Shown: piece after piece, positions 1-64,000 of the stretch
Layout of the letters: the number at the start of each line of letters is the position of its first letter
Position numbering within the stretch: position 1 is the first letter of the stretch
From: Streptacidiphilus sp. PB12-B1b
GTDB taxonomy: Bacteria > Actinomycetota > Actinomycetes > Streptomycetales > Streptomycetaceae
Direction: 5' to 3'
Assembly (NCBI RefSeq): GCF_014084125.1
Contig: NZ_CP048405.1
Coordinates: 1,488,001 to 1,552,000, forward strand
Length of the DNA stretch: 64,000 nucleotides
Notes under the pieces: model-generated
Told to the model about the DNA's origin: nothing
The model's input: only the letters and a program-made list of their open reading frames with translations
Database searches by the model: none
Program-made: the position numbers and the translations under genes

Positions 1-1153
1 CCACGGCCGGGGTGCCGACGAACGACTGCCGGCCGGTGACCTCGACGATGAGCTCGCGGATGGAGAGCTTCTCGGCCCGGGCGCGCTCGCGCCACTGCCG
101 CGCGGTGGCGATCGGATCGCCGAACATCCGCACACTGGCCCGGCCGCGGGCGATGGTGTGCTCGCCCACCAGCGGGTCGATCTCCGGCAGCGGACCGTCC
201 GGGTCGTAGTCGGACAGGTCCCGGTTCCACAACTGCTCCAGGTACCGGATCGCGGTCTGCCCGCTGACCTGCTGCAACCGGACCTCGCGGGCCAGCTCGG
301 CGGCGTCCTCGGCGGTGTCGCCGAGGACGAAGGTCGCCGCCGGGAGGATCAGCAGCTGGTCGTGGCGGCGGCCGTGCCGGGCCAGCCGGCCCTTGACGTC
401 GGCGTAGAACGCCTGCCCGGCGTCCAGGGTGCTGTGCCGGCTGAAGATGGCGTCGGCGGTGGCGGCGGCGAACTCCCGCCCCTCGTCCGAGTCCCCGGCC
501 TGGAAGATCACCGGACGCCCCTGCGGGCTGCGCGGGACGTTGAACTGCCCGGCGATGTCGAAGTGCTGGTCCCGGTGGGCGAACGAACCGGCCAGCGGAT
601 CGGCCAGGAAGGTCCCGGACTCCTTGTCGGCGACGATCTCGCCGCCCTGCCAGGAGTCGAACAACTCCCAGGCGGTGCGCAGGAACCGGTCGGCGCGCGA
701 GTAGCGGTCCTGCTGCTCCAGGAAGCCGCCCCGGCGGAAGTTCTCCCCGGTGAAGGCGTCCCAGGAGGTGACCACGTTCCAGGCGGCCCGCCCGGCCGAG
801 AGGTGGTCCAGGCTGGCGAACTGCCGGGCCACCTCGTAGGGCTCGTTGAAGGTCGAGTTGATGGTGCCGGTCAGGCCCAGGCGTTCGGTGACGGCCGCCA
901 GCGCGGCCAGCACGGTGAAGGTGTCCGGGCGGCCGACGACGTCCAAGTCGTAGATCTGGCCGCCCTGTTCGCGCAGCCGCAGCCCCTCGGCGAGGAACAG
1001 GAAGTCGAACTTGGCGCGCTCGGCGGTCCGCGCGAAGTGCGCGAAGGACGCGAACTCGATGTGGCTCCCGGCCCGCGGGTCGCTCCACACGGTGGTGTTG
1101 TTGACGCCCGGGAAGTGCGCGGCGAGGTGGATCTGCTTGACGGGCTTGCTCAT
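1..1153 (-). CDS. NtaA/SnaA/DszA-family flavin-dependent monooxygenase (3' end cut by window edge)
   Basis: The protein reads MSKPVKQIHLAAHFPGVNNT and continues without a stop to the window edge (about 384 residues seen). The early Asn-Asn-Thr-Thr-Val-Trp, the FAHFARTAERAKFDF block, SAGRAAWNVVTS and FQAGDSDEGREFAA are typical of the NtaA/SnaA/DszA group of luciferase-like (LLM) FMNH2-dependent monooxygenases, which use reduced flavin from a partner reductase to cleave C-N or C-S bonds. Start ATG at 1153 lies 21 bases after the stop of the LLM gene at 1175-2437, so the two form an operon behind the Cys leader peptide at 2700-2831. From the leader I infer a role in organosulfur scavenging; the actual substrate cannot be read from sequence. 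Confidence 0.88.
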   Translation of the reverse strand, partial: MSKPVKQIHLAAHFPGVNNTTVWSDPRAGSHIEFASFAHFARTAERAKFDFLFLAEGLRLREQGGQIYDLDVVGRPDTFTVLAALAAVTERLGLTGTINSTFNEPYEVARQFASLDHLSAGRAAWNVVTSWDAFTGENFRRGGFLEQQDRYSRADRFLRTAWELFDSWQGGEIVADKESGTFLADPLAGSFAHRDQHFDIAGQFNVPRSPQGRPVIFQAGDSDEGREFAAATADAIFSRHSTLDAGQAFYADVKGRLARHGRRHDQLLILPAATFVLGDTAEDAAELAREVRLQQVSGQTAIRYLEQLWNRDLSDYDPDGPLPEIDPLVGEHTIARGRASVRMFGDPIATARQWRERARAEKLSIRELIVEVTGRQSFVGTPAV

Positions 1154-1174
1154 GGACGGACGGTCCTTCCGGGC

Positions 1175-2437
1175 TCAGGCGGACGCGACGGCGGACGCGG
1201 CAGGGGCGGCGTAGCGGTTGGCGGGGCGCTCCAGGCCCAGCAGGCCGCGCAGGGTGTCGGCCTCGTAGCGCTCGCGGAAGACGCCCCGGCGCTGCAGTTC
1301 GGGCACCAGCGCCCGGGTGATCTGCTCCAGGTCGTGCGGCAGCGCGCCCGGCCGCAGCCGGAAGCCGCTCAGCCCGGCCTGCTGCAACTCCAGCAGCAGA
1401 TCGGCCAGTTGGGCCGGGGTACCGGTGAAGATCCGGGCGTCGCTGCGGAGTTCGGCCCCGGCCAGTGCGTCCAGCCGGGCCTTGCGGGCGGCTGCGGCGT
1501 CCTCCTCCGCGTCCAGGAAGACCACCAGGTCGCCGAAGAGGTGCACGGTCTCGCCGGTGCGCCCGGCAGCGTCCTGCTCGGTGCGGATCTCGGTGACGAT
1601 GTCCCGGGCGTGGGCCGCGTCCAGCGGGGTCACGTAGCCGACGTCGGCCGAGCCGGCGATCAGCCGGTAGGGCACGGTCAGGTGGCCGAGCGCGGTGACG
1701 ATCGGCTGGCCCTGCGGCGGCCGGGGCGTGATCGAGGGGCCCTTGACGCTGAAGTGCCCGCCCTGGAAGTCGATGTAGTGCAGCTTGGCGCGGTCCACGA
1801 AGCGCCCGGTGGCGGTGTCGCGGATCTCCGCGTCGTCCTCCCAGCTGTCCCAGAGCCGGCGCAGCACCTCGACGTAGTCGGCGGCCTCGCCGAACAGCTC
1901 GGTGAGCTGGTGCTGCACCTGCGGGGCGGCGAAGTCGGCGACGTCCGCCGGGAGTTCGGGGAAGGTGCGGCGGCCGAAGTGGCGCGCCTCGTCCGGCCGG
2001 GCGGAGACCTGCACCCGCACCCCGGCACGGCCGTTGCTGACGTAGTCGAGCGTGGCGATGGCCTTGGAGAGGTGGAACGGCTCGGTGTGGGTCACCACCG
2101 CCGTCGGGACCAGGCCGATGTTGCTGGTCAGCGGCGCGATCCGGGCGGCGGTCAGGACGGCGTCCAGCCGCCCGCGCACCTGGTCGGTCCGGCCGTCCGG
2201 GCCGGTGTGGGTGGAGGACTGCAGGCCCAGCGAGTCCTCGAGCGTGACGAAGTCCAGCAGCCCGCGCTCGGCCTCGGCGACCAGCTCGCCCCAGTACCGG
2301 GCGGTGAGCAACTCCCTTGGCTGCGCTTGCGGTTCGCGCCAGGCGGCGGGGTGCCAGCCGGTGCCGTCGAGGGCGACGGCCAGGTGCAGCGGCTCGGGTG
2401 ACGAAGGGTCGGAGGACGGTATGTGTGCGGAGGGCAT
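1175..2437 (-). CDS. LLM-class flavin-dependent oxidoreductase
   Basis: A 420-residue luciferase-like monooxygenase. I start it at ATG 2437 (MPSAHIPSSD), not at the longer upstream frame, because the conserved part begins with HLAVALDGTGWHPAAW about 17 residues later. LLM hallmarks are the TARYWGELVAEAERGLLDFVTLEDS block, LTSNIGLVPTAVVTHTEPF, LDYVSNGRAGVRVQVS (flavin-binding barrel strand) and the C-terminal GFRLRPGALPHDLEQI. It precedes the NtaA-like gene by 21 bases and shares its strand. Proteins of this pair often occur together in streptomycete sulfur-acquisition loci. The substrate is unknown; an alkanesulfonate or organosulfide role is inferred from the leader peptide upstream. Confidence 0.87.
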   Translation of the reverse strand: MPSAHIPSSDPSSPEPLHLAVALDGTGWHPAAWREPQAQPRELLTARYWGELVAEAERGLLDFVTLEDSLGLQSSTHTGPDGRTDQVRGRLDAVLTAARIAPLTSNIGLVPTAVVTHTEPFHLSKAIATLDYVSNGRAGVRVQVSARPDEARHFGRRTFPELPADVADFAAPQVQHQLTELFGEAADYVEVLRRLWDSWEDDAEIRDTATGRFVDRAKLHYIDFQGGHFSVKGPSITPRPPQGQPIVTALGHLTVPYRLIAGSADVGYVTPLDAAHARDIVTEIRTEQDAAGRTGETVHLFGDLVVFLDAEEDAAAARKARLDALAGAELRSDARIFTGTPAQLADLLLELQQAGLSGFRLRPGALPHDLEQITRALVPELQRRGVFRERYEADTLRGLLGLERPANRYAAPAASAVASA

Positions 2438-2699
2438 GGCAGTTCGCTCTCTACTCGGCTGCGGGCAGGCAGGTGTCGCCCGCAACCCCGGAGTGGGTGG
2501 CGCTGGGTGCGGTGTGGTGCCGTGGCGGGCGCTGTGCTCAGGAGGGCCGGAGGACGGGCCGGGGGACGCGCCGGGACCGGACCGCAGGACGGGCCGGACG
2601 GCGGCCCCGGGCCGGTGGCGGCCCGCTGCGGCTACGCCGGACGGGCGTGGACGCGTGCGCGGGGGCGCCGCTGGAGGCGGAGGCGCGGGAGGGGCTCGG

Positions 2700-2831
2700 T
2701 CAGCCCGTACACAGGGCGGCGGCGACGCGCTGCAGGTCGATGTGGCGGCGCGAGAAGGAGCCGACCAGGCCGCGGCACGGCCGGACCACGGCGGCGGCGT
2801 GCGACCGCCGCAGGGGGACTGTCGTCCGCAC
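2700..2831 (-). CDS. Cysteine-type leader peptide (43 aa) upstream of the LLM operon
   Basis: GTG at 2831 is preceded by a GGAGGTGA ribosome site. The frame runs 43 codons to TGA at 2700 and ends ...SRRHIDLQRVAAALCTG. The ending (Arg-Arg-His-Ile-Asp-Leu-x-Arg-Val-Ala-Ala-x-Leu-Cys) matches the family of tiny actinobacterial leader peptides found before sulfur-uptake and sulfur-oxidation genes, where translation through the terminal Cys codon reports cysteine supply. The two LLM monooxygenase genes follow 262 bases downstream. That gap contains several GC-rich inverted repeats able to form alternative stems. The peptide identity is from pattern recognition; the attenuation mechanism is inference from related mycobacterial work. 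Confidence 0.8.
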   Translation of the reverse strand: MRTTVPLRRSHAAAVVRPCRGLVGSFSRRHIDLQRVAAALCTG

Positions 2832-2887
2832 TGCCGTCACCTCCCGCCTCGATCGGCCCGGACCGGGCGCGCATGACCTGCTTGGAG

Positions 2888-2915
2888 GCTATCCGGGCAC
2901 GGGAGTCCGTCGCAA
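2888..2915 (-). promoter_or_regulatory. Candidate promoter for leader peptide and LLM operon
   Basis: On the minus strand TTGCGA (2915-2910) and GATAGC (2893-2888) are separated by 16 bases, a common streptomycete vegetative promoter arrangement. Transcription would begin about 50 bases before the leader GTG. The rest of the 311-base divergent gap (2832-3142) shows no other clear element. Confidence 0.4.
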
Positions 2916-3142
2916 TCCCCACCGGACCCGCCGACCGCCTCCCGACGGCTCCTCCCTCGGGAAAACCGCAGCTCAGCGCGGTGGTCGCGGCCCGTCGGCG
3001 GTCGCTGTGATCGCCGGTGGCGGGCCGCCGCGCGCAGCCGCCCGGCCCGGGCGCGGCTTGCGCCGGGCAGCGCAGCGCGGAGAGTGGTACCCGGGGGCGG
3101 AGACCGGAGAGCGCACGCCGACAGGACAGGACCGGAGGCACC

Positions 3143-3475
3143 GTGGACGACCTCGGACAGCTCTGCGAGGAGCACCTCGCCAAGGCCCGCGCCGACGCCC
3201 ACGGGCGCAGCGCGCACCTGCTGCTCCACCAGGGCCCGCTGCGCCAGACCGTGATCGCGCTGACCGCCGGGGCAGCCCTGGACGAGCACAACGCGCCGAT
3301 CGCGGCCAGCCTGCAGACGCTGCGCGGCAGCGTGGTGCTGACGGCGGCGGGCGGCGACCGCACCGTCCCCACGGGCGCGATCCACCCCGTCCCGCAGGAG
3401 CGGCACGGGCTGCGCGCCCTGGAGGACTCGGTGGTCCTGCTCACCGCCGTCACCGCGGTCCCGACACCCGGCTGA
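3143..3475 (+). CDS. Small cupin-domain protein
   Basis: GTG at 3143 (GGAGG seven bases upstream) opens a 110-residue protein. It reads as a single small beta-barrel: HLLLHQGPLRQTVIALTAGA, LDEHNAPIAASLQTLRGSVV, TVPTGAIHPVPQERHGLRAL, VVLLTAV, matching single-domain cupins used as stress or ligand-binding proteins. It is transcribed away from the LLM operon and toward the regulator at 3606. The last codons lie inside a 46-bp tandem repeat that continues beyond the stop. Ligand and role are unknown. Confidence 0.7.
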   Translation: MDDLGQLCEEHLAKARADAHGRSAHLLLHQGPLRQTVIALTAGAALDEHNAPIAASLQTLRGSVVLTAAGGDRTVPTGAIHPVPQERHGLRALEDSVVLLTAVTAVPTPG

Positions 3476-3587
3476 CGCCCGTCCGGGCCCCCGGCTGACG
3501 CCCGCCCCGACACCCGGCTGACGCCCGTCCGGGCCCCCGGCTGACGCCCGCCCCGACACCCGGCTGACGGCCGTCCGGGCCCCGGCG
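3463..3587. repeat. 46-bp tandem repeat, about 2.7 copies
   Basis: A 46-bp unit starting GACACCCGGCTGACGCCCGT occurs at 3463-3508 and 3509-3554, with a partial third copy from 3555. Each unit itself contains two related 23-bp halves (CCCGGCTGACGCCCG). The first copy covers the stop codon of the cupin gene, so copy-number change would alter the 3' untranslated region, not the protein. It sits between convergent genes. Confidence 0.8.
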
Positions 3588-3605
3588 TCAGTGCAGGCAC
3601 CCGCG

Positions 3606-4607
3606 TCAGAGCAGGCCACGCCGGTTGGCCTGGATCCCGGCCTGGAAGCGGTTGCTCGCGCCCAGGCCGCCCATCAGCGCGCTCACCCGGCGCTGCACGG
3701 TGCGCGCGGACACGCCGAGCCGCCGGGCGATGCCCTCGTCGGTCATGCCCGCCGCCAGCAGCGTCAGCAGCTCCACTCGGCCGTCGTCGGCCTGCGGATC
3801 GGGCACCGGGACCGGCATGGCGCGGGCCCACTGCGCCTCGAAGGTCTGCGCCAGCGCGTCCAGCAGCGGTGACGGCCGGACCACCAGTGCGCCGGTCAGC
3901 TCGGTGCCGGGGGCCAGCGGCAGCAGCGCCCAACGGGCGTCCACCAGCGCCAGTTTGAACGGCAGCCCGATCGCCGTCCCGGCCTGCTCCCCGGCGGCCA
4001 CCAGCACCCGTACCTGCTCCAGCTTGTCCGGTTGCAGCAGCGTCGCCCGCTCGTACACCGAGCGCACCCGCACGCCCCGGGCCAGGACCGGCAACTCCGG
4101 CCCCACGCCGTCGAGTTGGATGAACGGCGGCTTGTCCAGGATGGCGACCTGCTCGCGTGCGCCGTCCAGCAGGGTCAGCCACAGGTGCTCGATGGCGTCG
4201 CGCCCGGTGACCACCTCGACCAGGTCGCCCAGGGAGGGGTCGCGCAGTCCGCGCGAGCGGTGGTAGCCGTCCAGCAGCCGGGTGATGTCGGCGCGCAGGC
4301 GGCGGGTCTCCTCCTCGCGGTCGCGCAGGAACTGCTGCAGCGCCACATCCGGGGCGGTGGCGCTCCACCGGGCCGGGGGAGGGGCGCCGTCGCCGTCCTG
4401 GCCGCTCCAGTCGCCGTAGGGTCTGCGCGCCAGTGAGCGCGCGTGCAGGCCGACCAGGGCCTGCAGGACGACGGTCGGCGGCATCCGCAGCGCGGACGCC
4501 AGCTCGGCCAGGGTCGCGCTGCCCAGCCGGCACAGCTCCAGGTAGACGGCTTCCTCGGCGCAGCTCACCGCGTCCTGGTCCCGGTCCCAGACGTTCTCTG
4601 TGAGCAC
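3606..4607 (-). CDS. LuxR-type helix-turn-helix transcriptional regulator with TrmB-like N-terminus
   Basis: A 333-residue regulator. Residues about 15-70 resemble a TrmB/MarR winged helix (EEAVYLELCRLGSATLAELASALRMPPTVVLQALVGLHARSL). A central region about residues 130-240 contains a phospholipase-D-like sensor fold (GREQVAILDKPPF-type, VRVRSVYERATLL), and the C-terminus is a LuxR-type HTH (LLAAGMTDEGIARRLGVSARTVQRRVSALMGGLGASNRFQAG). I choose GTG 4607 because GGAGG lies four bases before it; an ATG further upstream lacks a site. This architecture is very common and mostly uncharacterised in streptomycetes. It is divergent from the G1 peptidase gene and may control it; that is inference. Confidence 0.82.
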   Translation of the reverse strand: MLTENVWDRDQDAVSCAEEAVYLELCRLGSATLAELASALRMPPTVVLQALVGLHARSLARRPYGDWSGQDGDGAPPPARWSATAPDVALQQFLRDREEETRRLRADITRLLDGYHRSRGLRDPSLGDLVEVVTGRDAIEHLWLTLLDGAREQVAILDKPPFIQLDGVGPELPVLARGVRVRSVYERATLLQPDKLEQVRVLVAAGEQAGTAIGLPFKLALVDARWALLPLAPGTELTGALVVRPSPLLDALAQTFEAQWARAMPVPVPDPQADDGRVELLTLLAAGMTDEGIARRLGVSARTVQRRVSALMGGLGASNRFQAGIQANRRGLL

Positions 4608-4854
4608 CGCGCCTCCGCCTCCCCTGCCTCTGTGGGAACTCTGCGCCCTCCGGCGGGAGCCCGGCAAGAGGGCATGGACGGCCGTTGACGGAAACCTGTC
4701 ATGTCTGGTTCCCGCAGTGCGCTGCCGCTACCGCGACGGGTGGCGGGTGATCAGCATTCCAGTGGGACCGGCGCGGAGCCGTCCAGGCCCGCTCCGCCGT
4801 CCCGCAACCCCCACACCCCCACGTACCCCCACACGTCCGACCAAGGAGTCAGAC

Positions 4855-5598
4855 ATGTCCTCTCCGATAGCCCGCGGCACCGCGACCGCCGGCCGATCCC
4901 CTTTCCGCGCAAAGGCGTTGACGCTGGCGGCGGCCGCCGCGCTGGCCACCGCGGTGCTCCCGGCCAGTGCCGCGGCGGCGAGCGCGCAGCCGTTCGGCTA
5001 CGCCCCCGTCGGGCTGGCCTCGGTGCACGGCAGCCAGTGGGCGAGCAGCAGCCCCTGGGGCGGCTACGTCGCCACCGGCAGCGGGTTCCGCAGCATCGTC
5101 GGCTCCTGGACCGAGCCCCCGGTCACCTGCACCAGCCGGAACAACCTGTTCGCCCCCTGGGTCGGCATCGACGGCTACGGCTCGCAGACCGTCGAGCAGA
5201 CCGGCGCGCAGGTCTCCTGCTCCTCCGGCCGCGCGGTCTACAGCGCCTGGTACGAGATGTACCCGGCCAACCCGGTGTACCTGAGCAACCCGGTCGCCGC
5301 CGGTGACAGCTTCACCGGCTCGGTCACCACCACCGGCAACGGCAGCTACAAGATCAGCCTCAGCGACAACACCCAGGGCTGGACCTACAACACCACCCAG
5401 CGGCTGAGCGCCCAGAACGTCAGTGCCGAGGCCATCATCGAGTCGCCGACCTCCAGCTACCCCAAGTTCACCGCGACCAGCTTCAGCGGCATCACCGTCA
5501 ACGGCAACACCTTCAGCGCCTACAACCCGATCCCGCTGTCCAGCGGCGGCTACTCGCCGACCGCGCTCAACGGCGGCTCGTTCTCGCTCGTCCCCTGA
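4855..5598 (+). CDS. Secreted G1-family (eqolisin) glutamic endopeptidase
   Basis: ATG 4855 with AAGGAG upstream. The 247-residue product has a Sec signal peptide (AKALTLAAAAALATAVLPASAAAAS) and a G1 peptidase domain: WGGYVATGSGFRSIVGSWTEP, WVGIDGYGSQTVEQTGAQ (catalytic Gln in VEQTG), YSAWYEMYP and AEAIIESPTS (catalytic Glu). These are the Gln/Glu dyad regions of eqolisins, acid-active beta-sandwich proteases first known from fungi and also found in actinobacteria. A lone gene with a strong terminator behind it. Secretion and fold are well supported; pH optimum and substrate are not visible. Confidence 0.88.
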   Translation: MSSPIARGTATAGRSPFRAKALTLAAAAALATAVLPASAAAASAQPFGYAPVGLASVHGSQWASSSPWGGYVATGSGFRSIVGSWTEPPVTCTSRNNLFAPWVGIDGYGSQTVEQTGAQVSCSSGRAVYSAWYEMYPANPVYLSNPVAAGDSFTGSVTTTGNGSYKISLSDNTQGWTYNTTQRLSAQNVSAEAIIESPTSSYPKFTATSFSGITVNGNTFSAYNPIPLSSGGYSPTALNGGSFSLVP

Positions 5599-5644
5599 CG
5601 CACTGACGCACTGACGAACGGCACAACGGTCGGCAGCACGCACG

Positions 5645-5682
5645 ACGAGGGGCCCCGCCGTCGCAACGGCGGGGCCCCTCGT
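5645..5682 (+). terminator. Terminator after G1 peptidase gene
   Basis: Perfect 17-bp inverted repeat (ACGAGGGGCCCCGCCGT) with a CGCA loop, 47 bases after the peptidase stop and before the convergent csp gene. It has no T-run, as is usual in streptomycetes, and could serve both strands. Confidence 0.8.
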
Positions 5683-5749
5683 ACGAGCTCAGGTCAACGC
5701 GGCGCGCGGGGGATGCCCCGCTGCGGCCCGGCGTCGGCTGCGCGTGGAT

Positions 5750-5953
5750 TCAGAGCGGGCGGATGTTCTCGGCCTGCGGGCCCTTCGGGCCCTGCGTGAC
5801 GTCGAACTCGACCTTCTGGCCCTCGAGCAGCTCGCGGAAGCCCTGGGCGTTGATGTTCGAGTAGTGGGCGAAGACGTCGGCGCCGCCGCCGTCCTGCTCG
5901 ATGAAGCCGAAGCCCTTTTCCGCGTTGAACCACTTCACGGTGCCAGTAGCCAT
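5750..5953 (-). CDS. Cold-shock domain protein (CspA family)
   Basis: 67 residues, [20 protein letters not shown] onward, with RNP1 (KGFGFI) and RNP2-type (DVFAHYS) nucleic-acid-binding motifs and the usual family length. It binds single-stranded RNA/DNA as a chaperone. ATG at 5953 is preceded by AAGGAG (CTGAAGGAGATTTGAC on the minus strand). The start is followed upstream by a long untranslated leader that contains the hairpin at 6073-6104. Confidence 0.95.
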
Positions 5954-6072
5954 GTCAAATCTCCTTCAGGGGGCAGAGTTCGGGATCCGCACTGTGCGGA
6001 CGCCGAGTCGCCGCGATGATCGCCCCGCTCCGGACTGCGACAATGACCACAGAAGACCGGAATAAAACAAAA

Positions 6073-6104
6073 GTGCGCCTTGGGTTACAACCCGCAAGGC
6101 GCAC
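6073..6104 (-). promoter_or_regulatory. Hairpin with T-rich tail in the csp upstream region (possible attenuator)
   Basis: GTGCGCCTTG and CAAGGCGCAC form a 10-bp stem continued by GGGTT/AACCC. On the minus strand the stem is followed directly by TTTTGTTTTATT, which is the layout of an intrinsic terminator. It lies about 120 bases upstream of the csp start. If csp is transcribed from beyond 6104, this would be an attenuator or cold-responsive structure; alternatively it insulates csp from the divergent gene. An overlapping TTGTAA-N17-TTTTAT could also be the csp promoter. Confidence 0.45.
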
Positions 6105-6264
6105 ACAACGTTCATGGGAACCAAAACTGCAACACCGCCAAAGCTAGCACACGTGTGGCCGAACCTCCTGACCGCGATACCGCCTACGGGGGAACCGACC
6201 TTTCCGTCCGCCCCGCGCTGTGCGAGGCTGGGTGCACTGACATCTCTTCAAACTGCGAGGCATG

Positions 6265-6564
6265 ATGCGCTTCACCATCGCCGGCTGCTCCTTCTATCTG
6301 CAGGCGAGCGAGGTCGTGGCGCTCATGCGTGACGTGAAAGCTGAGCCCGTCACCGGGGAGTCCGTCAAAATCGGCCGCCGTTCGTACCCGATCAAGCAGG
6401 TCGGGGCGATGATCACCAAGCAGGACCGGCGGGATTTCAGCGCCGCCGACGTCATCCGTGCGATGGAGCGCCTGGGCTTCACCTGCAGCCCCGCGCCCGC
6501 CCCCGCGCCCCCCGCCGAGCTCACCCCCGAGCCCGGCACCACCGGCGACGCCTACCAGCTGTAG
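6265..6564 (+). CDS. Conserved small actinobacterial protein (SCO5921-like)
   Basis: 99 residues, MRFTIAGCSFYLQASEVVAL. The middle reads VTGESVKIGRRSYPIKQVGAMITKQ and DFSAADVIRAMERLGFTC, then a Pro/Ala-rich tail. I recall this as a family conserved next to cold-shock genes in streptomycetes, without known function. Two adjacent ATGs (6262, 6265) are possible. It is divergent from csp. Confidence 0.72.
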   Translation: MRFTIAGCSFYLQASEVVALMRDVKAEPVTGESVKIGRRSYPIKQVGAMITKQDRRDFSAADVIRAMERLGFTCSPAPAPAPPAELTPEPGTTGDAYQL

Positions 6565-6595
6565 CCGACGCCGGCCGCCGCAGCGAAGGCCGCTG

Positions 6596-7042
6596 CTACG
6601 CCCGGCCGTCCAGGTACACCCAGGCGCCGTCCACCCGGACGAAGCGGCTGTGCTCGTGCAGGACGTCCTCCTGACCGTGCTCGCTGTAGTACGCCCGGAA
6701 CTCCACCGCCCCCTCGCTGTGGAAGGCGCTGCCGCCCTCCGTCGCCAGGACCTCCAGCCGAAGCCAGTGCTGGGCGGGGTCGAGCCCCAGCCGGGACGGC
6801 CTGGTCCGCGGGTGCCAGCTGCGCAGCAGGTACGGCTCGTCGCCCAGGGCGAACGCGCTGAAGCGCGAGCGCATCAGCGCCTCGGCGGTGGGCGCCGCCG
6901 CCCGGCCCGCGTGGAACACCCCGCAGCACTCGGCGTACGGCCGCCCCAGCCCGCACGGGCAGGTCACCGCCCCGTCGCCGCCCGGCGGCCGCCCCGGCCG
7001 TGGTGACGCGCCCGTCCTGGTCCTCGCCCGTACCTTCGCCAT
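6596..7042 (-). CDS. YchJ-family SEC-C motif protein
   Basis: 148 residues. The N-terminus carries the SEC-C type zinc motif (CPCGLGRPYAECCGVFHAG, about residues 22-41) followed by PTAEALMRSRFSAFALGDEPYLLRSWHP, the conserved YchJ core, and a C-terminal NTF2-like part (VEFRAYYSEHGQEDVLHEHSRF). Function of the family is unknown. ATG 7042 is preferred; another in-frame ATG lies at 7051. It is convergent with the SCO5921-like gene and divergent from the PPTase gene. Confidence 0.85.
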   Translation of the reverse strand: MAKVRARTRTGASPRPGRPPGGDGAVTCPCGLGRPYAECCGVFHAGRAAAPTAEALMRSRFSAFALGDEPYLLRSWHPRTRPSRLGLDPAQHWLRLEVLATEGGSAFHSEGAVEFRAYYSEHGQEDVLHEHSRFVRVDGAWVYLDGRA

Positions 7043-7186
7043 GCCGAGCATTCTGCCCGGTACGGCCCGGCCCGGCGCACCGCTCGGGCCACCGCATGCC
7101 CGTCGAACGTCTGCTCGCGCCCCGGATGTGTGCCCGTGACGGCAGCTTTGCCCGGACGGCGGCCCGGCAACCGCTAGGGTCGACCC

Positions 7187-7885
7187 GTGGACCAGGAAAC
7201 GGCGTTGGAGCAGGGCGTGTCCGGGGGCCGGGAGCAGTGGCAGCCGGGGCCGGGCGAGGTGCACCTGTGGCTGCGGGAGACGGCCGGGGTGCCCGAGGAG
7301 CCCGCGCTGCTGGACGCCGATGAGAGGGTCCGCGCCGCCCGCTTCGTCCGCGACGCCGACCGCCACCGCTACGTCGCCTCGCACGTGCTGCTGCGCCGCA
7401 TCCTCAGCCGGTACACGGGCACGCCGCCCGAGCAGCTCGGCTTCACCCGCGAGGACTGCCCCTGCTGCGGCGAGCCGCACGGCCGCCCGGCGCTGGCCGG
7501 GCAGGCCCGGGCGCCGCACTTCTCGCTGTCGCACGCCGGGGCGCTGGTGCTGGTCGCCGTCGCCGCCGAGCCGGTCGGCGCCGACGTCGAGGAGTGGCCG
7601 GCGGCCGACTCCGTCGCCGGGCTCGCCGGTGTGCTGCACCCGGCCGAGCAGGCGGAGCTGGCCGCCGCGGGGCACGGCCGGGAGGCGTTCACCCGGCTGT
7701 GGACCCGCAAGGAGGCGTACCTGAAGGGCCTGGGTACGGGCCTCGGCCGGGCCATGGAGCTGGACTACGTCGGCGACCGGCAGCCGGGCCCGGACGGCTG
7801 GACTTTGGCCGACGCCCCGGCCCGCCCCGGCTACGCCGCCGCCGTCGCCCTCCGCGCCGACACCCTGGCCATCGTCCCGCGCTGA
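7187..7885 (+). CDS. Sfp-type 4'-phosphopantetheinyl transferase
   Basis: 232 residues from GTG 7187. Family motifs are visible: PHFSLSHAG, VGADVEEW (the G-x-D Mg-binding motif, about residues 125-132) and FTRLWTRKEAYLKGLG (W-x-x-K-E-A, about 165-180). Such enzymes move phosphopantetheine from CoA to carrier domains of polyketide and peptide synthetases or fatty acid synthase. No biosynthetic cluster is in the window, so it probably serves carriers in trans. The RibD-like gene follows 48 bases downstream. Confidence 0.9.
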   Translation: MDQETALEQGVSGGREQWQPGPGEVHLWLRETAGVPEEPALLDADERVRAARFVRDADRHRYVASHVLLRRILSRYTGTPPEQLGFTREDCPCCGEPHGRPALAGQARAPHFSLSHAGALVLVAVAAEPVGADVEEWPAADSVAGLAGVLHPAEQAELAAAGHGREAFTRLWTRKEAYLKGLGTGLGRAMELDYVGDRQPGPDGWTLADAPARPGYAAAVALRADTLAIVPR

Positions 7886-7933
7886 CACCCGCACCGGCCG
7901 CGCCGGGCTGCGGCTGTGTGGCACGGTTGCCCC

Positions 7934-9094
7934 ATGAGCCAACGCCGTCCCTATGTCCTGCTCAGCGTCGCCATGTCGGTCGACGGGTACATCGACGACG
8001 CCGGGCCCGAGCGGCTGGTGCTGTCCGGCGCGGAGGACTTCGAGCGGGTCGACCGGCTGCGGGCCGGCTGCGACGCCATCCTGGTCGGCGCGGGCACCCT
8101 GCGCGTCGACGATCCCCGGCTGCTGGTGTACGCGCCGGGGCTGCGGGCCGAGCGGCTGGCCCTGGGGCTGCCCGCCAACCCGCTGCGGGTGGTGCTGACC
8201 GGCAGCGGCGAGCTCGACCCCGGGCTGCGGCTGTGGCACCAGGGCGACGACCGGCTGGTGTACGCCCCGGACGCGGCCCTGCCCCGGCTGAAGCCGCTGG
8301 CGGGCCTCGCCGAGATCGTCGGCACCGGCGCCGGGCTGGACTTCGGCGCGGTCCTGGACGACCTCGGCGCGCGCGGCGTGCGGCGGCTGATGGTGGAGGG
8401 CGGCAGCGCCGTCCACACCCTGGTGCTGACCTCCGGGCTGGCCGACGAGATCCAGCTCGCGGTGGCGCCGTTCTTCGTCGGCGACCCCGCCGCGCCGCGC
8501 TTCGTCGGCCCCGGGCGCTTCCCGCAGGACGCGCTGCACCGGATGCAGCTGGCCGGGACCGCGACCGCCGGCGATGTCGCCGTGCTGCGCTACGTGGTGC
8601 CCCGCCCGGCCGACCCGCAGCGCCTGGACGAGGACGACCGCCGCCGGCTGCGGCTGGCCGTGGAGCTCTCCCGGCAGTGCCCGCCCTCGGCCACCGCCTA
8701 CTCGGTCGGCGCGGTCGTCGTCGCCGCCGACGGCACCGAGCTGGCGCGCGGCTACTCCCGCGAGACCGGCCCGGCCGTCCACGCCGAGCAGGCCGCGCTG
8801 GCCAAGCTCGACCCGGCCGACCCCCGGCTGCGCGCCGCCACCCTCTACACCACCCTGGAGCCCTGCTCGACCCGCGCGTCCGCCCCGGTGCCCTGCGCGC
8901 GGCTGGTGCTCGCGGCGGGCATCCCGCGGGTGGTGCTGGCCTGGCGCGAGCCCTCGCTGTTCGTCGCCGACTGCCAGGGCGTGGAGCTGCTGGAGCAGGC
9001 CGGGGTGACCGTGCTGGAGTGCCCGGAACTGGCCGCCGAGGCCCGCGCGGTCAACGCGCACCTGGTGCGGCCCGGCGGCGTCCAGCCCTGCTGA
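7934..9094 (+). CDS. RibD-like bifunctional protein, reductase domain first, deaminase domain second
   Basis: 386 residues. Residues 1-215 form a DHFR-like pyrimidine reductase (YVLLSVAMSVDGYIDD, CDAILVGAGTLRVDDPRLL, RLMVEGGSAVHTLVL). Residues about 225-386 form a cytidine-deaminase-like domain with HAEQAALAKL (catalytic HAE) and EPCSTRASAPVPCARLVL (zinc PC...C). The order is the reverse of classical RibD, where the deaminase comes first. It could act in riboflavin or deazaflavin synthesis or in a secondary pathway; no rib genes are adjacent. Start ATG 7934 is chosen over an upstream ATG because homology begins at SQRRPYVLLS. Confidence 0.83.
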   Translation: MSQRRPYVLLSVAMSVDGYIDDAGPERLVLSGAEDFERVDRLRAGCDAILVGAGTLRVDDPRLLVYAPGLRAERLALGLPANPLRVVLTGSGELDPGLRLWHQGDDRLVYAPDAALPRLKPLAGLAEIVGTGAGLDFGAVLDDLGARGVRRLMVEGGSAVHTLVLTSGLADEIQLAVAPFFVGDPAAPRFVGPGRFPQDALHRMQLAGTATAGDVAVLRYVVPRPADPQRLDEDDRRRLRLAVELSRQCPPSATAYSVGAVVVAADGTELARGYSRETGPAVHAEQAALAKLDPADPRLRAATLYTTLEPCSTRASAPVPCARLVLAAGIPRVVLAWREPSLFVADCQGVELLEQAGVTVLECPELAAEARAVNAHLVRPGGVQPC

Positions 9095-9104
9095 CGGCCG
9101 GGCC

Positions 9105-9509
9105 CTAGCCCGGGGTGTTGATCATCGAGGTGGCCGCGTACGCCAGGTAGTCCCACAGCTGCCGCTCCAGCTCCGGGCTCAGGCCCAGGCCGTCCACGGC
9201 CGTGCGCATGTGCCGCAGCCAGGCGTCGTGCGCGGCCCGGTCCACCGCGAACGGCGCGTGCCGCATCCGCAGCCGCGGGTGGCCGCGCTCGTCGCTGTAG
9301 GTGCGCGGACCGCCCCAGTACTGCATCAGGAACAGCGTCAGCCGCTCCTCGGCCGGGCCCAGGTCCTGCTCCGGGTACATCGGCCGGAGCAGCTCGTCCC
9401 CGGCGACGCCCTGGTAGAAGGCGTGCACCAGGCGCCGGAACGTCGGCTCACCGCCGACCTGGTCGAAGAAGGTCGGCGGTTGGGGCGCTCCGTGCTCGGT
9501 CTGGTCCAC
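9105..9509 (-). CDS. glbO: Group II truncated hemoglobin (GlbO-like)
   Basis: 134 residues from GTG 9509. [20 protein letters not shown] gives the A/B helices with Tyr B10; [25 protein letters not shown] is the CD/E region; [10 protein letters not shown] carries the proximal His F8; DAWLRHM has the Trp G8 typical of group II. Binds heme and O2/NO, probably in oxidative or nitrosative defence. It is convergent with the RibD-like gene (11-base gap). Confidence 0.92.
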
Positions 9510-9611
9510 GTGACCATCGTCTCAGACGCTCGCGCGCCGCCTCCACCCTCCCCGGGAGCCGACCGGGGACGGCGGGCGGCGGACGGCGGGCGGCGCGCGG
9601 TCCCCGGCCGG

Positions 9612-10832
9612 TCAGGCGCGGTGGACGGTGATGGTGGTCCAGGCGCCGACGTGGATCCGGTCGCCGTCCTTGACCGGGACCGGCTGGTGCGCGGCGATCG
9701 GGTCCGGGGCGCCGTTGAGGCTGGTGCCGTTGGTGGAGTCCTGGTCGATCACCACCCAGCCGCCGTCCGGCTGCTCCTGCAGCAGCGCGTGCTGGTGCGA
9801 GGCGCCCGGGTCCTCCGGGGCGATCGACAGGTCGATCTCCGGGACGGTGCCGCGCTGGTGGCTGCGCCGGCCGATGCGCAGCTGCCCGCGCCCGGTCATC
9901 GGCACCCGCCGCTCCGGCGAGTACGGCGGGAAGTACAGCCCGGCGGCGTCCGGGCCGCTGCGCGCCATCATGTCGTCGAAGTACTCCCGGTCGGCGGCGA
10001 CCACCGCGACCCAGGTGCCCCGGCCGCCCTGCGGCGGCTGGTGCTGCTGCTGCTGCTGCTCACCGGCGGGCGGTTGCAGCATGAAGTCGGTGCCGAAGCC
10101 GCCGCTGGTGTCGCCGGTGGAGTAGCTGACCCCGCCGTACGTCCCGGCCGGCACCCCGTACGGCGGCGACTGCTGCGGCTGCTGGGGCTGCTGCTGCCGG
10201 GGCTGCTGCGGCGGGGCCTGCTGCTCGTAGCCCCGGGCGCCCTGCGGCGGCGCGGGCGGCTGCCCCTGCCCGGGCTCCGGCCGCCGGCCGGGCTGCTGGT
10301 ACGACTGCCGCTCGAAGCCGGGCTGCTCGTACCCGGGCCGCTGCTGCTCGTACGGCTGCTGCTCGTACGGCTTCGGCTCGTACGGCTGCTGCGGCTGCGC
10401 GGGCTGCTGGTACGGCTGGGAGAGCCCGTAGTCCGGCGTCGGCCTGGGGGCCTGCGGGGCGGACTGCTGGGTCGGCTGCGGCGGCGCGGGCTGCTGCTGC
10501 GCCTGCTGCGGCGGCGGGAAGCCGGGGTAGCCGGGCCCGGCCGGCGCCTGCGGGGGCGGCGGCGACTGCTGGACCCGCCGCGAGGACGGCGTCAGCTCGT
10601 AGTCGTAGCCGCACTCCTCGCAGTAGCGGTCGGTCTGCGGGGTGCTGCAGATCGGGCACATCACCAGCCCGGTGGTGCTCGGCGGGTGCTGCTGGTACTG
10701 CGGAGCCTGCTGCTGGGGCTGCTGCGGCGCGGCGGACTGCTGCCCCTGGCGGCCGGGGGCGGCCATGGGCCAGCCGCAGTAGTCGCAGTAGTCGGCGGTC
10801 GGCGAGTCGTGGCCCTGCGGACAGATCGGCAT
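9612..10832 (-). CDS. FHA-domain protein with two N-terminal zinc ribbons and a long Gln/Pro linker
   Basis: 406 residues. N-terminus has Cys pairs MPICPQGH...YCDYCGWPM (about 4-22) and MCPICSTPQTDRYCEECGYD (about 58-77). Residues about 95-265 are Gln/Pro/Tyr-rich, with CAG/CTG microsatellite-like DNA. The C-terminal about 100 residues are an FHA phosphothreonine-binding domain (LRIGRRSHQRG, GASHQHALL, DSTNGTSLNG). It is the last gene of the pknG-type cluster, 46 bases behind the VWA gene. In mycobacteria PknG acts on the FHA protein GarA; this protein is a plausible counterpart or adaptor, but it lacks the compact GarA layout. That link is inference. Confidence 0.86.
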   Translation of the reverse strand: MPICPQGHDSPTADYCDYCGWPMAAPGRQGQQSAAPQQPQQQAPQYQQHPPSTTGLVMCPICSTPQTDRYCEECGYDYELTPSSRRVQQSPPPPQAPAGPGYPGFPPPQQAQQQPAPPQPTQQSAPQAPRPTPDYGLSQPYQQPAQPQQPYEPKPYEQQPYEQQRPGYEQPGFERQSYQQPGRRPEPGQGQPPAPPQGARGYEQQAPPQQPRQQQPQQPQQSPPYGVPAGTYGGVSYSTGDTSGGFGTDFMLQPPAGEQQQQQHQPPQGGRGTWVAVVAADREYFDDMMARSGPDAAGLYFPPYSPERRVPMTGRGQLRIGRRSHQRGTVPEIDLSIAPEDPGASHQHALLQEQPDGGWVVIDQDSTNGTSLNGAPDPIAAHQPVPVKDGDRIHVGAWTTITVHRA

Positions 10833-10878
10833 GGGAGCCCCCCTCTGGCTCGTGGGTGTTCGGTGCGTGGTCGGGCGG

Positions 10879-12219
10879 TTACTTCTTGACGCGAACGGTC
10901 TTGGTCGAGCGGGTCTCGAGCGTCATCGAGTCCGCCTCGCTCACGTTCTTACGGAATCGAACGGTACCTTCCTTCGCGTCCACCACGTCCACCACCTTCG
11001 CCAGCAGCCGGAAGGTGTCCTCATTGCCCGATTCGTGCGCCAGCTGGACGGCCCGGCCGAGCTTGGCCGTCGCATGGTCCACGTCCCCGCGCCGGTGGGC
11101 GTCCAGGCCCTCCTGGATGGCGACGGCGAGGTCGGCCTGGCCGGTGTAGTGGGCGACCTGCGGGCTGATCTTGGTGGAGGCGGCCAGGTTGTCCGTCCAC
11201 ACCGCCTTCACCAGGCCCTGCGACAGCACCTCGGTGCCGCCGTCCGGCTGCGGCACCACCAGGCTGATCCGCCCGGCCAGCATCTCGCTGCCCACGGCTG
11301 CCGCCGGGACGTCGATGCACACGTGGTAGTCCCGGCTCTCGTCGCCCCAGGAGCCGGTCGGGTAGTCCCCGGCCCGGGGCCCGGACTCCTTGCGGCGGCC
11401 GCTGAGGTCCTCCACGCTGGGCGCGACCTGCTTGACGAAGCGCACGGACGCGTTGGCGGGCGTCCACACCCGCAGGGCGACGTCCGCGACCTCCTTGCCC
11501 ATGGCGTCGGACATCATCGAGCGGAAGTCGGCGGCCAGGCCGGAGGGGTCCGCGACGATGTCGACCGTGCCCAGCAGCGCCGAGGACACCCGGCGCAGCT
11601 CCTCGACCTCCCAGTCGGTGCCCACGCCGCGGCAGTCGGCGGTGAAGTGCCCCTGCACCCGGTCCAGGGTGCGTTGCAGGTCGGCGGGGTTCTCGTGCTC
11701 GTTGCGGCCGTCGGTCAGCAGGATGCCGTGCCGGATGGAGATGTCCCGGCGGGACAGGAACAGCTGCTCGGCCTTGCTCAGCCAGGTGCCGATGGCGGTG
11801 CCGCCGCCGGGGGTGAGCCGCCGCAGCGACTGCTTGGCCTCCTCGCGGCTGCCCGGGTGCGAGACGGCCAGCTGCCCGCCGCCCGGGTAGACCTCCCTGG
11901 CCTCGTGCGTCCCGGCGACCACCGCGAAGGCCACCCCGTCGCGGACGGCGTCGATGGCGGCGGCGGTGGCCTCGCGGGCGGCGTGGATCTTCGCGGACGG
12001 GTAGTCCATCGAGCCCGAGCAGTCCACCATGATCACCACGGCCGCGTCCGGCCCGTCGCTGTAGCCGCCGGAGCCCGCGAGGCTGCGCCCGCTGGTGCCG
12101 CCGCCGGTCGCGGTGACCGTGACGATCGCGTTGACCTCGCGCGCGCCCTCCGCCAGGTACTCGTTCTGGAAGATGTCGACGGCGAACTGGGGGAGGTTGG
12201 ACTTGGTCAGTCTGGCCAT
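10879..12219 (-). CDS. von Willebrand factor A (VWA) domain protein of the PknG cluster
   Basis: 446 residues. The VWA domain (about 60-240) has a complete MIDAS: DCSGSM, GGGTAIGTWL and the LLTDGRNEHE aspartate. The C-terminal part includes a helical region (about 355-415, AHYTGQADLAVAIQEGLDAHRRGD) that may be TPR-like. No signal peptide or TM. Start ATG 12219 is three bases after the PP2C stop, so translation is probably coupled. VWA proteins commonly scaffold metal-dependent complexes. Within this operon it may link kinase and phosphatase outputs; this is inference. Confidence 0.87.
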   Translation of the reverse strand: MARLTKSNLPQFAVDIFQNEYLAEGAREVNAIVTVTATGGGTSGRSLAGSGGYSDGPDAAVVIMVDCSGSMDYPSAKIHAAREATAAAIDAVRDGVAFAVVAGTHEAREVYPGGGQLAVSHPGSREEAKQSLRRLTPGGGTAIGTWLSKAEQLFLSRRDISIRHGILLTDGRNEHENPADLQRTLDRVQGHFTADCRGVGTDWEVEELRRVSSALLGTVDIVADPSGLAADFRSMMSDAMGKEVADVALRVWTPANASVRFVKQVAPSVEDLSGRRKESGPRAGDYPTGSWGDESRDYHVCIDVPAAAVGSEMLAGRISLVVPQPDGGTEVLSQGLVKAVWTDNLAASTKISPQVAHYTGQADLAVAIQEGLDAHRRGDVDHATAKLGRAVQLAHESGNEDTFRLLAKVVDVVDAKEGTVRFRKNVSEADSMTLETRSTKTVRVKK

Positions 12220-12222
12220 GGT

Positions 12223-13539
12223 TCAGCTCTCCTGGTCCTGTGCGTGCGGCGCCTGCGGGTTCAGCGGGGTGAGCTTCAGGGTGGGCGTGGGCTCCTCCGG
12301 TACGTCGAGGGGCAGGCAGGGCAGGACGGCGACGGTGACGTTGTCGTGCCCGCCCCGGGCACAGGCGAACCTGACCAGCTCCTGGGCGGCCTCCAGCGGC
12401 CGGGTGCGGGCGTCCGCCGGGACGACCGCGGCCAGGGCCGCCGCCGACTCCTCGTAGTTCCACAGCCCGTCGGTGCAGACCAGGACCACGCCGGGGGCGT
12501 CCGGGGTGAAGACGGTGGTGTGCGGCTCCACCTCCACCGCGTCCGCGCCCAGCCAGCCGGTGATGGCGTGGGCGCGCGGATCGGCGTACGCCTCGGCCTC
12601 CTCCATCAGCCCGGCCTCGACCATCCGGGCCGCCCAGGAGTCGTCCAGGGTCAGCCGTTCGGAGCCGGAGCGCTCGTCCGGGATCCAGTACGCGCGGCTG
12701 TCGCCGACCCAGCCGATGGTCACCTCGCCCTCGCTGGCCACGGCGCTGACCACGGTGCAGGCGGGGGAGTTCCGGCTGGGCTCCAACGGGCCCTCGGCGG
12801 CCAGCCGTTCCACCCGGGCGGCGGCGGCCATGATGGCGTCGTGCATGGCCGCCTTGGGCTCGGTGCCGGACTCCAGCGCCTCCAGCAGGTGCTCGCTGGC
12901 GATGTCCGCGGCGGCCTGTGACGCCTCGTCGGGCCGGGTCGCCGAGGACACGCCGTCGCAGACCACCGCGACCACGGCCGGCACCCCGCCCGGGCGGGAG
13001 GTGGCGGCGACCGCGAAGGCGTCCTCGTTGCGGTGGTGCCGGTGGCCCCGGTCGCTGACCCCGCACACCCCCGCCAGGGCGCGCTCCTGATGGTCCCTCG
13101 GGCGGGGCTGCGAGCGCCCGCACGCCTCGCAGTAGCCGTCGGTGTCGAAGCGCCGGGCGCCGCAGCCGATGCAGACCGGCCCGGCCTCGGGATCGACCAC
13201 CGGCACCACCTCGGTGGGCTCGTGGTCCGGCTCGGCGTCGGCGTCCGCGTCCGGCTCGCTGACCAGCACCCCGGCGGGCGCGGCCAACAGGAAGTCGCCG
13301 GTACTGCCCGGCGGCACGGACGGCGGCACCGGCGGCGGGGGCGGCGGCGCTGCGGCGGAGGGCGTGGCCGGGGGCGCGGCGGCCAGGCCCGCGCGCGGGT
13401 CGGTCACCGGCGCCTCGGCCGGCATCGGCGGCACGGCCGGGGCCGCCGCCGGCAGCTCGATGCCACAGCCCTCGCAGAAGCGGTCACCCTCGGCGACCGG
13501 CTGTGCGCACCGGGGACAGGAAAGAGTCAACTGGTCCAT
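12223..13539 (-). CDS. PP2C-family Ser/Thr phosphatase with N-terminal zinc ribbons
   Basis: 438 residues. N-terminal Cys motifs CPRCAQPVAEGDRFCEGCG (about 8-26) and CIGCGARRFDTDGYCEACG (about 122-140) flank a Pro/Ala linker. The PP2C domain (about 155-410) shows SDRGHRHHRNEDAF, VVAVVCDGVSS (metal-binding Asp), IGWVGDSRAYWI, LVCTDGLWNY and GGHDNVTVAVL. It probably reverses phosphorylation by the neighbouring PknG kinase, from which it is separated by six bases. Cytosolic; a role in glutamate-type nutrient signalling is inferred from the operon. Confidence 0.9.
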   Translation of the reverse strand: MDQLTLSCPRCAQPVAEGDRFCEGCGIELPAAAPAVPPMPAEAPVTDPRAGLAAAPPATPSAAAPPPPPPVPPSVPPGSTGDFLLAAPAGVLVSEPDADADAEPDHEPTEVVPVVDPEAGPVCIGCGARRFDTDGYCEACGRSQPRPRDHQERALAGVCGVSDRGHRHHRNEDAFAVAATSRPGGVPAVVAVVCDGVSSATRPDEASQAAADIASEHLLEALESGTEPKAAMHDAIMAAAARVERLAAEGPLEPSRNSPACTVVSAVASEGEVTIGWVGDSRAYWIPDERSGSERLTLDDSWAARMVEAGLMEEAEAYADPRAHAITGWLGADAVEVEPHTTVFTPDAPGVVLVCTDGLWNYEESAAALAAVVPADARTRPLEAAQELVRFACARGGHDNVTVAVLPCLPLDVPEEPTPTLKLTPLNPQAPHAQDQES

Positions 13540-13545
13540 GTGCGC

Positions 13546-16221
13546 CTACACCCACGTCCTGGGCCGGGTCCGGTTCGCCCGATCCACCCACTCGATGCGC
13601 TTCTCGGGCTGCTCCGCGAGACGCGCCAGTACTCGGTACGACTGTTCCAGCGCGAACCGCAGTTCCCGCTCCTGCGCCGGATGCCCCAGCAGCAGGATCG
13701 GCCCGGCCCCGGCCGCGCCGTCCGGACGCCCGGACACCACCCAGCCCAGGGCCTTGCCCAGGACCTCCGCCGACAGCTCCTCGCGCCGCCGGGCGTCCAG
13801 GCCCAGCCCGGCGAGCTGGGTCGAGCAGGCGTCCAGGTCGGCGCGGAGCGGCTCGTCGTCGGCCCGCCCGCGCAGCCGCGCCCGGACGGCGGCGACCCGC
13901 GCGGCCACGTAGTGGTTGGAGGTCTCCGGGACCGACTCCAGCGCGTGCACCGCCCCGGCCCGGTCACCGGCGGCCAGCCGCACCCGGGCCAGGCCGAAGG
14001 CCGCGCTGACATAGGCCCGGTCGGTCGTCCAGACCAGCCGGTAGAACTCGGCGGCGTCCCCGCGCTCGCCCAGCGTCTCGGCGCAGATGGCCAGCGCCAG
14101 CTTGGGCGCGGCCTCGCCGGGAAAGGCGTCGTAGACGGCGTCGAACGCCTCGGCCGCCGCCTGCGCCGCCGCCCGGGGCTCGGGGCCGCCGGGCGTGCCG
14201 GAGGCCGCCATCGCGGCCAGGCCCCGGTACCAGACGACCCGCCAGTCGTCCGGGTGGTCCGCCGACAGCGCGGCCCGGGCGGCGTCCACCGCGGGCAGGT
14301 CGCCCAGCTCGATCAGCGCCCGCAGCTCGCGCAGCCGCAGCTCCACCGAGTTCACCGGCGCGGAGCGCAGCGCGGACAGCACGTCGGCGGGGGCGGTGGC
14401 CATCAGCGCTGCCAGGAACCCGGCGTTGGGGTCGTCCGGGTCGGTCCGCGGGACGGGCAGCGCCAGCGCCGCCTGACGGGTGGCCAGCCGCACCACCGCG
14501 GGCACGGCGCCGGGCCGGGTGGTCCGCTCGGCGGGCTCGGCCGCTGTCGCCGTCCGGCCGCGCCGACGCCGGCTGTCGCCGCGCGCGGCGGCCGGGGCGT
14601 CGAAGGCTGCCGGGCCCACCAGCTCGGTGTCCACCACCCGCAGCTCCGGCCCGAACAGGGTGGACAGCGCCGGGCGGGGCGCCTCGTCCTGGAGCGCCAG
14701 GATCTCCCGCAGCACGCCGGTGAGCTGGTCCGCCATCTCCTGCGCCGAGGAGAACCGCTTGCCCGGATCGGGATCGGTGGCCCGGACCAGCAGCCGGTAG
14801 AAGGACTCGTACCGGGCGAAGACCTCGACGTCCTCCGGGCCCGGCAGGCTGTGCCGGTAGACCGTGGCGTAGCCCTGGAAGTCGAAGGTGAGCACGGCCA
14901 GCGAGCGGGCCACGGTGTACAGGTCGGACGCGGGGGAGACGCCGTCGGTGGCGATCTCCGGCGCCTGGTAGCCGATGGTGCCGTAGATCGGGCCGTCGTC
15001 GTCCTGGCGGCGGACCGCGCCCATGTCGATGATCTTCAGCTGGTCCTCGGACTGGATCACGTTGTCCAGCTTGAAGTCGCAGTAGATCAGCCCCCGGCTG
15101 TGCAGGTAGCCCAACGCGGGCAGGGCCTCCAGCGCGTAGGCGATGGCCTGCTCCACGGCCAGCGGCTCGCGTCGGCCGTCCGGCGCGCGGCGGGCGTCGG
15201 CGATGTCCTTCAGCGACTTGCCGCCGACGTACTCCATCACGATGTAGCCGTCGGTGCCGCCCTTGCGCAGGTCGGGGTGCTCGACGAAGTTGATGATGCG
15301 GACGATGTTGGGGTGGTCCACCTCGGCCAGGTAGCGCCGCTCGGCGATGGCCACCTCCAGCGCCTCCGCGTCGCCGGTGTCCAGCAGGCCCTTCAGCACC
15401 ACCCACTTGTCGTTCACCCGACGGTCGATGCCCAGGTAGATCCAGCCCAGGCCGCCGTGCGCCAGGCAGCCCACCACCTCGTACTGGCCGCCGACGACGT
15501 CCCCGGCGAACAGCTTCGGCGAGAACGAGTACTCGGTGCCGCAGGTGCTGCAGAAGCCCTCCGGACGCCCCGGGTTGCCGTTGCGGGCACGCCCCACCGG
15601 CGCCTCGCACCTGCTGCAGTAGCGCTTGCGCTCCGGCACCTCCGGGCGCTGCTGCACCACGCTGCGCGGGTCGTGGCCGGGGATCGGCGGGACGGTCACC
15701 AGGCCCGCGCCCAGCCGCCCCCGGCTGGACTGGCTGCTGCCGCTGCGGCTGCTGCGCACCGACACCGAGGTCCGCCCCGAAGTGCCCCGGGACGCCCGGG
15801 AGCGCCCCGACAGCGAGCGGGAGGAGCCGTTGCGGGCACTGCCCGAACGCGCCGAACCGCCCGGGTCGTACGGGCCGGTGGGCGCGGACAGGCCCGAGCC
15901 GCTGCGGGCGCCCGGCACGGCGGCGGGCGCCGGGGCCAGTCCGCACTCGGTGCAGTAGCCGTCGGCGTCGATCACCCCCTGGCCGGTGCAGTCCGGCCGC
16001 AGGCAGGCCGAGCCCGGCCCGGTGGCGGCCGACAGCGGCACCGGCCCGGCGGGGGCCGCAGCCGGAGCCGTGGCCGGCCGGGAGGCGGCGGGCGGCTGGG
16101 CGGCGGCGGCCGGTCGGGCGGCGGCGGGCGCCGGGGCCAGTCCGCACTCGGTGCAGTAGCCGTCGGCGTCGATCACCCCCTGGCCGGTGCAGTCCGGCCG
16201 CGCGCACGGTGTGCCGGTCAT
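13546..16221 (-). CDS. pknG: PknG-type serine/threonine protein kinase with duplicated zinc ribbons and TPR tail
   Basis: 891 residues if started at ATG 16221 (GAGGGG nine bases before); an ATG three codons upstream is also possible. Two near-identical ribbons C-x4-C-x11-C-x2-C lie at residues 6-26 and 73-93. A Ser/Arg-rich linker (about 104-170) follows, then a rubredoxin-like CSRC...CSTC (about 202-227). The kinase domain is about 245-500 with K277, YCDFKLDN (Asp 382) in place of HRDLKPEN, and IDMG (Asp 399) in place of DFG, as in PknG. The rest is TPR-like helices. M. tuberculosis PknG (750 aa) has the same rubredoxin-kinase-TPR order and controls glutamate metabolism through GarA; the extra twin ribbons are the oddity here. 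Confidence 0.92.
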   Translation of the reverse strand: MTGTPCARPDCTGQGVIDADGYCTECGLAPAPAAARPAAAAQPPAASRPATAPAAAPAGPVPLSAATGPGSACLRPDCTGQGVIDADGYCTECGLAPAPAAVPGARSGSGLSAPTGPYDPGGSARSGSARNGSSRSLSGRSRASRGTSGRTSVSVRSSRSGSSQSSRGRLGAGLVTVPPIPGHDPRSVVQQRPEVPERKRYCSRCEAPVGRARNGNPGRPEGFCSTCGTEYSFSPKLFAGDVVGGQYEVVGCLAHGGLGWIYLGIDRRVNDKWVVLKGLLDTGDAEALEVAIAERRYLAEVDHPNIVRIINFVEHPDLRKGGTDGYIVMEYVGGKSLKDIADARRAPDGRREPLAVEQAIAYALEALPALGYLHSRGLIYCDFKLDNVIQSEDQLKIIDMGAVRRQDDDGPIYGTIGYQAPEIATDGVSPASDLYTVARSLAVLTFDFQGYATVYRHSLPGPEDVEVFARYESFYRLLVRATDPDPGKRFSSAQEMADQLTGVLREILALQDEAPRPALSTLFGPELRVVDTELVGPAAFDAPAAARGDSRRRRGRTATAAEPAERTTRPGAVPAVVRLATRQAALALPVPRTDPDDPNAGFLAALMATAPADVLSALRSAPVNSVELRLRELRALIELGDLPAVDAARAALSADHPDDWRVVWYRGLAAMAASGTPGGPEPRAAAQAAAEAFDAVYDAFPGEAAPKLALAICAETLGERGDAAEFYRLVWTTDRAYVSAAFGLARVRLAAGDRAGAVHALESVPETSNHYVAARVAAVRARLRGRADDEPLRADLDACSTQLAGLGLDARRREELSAEVLGKALGWVVSGRPDGAAGAGPILLLGHPAQERELRFALEQSYRVLARLAEQPEKRIEWVDRANRTRPRTWV
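15918..16000. repeat. 83-bp perfect direct repeat, copy 1 (inside pknG)
   Basis: Identical to 16119-16201 at offset 201 bp (67 codons), so the duplication keeps frame. It encodes the ribbon CTGQGVIDADGYCTECGLAP and flanking Ala/Pro. Perfect identity at synonymous sites implies recent duplication or gene conversion. Confidence 0.9.
16119..16201. repeat. 83-bp perfect direct repeat, copy 2 (inside pknG)
   Basis: Partner of 15918-16000. Divergence begins exactly at both borders (a/g at 15917/16118 and a/g at 16001/16202). Confidence 0.9.
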
Positions 16222-16235
16222 GGCTGTCATCCCCC

Positions 16236-17636
16236 TCAAACCCCGTACGGTCGGCCGTCCACCGGCCGGTTCTGTCGGTCGTGCCCGTGCCCGTGCCCGC
16301 CGTGGCCGGTGCCCCCGCCGGGCCCGGGCGCGGGGCCGGGCTCCGCCGTCCGGTCCGCCGCGCGGCCCTGCCGCAGCGCCTGCTGGTAGCGCTGCACCGC
16401 GTGCTCCGCCGCCCGCAGGTCGCAGGGCGCGCTCCAGAGCATCCGGCGGGCCTGGTCGTAGTGCTCGATCAGCTCCGGGTCCTCCGAGACGCCCAGCCGC
16501 GCCGCCATCGCCCTGTAGGCGTCCAGCCGCCCGCGGAGCTCGGCCCGCAGCGCCAGCGGCGCGGTCACCGCCGTCAACGACTCGCGGGCGCGCAGCAGTT
16601 CGCGCTGGGCCGCGCCCTCCAGCGTGTCCAGCAGCGGGCCGAGCCGGTGCCACTGCCCGTGCCGCCGCAACTGGTCGGCCTGGGAGAGGCGTTCGCGCAG
16701 CGCGCTGGCCGGGCCCGGCACCGCCGGGACCTCGGTGGCGGCTATCTTCGCCAGCACCTCGCCGCGCGCCCGGCGGGACTCCGCCAGCGTGGCGTCCGCC
16801 CGGGCCAGCAGGTCGCCGACGCCCTCCAGCCGCTCGTCGGCGTCGTCCCGCAGCCGCAGCAGGTCCTGCAGCTCCAGCCGCAGGTCGTCCAGCGCGCGCG
16901 CGGAGCGGTCGTAGCGGCCGGTGTCCACGCTGCCCGCGCGGCCCCCGGCCGGGGAGCCCTGGTCGCCGCCGGGCCGGGGCGTCCAGAACGCCAGCGGGTC
17001 GGCGACGACCTCGGCGCGCAGCGACGCCAGCTCCCGGCCCATCTCCTCCAGCGCGTCCCCGGCCGGGTGCTCGCCGGGGTGGACGCCGACCGAGCGGGCG
17101 AGGGCCCGGACCCGGCCGAGCTCGGTCAGCAGCAGGTCGATCCGGGCGGGCAGCGCCGACCAGACCGCGTCGGCGGCCGAGGCCACCTCGATGATCCGGC
17201 CGTACCAGGCGTTCATCCGCTCGACCAGCTCGTTCAGGCTGACCTGCTCGCTCAGCCGGGCGCCGCCGGTCAGGCTCAGCCCGCCGCTGCGGCCCGCCGA
17301 GACCGTGACGCCGGTGCCGCGCAGCAGGTCCGTCAGCTCGACCAGCTCGGCCTGGTTGGGCCGGGAGCGGCGGGAGCGGACGGCGCGGGCGGCGGCCAGC
17401 GCCTCGGTGTAGGTGTCGAACATGGCCCACAGTCGGCCGAGGCCGGGCTCGGCCTGGCTCCAGCGTTCCAGGGTGCGGCCGGACAGCGCGGCGCCGTCGA
17501 GCAGCCGGCAGCCCGGGTGGTCCTGGAGCGCGAGCAGGGAGGCCTCGACGGCCTCGCGCTCGGCACTGAGCCGTGCCAGCGCGCGGTCGACCTCCTCCCG
17601 GGTCATCACCGAGCCGCCCGGCCCCGTCAACGCCAT
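16236..17636 (-). CDS. Helical/coiled-coil protein of the PknG cluster, function unknown
   Basis: About 466 residues from ATG 17636 (alternative ATG 17606). The sequence is almost wholly alpha-helical heptad-like: REEVDRALARLSAEREAVEA, LSEQVSLNELVERMNAWYGR, LDDLRLELQDLLRLRDDADE, ALRERLSQADQLRRHGQW and a conserved-looking Pro/Gly/His-rich tail. No TM, no enzyme motif. It lies between the GlnH-like gene and pknG (14 bases before pknG), so it probably belongs to the same pathway, perhaps as a scaffold. It is not part of the three-gene mycobacterial operon. Confidence 0.78.
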   Translation of the reverse strand: MALTGPGGSVMTREEVDRALARLSAEREAVEASLLALQDHPGCRLLDGAALSGRTLERWSQAEPGLGRLWAMFDTYTEALAAARAVRSRRSRPNQAELVELTDLLRGTGVTVSAGRSGGLSLTGGARLSEQVSLNELVERMNAWYGRIIEVASAADAVWSALPARIDLLLTELGRVRALARSVGVHPGEHPAGDALEEMGRELASLRAEVVADPLAFWTPRPGGDQGSPAGGRAGSVDTGRYDRSARALDDLRLELQDLLRLRDDADERLEGVGDLLARADATLAESRRARGEVLAKIAATEVPAVPGPASALRERLSQADQLRRHGQWHRLGPLLDTLEGAAQRELLRARESLTAVTAPLALRAELRGRLDAYRAMAARLGVSEDPELIEHYDQARRMLWSAPCDLRAAEHAVQRYQQALRQGRAADRTAEPGPAPGPGGGTGHGGHGHGHDRQNRPVDGRPYGV

Positions 17637-17813
17637 TGCTCTGCCATTCGCTCGCCCCGCCCCCGTCGTGCCGTCCACCGGCTGTGGTCGCGTCTGCCGG
17701 TAGCCAGACTGTCAGACCCGTGACCCGCTGGGCAGTCCGGCCGCCCCGCCCCGCCCCGCTCCCGGCGCGCTCCTCACCGCGCCGACCGCTCGTCCTGTCG
17801 TTCCGTCATCCGG

Positions 17814-18824
17814 TCACCCCGCGTAGCTCACCGTCGGCGGTCCGCCGGAGGAGCCCATCGCGGACTGCAGCCACTTCTGGTACTCGGCGTTCCACTGGTC
17901 GGCGCGGAAGCTGTCCAGCACCGCGTTGACCCGGCGGACCAGGTCGCTCTCGCCGAGCTTCATCGCCACGCCGTAGGTCTCGCTGTCGATCAGCCCGCCG
18001 ACCAGGTGCACGGTCGGGTCCTGGGCCACCTGCCCGGCGCCCAGGGCGTTGTCGGTGATGGTCGCGTCGACCGTGCCCAACTGCATCAGGACCAGGCAGT
18101 CGAGCTGGTTCTCGACCTGGACGACGGTCGAGCCGTGGCTGTCGGACTGGAGGAACTGGAGCGCGGTGGAGCCGGTGGCGGCGCAGACCCGCTTGCCCTT
18201 GAGCGTCGCGTTGTAGCCGGTGACGGTGGACGACACGGGCACCAGCACCTCCTGCCCGGCGTCGAAGTACGGCGAGGAGAAGGCGACCTGCTGCTCACGG
18301 GCGCAGGTGATGGTCATCGTCCGCACGACCACGTCGACCTCGCCGCTCTGCAGGGCCGATATCCGGTCGGCGGTCGGCACGGAGAGGAACTCCACGGCGT
18401 CGGCGTCGCCCAGGATGGCCTTGGCCAGGGCGTGCACCAGGTCGATGTCGAAGCCCGCGAGCTGCCCGGTGGAGGGGTCGCGGAAGCCCCACAGGTAGCT
18501 GTTGGTGTCGATGCCGGCGATCAGCTTGCCGCGCCGGATGATCCGCTGCACGTCCGGGCCGGAGTCGTCGGTGCTCGGGGTGAGGCTGACGTTCTGACTG
18601 TCCGGGGTGCACGAACTGCTGTCGGCGCTCTCGACGGCGCTGTCGGCGCCGGCCGCAGCGCTGCCCGTGGCCGCGCGGGCGACGACGGCGGCCGGGGCCG
18701 GGGCCGCCGAGCCGCTGGGCAGCGCCACCGTGCCGAGCAGCAGCGCCCCCGCCGCCAGTACCGCGATCCGCACCCGGCCGGAGAGGCCCGTGCGCGCGTG
18801 GCCGGTCGTCCGGTCGTCGGTCAC
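17814..18824 (-). CDS. glnH: GlnH-like extracellular amino-acid-binding protein
   Basis: 336 residues from GTG 18824. A Sec-type signal (RIAVLAAGALLLGTVALPSGSAA) lacks a lipobox Cys. The substrate-binding fold (SBP family 3) is clear: IIRRGKLIAGIDTNSYLWGF, GQLAGFDIDLVHALAKAILG, SALQSGEVDVVVRTMTIT, AFSSPYFDAGQEVLVP, VCAATGSTALQFL, MQLGTVDATITDN. No ABC permease or ATPase is near. Instead it follows a GlnX-like sensor and precedes pknG, as glnH does in mycobacteria, where aspartate/glutamate binding is signalled through GlnX to PknG. I infer the same sensing role. Unlike mycobacterial GlnH it seems not to be a lipoprotein. Confidence 0.85.
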   Translation of the reverse strand: MTDDRTTGHARTGLSGRVRIAVLAAGALLLGTVALPSGSAAPAPAAVVARAATGSAAAGADSAVESADSSSCTPDSQNVSLTPSTDDSGPDVQRIIRRGKLIAGIDTNSYLWGFRDPSTGQLAGFDIDLVHALAKAILGDADAVEFLSVPTADRISALQSGEVDVVVRTMTITCAREQQVAFSSPYFDAGQEVLVPVSSTVTGYNATLKGKRVCAATGSTALQFLQSDSHGSTVVQVENQLDCLVLMQLGTVDATITDNALGAGQVAQDPTVHLVGGLIDSETYGVAMKLGESDLVRRVNAVLDSFRADQWNAEYQKWLQSAMGSSGGPPTVSYAG

Positions 18825-18892
18825 TGTCCCACCCCCGTGTGCTGGCATGTGTCCTGGCGCGTCGTTCGGCCCGCGCTCCGGGCCCGGCGCGC

Positions 18893-20371
18893 TCACCGGT
18901 ACTCCGCTGTACGGCGGCTGACGCCCCACAGCGCGGCGAAGGCGGCCAGCACGGTCAGCGCCAGTGCGCCCGCCGCCAGGCCGGAGGTGTCGCCGCGGCC
19001 CTGCGAGGCCAGGTGGTCGAAGTTGGTCCGCTCGTGCGCGATGGCCGCGTTGAGGCTGGCGTCGAGCCGGGTGAAGGCGGCGTCGGTGGTCTGCGCGGAG
19101 GCGCCGCCGGGCGTGCCGATGGTGTCGGCGACGGCGGTGTCGTAGTCGCCGTTGTCGTTGGCCCTCAGGGCGGTGTCGTGCCGCTGCTGCCAGGTGGCGA
19201 AGTCGGCCTGGGCGGCCCCGACCTCCTGCTGCACGCTGCCGTCGGCCGAGGTCATCGCCGCCGCAGTGTGCAGATAGCCGGTGGGACCGGCCAGTTGGGC
19301 GCTGACGGTGGACCAGGAGGTCTCGTAGATGTCGGTCGAGCCGCGGGCCACCAGGTTGAGGTTCTCCGCGCCCCGGCACTGGAGCGCCTTGATCTGCGCC
19401 TCGTTGAGCACCTGGAGCGGCGCCGAGCCCCGGGCGTCGCTCTGGCCGAGCGCGGACGCCGCCAGGCTCTGCGCGGCGGCCAGCCAGACCAGGGCCAGCA
19501 CCACCGAGGCGGACGCCAGCACCAGGCCCACGTTGAACACCCGGTTGGTGGCCCGGTAGAGGCGTATCTGCGCCCGGACCAGCGCCAGCAGCACCACCAG
19601 TCCGAGGCCCAGGGCGGCCCAGGGCAGCGAGCGGGCGCTGCCGTAGTCCTGGTGCAGCCGGGCGGTCTCCACCTGGTAGAGCGTCTGCGCCTCGGCGAGC
19701 ATGGTGGTCTGCATCTGGCCGGAGGCGTAGCGCAGGTAGGCGCCGCCGAGCGGGTAGCCCACCCGGTCGTCCGCCCCTGCCACGCCCACCAGATCGGTGT
19801 AGCTCGGGAGTTGCGAGCTCAGCTGCTGGATCTGCCGCTGCCCGGGGTCGGCCGCGGAGGCGCTGGCGGCGGCCTGCGCCAGCAGCGTGGAGGCGGTCCG
19901 GATGTCGCTGGTGTACTGGTTGCGGACGGCCGCGGTCTCGTGCCCGGCCTGGAGGAAGCCGGTGGCGGCGGTGGTGTCGGCGTCGGCCAGGGTGCGGAAG
20001 ATCTGCGCGGCGTCGTCGCTGAGCGGCTGGCTGTGCTCGACCACGCTGGTCGCCGCGTCCGACCGCTGCACCACCTGGACGTAGGTGAGCACCCCGAACA
20101 CCACGGCCAGCAGGGCCAGCAGCGACCCCGCCGACCACAGCCGCCGGGGCGGCGTGCCGATCGCGCGCCGCAGCCGGGCGCCGGTGCGCGCCCGGGCGGG
20201 CGACGCCGGGGGCGCGGGCGTGCGCGCTCCGGTGCGCGCCGGGGCCGGGCGCTGCGCGAGCGTCGCCACCGGTCCGGCCGCGGGCGTGCTCCCGCCCGCC
20301 GCTGCCCCCCGTGGTGCGGGCGGATGCGCCGGGCCCCGGCCCGCGCCGCCGCTCTCTCCCGGCGTCGTCAT
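18893..20371 (-). CDS. glnX: GlnX-like four-TM sensor membrane protein
   Basis: 492 residues from ATG 20371. A Pro/Ala-rich cytosolic N-terminus (1-75) precedes TM1 (about 79-100), an external helical domain (about 101-245), TM2 (about 249-268), TM3 (about 281-303), a second external helical domain (about 305-460, with ALQCRGAENLNLVARGSTDIYE) and TM4 near the C-terminus. This topology, and position before glnH and pknG on the same strand, matches GlnX (Rv0412c), which relays GlnH ligand binding to PknG. Four-helix-bundle ectodomains resemble those of chemoreceptors. Assignment rests on topology and synteny, not on a search. Confidence 0.82.
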   Translation of the reverse strand: MTTPGESGGAGRGPAHPPAPRGAAAGGSTPAAGPVATLAQRPAPARTGARTPAPPASPARARTGARLRRAIGTPPRRLWSAGSLLALLAVVFGVLTYVQVVQRSDAATSVVEHSQPLSDDAAQIFRTLADADTTAATGFLQAGHETAAVRNQYTSDIRTASTLLAQAAASASAADPGQRQIQQLSSQLPSYTDLVGVAGADDRVGYPLGGAYLRYASGQMQTTMLAEAQTLYQVETARLHQDYGSARSLPWAALGLGLVVLLALVRAQIRLYRATNRVFNVGLVLASASVVLALVWLAAAQSLAASALGQSDARGSAPLQVLNEAQIKALQCRGAENLNLVARGSTDIYETSWSTVSAQLAGPTGYLHTAAAMTSADGSVQQEVGAAQADFATWQQRHDTALRANDNGDYDTAVADTIGTPGGASAQTTDAAFTRLDASLNAAIAHERTNFDHLASQGRGDTSGLAAGALALTVLAAFAALWGVSRRTAEYR

Positions 20372-20528
20372 GGCGCCTGCCCCTCTCCCCCGACCCGCCC
20401 CGACTTCTTCGGCAGAAGTATGGCCGCCCCCTCGGACATCCACACGGGAGTTGCGTCGATCTTGAGATTTCGTCGTACAGCTGTGACCAGCGGGAGCTGT
20501 GTGCCAGGGGGCGCGCCGACCGGCCGGT

Positions 20529-20978
20529 TCACCAGTTCGGGCGGATCGGCCCGCGCGGCGCGAGCCGGGCGAGGTCCGCGCACAGGCTGTGGAAGCGCTC
20601 CTCGCCCAGGGCGTCGATCCAGGGCCGGACGGTGTCGGCGGCGGCGTCGTCGGCGGCGCGGGTGCAGGCCCAGCCGCGCTCGGTGAGGACCACCAGCCGG
20701 GCCCGGGCGTCGGACGGATGGGGGTGGCGCTCCACGTAGCCCTTGCGGACCAGCTCCTCGACCAGCTGGCTCGCGGCCTGCTTGGTCACGCCCAGGTGCT
20801 CGGCCAGCTCGCCGACGGTCGCACCGTCGGGGGCCAGCCGGGCGAAGGCGAAGCCGTGGGCGGGGCGCACGTCGTCGAAGCCGCGCGCCGCGCCCCCGGC
20901 CTGGATGCCGGCGACGAGTTCGCCGGACAGGGCGAGCAGCAGGGCGGGCAGGGCGCGGGCGTCGGCGGAGGTGTCCAT
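20529..20978 (-). CDS. MarR-family transcriptional regulator
   Basis: 149 residues from ATG 20978. Winged-helix core: DGATVGELAEHLGVTKQAASQLVEELVRKGYVERHPHPSDARARLVVLTERG, the standard MarR recognition helix and wing. It is divergent from a cupin gene, and the shared 116-base gap holds three CAAGC-n-GCTTG palindromes, so it very likely represses itself and the cupin gene. Ligand unknown. The gap to the GlnX gene downstream is 157 bases and shows no clear signal. Confidence 0.92.
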   Translation of the reverse strand: MDTSADARALPALLLALSGELVAGIQAGGAARGFDDVRPAHGFAFARLAPDGATVGELAEHLGVTKQAASQLVEELVRKGYVERHPHPSDARARLVVLTERGWACTRAADDAAADTVRPWIDALGEERFHSLCADLARLAPRGPIRPNW

Positions 20979-21009
20979 GGGCCCAGTCTCCCAGCCCCCG
21001 GGCAAAGGA

Positions 21010-21020
21010 CAAGCGACTTG
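21010..21020. promoter_or_regulatory. MarR operator 1 (CAAGCGACTTG)
   Basis: First of three related palindromes in the marR-cupin divergent gap; centre 21015. It lies just before a TATAGT on the minus strand (21026-21021) that may be the marR -10 box. Confidence 0.65.
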
Positions 21021-21032
21021 ACTATAAAAAGG

Positions 21033-21043
21033 CAAGCGGCTTG
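21033..21043. promoter_or_regulatory. MarR operator 2 (CAAGCGGCTTG)
   Basis: Second copy, centre 21038, 23 bases from the first. Both copies are followed by ACT. Confidence 0.65.
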
Positions 21044-21056
21044 ACTGTTCTCAGGA

Positions 21057-21073
21057 GGACAAGCAGCTTGTCC
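21057..21073. promoter_or_regulatory. MarR operator 3 (GGACAAGCAGCTTGTCC)
   Basis: The longest copy, a 17-bp perfect palindrome centred at 21065, 27 bases from the second and 22 bases before the cupin ATG, well placed to block the cupin transcript. Confidence 0.7.
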
Positions 21074-21094
21074 AATTATCCGAGGGAGTCCGCC

Positions 21095-21469
21095 ATGCCG
21101 TTCGTCCGCAGCGCCGACGCCGTGACCCACGAGGTCCACGGCGTCCGCTTCGTCTCCTACGCCAACACCGCCCAGGGCAGCAGCGAGCTCTGCGCCTGGC
21201 GCGTCGAGATCCCGGCCGGGACCATCGGCGTCCCGCACACCGTCAGCCGGGAGGAGGTGCTGTACGTCCTCTCCGGCAGCCTGCGCTTCAGCGTGGACGG
21301 TGACGTCGCCGAGCTGTCCGCCGGGGACACCGGCATCGTCCCGGCCGGGGCCCGGTTCGCCATCGACAACACCGGCGCGCACCCCGCCAGCGCCTGGGTC
21401 AGCACCGGAACCGGGCTCACCGCCACCCTCGCCGACGGCAGCCTGATGGCCCCGCCCTGGGCCGCCTGA
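21095..21469 (+). CDS. Cupin-domain protein under divergent MarR control
   Basis: 124 residues from ATG 21095 (GAGGGAG upstream). Cupin motifs: VEIPAGTIGVPHTVSREEVLYVLSGSLRF (metal-binding region 1) and GDTGIVPAGARFAIDNTG (region 2). It is the only divergent partner of the MarR gene. Typical roles are small-molecule binding, quinone or antibiotic handling; none can be assigned. Confidence 0.85.
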   Translation: MPFVRSADAVTHEVHGVRFVSYANTAQGSSELCAWRVEIPAGTIGVPHTVSREEVLYVLSGSLRFSVDGDVAELSAGDTGIVPAGARFAIDNTGAHPASAWVSTGTGLTATLADGSLMAPPWAA

Positions 21470-21509
21470 GCCGCCCAGCGCCCGAGGGCGCCCCGGCGCG
21501 GGCGCGGGT

Positions 21510-21545
21510 GCGGCCCGGGCGGACGTGTCGTCCGACCCGGGCCGC
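21510..21545. terminator. Bidirectional terminator between cupin and kinase genes
   Basis: Arms GCGGCCCGGG and CCCGGGCCGC with inner GGAC/GTCC pairing, in the gap between convergent genes. Confidence 0.65.
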
Positions 21546-21563
21546 CGGGGGCGCGCCGCCTCC

Positions 21564-22679
21564 TCAGGCGGTACCCGCCCCGCGCGGGTACGAGGCGCGC
21601 AGGCGCTCCTGCGCGCCGGGCGCGCTGCCGTGCCCGGCCGCCGCCAGGTAGTCCAGCCCCAACAGGGCCGCGCCCACCACCGGCGGGGTGTCCACCACCC
21701 GCGGCACCGCCTGCGGGGCGTCCGCCGCCAGCCGGGCCGTGACGCCGTCCAGCAGCAGCGGCCGCCGGGATGCCAGCACCCCGCCGCCGAGCACCACGTC
21801 CGCCGGGGCGTCCAGCAGGTCCAGTCGGCGCAGCGCCACCAGCGCCATCGCGGCGATCTCGTCGGCCTGCCGCGCCACCAGCTCCCGCGCGACCGGATCG
21901 CCCGCCTCGGCGGTGGCGAACAGCACCGGCACGAGCTCGTGCAGCCGGGACTCCGGCAGCGAGCCCAGGTGCACCGCCTGCGCCACCGCGTCGACGCTGG
22001 GCAGCCCGAAGTGCCCGGCCGCGGCGGAGGCGAGCGCGGTGTGCGGTCCGCGCCCGTCCTCCGCCCGGGTGGCGGCGAACATGACCGAGGTGGCCAGTCC
22101 GCCGCCGCCGCCCCAGTCCCCGGTGAGGGCACCGAGGGCCGGGAAGCGTGCGGTGCGCCCGTCCGGGAGCAGCCCGACGCAGTTGATGCCCGCGCCGCAG
22201 ACCACCGCGACCCCGCGCGGCGCGTCCGTGCCCGAGCGCAGCAGCGCGAACGTGTCATTGGCGACGGACACCGTCCGGGCCCAGCCGTAAGCGGCGATCG
22301 CCTCCTGCAACTGCTGCTCTTCGACCGGCATGTCGGCCCCGGCCAGGCACGCCGAGACGTGCGTGACCAGCGGTCCGGTGCAGGCCGCGAGGTCGATCCC
22401 GGCCTGCGCGGCGGCCTGCGCGACCAGTGGCGCCAGCCCGGCCACGGCGGCTTCGGTGCCGACGCGCTGCGGCACGAAGCCGCCGCCGCGCGCGGTGCCG
22501 AGCACCTGCCCCCCGGCGCCGACCAGGGCCACGTCGGTCTTGCTGTTGCCGCCGTCGACGGCCAGCACCCCGGGCACCAGCTCCTGGCCGGGGGCCCCGG
22601 CGCTGCCGGAGTCCAGCGGCCCTCCGCGGGGCGGGGCGTGCAGGTGCGCGGGGTGGGTCTGCGTTCCGGTCACGCCCAT
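21564..22679 (-). CDS. BadF/BcrA-type ATPase, N-acetylglucosamine-kinase-like sugar kinase
   Basis: 371 residues. ASKHA-fold motifs: LAVDGGNSKTDVALV (phosphate 1), VANDTFALLRSG, VVCGAGINCVG, GALTGDWGGGG, and VLGGGVLAS (adenosine). Best fit is the BadF/BadG/BcrA/BcrD group, which in sugar loci are GlcNAc/glucosamine kinases. ATG 22679 overlaps the 3' end of the GH4 gene by 10 bases and has GGGAG eight bases before it. Together with the GH4 hydrolase and ROK regulator it forms an amino-sugar or beta-glucoside catabolic set; no transporter is in the window. Confidence 0.85.
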   Translation of the reverse strand: MGVTGTQTHPAHLHAPPRGGPLDSGSAGAPGQELVPGVLAVDGGNSKTDVALVGAGGQVLGTARGGGFVPQRVGTEAAVAGLAPLVAQAAAQAGIDLAACTGPLVTHVSACLAGADMPVEEQQLQEAIAAYGWARTVSVANDTFALLRSGTDAPRGVAVVCGAGINCVGLLPDGRTARFPALGALTGDWGGGGGLATSVMFAATRAEDGRGPHTALASAAAGHFGLPSVDAVAQAVHLGSLPESRLHELVPVLFATAEAGDPVARELVARQADEIAAMALVALRRLDLLDAPADVVLGGGVLASRRPLLLDGVTARLAADAPQAVPRVVDTPPVVGAALLGLDYLAAAGHGSAPGAQERLRASYPRGAGTA

Positions 22680-24025
22680 GCCAGGTGCTCCCGGTTGTGG
22701 TCGAGCAGACGGTCGGTCAGCTGCTCGGCGAGGTCGATCTGGCCGACCAGCGGGTGCGCCAGCAGCGCCCGGAACACCCGCCTGCGCCCGCCGTGCAGGG
22801 CCGCCTCCAGGGCCAGCTGCTCGTAGCCGGTGACGTGCGCGATCAGCCCGGCGTACAGCGGCTCGACCGGCGGCACGGGCAGCGGCGCCGCACCGGTGGC
22901 GTCCACCCGCGCCGGGACCTCGATCACCGCGTCGTCCGGCAGGAACGGCAGCGTCCCCCGGTTGGCGACGTTGACGACCTGGACGTCCCCGGCCGCCGAG
23001 CCGGTGCCCAGCAGCGAGGCGACCAGGTTGACGGCGGCCTCGGAGTAGTACGCGCCGCCGCGCTGGGCCAGCAGCTCCGGCTTCTCGTCCAGCGACGGGT
23101 CGCCGTACATCTCCAGCAGCTGCCGCTCGATGGCGGCCACGGCCGACGCCCGCGAGCCCTTGGTCCGCAGCTCCTCCACCACCCGGTCGTGCTGGTAGAA
23201 GTAGCGCAGGTAGTAGGAGGGGACGGTGCCCAGCTCCCGGACCAGGCCCAGCGGCAGCTCCAGGTCCTCGGCGATGGCCGGGCCGAAGTTCTCCAGCAGC
23301 TCCGGCAGCACGTCCCGGCCGGTGGCCGAGCCGGGGGAGTCCAGCAGGTGGACGCCGCGCTCCCAGGTCAGGTGGTTCAGGCCGACGTGGTCCAGCCGGA
23401 TGCGCTCCGGGACCACCCCGAGCAGCCCGGCGAACTTCCGCTGGAAGCCGATGGCGACGTTGCACAGCCCGACGGCCCGGTGCCCGGCGGTCTGCAGCGC
23501 GCGGGTGACGATGCCGACCGGGTTGGTGAAGTCCACGATCCAGGCGTCCGGATTGGCCCGGCGCACCCGCTCGGCGATGTCCAGCACCACCGGGACGGTG
23601 CGCAGCGCTTTGGCCAACCCGCCCGCGCCGGTGGTCTCCTGGCCGACGCAGCCGCACTCCAGCGGCCAGGTCTCGTCCTGGTTGCGGGCATCCTGGCCGC
23701 CGACGCGCAGTTGCAGCAGCACCGCGTCGGCGCCCTCGACCGAGGAGTCCAGGTCGGTGCTGGTGGTGATCGTCCCCGGGTGGCCCTGCTTGGCGAAGAT
23801 CCGCCGGGCCAGGCCGCCGACCAGGGCGAGCCGGTCCTCGGCCGGGTCCACCAGCACGAGTTCGCTGATCGGGAGGGTGTCGCGGAGCCGGGCGAAACCG
23901 TCGATCAGCTCCGGCGTGTAGGTGGAGCCGCCGCCGACCACGACGAGCTTGAGCGCCCGGGTGGACGCGGCAGCGCTGGTGGTGGCGGCACTGGTGGAGG
24001 TGGCGGAGGTGGTGGTGCGGCTCAT
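22670..24025 (-). CDS. GH4-family 6-phospho-beta-glucosidase
   Basis: 451 residues from ATG 24025. Rossmann start KLVVVGGGSTYTPELIDGF binds NAD; LCNVAIGFQRKFAG carries the metal-ligand Cys; HVGLNHLTWERGV has the His ligand; further GH4 blocks are LQLRVGGQDARNQDE, QETTGAGGLAKALR and IVDFTNPVGIVTRAL. GH4 enzymes use NAD and Mn2+ in a redox elimination mechanism. The N-terminus has a Thr/Ser-rich stretch (about 2-22) not needed for the fold. Downstream kinase overlaps; the ROK regulator gene is 234 bases upstream on the same strand. Confidence 0.92.
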   Translation of the reverse strand: MSRTTTSATSTSAATTSAAASTRALKLVVVGGGSTYTPELIDGFARLRDTLPISELVLVDPAEDRLALVGGLARRIFAKQGHPGTITTSTDLDSSVEGADAVLLQLRVGGQDARNQDETWPLECGCVGQETTGAGGLAKALRTVPVVLDIAERVRRANPDAWIVDFTNPVGIVTRALQTAGHRAVGLCNVAIGFQRKFAGLLGVVPERIRLDHVGLNHLTWERGVHLLDSPGSATGRDVLPELLENFGPAIAEDLELPLGLVRELGTVPSYYLRYFYQHDRVVEELRTKGSRASAVAAIERQLLEMYGDPSLDEKPELLAQRGGAYYSEAAVNLVASLLGTGSAAGDVQVVNVANRGTLPFLPDDAVIEVPARVDATGAAPLPVPPVEPLYAGLIAHVTGYEQLALEAALHGGRRRVFRALLAHPLVGQIDLAEQLTDRLLDHNREHLAWA

Positions 24026-24259
24026 CGGCCCGTGACCCCTGTCGTGTCGTGCCTTCGCGCGGGAGCGGCCGAAGGCGTTCGGTGCGGTACGTGTGGGCAT
24101 GGCGGTGCCGGTGCGCGGCGACGGCGTTCACGCGCACGGGCGTCGAAGGTCGGCGGACCGACGGCCTGGGCCGACGTCCGTCCATGGCAAGGAATATGAC
24201 CCGTCGTCAGCTTCGTTGCGGACGGCGGGGATGCGGGGGCGTACGCGTGCGCCGGGCGG

Positions 24260-25453
24260 CTAGGAGGTGGTGAAGACGCTCTCCCGGGCCGTCTCCAGCG
24301 CGGTCTGCAGGGCCCCGGCGACCACCGGGGAGCCCTGCACGGTGCTCAGTGCGAGCCGGGGGCGCGGCACCGCCAGGCCCGTCAACTCGTCCTGCACCAG
24401 GGCGCGCAGGTCCTCGCCGCCGGCCAGCGGGATGTCCCCGCTGAGCAGCACCAGCTCCGGGTCGACCACCGCGACGATCGCGGCCAGCCCGGTGGCGATC
24501 CGCCGGGCCAGCCCGGTCAGGACGGTGGCGTCCCCGGCCCGGGCCGCGGCCACGGCGGCGGTCACCGCCTCCGGCGCGGACCGGGCGCTGATACCGTGCT
24601 CCCGGGCCAGGGCCAGCACCGCGGGCGCCCCGGTGAGCTGCTGGAACCCGCCGGAGTTCTCCCGGCGGACGTTGCGGATCAGCGGCGCGCCCGGCAGCGG
24701 CATGTAGCCGACCTCGCCCGCGCCGCCGGTGTGCCCGCGGTGCAGCCGTCCGGCCAACACCACAGCCGCGCCCACGCCGTCCTCGATCCACAGCAGCACG
24801 AAGTCGGCGACGCCCTTGGCCGCGCCCAGGCGCTGCTCGGCGATGGCGGCGAGGTTGACGTCGTTCTCCACCGCGACCGGTACGCCCAGGTGCTCGGTGA
24901 GCTCCTCCAGCAGCCTGGGGGAGTGCCAGCCGGGGAGGTGCGGCGCATAGCGGAGCTTGCCGGTGCCCGGGTCCAGCGCGCCCGGGGTGCCGATCACGAC
25001 CTGGCGCAGGATGCGCCGCTCCAGGCCGACGACGGCGACGGTGGCGTCCACCGCCTCGCGGACCCGCTCGGCGGTGCCGGTCGCCTGCCGGCCCGGGGTG
25101 TCCACCCGGTGCTCGGCGACGACGGTGCCGGTGATGTCGGCGACGGCGATCCTGATCCGGGAGGCGTTGACGTCCAGCCCGGCGACGAAGGCGGCCTCCG
25201 GGTTGATCTCGTACAGCTGCGCCCCGGGCCCCGGGCGTCCGGCGGTGGTGCCGACCGGGACGACCAGGCCGGCGCTCTCCAGTCGGGCCAGCAGTTGCGA
25301 GGCGGTGGGCTTGGACAGTCCGGTGAGCGCGCCGAGCTGGCTGCGTGAGAGCGGTCCGCGGTCCAGCAGCAGCTCCAGGGCGGCGCGGTCGTTGATGGCG
25401 CGCAGGAGGCTGGGGGTGCCTGGTTGAACCGTGCCCCCGGGGCCGCTGGTCAT
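24260..25453 (-). CDS. ROK-family transcriptional repressor
   Basis: 397 residues from ATG 25453. N-terminal winged HTH (RAALELLLDRGPLSRSQLGALTGLSKPTASQLLARLESAGLV, about 22-62) and a C-terminal ROK sugar-binding domain (VAGLDVNASRIRIAVADITG, VVIGTPGALDPGTG, VENDVNLAAIAEQ, HTGGAGEVGYMPL). It should control the GH4/kinase pair downstream in response to a sugar. The palindrome at 25479-25497 just upstream is the probable autoregulatory operator. The usual zinc Cys cluster of ROK proteins is not evident. Confidence 0.92.
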   Translation of the reverse strand: MTSGPGGTVQPGTPSLLRAINDRAALELLLDRGPLSRSQLGALTGLSKPTASQLLARLESAGLVVPVGTTAGRPGPGAQLYEINPEAAFVAGLDVNASRIRIAVADITGTVVAEHRVDTPGRQATGTAERVREAVDATVAVVGLERRILRQVVIGTPGALDPGTGKLRYAPHLPGWHSPRLLEELTEHLGVPVAVENDVNLAAIAEQRLGAAKGVADFVLLWIEDGVGAAVVLAGRLHRGHTGGAGEVGYMPLPGAPLIRNVRRENSGGFQQLTGAPAVLALAREHGISARSAPEAVTAAVAAARAGDATVLTGLARRIATGLAAIVAVVDPELVLLSGDIPLAGGEDLRALVQDELTGLAVPRPRLALSTVQGSPVVAGALQTALETARESVFTTS

Positions 25454-25478
25454 CTGCCTCGCTCCTCCTGGAGTCACT

Positions 25479-25497
25479 GTTAGGAAACCTTCCTAAC
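25479..25497. promoter_or_regulatory. Palindromic operator upstream of ROK gene
   Basis: GTTAGGAA-ACC-TTCCTAAC, two perfect 8-bp arms, 26 bases before the ROK start. AGGAA...TTCCT cores resemble operators reported for other streptomycete ROK repressors. I found no second copy in front of the GH4 gene. Confidence 0.7.
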
Positions 25498-25667
25498 TTA
25501 TGAACAGGAACGTACGGGCCGGGCGGGGACACTGTCAATGGAACGGACCAACAGGATTGCGTGAACGGCCGTGCCGCGCGAGTGCCCGGGCGGGGGCGAC
25601 CAGGCGGGGGCGACCAGGGCGGGGGCGACCGGCCGGGGACCGGTCACCTGGACGGCGGCGCGCGGGC

Positions 25668-26723
25668 CTAGCGCTTGACGGTCGTGACCGGCTCGTCCTG
25701 CGGCGGTATGGCCGCCGTGGCGCGCGACTGCGCGGACATCGGATCGGCGAGCACCGAGGGCGCGTTGATCTCCGCCACGTCGGAGGCCTTGGCCCGGGGC
25801 GAGGGCAGCGAGGCCGTGCCCACCTGGATCCCGGCCTGGTCCAGCACCAGCTTGATCCGCCGCCGCAGCTCCCGCGCCACCGGCTGGGCCTTGCCCGGCA
25901 TGGTCTTCGCCGACACCTGCACCAGCACCGAGTCGGCCGACAGCGTGTCCACGCCCAGCACCTGCACCGGCTCCCAGAGCTGCTCGCTCCAGGGCTCCTC
26001 CTTGGCCATCTCCTCGGCCGCGTCCAGGATCAGCCGCTCCACCTTGTCCAGGTCCTCGTGGTAGCCGACCGGCACCTCGACCGCCGCCGTCGCCCAGCCC
26101 TGGCTCAGGTTGGCGATCCGCTTCACCTCGCCGTTGCGGATGTACCAGATCTCGCCGTTGGCCCCGCGCAGTTTGGTCACCCGCAGGCCGACCTCCAGCA
26201 CCGTCCCGACGGCCACCCCGGTGTCGATCTGGTCGCCCACGCCGTACTGGTCCTCCAGGATCATGAACACCCCGGAGAGGAAGTCGGTCACCAGGTTGCG
26301 CGCGCCGAAGCCGATGGCCACGCCCGCCACGCCGGCGCTGGCCAGCAGCGGCGCCAGGTTGATGCCCAGCACCGACAGCGCGGTCAGCGCGGCGGTGCTC
26401 ATGATGGCGAACGAGGCGACGCTGCGCAGGACCGAGCCCATCGCCTGGGAGCGCTGCTTGCGCCGCTCGGCGTTCTCCAGCAGGTTGCTCAGCAGCGGAC
26501 CGGGGTGCTCCCGGCGGCCGCCGTGGGCCATCCGGCTCACCATTCGGCTGATCAGCTGCCGGACCGTGGCCCGGATCACCAGCGCGACCACGGTGATGAA
26601 GACGATCTGGAACCCGCCGGTCACCCAGCCCTGCCAGTGGCTGTCCAGGTAGCTGACGGCCTGGCCTGCGGTCTGAGTGGCGTCCGTCAAGGTCGGCGGA
26701 GCGGTGGGATTCTGCGTTGCCAT
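25668..26723 (-). CDS. MscS-type mechanosensitive ion channel
   Basis: 351 residues from ATG 26723. TM segments near 30-55 (GGFQIVFITVVALVIRATV) and 105-130 (SFAIMSTAALTALSVLGI), then the pore-lining helix APLLASAGVAGVAIGFGARNLVTDFLSG, the canonical Gly/Ala-rich MscS TM3. The beta domain (QYGVGDQIDTGVAVGTVLEV, IWYIRNGEVKRIANLSQG) and cytosolic vestibule follow. Protects against hypo-osmotic shock. The C-terminal 40 residues are low-complexity. Monocistronic, divergent from the HNH gene. Confidence 0.93.
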   Translation of the reverse strand: MATQNPTAPPTLTDATQTAGQAVSYLDSHWQGWVTGGFQIVFITVVALVIRATVRQLISRMVSRMAHGGRREHPGPLLSNLLENAERRKQRSQAMGSVLRSVASFAIMSTAALTALSVLGINLAPLLASAGVAGVAIGFGARNLVTDFLSGVFMILEDQYGVGDQIDTGVAVGTVLEVGLRVTKLRGANGEIWYIRNGEVKRIANLSQGWATAAVEVPVGYHEDLDKVERLILDAAEEMAKEEPWSEQLWEPVQVLGVDTLSADSVLVQVSAKTMPGKAQPVARELRRRIKLVLDQAGIQVGTASLPSPRAKASDVAEINAPSVLADPMSAQSRATAAIPPQDEPVTTVKR

Positions 26724-27096
26724 CAGCGCATCGTACCCAGGGAGGAGGTGTCGGACGGCTCGCACAGGCGTCCACCGGACGGCCCCGGGAGGGCCGCGCA
26801 ACCGGCCCGACGTGCGCCGGACGTGCGCGGGGCCGGGGCCGTACGTGCATACGGGCAAGATCCTGGGCATGACTGGTGTGGGGCAGCACACACCGCCGCC
26901 CCTGTTCTCCTGGAATGGTGGCGCGGCGGGGAATCCTGAGGCGACACTGGTGGGGAGATCGCCCGGGGGCCTGCTACCAGAGCGGGCGCCCCCGGCCGGA
27001 CAACCGAAGAATCATGCGTGACCGGCACACCGTCCACCCGGACGGAGTGCTCGTCCCGGCGCGAGCCACGCGCCGTCGGCGGAAAGGGAGGCCATC
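26724..27096. other. Intergenic region between mscS and HNH gene
   Basis: 373 bases between divergent genes. It contains a CATACGGGCAAGAT segment and several GC-rich short inverted repeats, and an unconvincing 50-codon frame from 26871. I cannot place a promoter with confidence; the HNH gene's GGAAAGGGAGG ribosome site is at its right end. Confidence 0.5.
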
Positions 27097-27663
27097 GTGC
27101 CGCATGTCCTGGTCCTCAACGCGTCGTACGAGCCACTCGGCGTCGTCTCGATGCGCCGCGCCCTCGTTCTGGTCCTCGACAAGAAGGCAGTCAGCCTTGA
27201 GGACTCCGGGGTACTGATGCATAGCGCCACCAGCGCCGTCTCGGCGCCGTCCGTCGTCCGACTGACCCGCTTCGTGCGGGTTCCTTTTCGTGGTCCCGTT
27301 CCGCTGACCCGGCGAGCGCTGTTCGCGCGCGACGGTGGCCGGTGCGTGTACTGCGGTGGCGTCGCAACCAGCGTCGACCACGTGGTGCCGCGCAGCAGGG
27401 GCGGCCAGCACCGGTGGGACAACGTGGTGGCGGCCTGCCGCCGCTGCAACCACGTCAAGGCCGACCGCCACCTGGCCGACCTCGGCTGGCGGATGAAGCG
27501 ACCGCCCGCCCCGCCGTCCGGCCTCGCCTGGCGGATCATCGGGACCGGGCACCGCGACCCCCGCTGGCGTCCCTACCTGGAGCCCTACGGCTCCCGGGAG
27601 GAGGTGTCCCACGCCGCCCCGGACGGGCCGCCGTGGGAGGCCCCGACCGAACTCAGCGCCTGA
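27097..27663 (+). CDS. HNH endonuclease-like protein
   Basis: 188 residues from GTG 27097 (AAAGGGAGG upstream). N-terminal domain MPHVLVLNASYEPLGVVSMR..., then RRALFARDGGRCVYCGGVATSVDHVVPRSRGGQHRWDNVVAACRRCNHVKADR, an HNH nuclease finger with CxxC (CVYC, CRRC) and the DHVVPRSRGG motif, and a short C-terminal part. This family is ubiquitous in actinobacteria as a chromosomal solitary gene, with no known target. No restriction or phage gene adjoins. Confidence 0.92.
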   Translation: MPHVLVLNASYEPLGVVSMRRALVLVLDKKAVSLEDSGVLMHSATSAVSAPSVVRLTRFVRVPFRGPVPLTRRALFARDGGRCVYCGGVATSVDHVVPRSRGGQHRWDNVVAACRRCNHVKADRHLADLGWRMKRPPAPPSGLAWRIIGTGHRDPRWRPYLEPYGSREEVSHAAPDGPPWEAPTELSA

Positions 27664-27777
27664 GAGCCCGTGCGGCACCGCACCACCCCGCGGCACTGCT
27701 GACGACGACGCCCTCCGCCCCGCACCAGCGGGCCCGGGGGGCGCCGCGCTGTCAGTCGGCGGCGGCCGCTGCGGATC

Positions 27778-27794
27778 CGAGAGCAGTGCTCTCG
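27778..27794. promoter_or_regulatory. Operator palindrome A upstream of malQ
   Basis: CGAGAGCAGTGCTCTCG, a perfect 17-bp palindrome, repeated identically 63 bases downstream. Likely a binding site for a TetR- or LacI-type dimer; the cognate gene is not in the window. Confidence 0.7.
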
Positions 27795-27840
27795 TCCAAG
27801 AGCGCCGTTTCATGTCCGGTCCATGTCCGGTGCACTGAAA

Positions 27841-27857
27841 CGAGAGCAGTGCTCTCG
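27841..27857. promoter_or_regulatory. Operator palindrome B upstream of malQ
   Basis: Identical to palindrome A. Between them lie CGTTTCA (27806-27812) and TGAAACG (27836-27842), an inverted pair, and a direct repeat CATGTCCGGT at 27811 and 27822. The 335-base gap 27664-27998 holds no gene. Confidence 0.7.
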
Positions 27858-27998
27858 AAGGCGGCGCCCGGAGGAGCCCTGCGGACGATCACTCCAACGG
27901 CCGGTGTCGGAACCCCCCGGGTGCGGGTAGGAGGCACGTCGGGTCAGGAGCACCGCCCGTCCGCGTCCAGCCGCGCCGCAGCGCCGAGGAGCCTTCCC

Positions 27999-30383
27999 GT
28001 GGCCACAGCAGCCCGCCCGTCCGCCTCCCAGCACCTCGCCTCCGACGCGATCAGGGAGCTGGCGCGGGCCCACGGCATCGACACCGCCACGGACTCCCCG
28101 CAGGGACCGGTCGAGGTGCCGACCGGCACGCTGGTCGCGGTGCTGGCCGCGCTGGGCGCCGACGCCTCCACCGAGCAGGCCGCCCGGGACGCCCTGGAGC
28201 GGCACCGCCACACCGAGGCCGCCCGGCTGCTGCCGCGCTGCCTGGTCACCCGCACCGGCCGCCCGCTGGACCTCGGCGCGCGCCACGGCGTGCCCTCCTC
28301 GGCGGAGGTCTGGATCGAACTGGAACACCCCGACGCGTCCCGCTCCGGGCACGACGGCTCCCGGCACGACGGCTCCCGACACGACGCCTCCCGGCACGAC
28401 GACGGGCCCGCCGGGGCGGTGCGCAGCGTCGTCGGCGGGCGGCTGCCGCAGGACCTGCCGGTCGGACGGCACACCCTCTGCGCCCGGCAGCGCGACCGCG
28501 CCTCGGCCGCCCCGCTGATCGTCGCCCCGGCCCGGGTGCCCTGCCCGGACGGGCGCGGCTGGGGCTTCCTCGCCCAGCTGTACTCGGTGCTGTCCCGGCG
28601 CTCCTGGGGCATGGGCGACCTCGGCGACCTGGCCGACCTGGCCCAGTGGGCCGGCCACGCCCACGGCGCCGACTTCGTCCAGGTCAACCCGCTGCATGCG
28701 GGGCGTCCCGGCGAGGGCGGGCACCCGGCCGACCCCTCGCCGTACCGGCCCTCCTCGCGCCGCTTCGCCGACCCGGTGCACCTGCGGATCGAGGCCGTGC
28801 CGGAATTCCCCTATCTGGCCCCCGCCGCCCGCGAGCAGGTGGCCGGGCTGGCCGGGCGCGCGGCCCGGCTGCGCGAGGAGGTGCTCCGGCACGACGGGCT
28901 GATCGACCGGGACGCGGTGTGGGCGCTGAAGCACGAGGCCCTCGGCCTGCTGCACGCCGTCCCCCGCAGCCCCGGCCGGGAGGCCGCGTACCGCGCGTTC
29001 CTGCACCGCGAGGGCCGCCCGCTGGACGACTACGCCACCTGGTGCGCGCTGGCCGAGATCCACGGCCCGGCCTGGCGCAGCTGGCCGGAGGGGCTGCGCG
29101 ACCCGGGCAGCGCCGCCGTCCGGCAGACCGCCGACAGCCCGGGCGTCCGCGAGCGGGTCGAGTTCCACCGCTGGCTGGCCTGGCTGGTGGACGACCAGCT
29201 CGCCGCCGCCGGGGACGCCGCGCGCGGCGCGGGCATGGCCGTCGGCCTGGTCCACGACCTGGCCGTGGGCGTCCACCCCGAGGGCGCGGACGCCTGGGCG
29301 CTCCAGGGATTCCTGGCGGCCGGCATCTCCGTCGGCGCCCCGCCGGACGCCTTCACCTCGCACGGCCAGGACTGGGGCCTGCCGCCGTGGCGCCCGGACG
29401 CCCTGGCCGCCGCCGGCTACGCCCCCTACGCTGACCTGCTGCGCGGCGCGATGCGGCACGCGGGCGCGCTGCGGATCGACCATGTGATGGGCCTGTTCCG
29501 GCTGTGGTGGGTGCCGGAGGGCCGCCCGCCGACCGAGGGCGCGTACGTCAGGTACGACCACGAGGCGATGCTGGGCGTGCTCGCACTGGAGGCGCACCGC
29601 GCCGGGACCGCCGTCATCGGCGAGGACCTGGGCACGGTCGAGCCCGGCGTCCGCGAGGACCTGGCCGAACGCGGCATCCTGGGGACGTCCGTGCTCTGGT
29701 TCGAACGCGACTACGGCGAGGGCAAGGGCGGACCGCTGCCGCCGGAGCGCTGGCGCGAGCAGTGCCTGGCCACGCTCACCACGCACGACCTGCCCAGCAC
29801 CGCCGCCCGGCTCAGCGGCGAGCACGTCGACCTGCGGCACCGGCTGGGGCTGCTCAGCCGCCCGCTGGCGGAGGAGCAGGCCGACGCCGACGCGGACCGC
29901 GAGGAGTGGCTGGGCGAGCTGGCCCGCGAGGGGCTGCTGTCGGTCTCCCCGTACGGCGAGGGCCCGGCCGCCGACGTGAACGGCCCGGAGGAGGCGGCCG
30001 GTCCGACCGGTGCGGACGCCCTGCCCGAGGCGTTCGCCGCCCTGCACCGCTACCTGCTGCGCACGCCGGCGAAGCTGGTCGGCGTGTGGCTGCCGGACGC
30101 GCTGGGCGACCCCCGCCCGCAGAACCTCCCGGGCACCTCCACCGAGTACCCCAACTGGCGGCTCCCGATCGCCGACGCCCAAGGCCGCCCGGTCAGCTTC
30201 GACCAGCTGACGCGATCCCCTCGCACCGCCGCCCTCACCGCCCTCATGAACGCCCTCCCCGCCCACACCCCGGCCCCGGCCGACCCGGGCCCGTCCAGCC
30301 CCGCCCCCGCGACACCCGTCCCCGCCGTCCCCGAGCCCACTCCCGGGCCCGACAGTGCCCCCCGGGCCGACCGAGCCCGGTAA
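27999..30383 (+). CDS. malQ: 4-alpha-glucanotransferase (amylomaltase)
   Basis: 794 residues from GTG 27999 (GAGGAG seven bases upstream). N-terminal extension typical of actinobacterial MalQ (about 1-170) includes a short repeat RSGHDGSRHDGSRHDASRHD. The GH77 core: GFLAQLYSVLSRRSWGMGDL, DFVQVNPLHA, PYRPSSRRFADPVHLRIE, GLVHDLAVGVHPEGAD (nucleophile Asp), LRIDHVMGLFRLWWVPEG, VIGEDLGTVEPGVRE (acid/base Glu) and LTTHDLPSTAARLSG. Transfers maltodextrin units in glycogen/maltose metabolism. A Pro-rich tail follows the catalytic domain. No mal transporter is near; control is probably through the twin palindromes upstream. Confidence 0.95.
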   Translation: MATAARPSASQHLASDAIRELARAHGIDTATDSPQGPVEVPTGTLVAVLAALGADASTEQAARDALERHRHTEAARLLPRCLVTRTGRPLDLGARHGVPSSAEVWIELEHPDASRSGHDGSRHDGSRHDASRHDDGPAGAVRSVVGGRLPQDLPVGRHTLCARQRDRASAAPLIVAPARVPCPDGRGWGFLAQLYSVLSRRSWGMGDLGDLADLAQWAGHAHGADFVQVNPLHAGRPGEGGHPADPSPYRPSSRRFADPVHLRIEAVPEFPYLAPAAREQVAGLAGRAARLREEVLRHDGLIDRDAVWALKHEALGLLHAVPRSPGREAAYRAFLHREGRPLDDYATWCALAEIHGPAWRSWPEGLRDPGSAAVRQTADSPGVRERVEFHRWLAWLVDDQLAAAGDAARGAGMAVGLVHDLAVGVHPEGADAWALQGFLAAGISVGAPPDAFTSHGQDWGLPPWRPDALAAAGYAPYADLLRGAMRHAGALRIDHVMGLFRLWWVPEGRPPTEGAYVRYDHEAMLGVLALEAHRAGTAVIGEDLGTVEPGVREDLAERGILGTSVLWFERDYGEGKGGPLPPERWREQCLATLTTHDLPSTAARLSGEHVDLRHRLGLLSRPLAEEQADADADREEWLGELAREGLLSVSPYGEGPAADVNGPEEAAGPTGADALPEAFAALHRYLLRTPAKLVGVWLPDALGDPRPQNLPGTSTEYPNWRLPIADAQGRPVSFDQLTRSPRTAALTALMNALPAHTPAPADPGPSSPAPATPVPAVPEPTPGPDSAPRADRAR
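28347..28402. repeat. Short tandem repeat inside malQ
   Basis: About 3.5 copies of a 15-bp unit GGCACGACGGCTCCC, giving a repeated (G/R)HDGSR peptide in the N-terminal linker. In-frame and variable in sequence. Confidence 0.7.
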
Positions 30384-30503
30384 AACCGCCCGCACGAGCC
30401 GCGCCCGCACCCCGCCCACCGGGCCGGTGGAAAGTAAAGGGCCACCCAAAGGGGCCACCCCGCCGCGCAGGGCTGCGGACCGGGCCTCTACCGTTGGAGC
30501 GTG

Positions 30504-30728
30504 ATGACTCGAAACTCCCTGCGCGCCGGTTCCGTAGCCGCCGGCACCGCGCTCACGCTGCTTCTCATGACTGCCCCGTCGTTCGCCGCCGCCCCGGCGG
30601 GTGACGTACAGCTGGCGGGCCTCACCGTGGCCGAGTCCCTCGGCCTGTACGTGGGCTGCCCGATCGCGCTCTTCGTCATCATTTCCGGCCTGGTCCTCTT
30701 GCTCACCAAGCCCGACAAGAAGATCTGA
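30504..30728 (+). CDS. Small secreted/membrane protein, unknown function
   Basis: 74 residues from ATG 30504 (GGAG four bases before). A signal-like segment SVAAGTALTLLLMTAPSFAAA, a short outside stretch GDVQLAGLTVAESLGLYVG, and a C-terminal TM helix CPIALFVIISGLVLLLTKPDKK. Likely inserted in the membrane with a Lys-rich cytosolic end. I do not recognise a function; similar small proteins are widespread in streptomycetes. The terminator at 30743 follows. Confidence 0.7.
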   Translation: MTRNSLRAGSVAAGTALTLLLMTAPSFAAAPAGDVQLAGLTVAESLGLYVGCPIALFVIISGLVLLLTKPDKKI

Positions 30729-30742
30729 CCCACGGCACGTCA

Positions 30743-30780
30743 CAGCCCCCGCCGCTCCTCGGGAGGAGCAGCGGGGGCTG
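30743..30780. terminator. Bidirectional terminator
   Basis: CAGCCCCCGC and GCGGGGGCTG arms with inner CTCCTC/GAGGAG pairing, between convergent genes. Confidence 0.75.
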
Positions 30781-30820
30781 CTGTCTGCCTGCGTGCCGCC
30801 GACGGCCGTGCGCGGGACCG

Positions 30821-33421
30821 TCAGCCCCGGGCACCGGCCGCGCGGTCGACCTCCTGCGCGCGCAGCGCCCGCTCCACGCCCGCCCGCGCCTCGACGACCA
30901 TGCGCCGCAGCGCCGGGGCCGGCTCGGCCGAGGCCAGCCAGGCGTCCGTCGCGTCCAGGGTGGCCTGCGTGACCTGCAGCGCCGGGAACAGGCCGACGAT
31001 GATCTGCTGGCCCATCTCGTGCGTGCGCTGCTCGAAGATGCCCTTGATCGCGGCGAAGTACTTGTCCGTCCAACCGGCCAGCAGCTCCCGCTGGTCCGCC
31101 TGGACGAAGCCGACGATCGCCGCCTCCTGGACGGTGTTGGTCAGCCGCTCCTCCTCGACGATCGACGCCCACGCCTCGGCCTTGGCCTCGGCCGTGGGGC
31201 GCGCCGCCCGGCAGGTGGCCGCGTGCTGCTGCCCGGCCGCGGTGTTGTCGCGGTCCAGTTCGGCCATCAGGGTGTCCTCGTCGGCGAGGCCGACCGCGGA
31301 CAGCCGCTCCAGCAGGCTCCAGCGCAGTTCGTCGTCGACGGCCAGGCCGGGGACGGTCACGCTGCCGTCGAGCAGCCCGCCGAGCAGCGCGAGCTGCTCC
31401 TCGGTGCGGGCGACACCGGCGAACGAACGCGCCCACGCCAGCTGGTGGTCGCCTCCGGGCTGGGCCGCGTGCAGCTGCTCCAGGGCGGCGGCCGCGTACT
31501 GCTCCAGCCCCTCGGCGCGCCACTCGGCGGCCACGTACATGTCCAGGGCGGTCTTGGCCTGCCGCTGCAACGACTGGACGACGCCGATGTCGGACTCCCG
31601 GCCGACGCCGCTGAGCACCAGCGTCAGGTAGTCCCGGGCGGCCATCTCGCCGTCGCGGGTCATGTCCCAGGCGGCGGCCCAGCACAGCGCGCGCGGCAGC
31701 GACTCGGTGAAGTCGGCGATGTGCGCGGTGACCGTGGCCAGCGACTCGGCGTCCAGCCGGACCTTGGCGTACGACAGGTCGTCGTCGTTGAGCAGCACCA
31801 CCGCGGGCCGCTTGCGTCCGGCCGGGACCGGCACGGCCGTCAGCTCGCCGTCGACGTCCAGCTCGATCCGGTCGGTGCGCACCAGCGCGCCGCTGCCGTC
31901 CAGGTCGTACAGGCCGACGGCGATGCGGTGCGGGCGCAGCACGGCCTGGCCGACGGCGCCGGCGGGCAGCGCGGGGGCCTCCTGGCGGACGGCGAGCGAG
32001 GTCAGCACGCCGTCGGCGTCCACCTCGATCTCCGGGCGCAGGATGTTGATCCCGGCGGTCTCCAGCCACGCCTTGGACCACGCCTTGAGGTCGCGGCCGG
32101 AGGTCTGCTCCAGCGCGCCCAGCAGGTCGGACAGCCGGGCGTTGCCCCAGGCGTGGCGCTTCATGTACGCCTGCACGCCCGCGAAGAACGCGTCCTGGCC
32201 GACGTACGCCACCAGCTGCTTGAGCACCGAGGCGCCCTTGGCGTAGGTGATGCCGTCGAAGTTGACCTGGACATCCTCCAGGTCGTTGATCTCCGCCATG
32301 ATCGGGTGCGTGGACGGCAGCTGGTCCTGCCGGTACGCCCAGGTCTTCATGGAGTTGGCGAAGGTCGTCCACGCCTGCGGCCAGCGGCTGCCGGGGGCGT
32401 CGGCCTGGCACAGGATGCTGGTGAAGGTGGCGAACGACTCGTTCAGCCACAGGTCGTTCCACCATTCCATGGTGACCAGGTCGCCGAACCACATGTGCGC
32501 CAGCTCGTGCAGGATCGTCTCGGCGCGGGTCTCGTACGCGGCGTCGGTGACCTTGGAGCGGAACACGTACTGGTCGCGGAAGGTGACCGCGCCCGCGTTC
32601 TCCATCGCGCCGGCGTTGAACTCCGGCACGAACAGCTGGTCGTACTTGCTGAACGGGTAGCGGGTGTCGAACTTCTCCTGGAAGTAGTCGAAGCCCTGCC
32701 GGGTGACCTCGAAGATCGCGTCGGCGTCCAGGTAGGAGGCCAGCGAGGCGCGGCAGAAGACGCCGAGCGGCACCCGGCGGCCGTCCCTGGCGTCGACGTA
32801 CTCGTCGTGGACGGACGAGTACGGTCCGGCGATCAGCGCGGTGATGTACGAGGAGATCCGCGGCGTGGGCGCGAACCGGTGCACCTGGGTGCCCAGCACC
32901 TCGCCCTTCTCGGGCTCGGGCGAGGCCTCGTTGCTGACCACCTTCCACCCGGTGGGGGCGGTGACGGTGAACGCGAAGGTCGCCTTGAGGTCGGGCTGCT
33001 CGAAGGTGGCGAACACCCGGCGGGCGTCGGGGACCTCGAACTGGGTGTAGAGGTAGGTCTCCTTGTCGACCGGGTCGACGAACCGGTGCAGGCCCTCACC
33101 GGTGTTGCTGTACGCGCAGTCCGCGACCACGCGCAGCTCGTTCTCGGCGGCCAGCTCGGGCAGCGCGATCCGGCTGTCGGCGAAGACCTCGGTGGGGTCC
33201 AGCGCCGTGCCGTTCAGTACGACCTCGTGCACGGTCGGCGCGATCAGGTCGATGAATGTGGACGCGCCAGGAGTGGACGCTGTGAAGCGGACCACGGTGG
33301 TCGACCGGAACGTCCCGCCCTCGGGGGCGGTGCTCAGGTCCAGCTCGACTGCGTATGCGTCCACGGTGAGGAGCGCGGCCCGGGTACGGGCCTCCTCACG
33401 GGTCAGGTTGGTGCCAGGCAC
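30821..33421 (-). CDS. pepN: Aminopeptidase N (M1 metallopeptidase), paralogue A
   Basis: 866 residues from GTG 33421 (AAGGAG nine bases upstream). M1 hallmarks: GAMENAGAVTF (exopeptidase GAMEN) and ILHELAHMWFGDLVTMEWWNDLWLNESFA (HExxH-x18-E zinc site), about residues 265-320, followed by a long C-terminal ERAP1-like helical domain. Removes N-terminal residues from peptides in the cytosol. A second full-length copy starts 3.4 kb downstream in map order (34260-36866) on the same strand, separated by a hydrolase gene on the other strand. Both appear intact. Confidence 0.96.
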   Translation of the reverse strand: MPGTNLTREEARTRAALLTVDAYAVELDLSTAPEGGTFRSTTVVRFTASTPGASTFIDLIAPTVHEVVLNGTALDPTEVFADSRIALPELAAENELRVVADCAYSNTGEGLHRFVDPVDKETYLYTQFEVPDARRVFATFEQPDLKATFAFTVTAPTGWKVVSNEASPEPEKGEVLGTQVHRFAPTPRISSYITALIAGPYSSVHDEYVDARDGRRVPLGVFCRASLASYLDADAIFEVTRQGFDYFQEKFDTRYPFSKYDQLFVPEFNAGAMENAGAVTFRDQYVFRSKVTDAAYETRAETILHELAHMWFGDLVTMEWWNDLWLNESFATFTSILCQADAPGSRWPQAWTTFANSMKTWAYRQDQLPSTHPIMAEINDLEDVQVNFDGITYAKGASVLKQLVAYVGQDAFFAGVQAYMKRHAWGNARLSDLLGALEQTSGRDLKAWSKAWLETAGINILRPEIEVDADGVLTSLAVRQEAPALPAGAVGQAVLRPHRIAVGLYDLDGSGALVRTDRIELDVDGELTAVPVPAGRKRPAVVLLNDDDLSYAKVRLDAESLATVTAHIADFTESLPRALCWAAAWDMTRDGEMAARDYLTLVLSGVGRESDIGVVQSLQRQAKTALDMYVAAEWRAEGLEQYAAAALEQLHAAQPGGDHQLAWARSFAGVARTEEQLALLGGLLDGSVTVPGLAVDDELRWSLLERLSAVGLADEDTLMAELDRDNTAAGQQHAATCRAARPTAEAKAEAWASIVEEERLTNTVQEAAIVGFVQADQRELLAGWTDKYFAAIKGIFEQRTHEMGQQIIVGLFPALQVTQATLDATDAWLASAEPAPALRRMVVEARAGVERALRAQEVDRAAGARG

Positions 33422-33533
33422 GCTGCGTGACTCCTTCGTCAGGTTCTCTCAGCTTCCCGGCATCCTCCCACGTCGGACGCGTGGCCGAGCAGCCTCCCGG
33501 GAGGCCGGGCCCGGACGGCTTATCGTCTTCCCC

Positions 33534-34181
33534 ATGCGCACCATCGTTCCCACACCTGCGGGCGACGCGGCGGTCACGCTCCGTGCTGCCGAGGGCCCGC
33601 CCCGCGCCCTGCTCGCCCTCGGCCACGGCGCGGGCGGCGGCATCGAATCCGCCGATCTGCAGGCGCTGGCCGAGGCGCTCCCCCCGCGCGGGATCGCGGT
33701 GGCGCTGGTCGAGCAGCCCTGGCGGGTGGCCGGCCGCAAGGTCGCGCCCGCGCCGAAGACCCTGGACGCCGGCTGGCTGCCGGTGGTCGCCGCGCTGACC
33801 GCGCAGTTCCCCGGCCTGCCGCTGATCGTCGGCGGGCGCAGCGCGGGCGCCCGCGTCGCCTGCCGCACCGGCGCCGCGTCCGGCGCGGCCGCCGTCCTGG
33901 CCCTGGCCTTCCCGCTGCACCCGCCGGGCAAGCCGGAGCGCAGCCGCGCCGACGAACTTCTCTCCTCCAACCTGCCCACCCTGATCGTCCAGGGCGCCAC
34001 CGACCCCTTCGGCACCCCCGCCGAGTTCCCCGACCTCCCACCGACCCACCGCCTCCTCGCCCTCCCCCAGGGCAACCACTCCTTCACCGCACCGAAATCC
34101 GCCCCCCTCACCCCCACCGCCCTCCTCGCCCTCATCACCACCACCGTCACCCCCTGGGCCCTCACCACCACCTCCACCTGA
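33534..34181 (+). CDS. Alpha/beta hydrolase (dienelactone hydrolase/KANL3-Tex30-like)
   Basis: 215 residues from ATG 33534. ALLALGHGAGGGIESADLQALAEAL gives the oxyanion-loop region, LPLIVGGRSAGARVACRTG the nucleophile elbow (G-R-S-A-G), LIVQGATDPFGTP the Asp strand and LPQGNHSFT the catalytic His. Substrate unknown. It is divergent from pepN A and convergent with pepN B, separating the two paralogues. Confidence 0.88.
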   Translation: MRTIVPTPAGDAAVTLRAAEGPPRALLALGHGAGGGIESADLQALAEALPPRGIAVALVEQPWRVAGRKVAPAPKTLDAGWLPVVAALTAQFPGLPLIVGGRSAGARVACRTGAASGAAAVLALAFPLHPPGKPERSRADELLSSNLPTLIVQGATDPFGTPAEFPDLPPTHRLLALPQGNHSFTAPKSAPLTPTALLALITTTVTPWALTTTST

Positions 34182-34205
34182 CCGCCGAAGGCGGCTGAGT
34201 GGGTA

Positions 34206-34239
34206 ACGCCCCGCCACCAAAGGGTTGGTGACGGGGCGT
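34206..34239. terminator. Bidirectional terminator
   Basis: ACGCCCCGCCACC and GGTGACGGGGCGT form a 13-bp stem with one mismatch, between convergent genes; an A/T-rich stretch adjoins at 34241-34255. Confidence 0.75.
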
Positions 34240-34259
34240 CAATAAAAAGAAAATCGGGG

Positions 34260-36866
34260 TTAGTTGGTGGTGTCGGTGGATTGGGCGTGGAGGGCGCGGG
34301 CCAGGTCGTCGCGGCATTCGAGGACGAGGCGGCGGAGGGCGGGGGCGGCGTCCTCGTGGGTGGTGAGCCACTCGTCGGTGCGCGTCAGCGTCTCCTCGGT
34401 GGTGACCAGGCGCGGGAAGAGGCCGCTGACGATGCGCATGGCGATCTCGATGGAGCGCTCGGCCCAGACCTTCTCCAGCACCTCGAAGTACCGGTCCGCG
34501 TACGGCTCCAGCAGCTCGCGCTGGTCCGCCTGCTGGAAGCCCGAGATCCGGGCTTCGACCAGGGCGTTGGGCAGTTCGTCGGAGTCGACCACCAGGCGCC
34601 AGGTGTCGGCCTTCGCCTGCGGCTCCGGCAGGGCGGCCTGACATTCCGTCAACTGCCGCTTGCCGCTGGCGGTGTCGTCGCGCTGAAGCTCCGCCTCCAG
34701 CTCGGCGCCGGTGGCCGCGCCGCCCGACGCGAGGGCGTGCAGCAGTGACCAGCGCAGCTCCTGGTCGACGGCCAGGCCGTCGATCCGGGCGGTGCCCGCG
34801 AGCAGCCCGGACACCAGCTGCAGGTCGGTCTCGGACGTCGCGGTCTGGGTCAGGAACCGGGCCCAGGCCAGCTGGTGGTCGCTGCCGGGCGCGGCTGCGC
34901 GCAGTTCGGTCAGCGCGCCCTCGGCGAGCTTCGCGGCCCACGCGGCGCGGTGCTCCGGGGCGACGTACAGGTCCAGCGCCGCCTTGGCCTGCTGGTGCAG
35001 CGACTGCAGGACGCCGATGTCGCTCTCGCGCCCGGCGAAGCCCAGCACCAGGCCGAGGTAGTCCCGGGCGGGCATCAGGCCGTCGCGGGTCAGGTTCCAC
35101 AGCGCGGACCAGGCCAGCGCCCGCGCCAGCGGGTCGGCCAGGTCGCCGAGGCCCGCGCGCAGCGCCGTCAGCGAGGGCTCGTCGAAGCGGATCTTGCAGT
35201 AGGTCAGGTCCTCGTCGTTGACCAGGACCAGCGCGGGCCGGGCCACGCCGACCAGTTCCGGCACCTCGGTGCGCGGCGCGGCGGCGACGTCCAGTTCGAC
35301 CTTGTGGGTGCGGACCAGCCGCCCCTCCTCGTCGTGGTCGTACAGGCCGACGGCGATCCGGTGCGGCCGCAGCGTCGGGTGGCTCGCGGCGGCGTCCTGA
35401 AGCACCGCGAAGGAGGTGATGGCGCCCTCGGCGTCGGTCACCAGTTGGGGCGTGAGCGCGTTCACGCCCGCCGTCTGCAGCCACGCGCTGGACCACTGCG
35501 CCATGGCGTCCGCGCCGCGCCCGGAGGTCTCGGCGAGCACGGCCAGCAGATCGGTCAGGGTGGTGTTGCCGTACGCGTGGCGCTTGAAGTAGCGGCGCGC
35601 GCCCTCGAAGAAGGCGTCCCGGCCGACGTACGCCACCAGCTGCTTGAGCACCGAGGCGCCCTTGGCGTAGGTGATGCCGTCGAAGTTGAGCTTGGCGTCC
35701 TCGAGGTCGCGGATGTCGGCGGTGATCGGGTGCGTCGTCGGCAGCTGGTCCTGCCGGTACGCCCACGCCTTGCGGCGGTTGGCGAAGGTGATCCACCCGG
35801 CGCCGTACTTGGTGGCCGCGACCTGCGAGAAGGCCCCCATGAAGTCGGCGAAGGACTCCTTGAGCCACAGGTCGTCCCACCACTGCATGGTGACCAGGTC
35901 GCCGAACCACATGTGCGCCATCTCGTGCAGGATGACGTTGGCCCGCCCCTCGTAGGCCGCCTCGGTGACCTTGGAGCGGAAGACGTACTCCTCGCGGAAG
36001 GTCACCAGCCCCGGGTTCTCCATCGCGCCGATGTTGTACTCGGGCACGAACGCCTGGTCGTACTTGCCGAAGGGGTACGGGTAGTCGAACTCCTCGTGGA
36101 AGAAGTCCAGGCCCTGCTTGGTGACGGTGAAGATCTCGTCCGAGTCGAAGTACGACGCCAGCGAGGCCCGGCACAGCGCGCCCAGCGGGATCTCCAGCCG
36201 GCGGCCGTCCTCCAGCACCCGGCTGTAGTGGTCGCGGGCCACGTGGTACGGCCCGGCGACGACGGCGGTGATGTAGCTGGAGATCCGCGGCGTGGGGGCG
36301 AAGCTCCAGCTCAGGCCGGACTCCACCGGCACCGGGTCGCCGCCGGCGGGGGAGTTGGAGAACACCGTCCAGTGCGTCGGCGCGACCACGGTGAAGCTGA
36401 ACGGCGCCTTCAGGTCGGGCTGCTCGAAGGTGGCGAACACCCGGCGGGCGTCGGCGGGTTCGTACTGGGTGTAGAGGTACGTCTCGCCGTCGACCGGGTC
36501 GGTGAAGCGGTGCAGGCCCTCGCCGGTGCGGCTGTACGCGCACGCGGCCTCGACCACCAGCTCGTTGCTCTCGGCCAGCCCGGGCAGGGCGACGCGCGCG
36601 CCGTCGAAGACCACGGCCGGGTCCAGCTCGACGCCGTTCAGCACGACCCGGCTCACCGACGGGGCCAGCAGGTCCGCGAAGCTGTCCGCGCCCGGCTCCG
36701 AACAGCGGAACCGCAGCACCGTCCGCGAGTCGAAGCGCCCCGCGCCCTGGCCGTCCGCGATCGGCAGGACGGCCGAGCGGAGGTCGAGCCGGACGTCATA
36801 GCTGTCGACGCTGAGGATGCGGGCCCGCTCACGGGCTTCGTCGCGGGTGAGATTGGTCCCGGGCAC
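34260..36866 (-). CDS. Aminopeptidase N (M1 metallopeptidase), paralogue B
   Basis: 868 residues from GTG 36866 (GGGAG seven bases upstream); N-terminus VPGTNLTRDEARERARILSV parallels paralogue A (VPGTNLTREEARTRAALLTV). GAMENPGLVTF and ILHEMAHMWFGDLVTMQWWDDLWLKESFADF supply the exopeptidase and zinc motifs, so both copies should be active. Divergence from A is spread over the whole length, most in the C-terminal domain, indicating an old duplication. A differing insertion LPIADGQGAGRF lies near residue 35. Monocistronic, with the DsbA-like gene divergent. Confidence 0.95.
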   Translation of the reverse strand: MPGTNLTRDEARERARILSVDSYDVRLDLRSAVLPIADGQGAGRFDSRTVLRFRCSEPGADSFADLLAPSVSRVVLNGVELDPAVVFDGARVALPGLAESNELVVEAACAYSRTGEGLHRFTDPVDGETYLYTQYEPADARRVFATFEQPDLKAPFSFTVVAPTHWTVFSNSPAGGDPVPVESGLSWSFAPTPRISSYITAVVAGPYHVARDHYSRVLEDGRRLEIPLGALCRASLASYFDSDEIFTVTKQGLDFFHEEFDYPYPFGKYDQAFVPEYNIGAMENPGLVTFREEYVFRSKVTEAAYEGRANVILHEMAHMWFGDLVTMQWWDDLWLKESFADFMGAFSQVAATKYGAGWITFANRRKAWAYRQDQLPTTHPITADIRDLEDAKLNFDGITYAKGASVLKQLVAYVGRDAFFEGARRYFKRHAYGNTTLTDLLAVLAETSGRGADAMAQWSSAWLQTAGVNALTPQLVTDAEGAITSFAVLQDAAASHPTLRPHRIAVGLYDHDEEGRLVRTHKVELDVAAAPRTEVPELVGVARPALVLVNDEDLTYCKIRFDEPSLTALRAGLGDLADPLARALAWSALWNLTRDGLMPARDYLGLVLGFAGRESDIGVLQSLHQQAKAALDLYVAPEHRAAWAAKLAEGALTELRAAAPGSDHQLAWARFLTQTATSETDLQLVSGLLAGTARIDGLAVDQELRWSLLHALASGGAATGAELEAELQRDDTASGKRQLTECQAALPEPQAKADTWRLVVDSDELPNALVEARISGFQQADQRELLEPYADRYFEVLEKVWAERSIEIAMRIVSGLFPRLVTTEETLTRTDEWLTTHEDAAPALRRLVLECRDDLARALHAQSTDTTN

Positions 36867-37109
36867 TGCGCTACTCCCTAACCTTCGGCGTCGTTCGTCC
36901 AAGTGAGGGGCCCGGACGTCGAACCGCTGCGCACGGCTCCCGCGCATCCTTTCACGGGCCACGGACCGCGCCCACCGGCTTGGCCCAGCCGTGCGGGCGA
37001 ACCTGCGGACAGCACTCGGCGGGGGACGGGAATGGACGGCGGCGGCGGCATGTTGCCGCTGCAGAGGCACCTGTTCTCACCTGCCCGGCAAGACTGACGA
37101 GGAGCACCC

Positions 37110-37748
37110 ATGTCCGCTGCGGAAGCGACCACCCCCACGCCCGCCGACTTCTGGTTCGACCCGCTCTGCCCCTGGGCCTGGATGACCTCCCGCTGGATGC
37201 TGGAGGTCGAGCAGCAGCGTCCGGTGCGGGTGCACTGGCACGTGATGAGCCTGGCCGTGCTGAACGAGGGCCGCGACCTGCCGGAGAAGTACCGCGCGCT
37301 GATGGACGAGGCGTGGGGCCCGGTCCGGGTGTGTATCGCGGCCGCGCAGAAGCACGGCGACGACGTGCTCGGCCCGCTGTACACCGCGCTCGGCACCCGG
37401 TTCCACAACCTCGGCCAGCCGCGCACCCGGGAGACCATCGAGGCCGCGCTGACCGAGGCCGGCCTGCCGGTGGAGCTGGCCGACGCGGCCGACTCGACCG
37501 AGTACGACGAGGCCCTGCGCGCCTCGCACTCCGAGGGCATCACCCTGGTCGGCGAGGACGTCGGCACCCCGGTGATCGCCGTGCCCGGCGCCGACGGCGA
37601 GCAGGTCGCGTTCTTCGGCCCGGTGGTCACCCCGACCCCGCGCGGCGAGGCCGCCGCCCGGCTGTGGGACGGCACGCTGCTGGTGGCCGCCACCCCGGGG
37701 TTCTTCGAGCTGAAGCGCACTCGCACGGTGGGCCCGAACTTCGAGTAG
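37110..37748 (+). CDS. DsbA-family mycothiol-dependent oxidoreductase (Rv2466c-like)
   Basis: 212 residues from ATG 37110 (GAGGAG upstream). Opening ADFWFDPLCPWAWMTSRWML, then HVMSLAVLNEGRDLPEKYR, AWGPVRVCIAAAQKHG and VGEDVGTPVIAV with AFFGPVVTPTPRGEAAARLWDG, closely follow mycobacterial Rv2466c, a mycothiol-dependent reductase of nitro compounds. The mycobacterial active site is CPWC; here it is CPWA, so only the first Cys remains, implying a monothiol mechanism via a mycothiol mixed disulfide. Consistent with actinobacterial mycothiol metabolism. Confidence 0.9.
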   Translation: MSAAEATTPTPADFWFDPLCPWAWMTSRWMLEVEQQRPVRVHWHVMSLAVLNEGRDLPEKYRALMDEAWGPVRVCIAAAQKHGDDVLGPLYTALGTRFHNLGQPRTRETIEAALTEAGLPVELADAADSTEYDEALRASHSEGITLVGEDVGTPVIAVPGADGEQVAFFGPVVTPTPRGEAAARLWDGTLLVAATPGFFELKRTRTVGPNFE

Positions 37749-37783
37749 GCCCGCCCGTCGGGTACGGCCCGCCCGTCGGGTAC
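37748..37783. repeat. 18-bp tandem repeat, two copies
   Basis: GGCCCGCCCGTCGGGTAC occurs at 37748-37765 and 37766-37783, starting at the DsbA-like stop codon; a partial third copy leads into the terminator. Confidence 0.75.
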
Positions 37784-37790
37784 GGCCCGC

Positions 37791-37826
37791 CGCGGTACGG
37801 CCGGGGCCCGCCCCGGCCGTACCGCG
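37791..37826 (+). terminator. Terminator after DsbA-like gene
   Basis: Perfect 17-bp arms CGCGGTACGGCCGGGGC with a very short loop (CC), 43 bases after the stop. Confidence 0.8.
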
Positions 37827-37942
37827 ACGCGGCCCGGCGTGCCCTGCTGCGGCCCGCTCCAAGGCTTCGGCCTGCCTTTTTGTGGGGATTGCCATACGCG
37901 CGCCGCGCGCCGCAGCCGATAGGTTCACTGAGGTGGACGGAG

Positions 37943-37960
37943 GTGAACGGCCGTTCACCG
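37943..37960. promoter_or_regulatory. Palindromic operator upstream of bioY
   Basis: GGTGAACGGCCGTTCACC, an 18-bp perfect palindrome, nested inside GGTGGACGG...CCGTCCACC (37934-37977). It lies 45 bases before bioY. TGAAC-n-GTTCA resembles BioQ-type (TetR) biotin operators of actinobacteria (TGAAC-N3-GTTAC in corynebacteria). The regulator gene is not in the window. Confidence 0.65.
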
Positions 37961-38004
37961 CACACGCCGTCCACCCCTCCTTCCTGCCCTCGCGGAGATG
38001 ACCC

Positions 38005-38601
38005 ATGAGCCTCACCAGCGCCACGCTGCGCCCCGGCACCGTCCTCGCCGACCTCGTCCCCGCCTCCACCCGCGCCCGTGGCCACGTCCGCGACCTGGCG
38101 CTGGTCGTCGGCGGCGCGGCGGTCACCGGCCTGGCCGCCCAGATAGCGGTGCCCGTCCCCGGCTCGCCCGTCCCGGTGACCGGCCAGACCCTGGCCGTGC
38201 TGCTGGTCGGCACCGCCCTGGGCGCCCGCCGCGGCATCGCCTCGCTGGCGCTGTACCTGCTGGCGGGCGTGGCCGGGCTGCCCTGGTTCGCGCAGGGCAC
38301 CTCCGGCCTGGGCGCGACCTTCGGCTACGTCATCGGCTTCGTGGCGGCGGCCGGTCTGGTCGGCGCGCTGGCCCGGCGCGGCGCGGACCGCGGCGCGCTG
38401 CGCACCGCCGGAGCCATGGTCCTGGGCAACCTGGCCATCTACGCCGTCGGCGTCAGCTACCTGGCGGCCGACCTGCACGTCTCGGTGTCCGAGGCGGCCT
38501 CGCTCGGGCTGTACCCGTACCTGATCGGCGACGCCCTGAAGATCGTGCTCGCCATGGGCCTGCTCCCGGCCGCCTGGAAGCTGGTCGGCCGCAAGGGCTG
38601 A
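38005..38601 (+). CDS. bioY: Biotin transporter substrate-binding (S) component BioY
   Basis: 198 residues, about six TM helices. Signature VPGSPVPVTGQTLAVLLVGTALGARRG and LYLLAGVAGLPWFAQGTSG match BioY. As an S component of an ECF transporter it binds biotin; no bioM/bioN energising genes are near, so it either shares a common ECF module or works alone, as reported for some BioY proteins. A BioQ-like palindrome precedes it. Confidence 0.94.
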   Translation: MSLTSATLRPGTVLADLVPASTRARGHVRDLALVVGGAAVTGLAAQIAVPVPGSPVPVTGQTLAVLLVGTALGARRGIASLALYLLAGVAGLPWFAQGTSGLGATFGYVIGFVAAAGLVGALARRGADRGALRTAGAMVLGNLAIYAVGVSYLAADLHVSVSEAASLGLYPYLIGDALKIVLAMGLLPAAWKLVGRKG

Positions 38602-38699
38602 GATTGCAAAGGCTGAGGTTGCAAGGGCTGACGCCGAACGGGCCGACGCCGCAAGGGCTGACGCGCGGCACCGGCTGCGGTCGTGCCACACTGGCGACC

Positions 38700-39185
38700 A
38701 TGCGCGTGTACCTGGGATCCGACCATGCCGGATACGAACTCAAGCAGCACCTGGTCCAGTGGCTGACCAGCGCCGGTCACGAGCCGGTCGACTGCGGCCC
38801 GCACATCTACGACGCGGTGGACGACTACCCGCCGTTCATCCTGCGGGCCGCCGAGCGCACCGCCGCCGACCCCGAGGCCCTGGGCATCGTCATCGGTGGC
38901 TCGGGCAACGGCGAGGCCATCGCCGCCAACAAGGTCAAGGGCGTCCGCGCGGCGCTGGCCTGGAGCGTCGAGACGGCCGAGCTGGGCCGGGAGCACAACA
39001 ACGCCAACGTCGTCAGCGTCGGCGCGCGGATGCACACCCTGGACGAGGCCACCAAGTTCGTCGAGGTGTTCATCAACACGCCGTTCTCGCAGGACCCCCG
39101 GCACATCCGCCGGATCGACATGATCAGCGAGTACGAGACCACCGGCGAGCTGCCCCCGGTCCCGGCCCATCACCCGCAGGGCTGA
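38700..39185 (+). CDS. rpiB: Ribose-5-phosphate isomerase B
   Basis: 161 residues from ATG 38700. MRVYLGSDHAGYELKQHL, IVIGGSGNGEAIAANKVKG, REHNNANVVSVGARMH and the PFSQDPRHIRRIDMISEYE tail are the RpiB/LacAB fold. It interconverts ribose- and ribulose-5-phosphate in the pentose phosphate pathway. The 98-base gap after bioY carries short direct repeats of GCAAGGGCTGA. Nei-type glycosylase follows 10 bases later. Confidence 0.95.
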   Translation: MRVYLGSDHAGYELKQHLVQWLTSAGHEPVDCGPHIYDAVDDYPPFILRAAERTAADPEALGIVIGGSGNGEAIAANKVKGVRAALAWSVETAELGREHNNANVVSVGARMHTLDEATKFVEVFINTPFSQDPRHIRRIDMISEYETTGELPPVPAHHPQG

Positions 39186-39195
39186 ACCGGACCCC

Positions 39196-40023
39196 ATGCC
39201 AGAAGGCCACACCCTGCACCGACTCGCCGCCGAATACCACCGGGTGTTCGGCGGCGAGTCCGTGCGTGTCAGCAGCCCGCAGGGGCCCTTCGCGCCGTCC
39301 GCGCTGCGCCTGGACGGCCGCCTGTTCACCGGTGCCGAGGCGCACGGCAAGAACCTCTTCCTCGGCTTCGAGGGCGTGGGCTGGATCCACGTCCACCTCG
39401 GCCTGTACGGCAAGGTCCGCTTCGGCGAGGGCCCGGCCCCGGCGCCGGTCGGACAGGTCCGGCTGCGGATAGCCGCCGACGGCCACTACGCCGACCTGCG
39501 CGGACCCACCACCTGCGCGTTGATAGGCGAGGACGAGAAGGACGCGGTCCAGCAGCGGCTCGGCCCCGACCCGCTGCGTCCGGACGACTCCCCGGAACCG
39601 GCCTGGCAGCGGATCAGCCGTAGCGGCAGCACGGTCGCGGCGCTGCTGATGGATCAGAAGGTGCTCTCCGGGGTCGGCAACATCTACCGCGCCGAGGTGC
39701 TGTTCCGGCAGGCCGTCGATCCGCACCGCCCCGGCCGCGAGCTCGACCGCGCCGAGTGGGACGCCATCTGGTCCGACCTGCGCGGGCTGATGCGCGACGG
39801 CGTGCGGGACGGCTGGATCGACACCGTCCGCCCCGAGCACACCCCGGAGGCCATGGGCCGCGCCGCGCGGCAGGACGCCCACGGCGGCGAGGTGTACGTC
39901 TACCGCCGCGCCGGCAGCCCCTGCCTGGTCTGCGGCACCCCCGTCCGCACCGAGACCCACGCCGCCCGCAACCTCTTCTGGTGCCCCACCTGCCAGCCGC
40001 CCCGCCCCCGACACGCGCCGTAA
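39196..40023 (+). CDS. nei: Fpg/Nei-family DNA glycosylase (endonuclease VIII-like)
   Basis: 275 residues starting MPEGHTLHRLA: after Met removal the N-terminal Pro is the catalytic nucleophile, and PEGHT (not PELPEV) marks the Nei branch. The H2TH region (LLMDQKVLSGVGNIYRAEVLFRQAVDPHRPG) and C-terminal zinc finger (CLVCGTPVRTETHAARNLFWCPTCQ) are complete. Removes oxidised pyrimidines with AP-lyase activity. Probably co-transcribed with rpiB. Confidence 0.94.
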   Translation: MPEGHTLHRLAAEYHRVFGGESVRVSSPQGPFAPSALRLDGRLFTGAEAHGKNLFLGFEGVGWIHVHLGLYGKVRFGEGPAPAPVGQVRLRIAADGHYADLRGPTTCALIGEDEKDAVQQRLGPDPLRPDDSPEPAWQRISRSGSTVAALLMDQKVLSGVGNIYRAEVLFRQAVDPHRPGRELDRAEWDAIWSDLRGLMRDGVRDGWIDTVRPEHTPEAMGRAARQDAHGGEVYVYRRAGSPCLVCGTPVRTETHAARNLFWCPTCQPPRPRHAP

Positions 40024-40609
40024 CCCGCAGCCGCCCCCCCGCAGCCGGAACCGCCCGGAGGACGCGCGGGGCGGCAGCAGCGGGGTGGCCGCCGCCGGGG
40101 CTGTCCGGGGCGTGACCCGGCACCACCGCCCGGCGCGACCGCCCACGACGCCTGCTGCGGCCAGCCCCGCCCTGCCGCACCTCCCCGCACCTCACGGCGT
40201 CCTCGCCGCCCTCGCCCCCCGCCGTGCAACCGACCTCGCCGCGCAACGCCGCCCCTGCCGCCGCGTCACGACCCCCGGCGCGTTCGAGTAGAAGCAGCGC
40301 CGGGCGTGCGCCGCTCCGCTCCGGCGTGGGGACTGCCCGTGCGCGCCCCGCATCCACCCCGCGCGCCCAGCCGAATCCCGCCGGATTCCGGCCCCCGCCT
40401 GCCGCATTCCGGGCGACGTTCCCGGCGGGGTTCCGTGCGAACGGCCCTGCCCCTGGCCACAGCCGGGGTACTGTCCAGCCACCAACCCCGCCGGGGCGGT
40501 GACGAAGTGGCGGGGGAGACCGTGGATGCCCCGGAGGCGAGCCGATGATCGGACCGGCGTGACCGGCGACATCGACGGCCGACACGTCGGCTCGGTAGGG
40601 TCAGCCTCC
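40024..40609. other. 586-base intergenic region
   Basis: Between nei and the SpoIIE-type phosphatase. Very GC-rich with numerous short inverted repeats; no coding frame, tRNA or clear terminator stands out. It presumably contains the phosphatase promoter. Confidence 0.5.
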
Positions 40610-41770
40610 ATGGCAGGCGGATCGCCCGGGTCACCACCCCCGGACCCTCTCGTGGCTCGCGGGCGCAGGGCGCTCTACCGGGCCCGCCGCAAGCTGCGCC
40701 GATCCGCCGTGGACTACTTCCGAGGCGACGCCTCCGACTGGCTGCCCTTCGCCGGGCTGCTGCTGCTCGTGCCCCTGATCACCCTCGCCACGCTCCTCGC
40801 CCCGGTCTGGTGCCCGCCGCCGGCGCTGGTCCTGCCGGTCCTCACCGGCGCGCTGCTGCTGCGCCCCGGCAGCCTGGTGCTGCTGTACGCCGTCGCCGCG
40901 ACCGCGCTCGGCGTCGAGTCGGCCGTCCTCGGTCCGTACAACGGCCTCGGGCCGGGCCGGGTCACGCCCGGCGACGTGCTGGTCGTGGGCGCGGTCGGCG
41001 CGGGCGGGCTGCTGGTCGCCCAGCTGCGCAACCGGGTCGGCGTGCCCTGGCGCGGCGGCGGGTCGATGCTGTTCGACCTGCGGGAACGGCTCAAGGTGCA
41101 GAGCCAGATCCCGCCGCTGCCGGAGGGCTGGCACGCCGAGATGGCGCTGCGCCCGGCCGGTGGCCAGTCCTTCTCCGGGGACTTCCTGGTGGCGTCCCGG
41201 ACCGGTGAGGGCAAGCGGGTGCTGGAGGCCGTCCTCGCGGACGTCTCCGGCAAGGGCATGGACGCCGGCTCCCGCGCGCTGCTGCTCTCCGGCGCCTTCG
41301 GCGGCCTGCTGGGCTCGCTGCCGCCGCACGACTTCCTGCCCGCCGCCAACGGCTACCTGCTGCGGCAGGAGTGGGAGGAGGGCTTCGCCAGCGCCGTCCA
41401 CCTGGTGCTGGATCTGGACACCGGTGAGTTCGAACTGCTCTCGGCGGGCCATCTGCCGGGCATGCAGCGGCACATGGGCGACGGCAACTGGGAGACCAAG
41501 GAGGCCGAGGGCCCGCTGCTGGGCATCTACGAGGGCGCCAAGTTCACCGGCCTGCGCGGGCAGTTGCGCCACGGCGATCTGCTGATGCTGTGCACGGACG
41601 GGATGGTGGAGGTCCCCGGGCGCGATCTCGCCGAGGGCATGGACCGGTTGATGGGCGAGGCCGACCGGCTGATGGGATCGGCCTTCGCGGGCACGGCCTG
41701 GCGGCTCATCGAGTCGGTCGCCAAGGACCTCAACGACGACCGCGCGCTGCTGCTGATCTGGCGCGAATAG
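40610..41770 (+). CDS. Membrane-anchored SpoIIE-type PP2C phosphatase
   Basis: 386 residues from ATG 40610. N-terminal membrane part with three hydrophobic segments (WLPFAGLLLLVPLITLATLL, LVLPVLTGALLLRPGSLVLL, DVLVVGAVGAGGLLVAQL), then a SpoIIE/RsbU-like PPM phosphatase: GGQSFSGDFLVA, AVLADVSGKGMDAGSRA (metal Asp), LVLDLDTGEFELLSAGHLPG, LLMLCTDGMVEVPGRD, DLNDDRALLLIW. Such streptomycete phosphatases act on anti-anti-sigma factors. No sigma or anti-sigma gene adjoins, so its partner is encoded elsewhere. The hairpin at 41798 may terminate it. Confidence 0.9.
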   Translation: MAGGSPGSPPPDPLVARGRRALYRARRKLRRSAVDYFRGDASDWLPFAGLLLLVPLITLATLLAPVWCPPPALVLPVLTGALLLRPGSLVLLYAVAATALGVESAVLGPYNGLGPGRVTPGDVLVVGAVGAGGLLVAQLRNRVGVPWRGGGSMLFDLRERLKVQSQIPPLPEGWHAEMALRPAGGQSFSGDFLVASRTGEGKRVLEAVLADVSGKGMDAGSRALLLSGAFGGLLGSLPPHDFLPAANGYLLRQEWEEGFASAVHLVLDLDTGEFELLSAGHLPGMQRHMGDGNWETKEAEGPLLGIYEGAKFTGLRGQLRHGDLLMLCTDGMVEVPGRDLAEGMDRLMGEADRLMGSAFAGTAWRLIESVAKDLNDDRALLLIWRE

Positions 41771-41797
41771 CCCTACCTGAGCTTGGACTTGTAATAT

Positions 41798-41832
41798 CCG
41801 CGTTGAGATCTTCCTCCGAGATCTTCACGCGG
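41798..41832. terminator. Hairpin after SpoIIE-type phosphatase gene
   Basis: CCGCGT-n2-AGATCT and AGATCT-n2-ACGCGG with a 7-base loop, 28 bases after the stop. Could terminate, or serve as an operator for the small gene downstream. Confidence 0.55.
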
Positions 41833-42028
41833 ACTTCGGCCAATCTCGGCCGAATTGGATCACCTTGAGCAGCTGTGACCCCAGAAGTGCTTTACGGAGT
41901 CGTTCCCTCCGGAGACACTTGGGGTCGGGCGAGGGGGAGGAGGGGAACTGTGCCGCAGTACGGCCCAGCGGACCGGCCTGCCAGGTGGCCCAGACCTCAG
42001 CGTGCCCCAAACGAGGAAGTGGACCCGA

Positions 42029-42226
42029 GTGACAACCTTCTCCGTCTCCGCCGTCGTCCTGCTGGGCATCCTTCTGATCGTCTTCATCAGGAACAAGAGC
42101 ATGCGGCTCGGATACTCGATCCTTGCCATCCTCTTCGGCTTCTTCCTGGCGAAGACCTCGGCCGCCGCCCCGCTGCAGAGTTTCATCGACCAGGTGGCCA
42201 ACACCATCAACGGCATCGTCAAGTAG
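42029..42226 (+). CDS. Small two-helix membrane protein with GFFLA motif
   Basis: 65 residues from GTG 42029 (GAGGAA ten bases upstream); the longer frame from 42002 lacks a ribosome site. TM1 SVSAVVLLGILLIVFI, basic turn RNKSMRLG, TM2 YSILAILFGFFLAKT, then an amphipathic end APLQSFIDQVANTINGIVK. The same layout, including FGFFLA-x-T-x-AP, occurs in the 63-residue AICE protein at 49797-49988. Function unknown. Confidence 0.75.
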   Translation: MTTFSVSAVVLLGILLIVFIRNKSMRLGYSILAILFGFFLAKTSAAAPLQSFIDQVANTINGIVK

Positions 42227-42294
42227 CCTGCTGACGCCGTATCACCTGCTGGTACGCCAGTTCCCCGCCCTCACGCCTTCGAGGCTGCGCGCCG

Positions 42295-43062
42295 TCATGC
42301 CTGGAGCCAGCGCCGGAGCAGCCGCGCGCCCGCTCCGGCCCCGACGCGCGTACGGGGCTGCGCGGGGCGTCCCTCGGCGCCCGCCAGCGCTTCGGGGTCG
42401 GCAGCCAGCAGCACGAAGCAGCGGGCCCAGGCCAGCCGTTCGCCGCGGGGCCAGGCGAGCCGCCGCAGGGCCGCCGAGGCGTCCGCCGCAGGCTCTCCGT
42501 TCACCCGGACCTCGGCGACCTCGTCGCCGGAGCGGCCGCCGAAGAAGAACCGCACCCCGTTGAGGTCGGGTTGGCGCAGCCGGGGGAGCACCTCCCCGGC
42601 GACGGCCGCGAGCAGCTGATGCTCGGCCACCCAGTCGCCCAGCGGCTCACTGTCGAAGCCGAAGACGCAGGCAGGCCCCTGGACGGCGTGCCACCCCGGC
42701 ACCCCGCCGACCGCGCCCGGCGCGAAATGGTCCCCGTGGACGCCGCGCCGCTCCAGCAGCTCGACCACGGTCGAGGCGGTGGTGGTGCGCCACATCTGGA
42801 CGGCATTGTTGAGCCGCTCCTCCTCGGTGCGGCCGAGCCCGGCGGCGCAGTCCCACACGACCGGGCCGACGCCGTCGCCGAGCCGCAGCACATACCCGAG
42901 GTCCACATGCCCGCCGGTGTCGTCGGCGTGGTCGCGCACCGCCACGGCCGTGGTCCCCGGCCCGCGGACGACACTGCCGTCGATCTCGAACTCGAGACCC
43001 AGGCAGGCCATTTCGCGCACAATGCTGTGCTGGATCACCTGCAGCCGCCGGGAGGAGCGCAA
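42295..43062 (-). CDS. Conserved hypothetical protein (DUF6348-like)
   Basis: 255 residues from TTG 43062, chosen because GGAG lies eight bases upstream; GTG 43038 is an alternative. LEFEIDGSVVRGPGTTAVAVRDH, GHVDLGYVLRLGDGVGPVVWDC and GWHAVQGPACVFGFDSE suggest the streptomycete DUF6348 type, which I recall only tentatively. No enzyme motif, signal or TM. Transcribed alone, convergent with the small membrane gene. Confidence 0.65.
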   Translation of the reverse strand: MRSSRRLQVIQHSIVREMACLGLEFEIDGSVVRGPGTTAVAVRDHADDTGGHVDLGYVLRLGDGVGPVVWDCAAGLGRTEEERLNNAVQMWRTTTASTVVELLERRGVHGDHFAPGAVGGVPGWHAVQGPACVFGFDSEPLGDWVAEHQLLAAVAGEVLPRLRQPDLNGVRFFFGGRSGDEVAEVRVNGEPAADASAALRRLAWPRGERLAWARCFVLLAADPEALAGAEGRPAQPRTRVGAGAGARLLRRWLQA

Positions 43063-43131
43063 GGGGGCATCTCCGCTTGTGCCTAGTGGTGAGCACCTAC
43101 TGCAGGTGAGCGTACCGGTGTTCGGTCCGGG

Positions 43132-43533
43132 TCACGCCTGCCGGGGGGCTGTCCACTGCTGCAGCTCGATCAGGTTCCCCTCGGGATCGCGCAGGTAGGC
43201 CACCCGCAGCCGCTCCCACCGGTCCTCCGGCCCGGCCTCCAACGGCGCCCCGCGCGAGCGCAGTTCGGCGGTGATCGCGTCCAGGTCGTCCACCTTGAGC
43301 ACCAGCAGCGCGGCATCGCCGCCGCCGGTCGCGCGCCCGCGCAGCCAGGGCGCGTCCCGCGCCAGGTGCGCGCGCTGCTGCAACGCGACCGCCGCGGTGC
43401 CCCCCGGGAGCGTGAACTTGCCGTACGGGCCCGCCTCGTCGTCCGTCTGCGGGGTGAGGCCGAGGACGTCCCGGTAGAACCGGAAGCACTCCCCGAAGTC
43501 CCGCACCACCAGCCGGACCTGAACCAGTTCCAT
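43132..43533 (-). CDS. VOC-family (glyoxalase/bleomycin-resistance-like) protein
   Basis: 133 residues, one VOC module pair: MELVQVRLVVRDFGECFRFYRDVLGL, GKFTLPGGTAAVALQQ and VAYLRDPEGNLIELQQW (C-terminal metal Glu in NLIEL). The family covers lyases, dioxygenases and drug-binding proteins; substrate unknown. It ends 12 bases from... the 114-aa gene starts upstream, so the two probably share a transcript. Confidence 0.88.
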   Translation of the reverse strand: MELVQVRLVVRDFGECFRFYRDVLGLTPQTDDEAGPYGKFTLPGGTAAVALQQRAHLARDAPWLRGRATGGGDAALLVLKVDDLDAITAELRSRGAPLEAGPEDRWERLRVAYLRDPEGNLIELQQWTAPRQA

Positions 43534-43545
43534 CGCCGGCGCCCC

Positions 43546-43890
43546 CTAGCGCTGCTTCTTGATCACGGCCGCCAGCCGCTCCACCTCGCCGAGGAACCAC
43601 TCCGGCAACTCGCCGGTGGCCCGCAGGTGGGCGCGCTCCTCGGCCGAGAGCTTGCCGGCCGCGTCGTCGACGGCGAAGGCGTAGTCGTCCATCGTGTCGG
43701 CGCGGCCCTCGCGCCGCATGTCCCCGCCCAGCCCGCTGGCGCGCTGCCCCCCGCGGTTGCCGGCCCCCGCCAGCGCGGTGAGCCAGCCGAGCGGCCCCAG
43801 TTTGTTGGCCTTCTTGTTGAGCTGGTCGCGTACGGCCAGCCAGCACAGGCGTTCGTCGCTCACCTTCGGCACGTGCTTCGGCGTCGTCAT
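43546..43890 (-). CDS. Conserved small actinobacterial protein, unknown function
   Basis: 114 residues from ATG 43890: MTTPKHVPKVSDERLCWLAV, then a Lys/Gly-rich helix and MDDYAFAVDDAAGKLSAEERAHLRATGELPEWFLGEVERLA. Soluble, helical, C-terminus IKKQR. Not recognised by function. It is the last chromosomal gene before the tRNA-Gly remnant and AICE; the VOC gene is 12 bases downstream. Confidence 0.7.
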   Translation of the reverse strand: MTTPKHVPKVSDERLCWLAVRDQLNKKANKLGPLGWLTALAGAGNRGGQRASGLGGDMRREGRADTMDDYAFAVDDAAGKLSAEERAHLRATGELPEWFLGEVERLAAVIKKQR

Positions 43891-43997
43891 GACGCCACCC
43901 CCCTCGGGCACGATGATCAGACGGCCCGACCCTACTCCCGAGCACCGACACCCTCCCAGGGGGCCCGCCCGGACACTGCCGCCCCCCCGGAACGACG

Positions 43998-44040
43998 TTC
44001 GGCCCCAGCCCTGCGACCGAGTCGCTGAGCTGGGGCCGAA
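43998..44040 (-). terminator. Native tRNA-Gly terminator hairpin (left of attL)
   Basis: TTCGGCCCCAGC / GCTGGGGCCGAA with an inner GCGAC-cga-GTCGC stem. This would have followed the tRNA gene before integration. A diverged version (53604-53650) sits at the other junction. Confidence 0.7.
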
Positions 44041-44047
44041 CCATTCC

Positions 44048-44090
44048 GAGCGGGCGACGGGAATCGAACCCGCGTAGCTAGTTTGGAAGA
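44048..44090. repeat. attL core (43-bp tRNA-Gly 3' fragment)
   Basis: Identical to 53656-53698. It starts GAGCGGGCGACGGGAATCGA and ends just past the anticodon. Here the tRNA 5' half is absent (identity stops at 44090), so this is the displaced chromosomal 3' end. Confidence 0.93.
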
Positions 44091-44231
44091 GTCCGTTACC
44101 GAATTGCGCCTGACCTGGCGATCCGCTGACCTGCGGCGGAGCGCCGATCGCGCCGACAGTCCCCCTGATTCCCTGCTGCTTCCCCTCCGCCCGGGCACGG
44201 AAGGGGCACGTTAGAGGGCTTGCCGCTGGGC

Positions 44232-44363
44232 TCAGCCCGCCACTGCTGCGCCTGTTAGAAGTGCGAAGATCACAGCGCCACCACACGCCTCACCGAGGCC
44301 CGCAGCAACATCACGCACGGATTCCCACCAGCCCCGCTTGGGGGCCTTCTCTTCTTTGCCCAC
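44232..44363 (-). CDS. Possible 43-residue membrane protein in AICE left end
   Basis: GTG 44363 has GGGAG five bases before it. Product begins VGKEEKAPKRGWWESVRDVA and ends in a hydrophobic helix (ACGGAVIFALLTGAAVAG). A longer frame extends upstream to 44570 without a ribosome site. Codon use is less biased than in neighbours. Unrecognised; may be a spurious frame. Confidence 0.4.
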   Translation of the reverse strand: MGKEEKAPKRGWWESVRDVAAGLGEACGGAVIFALLTGAAVAG

Positions 44364-44593
44364 CTTGTCTCCCTTCGCCAGCACCTTTGTCGATGCAACG
44401 TCACGTGCAGGAAGGCGACAAATGAGCGAGACAGACAGCAGCAGCGCGGAACCCAGCAGTGCCGGGCTCAGCTCAGCGACGCATGAAGTCTGCCATGTAG
44501 CGAAGGCTTTCGGGAGTCGATTCGCCTCCGCAGGAACCACGACGTCCCCTGCTGCCATCCCGTCTGCCATCGGCCCACACGCAGTGGAGCGGG

Positions 44594-44657
44594 CTTGCCC
44601 CCTGGTGTCCAGGTGGAGCGCCCGGCTGGACGAACGACCTGGACACCAGGGGGCAAG
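44594..44657. repeat. Perfect 21-bp inverted repeat (long hairpin) near AICE left end
   Basis: CTTGCCCCCTGGTGTCCAGGT at 44594-44614 is repeated inverted at 44637-44657, with a 22-base loop. No T-run adjoins. The surrounding 44364-45075 stretch (about 700 bases) has no convincing gene; it is rich in further GC inverted repeats near 44880-44960. Candidates are a replication origin (dso/sso), clt locus or operator. Confidence 0.75.
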
Positions 44658-45075
44658 GCTGCTCGGCTTTGCCTGGGCCGGTGGTGGGCGGGATGGCAGC
44701 CTCCTCCTCAGCCATGAACGAACCGGTACTCGCGGGCAGTGCTCCCCATCCCGGAGCCGGAGCGCCCCCGCCGGAGGCGTCTGTCTTGGCCTGAGCGGTC
44801 TATCTCGTCGGCACCGGGGTTATTCCTGCTTCATGCCCTTCGGGGCCTATCCAGCGGGCGCGGAGCCGACCTGCCGCGCCAGCGCGGGGCGAAGACAGGA
44901 GCGCGGGCGCGAGCGGGGCGAGCGGCGCGCCCGGCGGAGCGTCAGCGACCGCCGGGTGCCTTGATGAAGTAGGGAAAGTCATCACCCGCCCGCTGCCGCC
45001 CCGCCGCCCCGGGCTCCGGCGGTTGGCCGGACAGCCTCTCCTACGGTGGCGGGCGGCTCCACTACGGTGGGTGCC

Positions 45076-45636
45076 ATGGGTTCTAGCTTGGACACTCCGA
45101 GTGCTGCGGCGCAGCTCGCCGAGGCGTATTTGCCTCCGCTGGGCAATCGGTGGCTGCACACGCAGGCCGTAGCCGCGCGGGCGGCGGAGATCAGTGCAGC
45201 CGTCCCTGTGGATGATCGAGAGCTGCTAGTCGCCGCTGCCTGGCTGCATGATCTGGGCTACGCCCCCGAGCTGCGCGACACGGGATTTCACCCCATCGAC
45301 GGTGCCCGGCACCTGGTGACGCTGGGTGCCCCTCGGAGGCTGGTGTGCCTGGTGGCTCACCACTCCGGGGCCGTGTTCGAGGCCGAGCAGCGTGGCCTCA
45401 CCGCCGAGCTGAGCGCATTCGAGCGAGAAGACGGCCCGATCTTGGATGCGCTGATCTGTGCCGACATGACCACTGGTCCCGCTGGCGAGTCCTTCGACTT
45501 CGACGAGCGGGTGGACGAGATCCTCGTCCGCTACGCCCCAGGCAACGAGGTGCACACTGCGATCAGCAATGCCCGTCCGTACCTGGGTGCAGCGGTGGCA
45601 CGGGTCCGTGAGCGGCTGGCCGGTATCGGCGTCTAG
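45076..45636 (+). CDS. HD-domain phosphohydrolase-like protein
   Basis: 186 residues from ATG 45076. RWLHTQAVAARAAEISAAV and LVAAAWLHDLGYAPEL give the H...HD metal motif; CLVAHHSG and ALICADMTTGPAG supply the later His and Asp. HD proteins cleave nucleotide or phosphate esters. It converges with the NUDIX gene with a 4-base overlap. This HD-NUDIX-regulator trio is recurrent on AICEs; its role is unproven. A direct repeat CTACGGTGG precedes the start. Confidence 0.87.
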   Translation: MGSSLDTPSAAAQLAEAYLPPLGNRWLHTQAVAARAAEISAAVPVDDRELLVAAAWLHDLGYAPELRDTGFHPIDGARHLVTLGAPRRLVCLVAHHSGAVFEAEQRGLTAELSAFEREDGPILDALICADMTTGPAGESFDFDERVDEILVRYAPGNEVHTAISNARPYLGAAVARVRERLAGIGV

Positions 45637-46103
45637 CCGACGTGGGGCCGTGTCCGGTGGCTCAGCCCGTGTTCGATGCGAAGGCGCATGGACGGGTGGA
45701 TGTTCAGCTCGTCCAAGCGGCTCGGTGCGATGAAGGCAACTTCCTTGGTCTCGCTGCTGGTGTGGGGCTCTCCTCCGAGGATGGTGGCAGTGAAGCAGAT
45801 CGAGAACTGCTGCCGGACCTCGCCATCGTCGTAGGCAATGACGTGGTGCGGGTTGGTGTACGTGCCGACGATGTCGTTGATCTCGACGTCGAATCCGGTT
45901 TCCTCCTTGGTCTCGCGTACGGCCGCCTGTGGGGCGGACTCGCCGAGGTCGACACCGCCGCCCGGCAGCGCCCAGAGATCGTTGTCGGTCTTGTGGACGA
46001 GCAGGACCTCTCCGAGGTCGTTCAGGGCAACCACAGTCACTGAGGGGACGATGCTGTTCGCCACAGGTGCATCCGGGTCATTGAAGTAGTCGACGCGAGC
46101 CAT
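45633..46103 (-). CDS. NUDIX hydrolase, Pif-like (AICE immunity/exclusion factor)
   Basis: 156 residues. The Nudix box is complete: GGGVDLGESAPQAAVRETKEETG (G-x5-E-x7-R-E-x2-E-E-x-G). In pSAM2 the immunity factor Pif, which blocks transfer between element-bearing cells, is a Nudix protein at a comparable location, so this is a good candidate for that role. That is inference from position and motif. Substrate unknown. Downstream of the XRE regulator by 18 bases on the same strand. Confidence 0.88.
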   Translation of the reverse strand: MARVDYFNDPDAPVANSIVPSVTVVALNDLGEVLLVHKTDNDLWALPGGGVDLGESAPQAAVRETKEETGFDVEINDIVGTYTNPHHVIAYDDGEVRQQFSICFTATILGGEPHTSSETKEVAFIAPSRLDELNIHPSMRLRIEHGLSHRTRPHVG

Positions 46104-46121
46104 GCCCCAAGACTGCCACGA

Positions 46122-46865
46122 TCATCGTCCGGCGGGTGCTGGTGTTCCGAGCTCCCAGACTCGATCAAAGCTGCGCAGGTAGTGACGGAACGTCCGCCCT
46201 CCGGGGACGTAGCGGAAGTGCATCATGGGGTTCTGTCCGGCCGGTGCCCCGAAGACGTGCGGGTTGACCAGCACGTCGTCATCGAACCGGTAGACCGAGT
46301 TGTAGAGGATCGTGTCGTGCAGCCGCACCTCCACGCCGGGCGTGCGTGTGGCGGGCCTCAGGTACTTCAGGCTGAGCCTCGCGCGGGCAGCGAGATCATC
46401 ACCTATGCCCTCCTCCTCGCCACGGTGGCGGATAGCCTCTGAGCTCGGGTCACCCAAGAGGATGCGAACTTGGGCTCCCGCGGCGGCCTTGTCCGCCAGA
46501 TCATCGGCGAAGTCAGGATGGCTGTCGAAGAGGAACAGCCCGGCGTACACAAGGATGTCGATCTGGCTGGTGGCGTTGTCGATCAGTGATGACCACAGGG
46601 AGCCGGGGACCGCTCCCCTGTTCGGGTAGAACGTCGCCAACTCGGCCGCGCTGGCGGTCTTGGCCTCGGGCTCGACCGAAGGCCAGAGGTACAGCTCATC
46701 CGTCGCCAGCAACTGGGCAGTCTTCCAGCGATGCCCCCGGTGCGGGACGCGATCCCTCGTGATCCAGCGCTCAACTGTCTTGGGATCGACCTGAACGTGG
46801 TCGGCGACCGATTGAATCGTGTGGTTCTTGGCGGCGATGGTTGCGCGCAGCCGGTCGTTCGGCAT
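46122..46865 (-). CDS. HTH regulator with C-terminal phospholipase-D-like domain (DUF5919 type)
   Basis: 247 residues from ATG 46865 (GGAAGGTG upstream). N-terminal XRE/MerR-like HTH (LRATIAAKNHTIQSVADHVQVDPKTVERWITRDRVPHRGHRWKTAQLL). C-terminal part (about 85-240: WSSLIDNATSQIDILVYAGLFLF, VRILLGDPSSEAIRHRGEEE, YNSVYRFDDDVLVNPHVFG) resembles DUF5919/PLD-like modules. Likely the master repressor of the AICE. The inverted TAGGGACGT pair at 46885-46918 in front of its gene is the probable operator. Confidence 0.85.
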   Translation of the reverse strand: MPNDRLRATIAAKNHTIQSVADHVQVDPKTVERWITRDRVPHRGHRWKTAQLLATDELYLWPSVEPEAKTASAAELATFYPNRGAVPGSLWSSLIDNATSQIDILVYAGLFLFDSHPDFADDLADKAAAGAQVRILLGDPSSEAIRHRGEEEGIGDDLAARARLSLKYLRPATRTPGVEVRLHDTILYNSVYRFDDDVLVNPHVFGAPAGQNPMMHFRYVPGGRTFRHYLRSFDRVWELGTPAPAGR

Positions 46866-46884
46866 GGGACACCTTCCCGGAACC

Positions 46885-46918
46885 TAGGGACGTTTTGACG
46901 ATACATCAGACGTCCCTA
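46885..46918. promoter_or_regulatory. Inverted-repeat operator between AICE regulator and transfer operon
   Basis: TAGGGACGT (46885-46893) and ACGTCCCTA (46910-46918) with TGA-cgataca-TCA between. It sits 20 bases before the regulator start, in the 159-base divergent region feeding the transfer operon. Confidence 0.7.
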
Positions 46919-47024
46919 AAGGTCCATGGCGACCGTGATACGTCCACCCCTCCGAGCGGTTTCCTGATGTTGCCGGGGTCGCCCGGTGAAGCCATCAGAA
47001 GTCCCCGGCAAGGGAGTTGGGAAC

Positions 47025-47372
47025 ATGCCTTCCTTCAAGATCGACACTTCGACCGCCATCGCGTTCGTGGCGGTCCCCCCGAAGCTCAAGCTCGTGAACC
47101 AGAAGACGGGTGAGATCGCGTTGGACCGGGAGACCGGTGGTCGGATGGTCACGGTGGGTCTGACCGTGGCTGACGAGGGTGAGGCGAACCTGCTCACCGT
47201 GTCGGTGCTGGAGTCGGGGATCGCGCCGGACATCGCGGTCGGCACCCCGGTGACCATCGTGGGCCTGCGGGCTCGGGACTGGGAGAACGAGTTCAACGGG
47301 CAGAAGCGGCACGGGATCTCGTTCCGGGCCGTCGCCATCACCTCGATGGTCCCCGCTGCGGTGAAGGGCTGA
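47025..47372 (+). CDS. SCO3933-family AICE regulatory protein
   Basis: 115 residues from ATG 47025 (AAGGGAG upstream). MPSFKIDTSTAIAFVAVPPK, LVNQKTGEIALDRETGG, TVGLTVADEGEANLLTVSVLESG, PVTIVGLRARDWENEFNGQKRHGISFRA. It looks like an OB/beta-barrel protein. I recall it as a small regulatory family directly preceding AICE translocase genes. It begins the plus-strand transfer operon and ends five bases before the translocase GTG. Confidence 0.8.
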   Translation: MPSFKIDTSTAIAFVAVPPKLKLVNQKTGEIALDRETGGRMVTVGLTVADEGEANLLTVSVLESGIAPDIAVGTPVTIVGLRARDWENEFNGQKRHGISFRAVAITSMVPAAVKG

Positions 47373-47377
47373 GTGCG

Positions 47378-48751
47378 GTGTCCGAGCTGGCTTCGCTGCT
47401 GGAGCTGGGCTCCCCGCTGGTAGTCGGCGGGGCCGGTCTGGCGGTGGCCCGGGCCAAGACGCCCCGGCTGTACTGGTCCGTGGTGGGTCTGCCGGTGACC
47501 GCTGGCCGGATCGCGCACTCCTACGCCCGGGTGATGGAGGCGTGCGGGCTGACGGTCGAGCCCTCGCTGTGGCGCACGATGGCCTCGACGGCCGTTGCCC
47601 GGCGTGAGCTTCGTCCGGTTCCGCCGCGTGTGCGGGGCGTGGTGCCGACCGCGACCGGGTTGCGGCTTCGGCTGCGGCTGGCTCGTGGGCAGGAGACCGC
47701 TGATGTGGCCGAGGTGGCCGAGCGCCTACGGCACGCCTGGGAGGTCCATGGCGTCCATGTGGCCGAGGTCCGGCCCGGGATGGTGGAGCTGCGGCTGACC
47801 GCGTTCGATGTGCTGCGGTCGGTGCGGATGCCCAAGCGGGCCAGCGCCAAGGCGGCTGGTCTGCTGCGGGTGCCGGTGGCGTTGCGGGAGGACGGCACGG
47901 TGTTCGTGCGTGACTTCCGGGTGATCCCGCATGAGCTGAGCTTGGGGGCGAACCAGTCGGGCAAGTCGATGCTGCTGCGGAACCTGCTGTGGGGCCTGGC
48001 TCCCCAGCCGGTCGCGCTGGTGGGGATCGACTGCAAGTGGGGTGTGGAGCTGGCCCCGTTCGGCTCCCGGCTTTCCGCCCTGGCCATCGACCCGCAGGAA
48101 GCCTCAGAGTTGCTGCCGATCCTGATCCAGATGATGGAGGATCGGTACGAGCTGATCCGGGAGCGCCAGGGCATCGCTCGCAGCACCCCGGATGAGGAGA
48201 TCACCTCCGACATCTGGGGCTTGCCTGAGGACATCCGTCCGGTGCCGGTCGTGCTGCTGATCGACGAGATCGCGGAGGTGTTCTTGACCGCCTCGGCCAA
48301 GGACGACAAGCGCCGGGACCAGATGGTCACCGACCTGATCCGGCTGGCCCAGCTCGGCCGCGCCGCCGGGATGTACATGGAGATCGCCGGTCAGCGCTTC
48401 GGCTCCGACCTGGGCAAGGGCGCAACCGCACTGCGCGCCCAGCTCACCGGCCGGGTGTGCCACCGGGTCAACGACGAAGCCTCGGCCAAGATGGCGCTTG
48501 CGGACGTGGCCGCTGCCGCTGTGTACGCCGCTACCCAGATCGCTCCGGAGCGTCCGGGGACGGCGGTGGTGGGCGACACCTCCGGGCACTGGTCCCGGGT
48601 CCGCACTCCCGCTCGGTCCCTGGAAGAGGTCGCGGCTATGTGCCGGGCTCACGCGCACATGACCCCGGACCTGCCCGAACTGGCCCGCTTCCGCCCGGCC
48701 GCGCTCTTGGCCCCGGTCCCGCTGGTCAAGCCGGTGCCGGTCACCCCGTAG
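47378..48751 (+). CDS. traSA: FtsK/SpoIIIE-type conjugative translocase (TraSA/TraB-like)
   Basis: 457 residues from GTG 47378. Walker A GANQSGKS (about 188-195) and Walker B VVLLIDEIAEVF (about 290-300), then IRLAQLGRAAGMYMEIAGQRFGSD, typical of the FtsK-HerA fold. N-terminal region includes one hydrophobic stretch. Streptomycete TraB-class proteins move double-stranded DNA through hexameric pores in mycelial mating. Start is coupled to the preceding gene. Confidence 0.93.
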   Translation: MSELASLLELGSPLVVGGAGLAVARAKTPRLYWSVVGLPVTAGRIAHSYARVMEACGLTVEPSLWRTMASTAVARRELRPVPPRVRGVVPTATGLRLRLRLARGQETADVAEVAERLRHAWEVHGVHVAEVRPGMVELRLTAFDVLRSVRMPKRASAKAAGLLRVPVALREDGTVFVRDFRVIPHELSLGANQSGKSMLLRNLLWGLAPQPVALVGIDCKWGVELAPFGSRLSALAIDPQEASELLPILIQMMEDRYELIRERQGIARSTPDEEITSDIWGLPEDIRPVPVVLLIDEIAEVFLTASAKDDKRRDQMVTDLIRLAQLGRAAGMYMEIAGQRFGSDLGKGATALRAQLTGRVCHRVNDEASAKMALADVAAAAVYAATQIAPERPGTAVVGDTSGHWSRVRTPARSLEEVAAMCRAHAHMTPDLPELARFRPAALLAPVPLVKPVPVTP

Positions 48752-48838
48752 CAGCTTCCCGCACCACGGTCGGCGTGACCGCTTCGCGCCAGGTCCCTAC
48801 CCCCGCCATGCCTCGACCCGGAAGGACCGGTGAGCCCG

Positions 48839-49039
48839 ATGGCAACCGCCTGCAAGCGCGCCGCAGCCAAGACCGTGCCCGCCCCGACCGTGCCCGTGCC
48901 GTGCGAGCCCTGTCAGGGCACCGGACAGGTCGGCAATCCCGTCCGCGTGGGCCGCCGACACCGCAACGTCGGCGAGCAGCAGGGCGCGTGCCTGGCCTGC
49001 TGGGGCAGCGGCGAAGCCCCCGCTGCCGACCCCGCCTGA
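48839..49039 (+). CDS. Small Cys-rich AICE protein
   Basis: 66 residues from ATG 48839 (GTG 48830 possible). Two CxxC-x-G-x-G units, CEPCQGTGQV and CLACWGSGEA, resemble DnaJ-type zinc fingers. Function unknown; it lies between the translocase and a DUF2637 gene on the same strand. Confidence 0.65.
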   Translation: MATACKRAAAKTVPAPTVPVPCEPCQGTGQVGNPVRVGRRHRNVGEQQGACLACWGSGEAPAADPA

Positions 49040-49123
49040 ACCCTCGACCGCCAGGACCGGGCGGCCGGTTGCTCCTCGCCCCGCCCGGCCCCGGCACCAA
49101 CCCCACTTTGGAGGTGAACCTCT

Positions 49124-49780
49124 ATGCGCCGCCTACTGCACCGCGTTGACCCGGTGCTGGTGCAGGCCGTGATCGCCGCGTCCCTGTCCTTCGCCCATCT
49201 GCACGACATCGCCAGCGCCGCCGGTCAGTCCGGCTGGAAGGCATGGGCCTACCCGATCTCGGTGGACCTGCTGTTCGTCGCCGCCTGGCGTCGCCTGCGC
49301 GCTGGTCGCGCCGCCGGTACCCCGGTCCGCCTGGTGTGGGTCTGGTTCCTGGTCGCCCTGATCGCATCCCTGGGTGCCAACGTCGCCACCGCCGGACTCC
49401 TGGACCTGCGCAACGTCCCGGCCTGGCTGCGCATCCTGGTCGCCGGGTGGCCCGCCGCCGCGTTCCTCGGCGGAACCCTCCTCGCCCACACCCCCGCCAC
49501 CCCGGCCACCGAACCGGACCAGCCCGCACCCGTCCCGCCCGCGCCGATGCCCGTGTCCGTCCCGGACCCGGTGGCCGCTCTGCCCGCCGAGCCGGACCCG
49601 GTGCCCGCGCTACCGCCCGCCGCTGCGGCCATGGAGGTCCCGGCCGCGCTGCTGGCGCACGCCCGCAAGGTTGCCGCCGACCACCGCGCCCGCACCGGCA
49701 CGGCCCTGGACCCGGCCGCGCTGCGCGCCGTGCTCGGTGTGCCGGTCCCGCTCGCCGACGCCATCACCGCCCAACTCTGA
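49124..49780 (+). CDS. DUF2637 membrane protein (Spd-type, plasmid spread)
   Basis: 218 residues from ATG 49124 (GGAGGTGA upstream). TM helices near 12-30, 44-60 (AWAYPISVDLLFVAAWRRL), 72-92 (LVWVWFLVALIASLGANVA) and 105-122, then a Pro/Ala linker and a C-terminal helical part (VPAALLAHARKVAADHRART). DUF2637 proteins are common on streptomycete conjugative elements and thought to help intramycelial spread. Confidence 0.85.
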   Translation: MRRLLHRVDPVLVQAVIAASLSFAHLHDIASAAGQSGWKAWAYPISVDLLFVAAWRRLRAGRAAGTPVRLVWVWFLVALIASLGANVATAGLLDLRNVPAWLRILVAGWPAAAFLGGTLLAHTPATPATEPDQPAPVPPAPMPVSVPDPVAALPAEPDPVPALPPAAAAMEVPAALLAHARKVAADHRARTGTALDPAALRAVLGVPVPLADAITAQL

Positions 49781-49796
49781 CAAGGAGGAATCCGCC

Positions 49797-49988
49797 GTGA
49801 CCGTGAACCTGCCTGTGGTCCTGGTCCTGGGCATCGTCGCCTGGCTGGTCTTCAAGTTCTTCCGAATCCGCTGGTGGGCCGGGCTCGCCCTGATCTTCTT
49901 CGGCTTCTTCCTCGCCCACACCTTCGTGGCTCCCGCCATCACCTCCGGCACCCGCACCGGAGTCCAGATCGTCAACACCCGTCACTGA
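49797..49988 (+). CDS. Small AICE membrane protein with GFFLA motif
   Basis: 63 residues from GTG 49797 (AAGGAGG upstream). TM1 LPVVLVLGIVAWLVFKFF, turn RIRWW, TM2 AGLALIFFGFFLAHTFVAP. Same organisation as the chromosomal protein at 42029-42226. Presumed spread-related. It is one of a run of tightly packed small genes. Confidence 0.8.
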   Translation: MTVNLPVVLVLGIVAWLVFKFFRIRWWAGLALIFFGFFLAHTFVAPAITSGTRTGVQIVNTRH

Positions 49989-50007
49989 CCCGAAGGAGGG
50001 AACCGCC

Positions 50008-50367
50008 GTGTTCCTGCGCCCGATCAACGTCCCCACCGCCAACGACCTCTACCAGCCCGCCGCCAACCTGCCCGCCCCGCAGCCCCCGGCCACCACCGCC
50101 CCGGCCTGCAACTGCCAGCACCACACCACCCCCGCGCCGTACGCCCCGACCGCTCCGTTCTACGCCCCGGCTCCGGCCCCGGTGCCCACGCCCCGGCCCT
50201 CGCTCGCGCCGTACATCGCTGGCGGCATCGGCGCGGTGACCGCCGTGGCCGTGGTCGGCGTGATCGCCATCGGCCTGCTCCTGGCCTTCGCCGCGTCCGC
50301 CCTGGCCCTGGCCGTCTTGCGTTCCCTGCTCAACCCCTCGCCGACCGACCGCACTCGCCGCCGGTAG
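50008..50367 (+). CDS. Spd-type spread protein with Pro-rich domain and TM hairpin
   Basis: 119 residues from GTG 50008 (AAGGAGGG upstream). MFLRPINVPTANDLYQPAAN, a Pro/Ala-rich segment with CNCQHH, and a hydrophobic C-terminal half (IAGGIGAVTAVAVVGVIAIGLLLAFAASALALAV). Typical of SpdB-like proteins on pSAM2-type elements. Terminator at 50375 follows. Confidence 0.8.
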   Translation: MFLRPINVPTANDLYQPAANLPAPQPPATTAPACNCQHHTTPAPYAPTAPFYAPAPAPVPTPRPSLAPYIAGGIGAVTAVAVVGVIAIGLLLAFAASALALAVLRSLLNPSPTDRTRRR

Positions 50368-50374
50368 CTCAAAC

Positions 50375-50422
50375 CTCGGGGCGACCGCCCGAATCCCTGG
50401 CAGGAAGACCGGTCGCCCCGAG
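50375..50422 (+). terminator. Hairpin within AICE spread operon
   Basis: CTCGGGGCGACCG / CGGTCGCCCCGAG, perfect 13-bp arms, 22-base loop, eight bases after the stop at 50367. It could separate transfer from replication transcripts. Confidence 0.7.
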
Positions 50423-50460
50423 CACCCGCCCGCCCAACAGACGAGACAGGAGACACCATC

Positions 50461-50655
50461 ATGCACCCCAACAGCCTTGCCATGCCCGCACAGCGCCAGT
50501 GCCCGGCCTGCGACGGCTTCCCCATCGTCGCCGTGACCACCAGCACCCGCCGCCGCCCGGACGGCACCCTGCCCACCCTGCACACGGCCTGCCCGGACTG
50601 CCACGGCACCGGCACTCACGCCACGGCCAGCACCCGCGCCCTGGCGAGCAGGTGA
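50461..50655 (+). CDS. Small AICE zinc-finger-like protein
   Basis: 64 residues. CPACDGFPIVAV and CPDCHGTGTHA give two CxxC knuckles. Similar small proteins sit before RepSA on AICEs. Function unknown. Confidence 0.7.
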   Translation: MHPNSLAMPAQRQCPACDGFPIVAVTTSTRRRPDGTLPTLHTACPDCHGTGTHATASTRALASR

Positions 50656-50659
50656 CCCT

Positions 50660-50836
50660 GTGGCCCTCCTGGACTGGCGTGACGCCAAGCACTGGGACAA
50701 CACCCCCAAGCCCTGCGTGATCTGCGACAAGCCCACCAACCTGCGCTCCGACCGGGCCAAGCCCGTCCACAAGGTCTGCGCAGAGGACTGGATCGACCAG
50801 CACACCCCGCCCGCCACCCCCGAGGCAACCCGGTGA
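50660..50836 (+). CDS. 58-residue AICE protein with CxxC motif
   Basis: GTG 50660 to TGA 50836. Sequence begins VALLDWRDAKHWDNTPKPCV and has CVICDKPTNLRS...HKVCAEDWIDQH, a likely zinc knuckle. Its stop overlaps the RepSA GTG (GTGA), showing translational coupling and supporting that it is real. Four bases separate it from the preceding gene. Function unknown. Confidence 0.72.
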   Translation: MALLDWRDAKHWDNTPKPCVICDKPTNLRSDRAKPVHKVCAEDWIDQHTPPATPEATR

Positions 50837-52239
50837 CCGCGACCATGCCCGCTGAGCAGGAGTACGCCGCTGTCCTCGACCTTGCCCGGCTCTCGGCACG
50901 CGGGGACCTGCCCCAGCTCGCCCACCAGCTCCGCCGCACCTCCGGCTGCGCCAACCCGATCCACCTCCAGGGCTTCCGCACCCTGGTCCACGCCCCGACC
51001 GGGCAGATCCTGCACCGCTACGCCACCGACACCGAGCCCGGTCACCGGCTGCGGGTGGCCTGCGGTAACCGGCGCGCCTCGCGCTGCCCCTCGTGCGCCC
51101 GCACCTACGCCGGGGACACCTTCCACCTGATCCGCGCCGGGCTCGTCGGCGACCAGGCCAAGGGTGTTCCGGACTCGGTGCGCTCGCACCCCCGGGTGTT
51201 TGCGACCCTGACCGCGCCCTCGTTCGGGCCGGTCCACAACCGGCCGCAGAGCGGTGCCTGCCGCTGTGGCACCCGGCACCCGGACGGCTCGCCGGTCCTG
51301 GGTACCCCGCTGGACCCGGAGCGGTACGACTACGCGCACGCCGTGCTGTGGAACAACCACGCCCCCGAGCTGTGGCGACGCTTCACGATCTACCTGCGCC
51401 GGGACCTGGCCCGCGCCGCCGGGCTGACCAGCACCGAGTTCTCGGACCATGCCCGGGTCAGCTTCGGGAAGGTCGCCGAGTACCAGCGACGCGGGGCCGT
51501 GCACTTCCACGCCGTGATCCGCATCGACGGGCCAGAGGGAGCCAGCACCGCCCCGCCGCCCTGGGCGACCGTGGCCCTGCTGGACCGGGCGATCCGCTCC
51601 GCCGCCCGCCGCACCTTCGTCCCCCTCGCACAGACCCCCGCCGTGCCCGCCCTGGTCCTGCGCTGGGGAACCCAGGTCGACGTCCGACCCATCAGGGCGT
51701 TCGGGGACGGCTCGGCCATCACCGAACTGGCCGTGGCGTCGTACGTGGCCAAGTACGCCACCAAGTCCGCCGAAGCCACCGAGAGCATCGACCGCCGGAT
51801 CACCGAACGGCACGAGATCGCCGCGCACGACCTGCCCGACCACACCCGCCGCCTGATCGAGACCTGCTGGGACCTGGACGACCAGTACCCGGACCGCAAG
51901 CTCGCCCACTGGTCCCACATGATCGGCTTCCGGGGCCACTTCTCCTCCAAGTCCCCGGCCTACTCGACCACGCTCGGGGCGCTGCGGCAGATCCGCGCCG
52001 ACTTCCGGGCCGAGCAGGCCCATGCCGACCTGCGGGACCGCCTGCTCGCCGAGGGCCTGCCCGACCTGGACGACCTGCCCGAAGCCGAAACCCTCGTGCT
52101 CGCCCACTGGGCCTACGCGGGCTCCGGCCTGACCCCCGGCGAGTCCCTGCTCGCCGCTGGCATCACCGAACAGCTCGAACACAACCGCACCGCCGCCCGG
52201 GAGGAGTCGTCCCGACTCGCCCAAGAGATGGAGGAATGA
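50833..52239 (+). CDS. repSA: RepSA-type rolling-circle replication initiator
   Basis: 468 residues from GTG 50833. N-terminal Cys cluster (CGNRRASRCPSC; CRCGTRH) and FATLTAPSFGPVH precede YQRRGAVHFHAVIRIDG, whose HxH is the HUH-like metal motif, and IAELAVASYVAKYATKSAE-type region (ELAVASYVAKYATK) with the catalytic Tyr candidates. These are hallmarks of pSAM2 RepSA, which makes the excised element replicate. Xis follows three bases later. Confidence 0.93.
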   Translation: MTATMPAEQEYAAVLDLARLSARGDLPQLAHQLRRTSGCANPIHLQGFRTLVHAPTGQILHRYATDTEPGHRLRVACGNRRASRCPSCARTYAGDTFHLIRAGLVGDQAKGVPDSVRSHPRVFATLTAPSFGPVHNRPQSGACRCGTRHPDGSPVLGTPLDPERYDYAHAVLWNNHAPELWRRFTIYLRRDLARAAGLTSTEFSDHARVSFGKVAEYQRRGAVHFHAVIRIDGPEGASTAPPPWATVALLDRAIRSAARRTFVPLAQTPAVPALVLRWGTQVDVRPIRAFGDGSAITELAVASYVAKYATKSAEATESIDRRITERHEIAAHDLPDHTRRLIETCWDLDDQYPDRKLAHWSHMIGFRGHFSSKSPAYSTTLGALRQIRADFRAEQAHADLRDRLLAEGLPDLDDLPEAETLVLAHWAYAGSGLTPGESLLAAGITEQLEHNRTAAREESSRLAQEMEE

Positions 52240-52242
52240 CCC

Positions 52243-52446
52243 TTGTCCACCCTGTTGACCGTCGCCCAGGTCGCCGAACTCCTGGGCACCACCGAGCGGT
52301 TCCCGCGCCGCCTGATCGAGGAACGCCGGATCGAATTCGTCCACGTCGGCCGACACGTCCGGATCTCCGAAGCCGCCGTGCACGCCTACCTGGCCGCCAA
52401 CACGGTCCCCGCTGTGCCCCGTCGTCGGCTGGCGGTGGCTGTCTGA
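52243..52446 (+). CDS. xis: Excisionase (Xis)
   Basis: 67 residues from TTG 52243 (GGAGG upstream). MerR-like HTH: LTVAQVAELLGTTERFPRRLIEERRIEFVHVGRHVRISEAAVHAYL. Directs Int toward excision. Its stop overlaps the int ATG (TGATG). Confidence 0.9.
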   Translation: MSTLLTVAQVAELLGTTERFPRRLIEERRIEFVHVGRHVRISEAAVHAYLAANTVPAVPRRRLAVAV

Positions 52447-53591
52447 TGGCCACGGGTAAGCGTGCGTTCGGCCGGGTCCGCAAGCTCCCCTCCGGGCGCT
52501 GGCAGGTCCGCTACCCGGCACCGGACGGCCTGGACCGTCCCGCCCCTTCGACCTTCCGTACGAAGAAGGAGGCGACGGACTGGCTGGCTGACAAGCAGGC
52601 CGAGATCCGCGCCGGTGCCTGGGTCGATCCGGATGCCGGGAAGATCCCGTTCGGGGTCTACGCCGCTGCGTGGATCAAGCAACGGAGGCTCGAACAGACG
52701 ACGCGCGAGCTGTACGACACGCTGCTCCGGCGGCACCTGGTTCCCTCGTTCGGGGCGGTGGCGGTCGCCGACATCACGCCTGCGGGTGTACGCCTGTGGC
52801 GGGCCGCTCACCTGGAACTGGCCGGTGCCCCGACCGTGGCCAAGTCGTACGCGCTGCTGCGGGCGGTCATGAACACCGCCGTGGAAGATCAGCTGATCAC
52901 CCGGAACCCCTGCCGGATCAAGGGCGGCAGCGTGGTGGACACCCCCGAGCGGCCCACCGCCACGGTCGCCGAGGTCTTCGAGATCGCCGAGGCCATGCAG
53001 CCCCGGTACCGGCTGCTGGTCCTGCTGGCGGGCTTCCTGGGCCTGCGCTGGGGCGAGTTGATCGCGCTGCGGGGTCAGGATGTCGATCTGGAGGCCGGGA
53101 CGGTCCGGGTCCGCGCCGCCATCGCCGAACTGCGCAGCGGCGAGCGGGTGGTCAAGCCGCCCAAGAGCCGGGCCGGTGTGCGCACGGTCGCCGTGCCGGA
53201 GGTGATCCTGCCAAGCCTGCGTCAGCACATGCTGACCTTCGCCGAGTCGGGCCGGGACGGGCGGGTCTTCGTCGGTGCCAAGGGGGCCACCCCTCGCCGG
53301 AACCACTTCAACCGGCTCTGGCACCGGGCGTGCGACGCGATCGGGATCAAGGGGCTGCACTTCCACGATCTTCGGCACACCGGCAACACTCTGACTGCCT
53401 CGACCGGAGCCAGCACCAAAGAGTTGATGGCCCGCTTCGGCCACAGCACCACCCGGGCCGCGCTGATCTACCAGCACGCCACCGAGGAGCGGCAGCGCAC
53501 CATCGCCGACGCGCTCAATGAGCAGATCATCAAGGGCATGAAGCGCGGCACCGGCCGGAACGGGCACGGGACGGGCACGACGGGGGAGTAG
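52446..53591 (+). CDS. int: Tyrosine-recombinase integrase
   Basis: 381 residues from ATG 52446. N-terminal AP2-like arm-binding (GRVRKLPSGRWQVRYPAPDG), SAM-like core-binding domain and catalytic domain with Arg in LGLRWGELIAL, HDLRHTGNT (H-x-x-R), ARFGHST and nucleophile Tyr in ALIYQHA. It adjoins the intact tRNA-Gly, as expected for site-specific integration there. Confidence 0.96.
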   Translation: MATGKRAFGRVRKLPSGRWQVRYPAPDGLDRPAPSTFRTKKEATDWLADKQAEIRAGAWVDPDAGKIPFGVYAAAWIKQRRLEQTTRELYDTLLRRHLVPSFGAVAVADITPAGVRLWRAAHLELAGAPTVAKSYALLRAVMNTAVEDQLITRNPCRIKGGSVVDTPERPTATVAEVFEIAEAMQPRYRLLVLLAGFLGLRWGELIALRGQDVDLEAGTVRVRAAIAELRSGERVVKPPKSRAGVRTVAVPEVILPSLRQHMLTFAESGRDGRVFVGAKGATPRRNHFNRLWHRACDAIGIKGLHFHDLRHTGNTLTASTGASTKELMARFGHSTTRAALIYQHATEERQRTIADALNEQIIKGMKRGTGRNGHGTGTTGE

Positions 53592-53603
53592 ACCCCGGAA
53601 CGA

Positions 53604-53650
53604 AGATCGGCCCCAGTCCAGCGATCAAGTCGCTGACCTGGGGCCGATCT
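53604..53650 (-). terminator. Element-borne tRNA-Gly terminator copy
   Basis: AGATCGGCCCCAG / CTGGGGCCGATCT with an inner stem. The 53597-53655 stretch is clearly related to the chromosomal 43988-44047 stretch, so the AICE restores both tRNA 3' end and a terminator. Confidence 0.7.
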
Positions 53651-53655
53651 CATCT

Positions 53656-53698
53656 GAGCGGGCGACGGGAATCGAACCCGCGTAGCTAGTTTGGAAGA
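53656..53698. repeat. attR core (43 bp)
   Basis: Identical to attL 44048-44090. It spans the tRNA-Gly 3' end to just past the anticodon; the tRNA 5' half to its right is chromosomal. Confidence 0.93.
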
Positions 53699-53727
53699 CT
53701 AGGGCTCTACCATTGAGCTACGCCCGC
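53657..53727 (-). tRNA. tRNA-Gly (anticodon UCC)
   Basis: Minus strand reads GCGGGCGTAGCTCAATGGTA...; the acceptor stem GCGGGCG/CGCCCGC, D-arm GCTCAATGGTAGAGC, anticodon stem CTAGTC with loop TTCCAAA (UCC), and T-arm CGGGTTCGATTCCCG are complete. CCA is not encoded. It is the AICE attachment gene. Confidence 0.95.
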
Positions 53728-53883
53728 AGAGCGCGCACTGCTGCGCGTTCGGGGCAAGCCTAGCGGAAGCGGCTGGGCCGTTGCACACCGCCCGGGTGCG
53801 CGGCGGGTCGGCGGGTGTGCGGGCGCGGGGGCGAAACCGGGCGGTGGCGGGGGCCTGAGCATGTACGCTACGTCTCGTCCAGA

Positions 53884-53960
53884 CGGGGTGTGGCGCAGTT
53901 TGGTAGCGCGTCCGCTTTGGGAGCGGAAGGTCGTCGGTTCGAATCCGGTCACCCCGACCA
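53884..53960 (+). tRNA. tRNA-Pro (anticodon UGG)
   Basis: CGGGGTGTGGCGCAGTTTGG onward; acceptor CGGGGTG/CACCCCG, anticodon stem CCGCT with TGG, T-arm GTCGGTTCGAATCCGG-type, discriminator A and encoded CCA at 53958-53960. Confidence 0.95.
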
Positions 53961-54008
53961 GCACCAGCGGAGACGCTGTGCGGCAGTGAGCACGCAGTGG
54001 GTACGACG

Positions 54009-54036
54009 GGCCCCGCCGGGTACGGTGGGGCCTTTT
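54009..54036 (+). terminator. Terminator after tRNA-Pro
   Basis: GGCCCCGCC / GGTGGGGCC stem, GGGTAC loop, then TTTT. The rest of 53962-54310 holds the tig promoter region, which I cannot pinpoint. Confidence 0.8.
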
Positions 54037-54310
54037 CCGTGTCCGGCCGCTGCTCCGCCGGGGCTGTCCCGACTTGCGGGGACCAACGCAGATTGTGGTA
54101 CCGGTAGGATGGACCGCTGGCGGGTGTATGCGTGGCATGTCCTAACAGGCGGCCCCACGACGCAGCCGCCGGCAGGGCGAGGAGCGAGTCTCACCGTCCA
54201 CCCCACCCCGGCGGGCGATGTCGCCTCTGACTTATCACCCGTCTCGTCGCGCACTGGACTCCAGCGCGCGGCGGACACCCCGACCGCAAAGCCCCCAAGG
54301 AGACCCAACC

Positions 54311-55729
54311 GTGAAGAGCGCCGTGGAGACTCTGAACCCGACCCGGGTTCGACTCACCGTCGAGGTGCCCTTCGAGGAGCTCAAGCCCAGCCTCGACGCG
54401 GCGTACAAGAAGATCAACCAGCAGGTCACGGTTCCGGGCTTCCGCAAGGGCAAGATCCCGGCTCGCGTCATCGACCAGCGCTTCGGCCGTGCCGCGGTGC
54501 TGGAGGAGGCCGTCAACGACGCGCTGCCGCGCTTCTACACCCAGGCTGTCGACGAGAACAAGATCGATGTCCTCGGCCAGCCGGACATCGACGGCCTCGA
54601 GGGCGTCGAGCGCATCGCCGACGGCGGCGACCTGAAGTTCACCGCCGAGGTGGACGTCCGCCCCGAGATCACGCTGCCCGACTTCACCGGCATCGAGGTC
54701 GAGGTCGACGCGATCAGCGTCAGCGACGAGGACGTCGAGGAGACGCTGAAGCAGCTCCGCGACCGCTTCGCCTCGATGAAGACCGTCGAGCGCGCCGCCG
54801 CCGCGGGCGACGTCGTGGTCGTGGACCTGGAGGCCAAGGTCGACGGTGAGGTCCCCGAGGACGGCACCGCCACCGGCGTCAGCTACGAGATCGGCTCCGG
54901 CCAGCTCCTCGACGGCATCGACGAGGCCGTCACCGGCCTGGAGGCCGGCGGCAGCGCCACCTTCACCACCGAGCTCAAGGGCGGCAGCGCCGAGGGCAAG
55001 GACTCCGAGGTCACCGTCACCGTGACCACCGTGCAGGAGAAGGAACTCCCGGCCCTGGACGACGACTTCGCCCAGCTCGCCAGCGAGTTCGACACCCTGG
55101 AGGAGCTGAAGGACGACTCGCGCAAGCGCCTCGTCCGGATGAAGGAGTTCGACCAGGCCACCCAGGCCCAGGAGAAGGTCCTCGACAAGCTCATGGAGCT
55201 GGTCGAGATGCCGTACCCGGAGAAGCTGCTCGCGGACGAGGTCCAGACCCGCAAGCACAACCTGGAGCACCACCAGCTGCCGCAGATGGGCATCGACCTG
55301 GACGGCTACCTCAAGCTCCAGGACAAGACCGCCGAGGAGTTCGAGAACGAGCTGCTGGAGCAGGCGCGCAAGGGCATCAAGACGCAGTTCGTCCTGGACG
55401 CCATCGCCTCCAAGGAGGAGCTTGCGGTGAACCAGGAGGAGCTCACCGAGCACCTGCTGCGCCGTGCGGCCGGCTCGGGCATGACCCCGGACCAGTTCGC
55501 CCAGCAGGTCGTCGAGGGCGGCCAGGTGCCGCTGCTCGTCGGTGAGGTCGTCCGCGGAAAGGCGCTCGCGGTGGTCGTCGAGGCCGCCAAGGTCGTCGAC
55601 ACCGAGGGCAACCCGGTCGACTTCGAGGACGACGAGGACGAGGACGAGGCCGGCGAGACCGCCGAGGCCGCCGCCGCGACCGAGGCCCCCGAGGCCGACG
55701 CCGACGCCGACAAGGGCGCCGAGGCCTGA
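54311..55729 (+). CDS. tig: Trigger factor
   Basis: 472 residues from GTG 54311 (AAGGAGA upstream). Ribosome-binding signature [20 protein letters not shown]-terminal tail [24 protein letters not shown]-type PPIase middle ([18 protein letters not shown]) and C-terminal arm helices; acidic tail ([11 protein letters not shown]). Chaperone at the ribosome exit tunnel. It heads the block that continues with clpP1, clpP2 and clpX. Confidence 0.97.
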
Positions 55730-55788
55730 TCCCTCGCGCAACCGGGCCCGTACGGGCCCGCACGGGCCGGTGCAGCCCGGTACAGCCC

Positions 55789-55832
55789 CGCCGAAGGGCC
55801 CGGACGCCATCCCGCGTCCGGGCCCTTCGGCG
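55789..55832 (+). terminator. Terminator after tig
   Basis: Perfect 19-bp arms CGCCGAAGGGCCCGGACGC with a 6-base loop, 59 bases after the stop. Confidence 0.85.
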
Positions 55833-55859
55833 CAGCCCCGGGGCGGCTTGGTGACCCTG

Positions 55860-55873
55860 CGCTCACAGCGAAC
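55860..55873 (-). promoter_or_regulatory. ClgR box upstream of clpP1
   Basis: CGCTCACAGCGAAC, i.e. GTTCGC-N5-GCG on the minus strand, matches the motif reported for ClgR, the activator of clpP1P2 and related genes in Streptomyces. It lies 190 bases before the clpP1 start. Confidence 0.8.
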
Positions 55874-56063
55874 AGTTCAGTGTGAGGGATGGCCAGGCCA
55901 CGCCTGCGCGTTAGGGTCCTTGGTACGAGGGGCAGGGTGACTGTCGGTCCACCACCGGCCTGGCGGCCGGTGCGACCAGCGGAACCGACCTTCGACCGAC
56001 CTTCGTAAGAGACGCTGTGACGGCGCAAGACCAGCCGTCCGAAGACAATGAGCGGGTGGATAC

Positions 56064-56720
56064 GTGACGACTCCCCAGTTCCAGATGCCCGGCCTGCCCC
56101 ACATGTCAGGGGCGTTGGCTCCCAGCGCCGCCGGTGAGATCGGCGGCGGCGGTCTGGGCGACCAGGTCTACAACCGTCTGCTCAACGAGCGCATCATCTT
56201 CCTCGGCCAGCAGGTCGACGACGAGATCGCCAACAAGATCACGGCGCAGCTGCTGCTGCTGGCGGCCGACCCGGACCGTGACATCTACCTCTACATCAAC
56301 TCTCCCGGCGGCTCGGTCACCGCGGGCATGGCGATCTACGACACCATGCAGTACATCAAGAACGACGTGATCACCATCGCCATGGGCATGGCCGCGTCGA
56401 TGGGCCAGTTCCTGCTGACCGCGGGCGCCAAGGGCAAGCGGTTCGCGCTGCCCAACGCCGAGATCCTGATGCACCAGCCCTCGGCCGGCCTCGGCGGCTC
56501 GGCGACCGACATCCGCATCCAGGCGCAGCAGCTGGTCCGGCTGAAGCACCGGATGTCGGAGCTGATCGCCTTCCACAGCGGCCAGTCGACCGAGCAGATC
56601 ATCAAGGACTCCGACCGTGACCGCTGGTTCACCCCGGCGGAGGCGCAGGAGTACGGACTCATCGACGCCATCATGCACAGCGCCGCGGACGTCCCCGGCG
56701 GCGGTGGCACGGGCGCCTGA
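56064..56720 (+). CDS. clpP1: ATP-dependent Clp protease proteolytic subunit ClpP1
   Basis: 218 residues from GTG 56064. Catalytic triad regions: [19 protein letters not shown] (Ser in AASMG), LMHQPSAG (His) and a later Asp (SDRDRWFTP). [20 protein letters not shown] and [11 protein letters not shown] are standard. Forms heptamers with ClpP2 and works with ClpX/ClpC. Gly-rich C-terminus. Confidence 0.97.
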
Positions 56721-56802
56721 CGCCGGCGTCCGCGCCCTCGTCAGCAGCCTGTCAGTCAGCGACCGTCAGATCACCGTCCGTACGCTTCCGGAGGCCACAC
56801 CC

Positions 56803-57465
56803 ATGAACATTCCCAGCCTGTCCAGCGCCCGTGGGCGTTTGGAGGACATGCGCGCCGAGGGCCGCTACATCCTCCCCCGCTTCGTCGAGCGCACGTCGCA
56901 GGGCGTGCGCGAGTACGACCCGTACGCGAAGCTGTTCGAGGAGCGCGTCATCTTCCTGGCGACCCAGGTGGACGACGCCTCGGCCAACGACATCATGGCG
57001 CAGCTGCTGTGCCTGGAGTCGATGGACCCGGACCGGGACATCTTCCTGTACATCAACTCGCCCGGCGGCTCCTTCACGGCGCTCACGGCCATCTACGACA
57101 CCATGCAGTTCGTGAAGCCCGACGTGGCGACGGTGTGCATGGGCCAGGCCGCGTCGGCCGCCGCGGTGCTGCTGGCCGCGGGCGCCCCGGGCAAGCGCAT
57201 GGCGCTGCCGAACGCCCGGATCCTGATCCACCAGCCGTACACCGAGACCGGCCGCGGCCAGGTGTCGGACCTGGAGATCCAGGCCAACGAGATCCAGCGG
57301 ATGCGCGAGCAGCTGGAGGAGATGCTGGCGAAGCACTCCAACCAGAGCACCGAGCAGATCAGCGAGGACATCGAGCGCGACAAGATCCTCACCTCCTCCG
57401 AGGCGCTGCAGTACGGCCTGATCGACCAGATCACCGCCACCCGCAAGGCGTCCCTGCTCGACTGA
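56803..57465 (+). CDS. clpP2: ATP-dependent Clp protease proteolytic subunit ClpP2
   Basis: 220 residues from ATG 56803 (GGAGG upstream). [51 protein letters not shown] (Ser) and [16 protein letters not shown] (His). Co-transcribed with clpP1 (82-base gap). The second subunit of the mixed ClpP1P2 complex. Confidence 0.97.
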
Positions 57466-57546
57466 TCCGGGTCTCACCGGGGATTGCGCCGGGGCTCGCC
57501 GAGACCCCGCCGGGATCCCACTGAGACATGCACCACCCAGGCTGTT

Positions 57547-57572
57547 GGCCCCCCGCTCTTGGAGCGGGGGCC
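57547..57572 (+). terminator. Terminator after clpP2
   Basis: GGCCCCCCGCTC / GAGCGGGGGCC with a TTG loop. In the 370-base gap before clpX. Confidence 0.75.
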
Positions 57573-57704
57573 CCGGCCTGGCACCATCGGTGGTACCGAC
57601 TGTGCACCGCCCGTCCTGACGCCGGCAGATCCGGGGCCTGGCCGTGCGGCGGTGCGTCGAGAAGGATCTGCACTCTTCCGGGGCGGCTTCAGGGCTGCTC
57701 CAGT

Positions 57705-57716
57705 GGCGAATTCGCC
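57705..57716. promoter_or_regulatory. Palindrome in clpX upstream region
   Basis: GGCGAATTCGCC, perfect 12-bp palindrome 120 bases before clpX. No known regulator assigned; could be chance. Confidence 0.35.
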
Positions 57717-57835
57717 CAGGGCGGAAGAGGGAAGCCCGCCGAAGACGGCGGATCGAGGGTCCTGACGGAGTACCGTCGGAAACCAAGCACCAGGCTCCTG
57801 CCTCAACGGGGCCTTTGGCGAAGGGGAAGCACCTC

Positions 57836-59119
<1,284 letters not shown>

Positions 59120-59161
59120 CAGCCGCTCGCGCGACCGCCGCCGCACGCGCAGCAGCAACAA

Positions 59162-59202
59162 GCACGCAGGCCCTGCCCCCGACCGGGACAGGGCCTGCGT
59201 GC
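59162..59202. terminator. Bidirectional terminator clpX / cyclophilin
   Basis: GCACGCAGGCCCTG / CAGGGCCTGCGTGC, perfect 14-bp arms between convergent genes. Confidence 0.85.
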
Positions 59203-59223
59203 TGTGCTGCTGCTTCGCTCAGC

Positions 59224-60027
59224 TCAGTCCTTGGTCACCGGAACGGAGTTGATGACGACCGTGTCCTTGGGCGCGCCGTCGCTGCCGCCGCCGCTGACGC
59301 CGTCCTTGGCGATCTGCTGGAGGATGCCCAGGCCCGAGGTGATCGTCCCGAACGGCGTGTACGCGGGGGAGAGCTGGCTGGCCTGGTAGACCAGGAAGAA
59401 CTGCGAACCGTTGGTGTTGGGGCCGGAGTTGGCCATCGCCACGGTCCCGGCGGGGTAGGTGCCGCCGGCGATCGCCGGGGAGGTCAGGTTCTCGTCCGGG
59501 AAGGTGTAGCCGGGGCCGCCGGTGCCGGTGCCGGTGGGGTCGCCGCACTGCAGCACGTACAGCCCGGCGGTGGTGAGCCGGTGGCAGTGGGTGTGGTTGA
59601 AGTAGTCCTGCTGGGCCAGGAAGACGAAGCTGTTGACGGTCTTGGGCGCGTCCTTGGCGTCCAGCTTGATCCCGATGTCGCCGCAGGAGGTCTTCAGCGT
59701 CGCGGTGTAGGTCGCGGTGGTGCTGATGGTCATCGCCGGGGGACTGGACCAGTGCTTGCCGTTGGGGCTGCCGGGCGCGACGTCGGCGCAGAGCCCGCTG
59801 CCGCCGGAACTAGCACTGGCGGCGGCGCTCGCACTGCTCGCGCTCGTGCTCGTGCTCTTGCTGCTGTTGCCGTTGACCGCCCACACGGTGCCGCCGACGA
59901 TGATGGCGACCACCAGCAGCGCCGCGCCGATCAGGCCCGCCCTGCGCCGTCTGGCCTTGGCCTTCTCGGCGGCGCGCAGCGCCTCGATCCGCGCACGCCG
60001 CGCGGCGGCGCTCCTGTCCTCGCTCAC
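59224..60027 (-). CDS. Membrane-anchored cyclophilin-type peptidylprolyl isomerase
   Basis: 267 residues from GTG 60027 (AGGAGG upstream). Basic N-terminus, one TM (AGLIGAALLVVAIIVGGTVWAV, about 30-51), Ser/Ala linker, then a cyclophilin domain: TVNSFVFLAQQDYFNHTHCHRLT, LQCGDPTGTGTGGPGYTFPDE, GTVAMANSGPNTNGSQFFLVYQ. Assists folding of exported proteins outside the membrane. In S. coelicolor I recall valS near this place; it is not here. Confidence 0.93.
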   Translation of the reverse strand: MSEDRSAAARRARIEALRAAEKAKARRRRAGLIGAALLVVAIIVGGTVWAVNGNSSKSTSTSASSASAAASASSGGSGLCADVAPGSPNGKHWSSPPAMTISTTATYTATLKTSCGDIGIKLDAKDAPKTVNSFVFLAQQDYFNHTHCHRLTTAGLYVLQCGDPTGTGTGGPGYTFPDENLTSPAIAGGTYPAGTVAMANSGPNTNGSQFFLVYQASQLSPAYTPFGTITSGLGILQQIAKDGVSGGGSDGAPKDTVVINSVPVTKD

Positions 60028-60128
60028 CTGGGGCTCCTCCTGTCATGTCACTGTCGTGACGGGTGTTGTACCGCCAGACAGTTGACCAGAAGGAGCCCCG
60101 CTGCGGGGAGCAGGCGCGACGACTGTCG

Positions 60129-61049
60129 CTACTTCTTGACCTCGGCCACGGACCGCATCGCCAGCGTTTTGGCTGCCAGCGTGGACAGTTGGCCGTCGGG
60201 GCTCGTGGAGGAGGAGGCGGTGGCCGCGCCGAAGTCCATCAGCGCCGCATAGGTGCTGTTGTCGGCCCAGACACAGGTGGGGACTTGGGTGGTGCCGGCG
60301 AAGGTCAGCAGCGCGCACTGCATGGAGCCGCCGAGCGGGCCGGCCTTCTCGTCGGTCTTGTCGCTGAGGGTGGCGCTGCCGGAGTTGGTGACCCCGTCCC
60401 AGAACTGGCTCAACTCCATGGACGCGCCCAGGGTGTCGCCGTAGGCCCCGTCGAAGATCAGGCCGGGGGTGGCCGCGCCGGCCGAGCTGTCGTAGGTGGT
60501 GATGACCGGCGTGACACCGGCCTTGGCCAGGCCCGAGTCCTCGGTCTGGGCCATGCCCTTGGCGGTCGAGCTGGTGTCGTCCCGGGTCAGGCCCTGGAAG
60601 GTGGTGGGCGCGACCAGCTTGTACTCGCCGGTCGACTTGGCCACGTCCACCACGGCGTAGGTGATCACACCGCCGATGACGAGCACCAGCGCGCCGCCGA
60701 TGGCCAGGGCTGTTTTCAGGCCCTTGCGGCTCTTGGGCGGGGGCGGGGTGAAGCCCCAGGCCGGATCGCCGTACGGCGGCTGCGGCTGCCCGTACGGCTG
60801 CCCGTCCGCGGCGTACGGCTGGCCGGGCTGCGGCTGGCCGTACGGGGCCTGGCCGTACGCGGGCTGCTGGCCGTAGGGCGGCGGTGTCGCGGGCTGGCCG
60901 TACGGGGGCTGCTGGCCGTACTCGGGCTGCTGCTGCCCGTACGGGGACGCGGGAGGAGGGCTCTGCGGGGCCGGCTGGCCGTAGCCGGGCGCCCCTTCGG
61001 GGGAGGCCCCGCCAGGGTTCTCCTGGGGCGGCGGCGGATACATCGACAT
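60129..61049 (-). CDS. Pro/Gln/Tyr-rich single-TM protein, unknown function
   Basis: 306 residues from ATG 61049. N-terminal about 105 residues are PYGQ-type repeats; one TM (LKTALAIGGALVLVIGGVITYAVV, about 112-135); external domain about 170 residues with a Cys pair (MQCALLTF, PTCVWAD) that could form a disulfide. Such repeats are common in actinobacterial cell-envelope proteins. Not recognised by function. Divergent from folC. Confidence 0.8.
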   Translation of the reverse strand: MSMYPPPPQENPGGASPEGAPGYGQPAPQSPPPASPYGQQQPEYGQQPPYGQPATPPPYGQQPAYGQAPYGQPQPGQPYAADGQPYGQPQPPYGDPAWGFTPPPPKSRKGLKTALAIGGALVLVIGGVITYAVVDVAKSTGEYKLVAPTTFQGLTRDDTSSTAKGMAQTEDSGLAKAGVTPVITTYDSSAGAATPGLIFDGAYGDTLGASMELSQFWDGVTNSGSATLSDKTDEKAGPLGGSMQCALLTFAGTTQVPTCVWADNSTYAALMDFGAATASSSTSPDGQLSTLAAKTLAMRSVAEVKK

Positions 61050-61176
61050 AGTCGAACATCAGACCAGTCAGGGCACAGGCGTGTCCATCGGCTTACCCGT
61101 ACCCGCCGGAACCGCCCCCGGGCGCCCGCGCGGCCTCCCGCGCGGGCGCCGCTCCCGGCGACCGTAGACTGAGGGC

Positions 61177-62562
61177 GTGAGCGACACTTCCCGCACCAGC
61201 CCGCAGCCAGCCGACGCCGACAGCCCCGCAGCCCGGCTGCAGGAGGTGACCGCCGAGCTGACCGCGCGCTGGCCGGAGACCCGGATGGAGCCCTCGCTCG
61301 ACCGGATCGCCGCGCTCATGGACATCCTGGGCGAGCCGCAGCGCTCCTTCCCGTCGATCCACATCACCGGGACCAACGGCAAGACAAGCACCGCCCGCAT
61401 GATCGAGCAGCTGCTGCGCCACTTCGAGCTGCGCACCGGCCGCTACACCAGCCCGCACGTCGAGCTGGTGACCGAGCGGATCAGCCTGGACGGCGAGCCG
61501 ATCAGCGCCGAGCGCTTCGTCGAGACCTGGGAGGACATCAAGCCGTACGTCGCCATGGTCGACGCCGCGCAGCCGTTCCCGATGTCCTTCTTCGAGATCG
61601 TCACCGCCATGGCCTACGCCGCCTTCGCGGACGCCCCGGTCGACGTGGCCGTGGTCGAGGTCGGCCTCGGCGGCCGCTGGGACGCCACCAACGTCATCGA
61701 CGCCCCGGTCTCGGTGATCGCCCCCATCTCGCTGGACCACACCCACCTGCTCGGCGACACCACCGGCAAGATCGCCGAGGAGAAGTCCGGGATCGTCAAG
61801 AAGGGCGGCCTCGCCGTCGTCGCCCAGCAGCCGCTGGACGCCGCCGAGACGATCCTGCGCCGGGCGGTGGAGGTCGACGCCGTGGTCGCCCGCGAGGGCA
61901 TGGAGTTCGGTGTGGTGCACCGGGACATCGCGCTCGGCGGGCAGCTGCTCAGCCTGCGCGGGATCTCCGGCCACGAGTACACCGACGTCTTTGTGCCGCT
62001 GCACGGCGCGCACCAGGCGCAGAACGCCGCGCTGGCGCTGGCCGCGGTCGAGGGCTTCTTCGGCGTCGGCACCGCCCGGGAGCAGCCGCTGGACGTCGAC
62101 AAGGTGCGCGCGGCCTTCGCCGGGGTCAGCTCCCCGGGCCGGCTGGAGGTGGTGCGCTCCAGCCCGACCATCGTCCTGGACGCCGCGCACAACCCGGCCG
62201 GGGCGCTGGCCACGGCCGAGGCGATCAGCGAGTCCTTCGGCTTCACCCGGCTCATCGGCGTGGTCAGCACCAGCGGCGACAAGGACTCCGCCGGGCTGCT
62301 GGAGGCCCTGGAGCCGGTCCTGACCGAGGTCGTCGTCACGCAGAACTCGACCCAGCGGGCGGCCTCCGTCGACGCGCTGGCCGAGACCGCGGTGGAGATC
62401 TTCGGCGCGGACCGGGTGCAGGTGGAGACCCGGCTGGACGACGCCATCGAGGCCGCCGTGACGCTGGCCGAGGAGGTCGGCGAGCTGGGCGGCTCCGGCG
62501 TGCTGATCACCGGCTCCATCATCACCGTGGGCGAGGCCCGCATCCTGCTCGGCCCGCGCTGA
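61177..62562 (+). CDS. folC: Bifunctional folylpolyglutamate/dihydrofolate synthase
   Basis: 461 residues from GTG 61177. P-loop SIHITGTNGKTSTARMIEQL, YTSPHVELVTERI, FEIVTAMAYAAFAD, VEVGLGGRWDATNVID, ISLDHTHLLGDTTGKIAEEKSGI, HGAHQAQNAALALAA and VLDAAHNPAGALAT are Mur-ligase-fold FolC motifs. Adds glutamate to dihydropteroate/folates. DUF4233 gene follows 52 bases later. Confidence 0.96.
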   Translation: MSDTSRTSPQPADADSPAARLQEVTAELTARWPETRMEPSLDRIAALMDILGEPQRSFPSIHITGTNGKTSTARMIEQLLRHFELRTGRYTSPHVELVTERISLDGEPISAERFVETWEDIKPYVAMVDAAQPFPMSFFEIVTAMAYAAFADAPVDVAVVEVGLGGRWDATNVIDAPVSVIAPISLDHTHLLGDTTGKIAEEKSGIVKKGGLAVVAQQPLDAAETILRRAVEVDAVVAREGMEFGVVHRDIALGGQLLSLRGISGHEYTDVFVPLHGAHQAQNAALALAAVEGFFGVGTAREQPLDVDKVRAAFAGVSSPGRLEVVRSSPTIVLDAAHNPAGALATAEAISESFGFTRLIGVVSTSGDKDSAGLLEALEPVLTEVVVTQNSTQRAASVDALAETAVEIFGADRVQVETRLDDAIEAAVTLAEEVGELGGSGVLITGSIITVGEARILLGPR

Positions 62563-62614
62563 GCCCCGACCGATCCGACCACCGCCTGACCGCCCGCCCC
62601 GAGAGGCCCCCGCC

Positions 62615-63001
62615 GTGCGTACCCTCTGCTCGTCCACCCTGATCGCCGAGGCGATGGTGGTCGGTTTCGCCGCCCTCGTGGCGATGCACCTGTCCTCCGT
62701 CTCGCACGGCACGCTGTGGGCGGTCTGCGGCGCGGCCATGGCACTGTGCGTGCTGCTCTGCGGGGTGCTGGGACGCCCGGGCGCGGTGGCGATCGGCTGG
62801 GCGCTGCAGGCGGCGCTGATCGCCAGCGGGGTGGTGGTCGGGATGATGTACGGGCTGGGCGTGATCTTCGCGGCGCTGTGGTGGGCCTCGGTGCACTACG
62901 GCCGCAAGGTGGACGCCATCAAGGCGGCCCGCGCCGCCGCGGCCGAGGACGCCGAGGACGCCCCCGGCAGCCCCGCCTCCGGGACCCCCGCCACCGCCTG
63001 A
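62615..63001 (+). CDS. DUF4233 membrane protein
   Basis: 128 residues from GTG 62615 (GAGAGG upstream). Four TM helices (LIAEAMVVGFAALVAMHL, TLWAVCGAAMALCVLLCGV, AIGWALQAALIASGVVVGMM, LGVIFAALWWASVHYG), then an Ala/Asp-rich tail. Known only by constant association with folC in actinobacteria. Confidence 0.9.
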   Translation: MRTLCSSTLIAEAMVVGFAALVAMHLSSVSHGTLWAVCGAAMALCVLLCGVLGRPGAVAIGWALQAALIASGVVVGMMYGLGVIFAALWWASVHYGRKVDAIKAARAAAAEDAEDAPGSPASGTPATA

Positions 63002-63119
63002 CCCGCGCCCGGTCCGCACAGGGCCCCCACCGGCGCGGGCGCGCGCGGGGGCGCCGGGTAGGCTCGACGGTGATCGTCCCACCCCGGTTCACCACCGCTG
63101 ACTTCCCCCGGAGCGCCTC

Positions 63120-63533
63120 ATGCCGCAGCGCAGCCTCGTCCTTCTGAAGCCCGACGCCGTCCGCCGAGGGCTGGTCGGCGAGATCGTCAGCCGCATCGAA
63201 CGCAAGGCGAACTGGACGCTGGTCGCGCTGGAGCTGCGGACCCTGGACCAGGCCACCCTGGAGCAGCACTACGCCGAGCACGTCGGCAAGCCGTTCTACG
63301 AGCCGCTGATGGAGTTCATGGCCTCGGGCCCGTCGGTGGCGCTGATCGTCGAGGGCGAGAGCGTGATCGAGGGCATCCGGGCGCTGGCCGGCAAGACCAA
63401 CCCGATCGAGGCCGGCCCGGGCACGATCCGCGGCGACTACGCGACGATCACCCGGGAGAACCTGATCCACGCGTCCGACTCGGAGTCCTCCGCCGAGCGC
63501 GAGATCAAGATCTTCTTCCCCGCGCACGCCTGA
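63120..63533 (+). CDS. ndk: Nucleoside-diphosphate kinase
   Basis: 137 residues. RSLVLLKPDAVRRGLVGEIVSRIE, FYEPLMEFMASGPSVALIVEGE, GTIRGDYA and NLIHASDSESSAEREI with the phospho-His 117 region. Makes NTPs from NDPs using ATP. Confidence 0.97.
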   Translation: MPQRSLVLLKPDAVRRGLVGEIVSRIERKANWTLVALELRTLDQATLEQHYAEHVGKPFYEPLMEFMASGPSVALIVEGESVIEGIRALAGKTNPIEAGPGTIRGDYATITRENLIHASDSESSAEREIKIFFPAHA

Positions 63534-63656
63534 CCGCGCCCGCCCGCGCGCGTCCGGCGCGGAGCCCCCGACACACCCGTGCGCCTGACCCGGGTACACC
63601 TGTCCGACTCCGCGCGCTGCGCCCGCGACTCCCCGCAGGGGTCGCGGACACAGCTG

Positions 63657-63705
63657 ACCGCACGCCAGCTCCCACCGCCATATGGGGGCTGACGTGCGGT
63701 TTTTC
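63657..63705 (+). terminator. Terminator after ndk
   Basis: ACCGCACG / CGTGCGGT outer arms with inner CAGC/GCTG and CCC/GGG pairing, then TTTTT. A second hairpin CGCGAC-CCCC / GGGG-TCGCG lies at 63624-63648. The remaining 63706-63953 is A/T-richer and should hold the mreB promoter. Confidence 0.85.
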
Positions 63706-63953
63706 GTTTGCGGTCGGGGCGGTCGGGTAGCCGAATTATCGGAATTGAGGATTCCGCAGAATCGATCGGCCGACACAAGCCACCCAATAAGGGAAAATCC
63801 GATCGTCTGCCTTGATACTCGGGTAAAGCGAACGGTCACCGTCTGTGCCTCGATGGCTACCATGGAGGCAACTCGGCACTGGTGGCTGACGGTGCGTCAG
63901 TCCGAGCCCTCAGCCGCCCCCACCCTCGATCCTCGGGAAGGCCCCCCAAGTCC

Positions 63954-64000
63954 ATGGCGAACAACAGCATGTCGTTCATCGGTCGTGACATGGCTGTCGA
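63954..64000 (+). CDS. mreB: Rod-shape protein MreB (start only)
   Basis: ATG 63954 with GGGAAGG upstream; MANNSMSFIGRDMAV, then cut off. SFIGRDMAVDLGTAN is the streptomycete MreB N-terminus, and ndk-mreB order is conserved. The second ATG (63969) may be the true start. Actin-like; in Streptomyces it acts in spore wall formation. Confidence 0.85.
   Translation, partial: MANNSMSFIGRDMAV

Follow-up and report, generated by a model that had tools for sequence, protein, structure and literature searches.

Why is a pair of uncharacterised luciferase-like monooxygenase genes, LLM1 and LLM2, preceded by a reading frame of only 43 codons that carries a cysteine codon just before its stop? Comparative analysis of the sequence leads us to think it probable that this leader ORF acts in cis as a cysteine gauge, which would raise expression of the monooxygenase pair when Cys-tRNA is short. 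The leader would then provide a regulatory reason to assign the pair to cysteine or organosulfur supply.

The leader frame and its family

The leader ORF occupies positions 2700..2831 on the minus strand of the window (the whole stretch of DNA analysed, 64,000 nt). It encodes 43 aa, from a GTG start at 2831 to a TGA stop at 2702-2700, and its C-terminus reads SRRHIDLQRVAAALCTG. A Shine-Dalgarno sequence, GGAGG (2840..2844, minus strand), lies 8 nt 5' of the GTG; an in-frame GTG at 2840 is an alternative start that would give 46 aa. Among the three nearest relatives aligned, the GAGGTGA..GTG of the leader start is also found in L144 and L153 and differs in L145. LLM1 lies on the same strand, 262 nt away. 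Frame, ribosome site and cysteine-bearing C-terminus are all as the original prediction had described them, and so are the 262-base gap to the ATG of LLM1 at 2437 and the two downstream flavin monooxygenase genes, both of which match Bac_luciferase.

The N-terminal half of the peptide is poorly conserved. The family motif, SRRHIDLQRVAAALC (2709..2753, minus strand), corresponds to positions 5-19 of the NCBIfam profile NF042934 ('putative leader peptide') and ends on the sensor Cys codon, TGT (2709..2711, minus strand), 2 codons 5' of the stop codon; the only other cysteine of the peptide occurs earlier. The profile matches the leader above chance (E 1.7e-7, 30.7 bits; 30.7-30.9 bits overall, cut-off 27), and the mycobacterial models Ms4527A and Ms5788A score 20.4 and 15.4 bits, respectively (both cut-offs 45). 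These scores support membership of the actinobacterial Cys-leader family, which is already catalogued as NF042934. The statement that such a gene is too short for ordinary annotation is out of date: in Streptomyces cadmiisoli NZ_CP030074.1 (PLSDB), WP_324612315.1 is annotated as 'putative leader peptide' directly 5' of an LLM oxidoreductase and an NtaA/DmoA family monooxygenase. Besides this catalogue entry, the earlier reading of the locus overlooked the invariant TGT codon and the SAM-IV partner in relatives.

Conservation ahead of LLM1

LLM1 is present in 13 of 14 genomes of the genus, at 14 loci. A leader match lies 5' of it on the same strand at all 14, always with TGT, with the provisos that the leader of G002 scores 26.2 bits, just below the cut-off, and that of G004 passes only together with its neighbours. 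In 12 of these loci, 146-311 nt separate the leader stop from the aligned start of LLM1; the gap is 512 nt in L147, where it includes a run of N, and 862 nt in L154, where by eye it holds a flavin reductase gene. Together with the NF042934 match, this bears out the proposed actinobacterial cysteine-leader pattern.

In other genomes, 80 loci with LLM1 homologues were considered. The leader occurs within 900 nt in 25 of them and only further upstream in four, and none was found in the DNA examined for the remaining 51; among the 20 best-ranked loci, 16 have it within 900 nt. The pattern that gives 25/80 misses L041, which was found by a first pattern that gave 16/80 and missed leaders. The original prediction had staked its case on conservation of the cysteine and the RRHIDL motif in relatives, and a cysteine with an R-x-[VI]-D-L type motif is kept in 14/14 genus loci and 25/80 homologue loci, the invariance of R6, D10 and R13 coming partly from selection by the profile. 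Several homologue loci have a second leader 3-4.5 kb upstream. A separate observation concerns Streptomyces olindensis (L031), whose leader lies 85 nt upstream of LLM1 and reads CGT (Arg) in place of the sensor codon, with TGT as the next codon; this is either a natural variant or a decayed copy.

A proposed route from ribosome pause to gene expression

As we picture the cysteine gauge, a ribosome would translate the leader, and the conserved nascent segment RRHIDLxRVxxxL together with a single wobble-read UGU would cause it to pause when Cys-tRNA is short. The pause would raise expression of both monooxygenases, which in turn would release sulfur from organic molecules, possibly S-alkylated cysteine or a related thioether or sulfoxide. 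When cysteine suffices, the ribosome would complete the leader and the operon would stay low. The step after the pause would be either the freeing of the LLM1 ribosome site or the blocking of Rho on the C-rich gap. The sequence itself shows the leader with its conservation, its position ahead of sulfur genes, the constant UGU and the scarcity of a following G; that the ribosome pauses, that Cys-tRNA governs this, which substrate is used and what follows the pause are inferred. Several observations count against the gauge: a single Cys codon, without a run, could make a weak gauge; release of the LLM1 Shine-Dalgarno sequence is not predicted; across the class, the downstream Shine-Dalgarno sequence is no more hidden than in shuffled gaps; and 51 of the 80 homologue loci showed no leader.

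The gap between leader and LLM1 (2438..2699, minus strand; 262 nt) is 50% C and 31% G and contains no terminator-like site. Its RNA had been called foldable, yet the region 2420-2780 folds in an ordinary way (MFE z-score -0.17; 39/100 shuffles fold as well). Likewise, a premature transcript end had been expected, and as far as an intrinsic terminator is concerned, no terminator-like site or hairpin was found in 2300-3200.

A ribosome parked on the leader is not predicted to release the LLM1 Shine-Dalgarno sequence in the 12 loci considered, which leave out L147 (run of N) and L154 (long gap); L145 and L155 go in the opposite direction by about 0.16. Across the class, parking a ribosome at TGT is predicted to raise Shine-Dalgarno accessibility by 0.069, compared to 0.037 in shuffled gaps (p 0.006; n = 90, these being the distinct cases with gaps up to 160 nt among the 133 of 149 leaders with an assigned downstream start). 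Without a ribosome, the Shine-Dalgarno sequence is class-wide no more hidden than in shuffled gaps (0.373 vs 0.377).

A variant of the same cysteine gauge places the output in Rho-dependent termination within the C-rich gap, where a stalled ribosome would prevent Rho loading. We consider this output possible, on a tentative footing. It fits the lack of an intrinsic terminator and the composition of the gap, and the 120 nt after the leader stop in the host's family show a C-over-G skew of 0.28 (n = 59) against 0.09 in 24 upstream regions of the window (p 4.5e-11), a weak control since these regions come from one window and probably include this very gap, whose own skew, 0.245, reaches only the upper end of the control values. 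The available text of a 2005 study that proposed candidate Cys leaders before cys operons (PMC1262725) also weakly suggests Rho for actinobacterial Cys leaders. Nonetheless, the sensor codon is so near the leader end that most of the gap would remain uncovered by a stalled ribosome, and mycobacterial leaders are described as translational in the accessible parts of PMC9031893 and PMC13236596, both of which cite Cys-dependent translational attenuation by Cys-rich short ORFs in M. smegmatis. Overall, translational release appears a little likelier than Rho as the output step.

An invariant codon at the proposed sensor position

At the profile position of the motif cysteine, every one of 149 leaders uses TGT (149/149; 67 genomes, 22 families). 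These leaders are the profile matches that reach position 19 and whose DNA was used, from the host genome, the genus, and samples of phylum and class (matches in 3/60 genomes phylum-wide, then in 55/79 class-wide); listed matches without DNA used and those ending before position 19 (e.g., G131:C2:85366, G118:C1:1355838) are not counted. Elsewhere within the motif, or after it, the cysteines of these leaders are mostly encoded by TGC (127 TGC vs 30 TGT; Fisher p 2.6e-57), and in coding ORFs of the loci examined TGT makes up 326 of 2152 Cys codons (15.1%; 3/26 in the last eight codons). As the leaders are related by descent, the p-values overstate independence, and the spread over 22 families is the stronger support for the invariance. 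That nearly every leader copy examined uses the same rare Cys codon suggests a part for the codon itself in the sensor. Should this hold, a synonymous base that stays constant in 149 leaders of 22 families would demonstrate that a particular codon, beyond the amino acid, can be selected in a regulatory ORF.

Detection bias as the source of TGT is countered by a codon-blind motif scan of translated frames in all loci examined and by loci fetched with LLM1 alone as the query. The scan, which overlaps the 149 leaders, returned TGT in 197/197 matches within 16 codons of the stop; its matches elsewhere were three TGT and one TGC. A looser pattern applied 5' of LLM1 homologues gave 40 TGT and one TGC, the latter (L024) lying 1945 nt upstream with its cysteine at a shifted spacing and probably being a chance match. 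In Ms5788A-type leaders, the sensor position is TGT in all nine scorable cases, the tenth having a decayed motif, while a cysteine just before the sensor, where present, is TGC (4/4).

The base after TGT is constrained as well: it is C in 117, T in 21, A in 9 and G in only 2 leaders (n = 149), whereas 37.7% of Cys codons overall are followed by G (binomial p 1.2e-27). The rarity of G could stem in part from Arg and Pro being preferred after the sensor codon. A single tRNA-Cys gene, with anticodon GCA, was found by a scan that left out at least five long tRNA matches; with this as the sole gene found, UGU would be read by wobble. In nonsense-suppression work, 3' purines favour decoding. We propose that the sensor is the weakest Cys codon available, deliberately weak through wobble reading and a mostly pyrimidine context.

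Alternatively, TGT might be held constant as an RNA or DNA sequence element and not for its decoding, which we judge unlikely. The constraint does seem to reach the next base, where G is rare, and a three-base pairing between the Asp codon and the TGT region is conceivable (GAY/GUY). However, pairing of that region with the 120 nt downstream shows no excess over shuffles, and the sole stem inside the leader measures 3 bp, its next pair being without covariation (0.44 observed, 0.50 expected). Moreover, the third positions of the other motif codons vary, so that the constraint sits on the sensor codon.

The monooxygenase pair and its probable role

LLM1 (1175..2437, minus strand) is a luciferase-like, NtaA/DmoA-like monooxygenase of 420 aa that scores 263.7 bits against TIGR03860, under the cut-off of 279.7. 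LLM2 (1..1153, minus strand) is an NtaA/DmoA family monooxygenase that leaves the window; in the genome it measures 458 aa, and the whole protein is over the TIGR03860 cut-off with 408.7 bits. The best relatives of LLM1 are mostly from Streptomyces, which makes it probable that the host belongs to Streptomycetaceae. Its best solved relatives are DszA, MoxC and YtnJ alike (about 1e-40), and those of LLM2 are YtnJ, which we take to be CmoJ, and MoxC (E about 7e-82), then NTA monooxygenase and DszA.

Gene clusters were compared across 96 loci (the 80 homologue loci, the 14 genus loci, L100 and L104). The counts are lower bounds because the gene caller is crude: ABC permease 27, SBP_bac_3 22, CE1758-type LLM 21, MsnO8-type LLM 25 and GNAT 7. 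The permease and binding protein near the pair match amino-acid transporter models, cystine included, all far below equivalog cut-offs. The closest known pathway is S-alkylcysteine salvage in B. subtilis, which according to the accessible text of PMC10863075 consists of acetylation, sulfoxidation by CmoO and C-S cleavage by CmoJ. The likeness lies in YtnJ and MoxC being the nearest solved relatives of LLM2, and in the GNAT, MsnO8-family LLM and amino-acid-type ABC transporter genes that some relatives' loci add; as a difference, no deacetylase turned up among the 10 neighbours run, and the scores of the cystine transporter models stay far below cut-off. Salvage of an S-alkylcysteine type of substrate by the pair is our best guess.

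In the host genome (7.67 Mb), seven NF042934 matches are over the cut-off, one of them the leader of the present pair, and ten of the 20 listed matches were inspected, namely these seven and three weaker ones; their motif cysteine is TGT in 10/10. One leader precedes genes for ThiS and PALP proteins with a Prok-JAB protein just ahead, a Mec-CysO-CysM-like group. Another stands before sulfite reductase, PAPS reductase and APS kinase, and a further one before a rhodanese, while a divergent pair of leaders has ABC permease and SBP_bac_3 genes on one side and an LLM with two flavin reductases on the other. The three weaker leaders precede an SBP_bac_5 protein, a 2OG oxygenase and a carbonic anhydrase. 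As leader copies in this genome precede sulfur genes, the organosulfur role that had been suggested for the LLM1-LLM2 pair is well supported by association. Two copies may be recorded in their own right: L105 (C1:4389798-4389851, plus strand), over the cut-off and without an assigned downstream gene, and L107 (C1:3211198-3211251, minus strand), a leader-like ORF below the cut-off (23.7 bits) directly 5' of a carbonic anhydrase gene with no obvious sulfur link.

It is quite improbable that the leader is a genuine family member ahead of a pair that are not sulfur enzymes, for example through a wrong inference from NTA-like monooxygenase. LLM1 and LLM2 are indeed also close to nitrilotriacetate monooxygenase, DszA and riboflavin lyase, yet the leader family in the host genome mostly stands before sulfur genes, and in relatives the pair adjoins amino-acid-type ABC genes that have leaders of their own. 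That the ORF arose by chance, or that its product is a small trans-acting protein, we dismiss as barely conceivable: the poorly conserved N-terminal half would suit it, but the leader is kept at all 14 genus loci, close 5' of the pair, with motif and codon conserved.

The upstream region and a SAM-IV partner

A possible promoter, read by eye, lies at 2886..2915 on the minus strand (TTGCGA at 2915-2910, 18 nt, TAGCCT at 2891-2886), in a block that is kept in L143, L144, L145 and L153; a consensus promoter scan gave no promoter-like site there. Slightly further downstream, GGTCATG (2872..2878, minus strand) is probably what remains of the 5' end of a SAM-IV aptamer that was lost, since L144 and L153 run on from that point into such an aptamer. 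In the window itself, SAM-IV (RF00634) has no match up to E 10 in 2300-3300, and no credible Rfam element was found in the leader region, where two weak matches are far below gathering scores. The DNA of the window aligns with the relatives as far as GGTCATG, where the aptamer begins, and then again from a point ahead of the leader, which makes loss of the aptamer by deletion likely.

In seven of the 14 genus LLM1 loci, a SAM-IV aptamer stands just 5' of the leader on the same strand. In 13 genus genomes, 46 SAM-IV aptamers were found, and an NF042934 leader follows within 300 nt 3' of 23; of the other 23, four were checked by motif and all four have a leader, so that at least 27 of 46 stand directly before such a leader. 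The same order was seen outside the genus in G131, of the same family, and in G108, of another family. Tandems of SAM-IV and Cys leader would be a compact two-signal sulfur switch.

Back-to-back divergent pairs of SAM-IV and Cys leader occur as well, at L104 in the host genome (C1:3091040-3091616) and at genus loci such as L147, L149 and L150, with an ABC transporter group downstream in one direction and LLM genes in the opposite one. Upstream of the leader, the window further contains a divergent 111-aa ORF without a Pfam match (3140-3475, plus strand), a tandem GC-rich repeat between a LuxR-type gene and the small ORF 5' of the leader (3458-3583; period 46, 2.7 copies, 98% matches) and a Peptidase A4 family protein (PF01828; 4600-5598, plus strand).

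Codon and aptamer can be joined in a wider reading, which we put forward as rather doubtful: a hard-wired codon sensor across Actinomycetes, in which UGU is required, the 3' context is weak (C/U in 138/149, G in 2) and one codon would do the work of a Cys run. tRNAs for UNN codons can bear ms2i6A37, a sulfur-containing modification made by MiaB, so that thiolation of the tRNA, in addition to its charging, could be read out at UGU. A homologue of MiaB was found; a part for ms2i6A37 in UGU sensing is speculation. With SAM-IV, the sensor would form a two- or three-input sulfur gate for SAM, Cys-tRNA and perhaps thiolation.

Comparison with known systems

Classical terminator attenuators, such as trp leaders, share with the window leader a short ORF that precedes an operon and contains codons for the amino acid being sensed; unlike them, the window leader has no terminator-like hairpin in 2300-3200. 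The mycobacterial polycysteine leaderless short ORFs, reportedly the subject of work by Canestrari in 2020, are closer. They have the RRAVDLCRV/RRHIDLQRV-type motif with a cysteine at the end, and the scorable Ms5788A-type leaders have TGT at the same position. The window leader differs in its one motif cysteine without a Cys run, and it is probably not leaderless because GGAGG precedes its GTG. Cys-rich regulatory ORFs of M. tuberculosis are treated in the available part of PMC9094748, while a survey of S. lividans (PMC8079986) lists eight leader peptides, none called Cys-dependent in the text at hand. The Rhodobacterales cysS uORF motif uORFC-8-2, as given in the accessible part of PMC8632094, is likewise a short ORF that carries conserved Cys codons and precedes a Cys-related gene. 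It has two tandem Cys codons, with UGC dominant, and an intrinsic terminator, whereas the leaders considered here have a single motif cysteine, always UGU, and no terminator was found.

NF042934 remains the nearest match: the profile score is over the cut-off, nothing excludes membership, and in Streptomyces cadmiisoli the leader has the same place before an LLM pair and also uses TGT. As far as the output shows, this is a protein profile in which the codon is unmentioned. The literature searched, which did not extend to Canestrari 2020, yielded no statement of an invariant UGU or of tandems of SAM-IV and Cys leader, which does not prove their absence from print. The leader itself is hence of a catalogued kind, and what is new here, as far as that literature goes, is the invariance of its sensor codon and its tandem with SAM-IV.
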